Of a stretch of 7,292 nt of DNA, positions 1 through 7,292 are shown piece by piece. The stretch covers positions 1-7,292 of the forward strand of contig JANQRM010000617.1 of assembly GCA_028284565.1 (NCBI GenBank), in the 5' to 3' direction. The notes beneath the pieces are model-generated. The model saw only the letters and a list, made by a program, of their open reading frames with translations. It had not been told where the DNA came from and did no database searches. Source of the stretch: Anaerolineae bacterium (GTDB lineage: Bacteria; Chloroflexota; Anaerolineae; Aggregatilineales; Phototrophicaceae). Positions within the stretch are counted from its first letter, which is position 1, and the number at the start of each line of letters is the position of its first letter. The position numbers and the translations under genes were made by a program.

Positions 1-1
1 G

Positions 2-484
2 AAACAGCTCGACTCCTTGCGACAGATACTCGACGTTATTCCCAATACTTGCCTTGCACTGGTGGGGGATGGACCTGCGCGACGTAAATTAGAGAAGCAC
101 TTTGCTGGCACAAACACCGTGTTTATGGGCTATCTATCAGGGGAGGAACTGCTTCAAGCCTATGCCAGTGCAGATGTATTCGTCTTTCCGTCGGCGATGG
201 AGACCTTTGGCTTAGTTGTGTTGGAGGCGATGGCAAGCGGTGTGCCTGTCGTCGCTTCACGGGTGGGCGGTGTACTGGATGTTATCGAAGCGGGTGTGAC
301 GGGCTATACTTTTGAGGTCGGCGATTCTGATGCGATGATTGATAGTGTTCGCCATATATGTGCAGATAATCGCTATCGTCAGATGGGACAACCGGCACGA
401 ACTTTTGCTGAAACAATGACATGGGACATTGCGATGCAAGAGGTCATTGAGCATTATCAGCGCATTATTGATGAAAAAAAATGA
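2..484 (+). CDS. Glycosyltransferase family 4 (GT-B fold), C-terminal part; 5' end outside window
   Basis: This is the nucleotide-sugar-binding half of a GT4 glycosyltransferase, a cytoplasmic enzyme that moves a sugar from an NDP- or GDP-sugar to an acceptor. The frame is open from base 2, before any start, so the N-terminal acceptor domain is missing. Counting from the TTG-encoded residue at base 17, residues 15-20 read LVGDGP, the usual nucleotide-site loop. Residues 58-75 contain the family's E-x7-E signature (E62 and E70, in METFGLVVLEAMA), followed by GVPVVAS and a VTGY loop. The C-terminus ends in a typical amphipathic helix near HYQRI. Among GT4 enzymes it most resembles, from memory, lipid or mannosyl transferases of the MgtA/SqdX kind, so glycolipid or cell-envelope glycan synthesis is plausible. 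The exact donor and acceptor cannot be read from this fragment. The stop TGA at 482-484 lies three bases from the end of the convergent gene. Confidence 0.93.
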   Translation, partial: KQLDSLRQILDVIPNTCLALVGDGPARRKLEKHFAGTNTVFMGYLSGEELLQAYASADVFVFPSAMETFGLVVLEAMASGVPVVASRVGGVLDVIEAGVTGYTFEVGDSDAMIDSVRHICADNRYRQMGQPARTFAETMTWDIAMQEVIEHYQRIIDEKK

Positions 485-487
485 GAC

Positions 488-823
488 TTATTCACCTAAC
501 GCTCGTCCTTCAGCCAAGACATAGGCAACCATATCGGCAAGGGTGGATTCTTTGGCGAAGACTTTGGCATCATAAATGACTCGCGGGCAAATTCGACTTT
601 CCAGTTCATCAAAACGAATCTCGGCACGGTCGAATAAATCCTCTGGCAAGTCCGGTTGAATGATAACAAAGGCTAGAATTTCGCTGGCTTCTTCTGTGTA
701 GCCTTCACCCATAGAGTATTCGGCGAGGTCGGTCATAGAGGTGAGGATTTCGATCCGGGCTTGAATGGCATAGCCTGCTCGGATAGCAATCAGGCATTCT
801 TTTTTGGGTTGATAGGCAGTCAT
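488..823 (-). CDS. Small uncharacterised protein (111 aa), helical, resembling the tail of Chloroflexota TPR-type regulators
   Basis: The product is a 111-residue soluble protein with no signal peptide or membrane segment, rich in Glu, Ala and Leu and probably all helical. Residues 47-78 (SEILAFVIIQ, then a Pro-containing turn, then FDRAEIRFDELES) followed by a segment ending VAYVLAEGRA (96-107) recall the short 'LELLAFVL-HP-x-RAxxLLAELExxLP ... LEEVVAELL' module. In my memory that module closes many large Chloroflexota ATPase/TPR regulators and also occurs alone. This is a resemblance, not a proven homology, and no function is assigned. The ATG at 823 is the only good start, because an in-frame TGA lies four codons upstream (833-835). 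No strong Shine-Dalgarno precedes it. A TATAAT box at 859-854 suggests its own promoter. It converges on the glycosyltransferase with a 3-base gap and no visible terminator. Confidence 0.8.
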   Translation of the reverse strand: MTAYQPKKECLIAIRAGYAIQARIEILTSMTDLAEYSMGEGYTEEASEILAFVIIQPDLPEDLFDRAEIRFDELESRICPRVIYDAKVFAKESTLADMVAYVLAEGRALGE

Positions 824-853
824 AGCAAATTCTCAATATCTGCTTCTGATGAC

Positions 854-859
854 ATTATA
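854..859 (-). promoter_or_regulatory. Candidate -10 box (TATAAT) for the 111-aa protein gene
   Basis: On the minus strand, bases 859-854 read a perfect TATAAT, 30 bases upstream of the ATG at 823. Predicted transcription would start near 847, giving a leader of about 24 bases. No good -35 is found at 16-18 bases; TTGAGG at 886-881 is 21 bases away. The box lies just past the terminator of the upstream gene, which fits a separate transcription unit. Confidence 0.4.
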
Positions 860-870
860 TACCCAGAATC

Positions 871-902
871 GAAAATGCCTCCTCAAGTTTCAGAGAAGGC
901 AT
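871..902 (-). terminator. Intrinsic terminator after the DUF5996 gene
   Basis: Read leftward, ATGCCTTCTC (902-893) pairs with GAGGAGGCAT (884-875) across an 8-base loop: a 10-bp stem with one G-U pair. It is followed by a short T run (875-872) and begins 12 bases after the stop codon at 915. The T run is short, so efficiency may be moderate. Confidence 0.6.
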
Positions 903-914
903 CGTCCTAATGTC

Positions 915-1703
915 CTAACTGCTATTGAGGAGATTCGAGCCGATTTGATAGGCAGAAATGAGGGCGTTAGCAATGATGGCTTCGGCATCATCCGCAGTGG
1001 CGAATTGGTCGTAGCGGATATAACCTCCCGGCGTACTCCAACTAGTGTTCCAATTGAAAATATCGGGTAAGGCATCACTTAAATCATCTGGTAAGGGGAA
1101 TGCATAGACATAGAAATAGGGCTGACCAATATCAGCTGTACCGGGTGAAAAGCCGAAGTTCATCTGGGGGTCGTTATGTTCATCCATGCCCTCAGCAAAC
1201 CAAATGGTCGAAAGGTCAAAGCCGTGGGGCCATAGCGCAACAGGGGTCTGAGGACCCAACATACGTCCTTTAACCGCACTCAAGATAAGGTACATCTGCC
1301 GTTGGACTTGAGCATAGGTTTGGGCTTGGGCTAGATCGAGATTAAATGGGGTCGATTCGGTGATTTTACTTCGACTAGGATCGAGTGGCGTACCAGCATC
1401 CGCAAATGCCTGAAATACTGTATCAAACAGGGAAGTTTGGGTATGTCCATTCAAGGCGAATTTGAAGGCTTCGTTGCCATTTTTATCGACATAGACAATT
1501 GCGCCTTGTGTATAATCGAGCTGTAATTCACCCCCGAAACTGAGTTTGCCAGTGGTTGCGCCTTCTGGAATGGGGATGGTGCTGTATTCAAGTTCGACGG
1601 GCATGGGCGCAACACCCAGTAGCCGAGCTGAGCGTAGGATTTGCATGGCTTGGTGTAAGGCTGTTTTAGTATCGTCCCAATTGGATAGTTCAGGCAGTGA
1701 CAT
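915..1703 (-). CDS. DUF5996 family protein (262 aa)
   Basis: This is a full-length protein of the uncharacterised family DUF5996, recognised by its conserved C-terminal blocks: LWPHGFDLS (157-165), MNFGFSPG (181-188) and PYFYVYAFPLPDDL (195-208). The N-terminus has the family's opening helix with Trp9 and a beta-rich segment (residues 52-73). No signal peptide or membrane helix is visible, so it is probably cytoplasmic. No catalytic role is known to me; the family keeps conserved His, Asp and aromatic residues but has no assigned reaction. The start at 1703 is well supported by GAGGAG seven bases upstream (1716-1711). An ATG at 1709 runs straight into TGA and cannot be used. It lies 65 bases downstream of the doxX-like gene on the same strand, with no convincing terminator between, so the two are probably co-transcribed. 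A terminator follows at 902-871. Confidence 0.88.
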   Translation of the reverse strand: MSLPELSNWDDTKTALHQAMQILRSARLLGVAPMPVELEYSTIPIPEGATTGKLSFGGELQLDYTQGAIVYVDKNGNEAFKFALNGHTQTSLFDTVFQAFADAGTPLDPSRSKITESTPFNLDLAQAQTYAQVQRQMYLILSAVKGRMLGPQTPVALWPHGFDLSTIWFAEGMDEHNDPQMNFGFSPGTADIGQPYFYVYAFPLPDDLSDALPDIFNWNTSWSTPGGYIRYDQFATADDAEAIIANALISAYQIGSNLLNSS

Positions 1704-1768
1704 TCACATTCTCCTCAAGACAGTGTTTCTACTATGAGAGTATCGTATCTTCACGAAACTCGATAGCT

Positions 1769-2275
1769 CTAAAGTGGGAACAAATTAAGGGCTTGGTCGA
1801 GACTCAGAACTGCCCATGCGCCTGCACCTAATATCACCAGTTCCGCCACAATCATGACAACATTTTGACCCTGATCGACACGGAAGCACGCATTCACCGA
1901 TTCCCATTTTTTCTCATCATAATCAGTAGGTTTCACGCCAGCGACGGTCAGATAGTTGATATTCAAAAGGATGGCAACCACGGCGGCGAGTGGGGTCAGT
2001 AATCCAAGAACTAGTCCAACACCAACCGCCAACTCACCGAGAACAATCAGGTAAGGGAAGACTTTGGGGCTAAAGTTAATGATGCGTCGAATAAAGCCAG
2101 CATAGGCAGGGACAGGGTGATGGTCAAGCAAAGAATTTGTCCATGACATCATGCCCGTTTGGACAAATTTGGGGTATTCCTTATGCCAAACACTTTTAAT
2201 CCACCAAAGACCGATACCAATACGAAGCACAGCTAACCAATGCAAGATGGTGAAGTTTTCCGAGAGGAACATCAT
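1769..2275 (-). CDS. DoxX family integral membrane protein (168 aa)
   Basis: This is a small multi-pass membrane protein of the DoxX/DoxD group. Hydrophobic segments lie at residues 10-30, 72-91, 93-113 and 137-158, matching the four-helix DoxX plan. The segment GELAVGVGLVLGLLTPLAA (80-98) is the family's most recognisable part. Between helices 1 and 2 is a polar stretch of about 40 residues carrying DHHP at 51-54. Family members are linked to quinone or thiosulfate oxidoreductase complexes and to redox-stress membrane complexes, but most, including this one, have no proven reaction. Two ATG codons open the frame. AGGAG is three bases from the first (2275) and six from the second (2272), so the second may be preferred, giving 167 residues. 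It probably forms a unit with the DUF5996 gene downstream. No convincing promoter was found in the 91 bases after the regulator's terminator, although one must lie there if that terminator works. Confidence 0.87.
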   Translation of the reverse strand: MMFLSENFTILHWLAVLRIGIGLWWIKSVWHKEYPKFVQTGMMSWTNSLLDHHPVPAYAGFIRRIINFSPKVFPYLIVLGELAVGVGLVLGLLTPLAAVVAILLNINYLTVAGVKPTDYDEKKWESVNACFRVDQGQNVVMIVAELVILGAGAWAVLSLDQALNLFPL

Positions 2276-2322
2276 CGTCTCCTAAATTTTGTTCATTTGA
2301 TTGTTGACGGATTGAGGAAAAA

Positions 2323-2336
2323 CAAACTTTCGTTTG
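2323..2336. repeat. Short inverted repeat upstream of the doxX-like gene
   Basis: CAAAC (2323-2327) and GTTTG (2332-2336) are separated by TTTC. On the minus strand this gives a 5-bp stem with a GAAA loop, followed by TTTTT. It lies about 50 bases upstream of the doxX start. It could be a weak operator or 5'-leader hairpin. The stem is short and AT-rich, so chance is possible. Confidence 0.25.
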
Positions 2337-2366
2337 AGAATTTCGGCACAAGTCAGTTGTAGAATC

Positions 2367-2390
2367 AAAAAAGGTGGAGAGACCTCCACC
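2367..2390 (-). terminator. Intrinsic terminator after the response regulator gene
   Basis: Read leftward, GGTGGAG (2390-2384) pairs perfectly with CTCCACC (2379-2373) around a four-base loop, followed directly by six T residues (2372-2367). It starts 25 bases after the regulator's stop codon at 2416. This is a textbook rho-independent terminator and separates the regulator from the doxX unit. Confidence 0.85.
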
Positions 2391-2415
2391 CTTTGTTATG
2401 CGTTGCGAGATTCGA

Positions 2416-3162
2416 TTAGTCGTCGTTATTCCCAAAAAGTTGTTCAGGCTTGATGGTGAACATATAGCCCACACCGCGTTCGGTACGAATGTAATGGGGA
2501 TGATGGGAATCCGCTTCGAGCTTGCGACGGAGGCGATGCATATGCACCCTTAGCGTATCTTCCCCAACTTCTTCGGCGGGCCAGACACGGGCAATTAACA
2601 TCCGATTTTCCACAACTCGTCCGGCGTTGCGCAGGAGGACATGAAGCAAAATCGACTCGGTTGGGGTAAGCCCAATGGATTTTTCTTGAAGCACAATGCG
2701 ATTGTGTGCAAAGTCGATTTGGAGATGTTGGTCAACATCAATGACCGGTTCACTAGCGTAGTCGAAGGTGGGAATTCGTGCTAAAACCACAGAAATGCGT
2801 GCTTCAAGTTCTCTTAATTCAAAAGGTTTGACAATAAAATCTTCTGCGTATTTACGAAGCCCCTGCACGATTGTATCCGTATCACCCGTTGAGGTCACGA
2901 ACATAATCGGCACATCTGCCATAGATTTGAGCTTATTTGCCAATTCAAAGCCATGCATACTGGGCAAACCAAGGTCAATGAGAGCGATATGCGGGAGTCC
3001 CTTTTCTTTAACATATTCAAGGGCTTCTGGGGCATCCTCAAAGGTGACAACACTATAGTCCTGCTTCGTCAGGAAGTCTGTCATCAATTGACCCACAGTT
3101 GGGTCATCTTCAACAACCATGATTTTTTGTTTTTTTGCTCTGGTCATGATTATTTTCCACAT
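2416..3162 (-). CDS. OmpR/PhoB-type response regulator (receiver plus winged-helix DNA-binding domain)
   Basis: This is a two-component transcription regulator: a receiver domain takes phosphate from a histidine kinase and a winged helix binds DNA. In 248-residue numbering the receiver spans about 12-130, with acidic pocket E18-D19-D20, phospho-acceptor D63 (LIDLGLP), switch T90 and K112 in VKPF. The usual switch Tyr is Phe109. The effector domain (about 145-236) has LTPTES at 165-170, the recognition-helix pattern TLRVHMHRLRRKL at 203-215 and the wing RTERGVGYMF at 226-235. The longest frame starts at 3162, but its AGGGG touches that ATG. The ATG at 3147 (MTRAKKQKIMVVEDD) has GGA about eight bases upstream and suits the family better, giving 243 residues. 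No histidine kinase lies in the window, so it is locally an orphan. It is divergent from the PBP-like gene and followed by a strong terminator. Phosphorylation partner and targets are unknown. Confidence 0.95.
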   Translation of the reverse strand: MWKIIMTRAKKQKIMVVEDDPTVGQLMTDFLTKQDYSVVTFEDAPEALEYVKEKGLPHIALIDLGLPSMHGFELANKLKSMADVPIMFVTSTGDTDTIVQGLRKYAEDFIVKPFELRELEARISVVLARIPTFDYASEPVIDVDQHLQIDFAHNRIVLQEKSIGLTPTESILLHVLLRNAGRVVENRMLIARVWPAEEVGEDTLRVHMHRLRRKLEADSHHPHYIRTERGVGYMFTIKPEQLFGNNDD

Positions 3163-3179
3163 CCCCTGTGTTTAATAAT

Positions 3180-3208
3180 TTGTAACGAATATACACCATA
3201 TGTAATAT
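3180..3208 (+). promoter_or_regulatory. Possible rightward promoter for the PBP-like gene, overlapping the leftward one
   Basis: TTGTAA (3180-3185) and TAATAT (3203-3208) are spaced by 17 bases on the plus strand, each four of six to consensus, with TG directly before the -10. It lies almost on top of the leftward promoter. The leader to the ATG at 3343 would be about 130 bases. AT-rich sequence makes chance matches common, so this is tentative. Confidence 0.3.
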
Positions 3209-3216
3209 TAAGTCAA
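3188..3216 (-). promoter_or_regulatory. Sigma-70-type promoter for the response regulator
   Basis: On the minus strand a -35 box TTGACT (3216-3211) and a -10 box TATATT (3193-3188) are separated by exactly 17 bases; each matches consensus at five of six positions. Transcription would start near 3181, giving a leader of about 34 bases to the ATG at 3147. This also supports that start, because an ATG at 3162 would leave only about 19 bases. Confidence 0.65.
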
Positions 3217-3219
3217 AGT

Positions 3220-3235
3220 GTAATTGTTTAATTAC
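3220..3235. repeat. Dyad GTAATT-4-AATTAC beside the regulator promoter
   Basis: A perfect inverted repeat with six-base arms and a GTTT centre lies four bases outside the -35 box of the regulator promoter. This position suits an activator or autoregulation site. The regulator family usually binds direct repeats, so another protein, or chance in AT-rich DNA, must be considered. Confidence 0.3.
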
Positions 3236-3242
3236 GAATTTT

Positions 3243-3309
3243 GTCTAGGTGAAGTCGATGGTCAGATTGTCCTAGACGGGAGTTGCGTCTATAAGGTGTC
3301 GTGCTAGAC
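3243..3309. repeat. Cluster of CTAGAC repeats in the leader of the PBP-like gene
   Basis: GTCTAGG (3243-3249) and CCTAGAC (3271-3277) form a perfect 7-base inverted pair. CTAGAC recurs at 3304-3309. TAGACG (3273-3278) can also pair with CGTCTA (3286-3291) around a seven-base loop. The copies at 3272 and 3304 are 32 bases apart, about three helical turns. They could be operator half-sites or alternative leader RNA hairpins. Confidence 0.35.
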
Positions 3310-6297
3310 TCAAGGCAAATTTTTGGCGAGGAATTTGATTTTATGGCATCAGTCGCGCATATCGTGCGTCGTCGTCGCGCACGGAAGAGTCGCCGTCGGG
3401 CAGAAAAACGAGAACGTCGCATTTGGTTGAGTATCGCCATTGTATTATTAGCGGTGCTGGTCATCGCGCCGATAGTGACGGTCTTCGGCTTGGCATTGGT
3501 TTTATATGGACAGGCAACGCAACATCTTCCCACACCTGCGGAGACGATTTATCTTGACCCCATTATAGGTACTACTCAGCTGGTTGACCGTAGTGGAGGA
3601 ACTTTGATTTATGCGCTACAAGACCCCCTTGGTAATGAACGTATCTGGATAGATTTGGAGGAGATGCCATCACTTGTTTTGGATGCAACGCTTATGATGG
3701 AGGACCCTGACTTTTTGGACGCGACTCGTTTTGATATCAGTCGCGCCTTTACACAGATGTGGCAATATATCTTGGGTGGGACGATCCCACGAGAACGCTC
3801 GATTGCTGGACGTTTAATTGACAAGACTTTGCTTCCCCAAGCGCGCCAACCGGAACTGGATTCAGCCTTACTTGATCTTACCTTTCGTCATGAGATTAAA
3901 AGGCAATTTAGCCCGATAGAATTGCTTGAATGGTATCTGAATACGAATTTTTATGGCAACGATGCCTATGGCATATCTGCGGCGGCAGAAGTCTATCTCG
4001 GTAAGTCGGTACAAGATTTGACAGTGGACGAAATTGCCTTACTGGTTGCTATTCCGCCCGAACCACGCTTTAATCCCTTCGATAATCTGACGGCGGCAAC
4101 CGGACGGCGAGATAATCTCTTACGGGATTTGTTGGCAAATGGGCATATCTCTCAAGTGGATTTTGATACAGCGATTGCACGGGCGACTCCCTTGCGTCGT
4201 GATTTGATTCAATCACCCTTCTTCGCGCCCGATTTTGCCTTGTATGCGAGAGAACAAGCCGAAGGCATCCTTGATTCACTCGGACTCGATGGCTCAACGA
4301 TGGTATCACGCAACGGTCTGCGAATTACCACAACACTCGATATGGATTTGTATCTGCAAGCGGATTGTGCCTTGCGCGCCCATTTGCGACGCTTGCAAGG
4401 TGTGTCTGCAAATGATGTGACCCAAATTGATACGCCCTGCACCACGTTAAATTATCTGGTGCAACCCTTCAATGTTGACCCATCGATTCCGCCGACAGAA
4501 GGGGCATTGGTCGCGATTAATGTCGATACAGGTGAGATTTTAAGCATGGTCGGGACAGCAACAGATGTGCGCTATCAACCGGGTCCGACTCTCCAGACGT
4601 TTGCCTATTTTGAAGGCTTTTTGCGTCGCTTATTTACGCCTGCTTCGATGGTGCTGGATATTCCTCAACCCTTCACAGGTCCCGCAGATGGCTTGATTTA
4701 TACGCCCAGTAATCCCGATGGGGTTTTTCGGGGTCCCGTTAATTTGCGCGATGCGATGGTGAGTGGTCTGTTACCGCCTGTGGTTTCCGTCGCCGATAGT
4801 CGTGGGATGAGTTCGGTATTAGTGTCAGCACATCTAATTGGCATCAACAGCTTGGATACGCGCGCGAGGACGTATGATTTGTCTCTGTTGGAGCGTGGTG
4901 GCACTGTGTCCGTGCTGGATATGACCTATTCGTATTCTGTATTTGCGTCAATGGGTGTGATGAACGGTATTGATACCGACCCAATTGATACGGGCTTTCG
5001 CACTCGCGATCCAGTAGCTGTCTTACGGATTGAAGATGCAGATGGAAACGTGCTATGGGAATATGACGAGACGATTCAACAACTCAGCCAATCAAGTGTC
5101 TTTGAGCCAAGTTTAGGCTTTTTGGTGAACGATATTTTGTCTGACAGTGCCACTCGTCGCTCGGTTTTAGGTATCAATGATGAGACATTGACCCTCACTC
5201 GTCCATCGGCAGTGGTCAACGGTTTGACGAGTGATTTCTCAGAAAACTGGACAGTAGGCTACACACCACAACTGGTAACAGCAGTACATCTGGGGCGGTT
5301 TGATGGACAGGCGATGTCGATGGATGTGCATGGCTTGCAGGGGGCGACGATTGTCTGGCGTGCTTTAATGAATTACGCACATGACCGCGACGGCTTACCC
5401 ATCGAAGATTGGACTCAACCCCCCGATGTCGAAAGTTATGTGGTGTGTGACCGTTCAGGTCTCATTCCAAGCGGGACGAATCCTTGCCCGACCCGCCAAG
5501 TACTCGTGCCACCCGGTTCGCTGATTTTGGAGGATACCTTCTGGCAGAGTGTAGAGATAAACAGTCAGACGGGTCAATTGGCGACAGCGAATACCGAAGA
5601 TGCGCTACGAACCGAAGCAGTCTACTTCATCCCACCGGATTCAGCGATGGAGTGGTGGGTCGCAAATAATCAACCACTACCGCCTACTGAGTTCGATACC
5701 TTGAGTCGTCCTGAAGTGTTGCAAGCGGTGCAAATCCTCCAGCCCGATGATTTTGCCTATGTTGGAGGTGTACTAGACGTGCGTGGCACGATTGATGATA
5801 CGGATATTGAGTATTATCAATTGTCCTTTGGAGAAGGAGTGAACCCGCGTGAATGGTTGGATATTGGTGGACAACAGACAGAATTTACACCCGGTACTTC
5901 TCTGATAGCGTGGGATTCCGCTGGATTAGATGGAGTCTATACGTTGCAATTGTCGGTGGTCTTCAACGACGGCAGTATTGACAATGCCACTACGCTAGTG
6001 ACTGTGGATAACATCGCACCAACAGTCGATTTGCAAGCAGGGACACTGGGGCAGGTCTTCCGCTTCCCAACCGAAAGTGTGATACCACTGACGGCGAATG
6101 CAACGGACAATCTGGCGATTGATCGCGTGGACTTTTATCACAATGGCTTGTTCCTCGGCACGGATGAAGAATGGCCCTATGGCTTTGAGTTCGACATCAC
6201 GCGCACCGGAATTGAAGTCTTTACAGCTGTTGTCTTTGATGAGGTCGGCAACAGCACGCAACAGGATATTGAAGTCGAAGTGGTTCGGGATGGTTAA
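3301..6297 (+). CDS. Class A PBP-like protein with degenerate GT51 and transpeptidase active sites and C-terminal Ig-like domains (probable pseudoenzyme)
   Basis: A 998-residue envelope protein with bifunctional PBP layout. It has a basic tail (22-40), a membrane helix (41-70), a GT51-like domain (about 95-295), a transpeptidase-like domain (about 400-695) and a C716/C729 segment, probably a disulfide. Two Ig-like domains follow (about 806-904 and 906-995). Scaffold landmarks are strong: LLEWYLN (208-214), FRGPVNLRDA (476-485) and WTVGYTP (650-656). Catalytic motifs are not. SxxK is PTLQ (429-432), SxN is GLL (489-491), KTG is VNG (639-641). In GT51, E134-D135 survives, but the GSTITQQ region reads RSIAGRL (166-172) and RKxxE reads SALLD (188-192). 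Ungapped matches around the transpeptidase motifs make misalignment unlikely. It probably cannot polymerise or crosslink glycan; its role is unknown. The ATG at 3343 (GAGG 11 bases upstream, then the basic tail) is the likelier start, giving 984 residues; GTG at 3301 is possible. The uninterrupted frame argues against a pseudogene. Confidence 0.9.
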   Translation: MLDSRQIFGEEFDFMASVAHIVRRRRARKSRRRAEKRERRIWLSIAIVLLAVLVIAPIVTVFGLALVLYGQATQHLPTPAETIYLDPIIGTTQLVDRSGGTLIYALQDPLGNERIWIDLEEMPSLVLDATLMMEDPDFLDATRFDISRAFTQMWQYILGGTIPRERSIAGRLIDKTLLPQARQPELDSALLDLTFRHEIKRQFSPIELLEWYLNTNFYGNDAYGISAAAEVYLGKSVQDLTVDEIALLVAIPPEPRFNPFDNLTAATGRRDNLLRDLLANGHISQVDFDTAIARATPLRRDLIQSPFFAPDFALYAREQAEGILDSLGLDGSTMVSRNGLRITTTLDMDLYLQADCALRAHLRRLQGVSANDVTQIDTPCTTLNYLVQPFNVDPSIPPTEGALVAINVDTGEILSMVGTATDVRYQPGPTLQTFAYFEGFLRRLFTPASMVLDIPQPFTGPADGLIYTPSNPDGVFRGPVNLRDAMVSGLLPPVVSVADSRGMSSVLVSAHLIGINSLDTRARTYDLSLLERGGTVSVLDMTYSYSVFASMGVMNGIDTDPIDTGFRTRDPVAVLRIEDADGNVLWEYDETIQQLSQSSVFEPSLGFLVNDILSDSATRRSVLGINDETLTLTRPSAVVNGLTSDFSENWTVGYTPQLVTAVHLGRFDGQAMSMDVHGLQGATIVWRALMNYAHDRDGLPIEDWTQPPDVESYVVCDRSGLIPSGTNPCPTRQVLVPPGSLILEDTFWQSVEINSQTGQLATANTEDALRTEAVYFIPPDSAMEWWVANNQPLPPTEFDTLSRPEVLQAVQILQPDDFAYVGGVLDVRGTIDDTDIEYYQLSFGEGVNPREWLDIGGQQTEFTPGTSLIAWDSAGLDGVYTLQLSVVFNDGSIDNATTLVTVDNIAPTVDLQAGTLGQVFRFPTESVIPLTANATDNLAIDRVDFYHNGLFLGTDEEWPYGFEFDITRTGIEVFTAVVFDEVGNSTQQDIEVEVVRDG

Positions 6298-6400
6298 TAT
6301 CAGCGATTTGCCTGTTTGGTAGGTCGATTGTTTGTGATTTGTTGGTGAAATTCATTGATTACAGACGTTTGTCCTTGTCGTGTCTTCATTCCTCAACGAG

Positions 6401-6422
6401 TTTATCCCAAATTTGGGATAAA
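6401..6422. repeat. Perfect 22-bp palindrome
   Basis: The bases read the same on both strands for 11 bases either side of the centre (TTTATCCCAAA and its complement). As RNA it would form a 9-bp stem with an AAUU loop. It lies 103 bases after the PBP-like stop codon and directly abuts a second palindrome. It could be a protein-binding site, a 3' hairpin or part of a dispersed element. Confidence 0.8.
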
Positions 6423-6442
6423 AACTCCTGCTAGCAGGAGTT
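6418..6442 (-). terminator. Possible leftward intrinsic terminator formed by the second palindrome
   Basis: On the minus strand the stem AACTCCTG/CAGGAGTT runs into five T residues (GGAG, then TTTTT, then ATCCC). On the plus strand the hairpin is followed by TTAACAGAC, which lacks a U run. No leftward gene is seen to the right, so either an antisense or small RNA ends here or the match is a by-product of the palindromes. Confidence 0.35.
6423..6442. repeat. Perfect 20-bp palindrome abutting the first
   Basis: AACTCCTGCT and its exact complement are centred on CTAG. As RNA it gives an 8-bp GC-containing stem with a four-base loop. No base separates it from the 22-bp palindrome to its left. 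The unrelated arm sequences show they are not copies of each other. Confidence 0.8.
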
Positions 6443-6791
6443 AACAGACAAATATTTGAGTCATGGGGCAGATAATAGCTTGCAGATTTTATGTTTGTCT
6501 GGTGTTTGAATCTGGTTTGTTTAGACAGACTTTTGGTGGTGCTAACTTTCCAACAGGAAGCCGAAGCGAGAATGTATGACGCTTTTCTAAGCCCTATAGC
6601 GGGTCAGCAACTCAGCTGTCTAGTTATTAGGATGTTAAGGTGCGGTAGATGGTTGGTGTGAGGATTTATCGTATCATAAAAACAGGTTCTATGCGGTTAG
6701 AGTGTGCATACATTTGTTCTGATTTGTTTTCGGTAGGGGTCACATAGTAAGTGATGCCATGATTCGTCATTATTGCGAAAGCATAAGAAGA

Positions 6792-6808
6792 GCCTAAATT
6801 CGCCTAAA
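6792..6808 (+). repeat. Direct repeat GCCTAAA x2, 10-base period
   Basis: GCCTAAA occurs at 6792-6798 and 6802-6808, separated by TTC, one helical turn apart. Tandem 7-base half-sites of about this period are the usual binding layout for OmpR/PhoB-type regulators. The repeat lies about 155-170 bases upstream of the TPR gene start. The link to the regulator in this window is inference. Confidence 0.35.
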
Positions 6809-6862
6809 ATGAAGACAAAATTATCTCTCAAAGAGCGTTCAGGCATATCGTGAATTTAGCCA

Positions 6863-6888
6863 CCACTTACCCTTCAGCCACTACCCTT
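6863..6888 (+). repeat. Near-direct repeat CCACTTACCCTT / CCACTACCCTT
   Basis: Two copies start 15 bases apart (6863 and 6878) and differ by one base of length. AGCCAC also repeats at 6858 and 6876. They end about 35 bases upstream of the -10-like box of the TPR gene, a position typical of an activator site. Confidence 0.35.
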
Positions 6889-6923
6889 TAGTCAAATCAA
6901 TGTTTCTCTGTGCCAGCTTGCGT

Positions 6924-6929
6924 TACAAT
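6924..6929 (+). promoter_or_regulatory. Candidate -10 box (TACAAT) for the TPR gene
   Basis: TACAAT matches consensus at five of six positions and lies 32 bases before the ATG at 6962, giving a leader of about 25 bases. No good -35 lies 16-18 bases upstream, so activator dependence or a false match are both possible. Confidence 0.35.
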
Positions 6930-6961
6930 GATGATGTCATGGGAAAACGAAAGGGACGCAG

Positions 6962-7292
6962 ATGTCCGAGCAACAAATCCGGCAATTGCTGAAGTTGGGA
7001 ATCGTTTCGCTAAAAGAGGGAGATAAAGACAAAGCTCGACGTGCCTTTCTGGCAGTGATTAAACTTGATTCCAAAAGTGAGCCCGCATGGATTGGATTGC
7101 TATCAGCAGGGAAGGATTCCAAAGAGCAACTGACCGCGCTCAAACGCCTGCTGGAAATCAACCCAGACCATCCCAAAGCATTGGAAACCCTAGCGCGTGC
7201 CGGATTGAATCGTGAACAACTCTTGGGCAAAACGGTCACTGGGGCATTAAGCGAGCAAGCTCCCCAACCGAGTAAGACTACTGCTGTTCCTG
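6962..7292 (+). CDS. TPR (tetratricopeptide) protein, N-terminal part; 3' end outside window
   Basis: The frame is open from ATG 6962 to the right edge (110 codons) with no stop. The start is well supported by AAGGG (6951-6955) six bases upstream; no in-frame ATG was found in the 35 bases upstream. Residues 6-38 form a TPR-like helix pair (LLKLGIVSLKEGDKDKARR, then AFLAVIKLD). Residues 40-75 form a second (PAWIGLLSAG, KEQLTALKRLLEINPDHPKAL). This opening, one TPR pair followed by an 'INPDHPKALETL' segment, is in my memory a common N-terminal module of Chloroflexota proteins, which then continue through a Pro/Ser/Thr linker into varied, often membrane or regulatory, domains. The linker seems to begin near residue 96. 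No signal peptide is present. TPRs mediate protein-protein contacts; the true function depends on the missing C-terminus. Confidence 0.85.
   Translation, partial: MSEQQIRQLLKLGIVSLKEGDKDKARRAFLAVIKLDSKSEPAWIGLLSAGKDSKEQLTALKRLLEINPDHPKALETLARAGLNREQLLGKTVTGALSEQAPQPSKTTAVP

Follow-up and report, generated by a model that had tools for sequence, protein, structure and literature searches.

The 7,292-nucleotide stretch of DNA analysed here (the window) carries a gene for a relative of the class A penicillin-binding proteins (PBPs), enzymes of cell-wall synthesis and targets of penicillin, in which the residues of all three transpeptidase motifs and of GT51 motifs II and III are replaced, and by sequence comparison it belongs to a family of such full-length proteins, with catalytic residues replaced, in an uncultured Chloroflexota group. 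Because the catalytic residues are replaced while the rest of the protein is preserved, we consider it most likely (probability of about 0.6) that the protein is a membrane-anchored, non-catalytic class A PBP descendant that would serve wall synthesis as scaffold or regulator and not as an enzyme; its inactivity itself, as well as its contacts with intact PBPs and the wall, is what we infer from this pattern. The preliminary description of this DNA, made from the sequence alone, had regarded the subfamily as undescribed, and in open-licence PMC text no description of it was found among the matches listed.

The positions of the gene, its motifs and the neighbouring regulator are given in Table 1. 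The ATG at position 3343 was preferred as start codon over the GTG at position 3301 because the N-termini of most relatives align at the ATG. The preliminary description had located the motifs correctly at 4585..5223, which runs from the start of codon 415 to the end of codon 627, and since it counted residues from the GTG, its P429, Q432, L491 and V639 are P415, Q418, L477 and V625 here; the frame without stop or frameshift that it described is indeed open.

Table 1. Positions of the features of the pseudo class A PBP gene and its upstream region in the window.
Feature	Position	Strand	Remarks
Divergent OmpR/PhoB-type response regulator gene	2416..3162	-	Response_reg and Trans_reg_C
Conserved intergenic site GTAAYGAATATACANNNNNTGTAAYATT	3182..3209	+	20-47 bases from regulator start
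Pseudo class A PBP CDS	3343..6294	+	984 aa; stop codon 6295-6297; open frame
Basic cytoplasmic tail (MASVAHIVRRRRARK...) and membrane helix, residues 1-59	3343..3519	+	Helix 5-59 in model
GT51-like domain, residues 97-262	3631..4128	+	PF00912, 85 bits (cut-off 27)
GT51 motif I Glu-Asp, E120 and D121, kept	3700..3705	+	Glu in 198/206 dead rows
GT51 motif II position, RERSIAGR	3790..3813	+	GGSTITQQ or close variants in canonical relatives
GT51 motif III position, SALLD	3862..3876	+	RKxxE in canonical relatives (VKxxE in 12)
Transpeptidase-like domain, residues 385-680, without lysine	4495..5382	+	
SxxK position, P415-T-L-Q418	4585..4596	+	Alignment
SxN position, G475-L-L477	4765..4773	+	Alignment
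KTG position, V625-N-G627	5215..5223	+	Alignment
First C-terminal module, residues 690-800, Cys pair C702/C715	5410..5742	+	Cys frequency
Two Ig/FN3-like beta-sandwich modules, residues 801-984, the second being Big_7	5743..6294	+	PF17957

The motifs were compared in an alignment of 300 rows, comprising 94 canonical rows and 206 rows of the type with replaced catalytic residues (dead rows: the window protein, the best 120 of 611 protein matches and 85 genome loci, where proteins and loci may overlap), and counts refer to rows with a letter at the respective column. The Ser of SxxK was present in 0/206 dead and 93/93 canonical rows, its Lys in 1/206 and 93/93, the Ser of SxN in 4/206 and 93/93, its Asn in 1/206 and 93/93, and the Lys of KTG in 0/206 and 92/92, which bears out the earlier claim that all three transpeptidase motifs are lost (P-T-L-Q, G-L-L and V-N-G in the window protein). 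A displaced motif, which the preliminary description had named as evidence against its reading, did not appear: neither S..K nor K[ST]G was found anywhere in the whole 984-residue sequence of the window protein. In 6/206 relatives (P0002, P0007, P0087, P0092, P0096, P0111) an S..K lies roughly seven residues N-terminal to the Ser column. The replacement residues recur, with Q, H or Y at the SxxK Lys position in 170/206 dead rows, L at position 417, L or R at the Asn position and N-G for T-G; position 415 itself is variable (P, V, A, L, I, T, G and others). Compared with canonical relatives the protein is about 13 residues shorter just ahead of the SxxK position, a difference that had gone unnoticed earlier.

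The PF00905 model gave no match to the window protein at an E-value of 0.1 and none to 32 family members at 0.001, and it matched 11/11 canonical relatives. Six of the best 120 homologues (P0038, P0041, P0048, P0051, P0058, P0065) carry a precomputed PF00905 label and despite this label lack the Ser and both Lys. In the structure model, residue 415 starts a helix (414-427) and residues 625-627 lie on a strand (623-628), in agreement with the motif positions proposed earlier.

The GT51-like domain is altered as well, a loss that had escaped the preliminary description. After motif I the window protein has ATR versus NPG in canonical relatives. At motif II the first Gln is found in 0/206 and the second in 1/206 dead rows, and at motif III the Lys is found in 2/206 and the Glu in 148/206, the window protein having Asp at the latter position. 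PF00912 matches 32/32 family members at an E-value of 0.001. When compared with a working class A PBP, the window protein has the membrane anchor followed by a GT51 domain and the transpeptidase fold, and lacks GT51 motifs II and III as well as the SxxK, SxN and KTG motifs.

According to the structure model the bifunctional fold is kept in the window protein. The C-terminal arm, modelled alone, reached a pLDDT of 93.8, and a Foldseek search with it returned the FN3-like modules of CbhA (3pdd, E-value 3.6e-11) in the first row and mostly Ig/FN3-like structures overall, with no ligand named. The frequency of the Cys pair C702/C715 is 1.0 (rounded) in the 203 dead-type and 86 canonical full-length rows, and basic tails similar to that of the window protein also occur in the eight canonical proteins compared. 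The window protein (3343-6294) contains only five lysines in 984 residues (15, 22, 161, 186, 221), none of them after residue 221, and for residues 385-690 the mean number of lysines is 1.7 in the dead family versus 6.2 in canonical relatives.

The GT51 and transpeptidase folds are arranged in the same order as in Pseudomonas aeruginosa PBP1A (4oon), Streptococcus pneumoniae PBP1a (2v2f) and Escherichia coli PBP1b (5hlb), from which the window protein differs by the replaced transpeptidase catalytic residues and GT motifs II-III and by having a Cys-pair module and Ig/FN3-like modules in addition. Canonical Anaerolineae class A PBPs (L003, L160, L163) share its domain architecture, basic tail and Cys pair, and some of their loci also the divergent regulator, but they retain the GGSxITQQ-type, RKxxE (VKxxE in some), SxxK, SxN and KTG motifs and are 29-39% identical to it. 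The window protein scored 163.2 bits against the PBP1C family (PbpC, TIGR02073; best stretch residues 411-774) and 235.8 bits against the PBP1A family (TIGR02074; residues 100-681), below the respective cut-offs of 494.2 and 508.75 bits, and BiPBP_C, a PBP1C feature, had no match in it at an E-value of 0.1.

To determine the distribution of the family, 7999 candidate proteins were scored, of which 611 matched; the catalytic Ser was found in none of the best 120 of these 611 matches, and relatives with 41-62% identity have the same losses. Among 80 loci from named genomes, L001 and L002 were dead and the other 78 canonical where covered (L071, L079 and L080 are incomplete). The order of genome G001 was surveyed by running a 32-row family profile against 151 genomes, which, like the genomes of this study in general, are mostly draft metagenome assemblies. 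A match was obtained in 149/151 (none in G036 and G147), with 81 genomes scoring at least 1121 bits and the next 987 bits. The motifs of 101 order loci were checked and classified 85 as dead and 16 as canonical, with G055 in both groups; the 85 are the 81 together with an incomplete copy in G083 and the loci of G051, G099 and G121. L157, L159 and L161 are canonical-like by score and dead by motifs; the score is not a safe way to tell the types apart. A further 40 order loci were assigned by motif to the canonical type (31), the dead type (5) and a degenerate sister type (4); the five dead loci (G041, G069, G075, G092, G100) comprise the transpeptidase half and the arm only and fall inside the dead clade in a 70-row tree.

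Altogether, the same losses sought among Chloroflexota orthologues at the suggestion of the preliminary description were found in 90 genomes of the order (140/151 checked), next to 4 genomes with the sister type and 46 with canonical genes only; outside the 140 are G015, G019, G032, G033, G070, G127, G129, G136 and G149 and the matchless G036 and G147. The length of the protein is 950-1010 residues in 83/85 dead loci. In a sample of 249 genomes of the class, 87 matched at an E-value of 1e-200; 74 of these genomes lie outside the order set, and among the 74 no score exceeded 842 bits. The best 40 of these 74 loci comprised 39 canonical loci and one with a partial loss (G336), and fragments could hide among the remaining 34 loci and the genomes under the threshold.

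In a phylogenetic tree constructed by a quick method with the motif columns removed, 42 chosen dead rows formed one clade (SH-aLRT 100) that included the window protein, beside 34 canonical and 5 outgroup rows, two of the latter being the degenerate second PBP of G001 and G002. The stem branch of the dead clade measured 0.66 in this tree, which was made without the sister type. Pairwise dN/dS (NG86) was 0.056-0.269 for dead pairs (among 30 of 59 pairs), with 0.045-0.394 for the GT and 0.043-0.285 for the transpeptidase domain, and 0.038-0.272 in nine canonical pairs; apart from a few others, the values of at least 0.2 in dead pairs belong to the sub-branch L197-L202. Judged by these ratios, the dead gene is under purifying selection. 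Taken with the fold that is kept and the losses common to orthologues, values well below 1 (among 30 of 59 pairs) uphold the earlier view of a maintained pseudo-PBP.

Module identities were compared for pairs at 40-50% overall identity (1694 canonical versus 1796 dead pairs). Mean identities of GT, TP, C2 and Big_7 were 0.59, 0.54, 0.33 and 0.33 in canonical and 0.47, 0.49, 0.41 and 0.43 in dead pairs. The GT and transpeptidase domains are thus the most and the arm the least conserved parts of canonical proteins, and these differences are nearly gone in the dead family, where lower identities in GT/TP and higher ones in the arm show that constraint has shifted towards the arm.

Partial losses were also observed outside the dead clade. 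The degenerate sister type (L263, L264, L266 and L268 in G027, G014, G021 and G006, respectively) has Ser at position 415 in L263, L264 and L268 and Gly in L266, and all four proteins carry Arg in place of the SxxK Lys and Y in place of the KTG Lys, read DA[AT] around SxN, and are without GGSTITQQ. As Ser is present at position 415 in three of the four, the loss of residues in this branch is incomplete. In the unrooted 70-row tree a branch with SH-aLRT 99 separates the dead clade and the sister branch from the remaining rows, with the sister type between the dead clade and the canonical rows, and the sister type may represent an intermediate stage or else a second, separate loss. The G336 protein (L314, G336:C3:60874-63804), which has QPGSALQ and QTG, a kept SYN and an unusual GT motif region, is nested among canonical rows in the same tree (97), and on its motifs and placement it is a separate partial loss. 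A second class A PBP of G001 and G002 is degenerate (L237, G001:C7:38000-46000; L238, G002:C617:1-4027; frames of 1444 and 1173 residues): QLPGATV or QLPGATI replaces QPGSxxK (Ser to Ala, Lys to Met or Leu) and KIN replaces KTG, the GT motifs are altered and SxN is kept. In six relatives of it (L239-L244), Ser and Lys of SxxK are retained, as is K[TS]G. Given this degenerate second PBP, loss of class A PBP catalysis seems to be recurrent in the class.

The presence of catalytic copies beside the dead gene was examined by running a canonical profile on 60 of the 90 carriers. A canonical copy was found in 1/60, namely G055 (1320 bits), and the best match in the other 59 (at most 926 bits) was the dead gene itself (part of it in G102). 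The two G055 genes lie on contigs of 7.2 kb (G055:C88, L174) and 5.9 kb (G055:C129, L175), and since both forms are on short contigs contamination is possible. All 60 carriers have 3-6 GT51 matches, the best of at least 182 bits, compared with 85-93 bits for the dead gene in the window (PF00912, 85 bits), in G001 and in G002; G001 and G002 each have two GT51 proteins whose motifs are intact over the part that the contigs cover. The dead gene has probably replaced the canonical orthologue, and because adjacency to the regulator is probably ancestral, conversion in place is favoured; an old duplication followed by differential loss is a possible alternative. At slightly better than even odds, we lean towards the view that in a branch of this Anaerolineae order an ancestral class A PBP became a permanent non-catalytic part of the wall machinery, dead in both domains, and replaced the enzyme, and that further class A PBPs in this class (the sister branch, the G336 gene, the second PBP of G001 and G002) are following, a repeated natural split of structural from catalytic function.

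The preliminary description had suggested a scaffold, regulatory or ligand-sensing role, and a role of this kind may well apply. As a scaffold or regulator, the protein would keep the non-catalytic half of the work of a class A PBP: anchored by its tail and membrane helix, it would sit in the wall-synthesis machinery, with the GT and transpeptidase folds as docking surfaces or as a non-acylatable pocket and the Ig/FN3-like arm extending into the wall, and by these contacts it would position or tune the cell's intact PBPs. Class B PBPs have, to our knowledge, no GT51 domain. Two of them, Bacillus subtilis PBP 2B (PMC5656894) and Clostridioides difficile PBP3 (PMC12713402), are reported to have a catalysis-independent role in wall assembly, which is a precedent for a PBP serving wall assembly without activity of its own, but one that differs in that the role was shown there for natural enzymes, either inactivated or in a function independent of catalysis.

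A sensor, in which the dead pocket would bind lipid II or a wall fragment without being acylated, with the signal passing through the divergent response regulator to wall genes, is unlikely on balance. It draws on the orthologous regulator that lies divergently upstream of 21/85 dead loci (22/85 with L236, where the side is uncertain; 19/75 among dead loci with at least 1300 bases upstream), on the single regulator match at an E-value of 1e-60 found, adjacent or not, in 19/20 carriers tested, and on the conserved site beside the regulator, which occurs within 4 mismatches at 18/22 regulator-adjacent dead loci and at L224 and at 0/5 canonical loci, and is absent from 200 shuffles of the window and from shuffles of 60 loci. 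However, adjacency is absent from most loci, G002 has no regulator match at an E-value of 1e-60, no histidine kinase gene was found within the window, and the link extends to catalytic orthologues (5/16 canonical loci of the order and the canonical L003), the regulators being 62-79% identical to that of the window at dead and 46-52% at canonical loci; the adjacency is probably ancestral. The site is so close to the regulator that it may be merely its promoter, and we regard it as probably a promoter or operator of the regulator. Beta-lactam sensors of the BlaR1/MecR1 type are acylated at an active-site Ser, and such an acylatable Ser is absent in the window protein.

It is rather improbable that only transpeptidation was lost and that lipid II is still polymerised by the altered GT51 site. 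The motif I Glu in 198/206 rows and the motif III Glu in 148/206 suggest that some members might still transfer glycans, and PF00912 is above its cut-off in the window protein and matches all 32 members, but the motif II Gln residues and the motif III Lys are almost entirely gone, the window protein has Asp for the motif III Glu, and the motif I Glu is missing in 8/206. That the remodelled pocket performs a new chemistry appears very unlikely: the recurring replacements would fit it, yet no conserved nucleophile takes the place of the Ser at the variable position 415. The least credible reading is a decaying gene or sequencing artefact, to which the long stem branch and a gene in two frames in one genome (G127) could point; decay was rejected on the low dN/dS (well below 1, among 30 of 59 dead pairs) and constant length, and the losses are common to relatives at 41-62% identity. 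Decay of orthologues, which the preliminary description had set against its own reading, is accordingly not general, with G127 as the case that departs from this. Its family gene (G127:C153:5375-8300) is in two frames that meet near profile position 565, owing to sequencing error or decay.

What class A PBPs do beyond catalysis is difficult to study separately, since inactive mutants are artificial. A naturally occurring family without catalysis and with the rest conserved would show which surfaces matter without it, and would turn the non-catalytic role into a testable question about the binding partners of the tail, the folds and the Ig-like arm. For a PBP without an acylatable Ser, covalent inhibition by beta-lactams would not be expected.

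Besides the regulator, no neighbour cluster common to the whole family was found in 51 sequences including the window; local neighbours are common within sub-branches, for instance L152/L155/L156 and L147/L149. On the reverse strand the window further encodes a DUF5996 protein (915-1703), a DoxX-like protein (1769-2275) and a 111-residue protein without Pfam match (488-823), for which no homologues were found at an E-value of 1e-4 in the other 50 loci compared. On the forward strand, positions 6962-7291 hold the first part of a TPR-repeat protein gene that is truncated by the end of the window.
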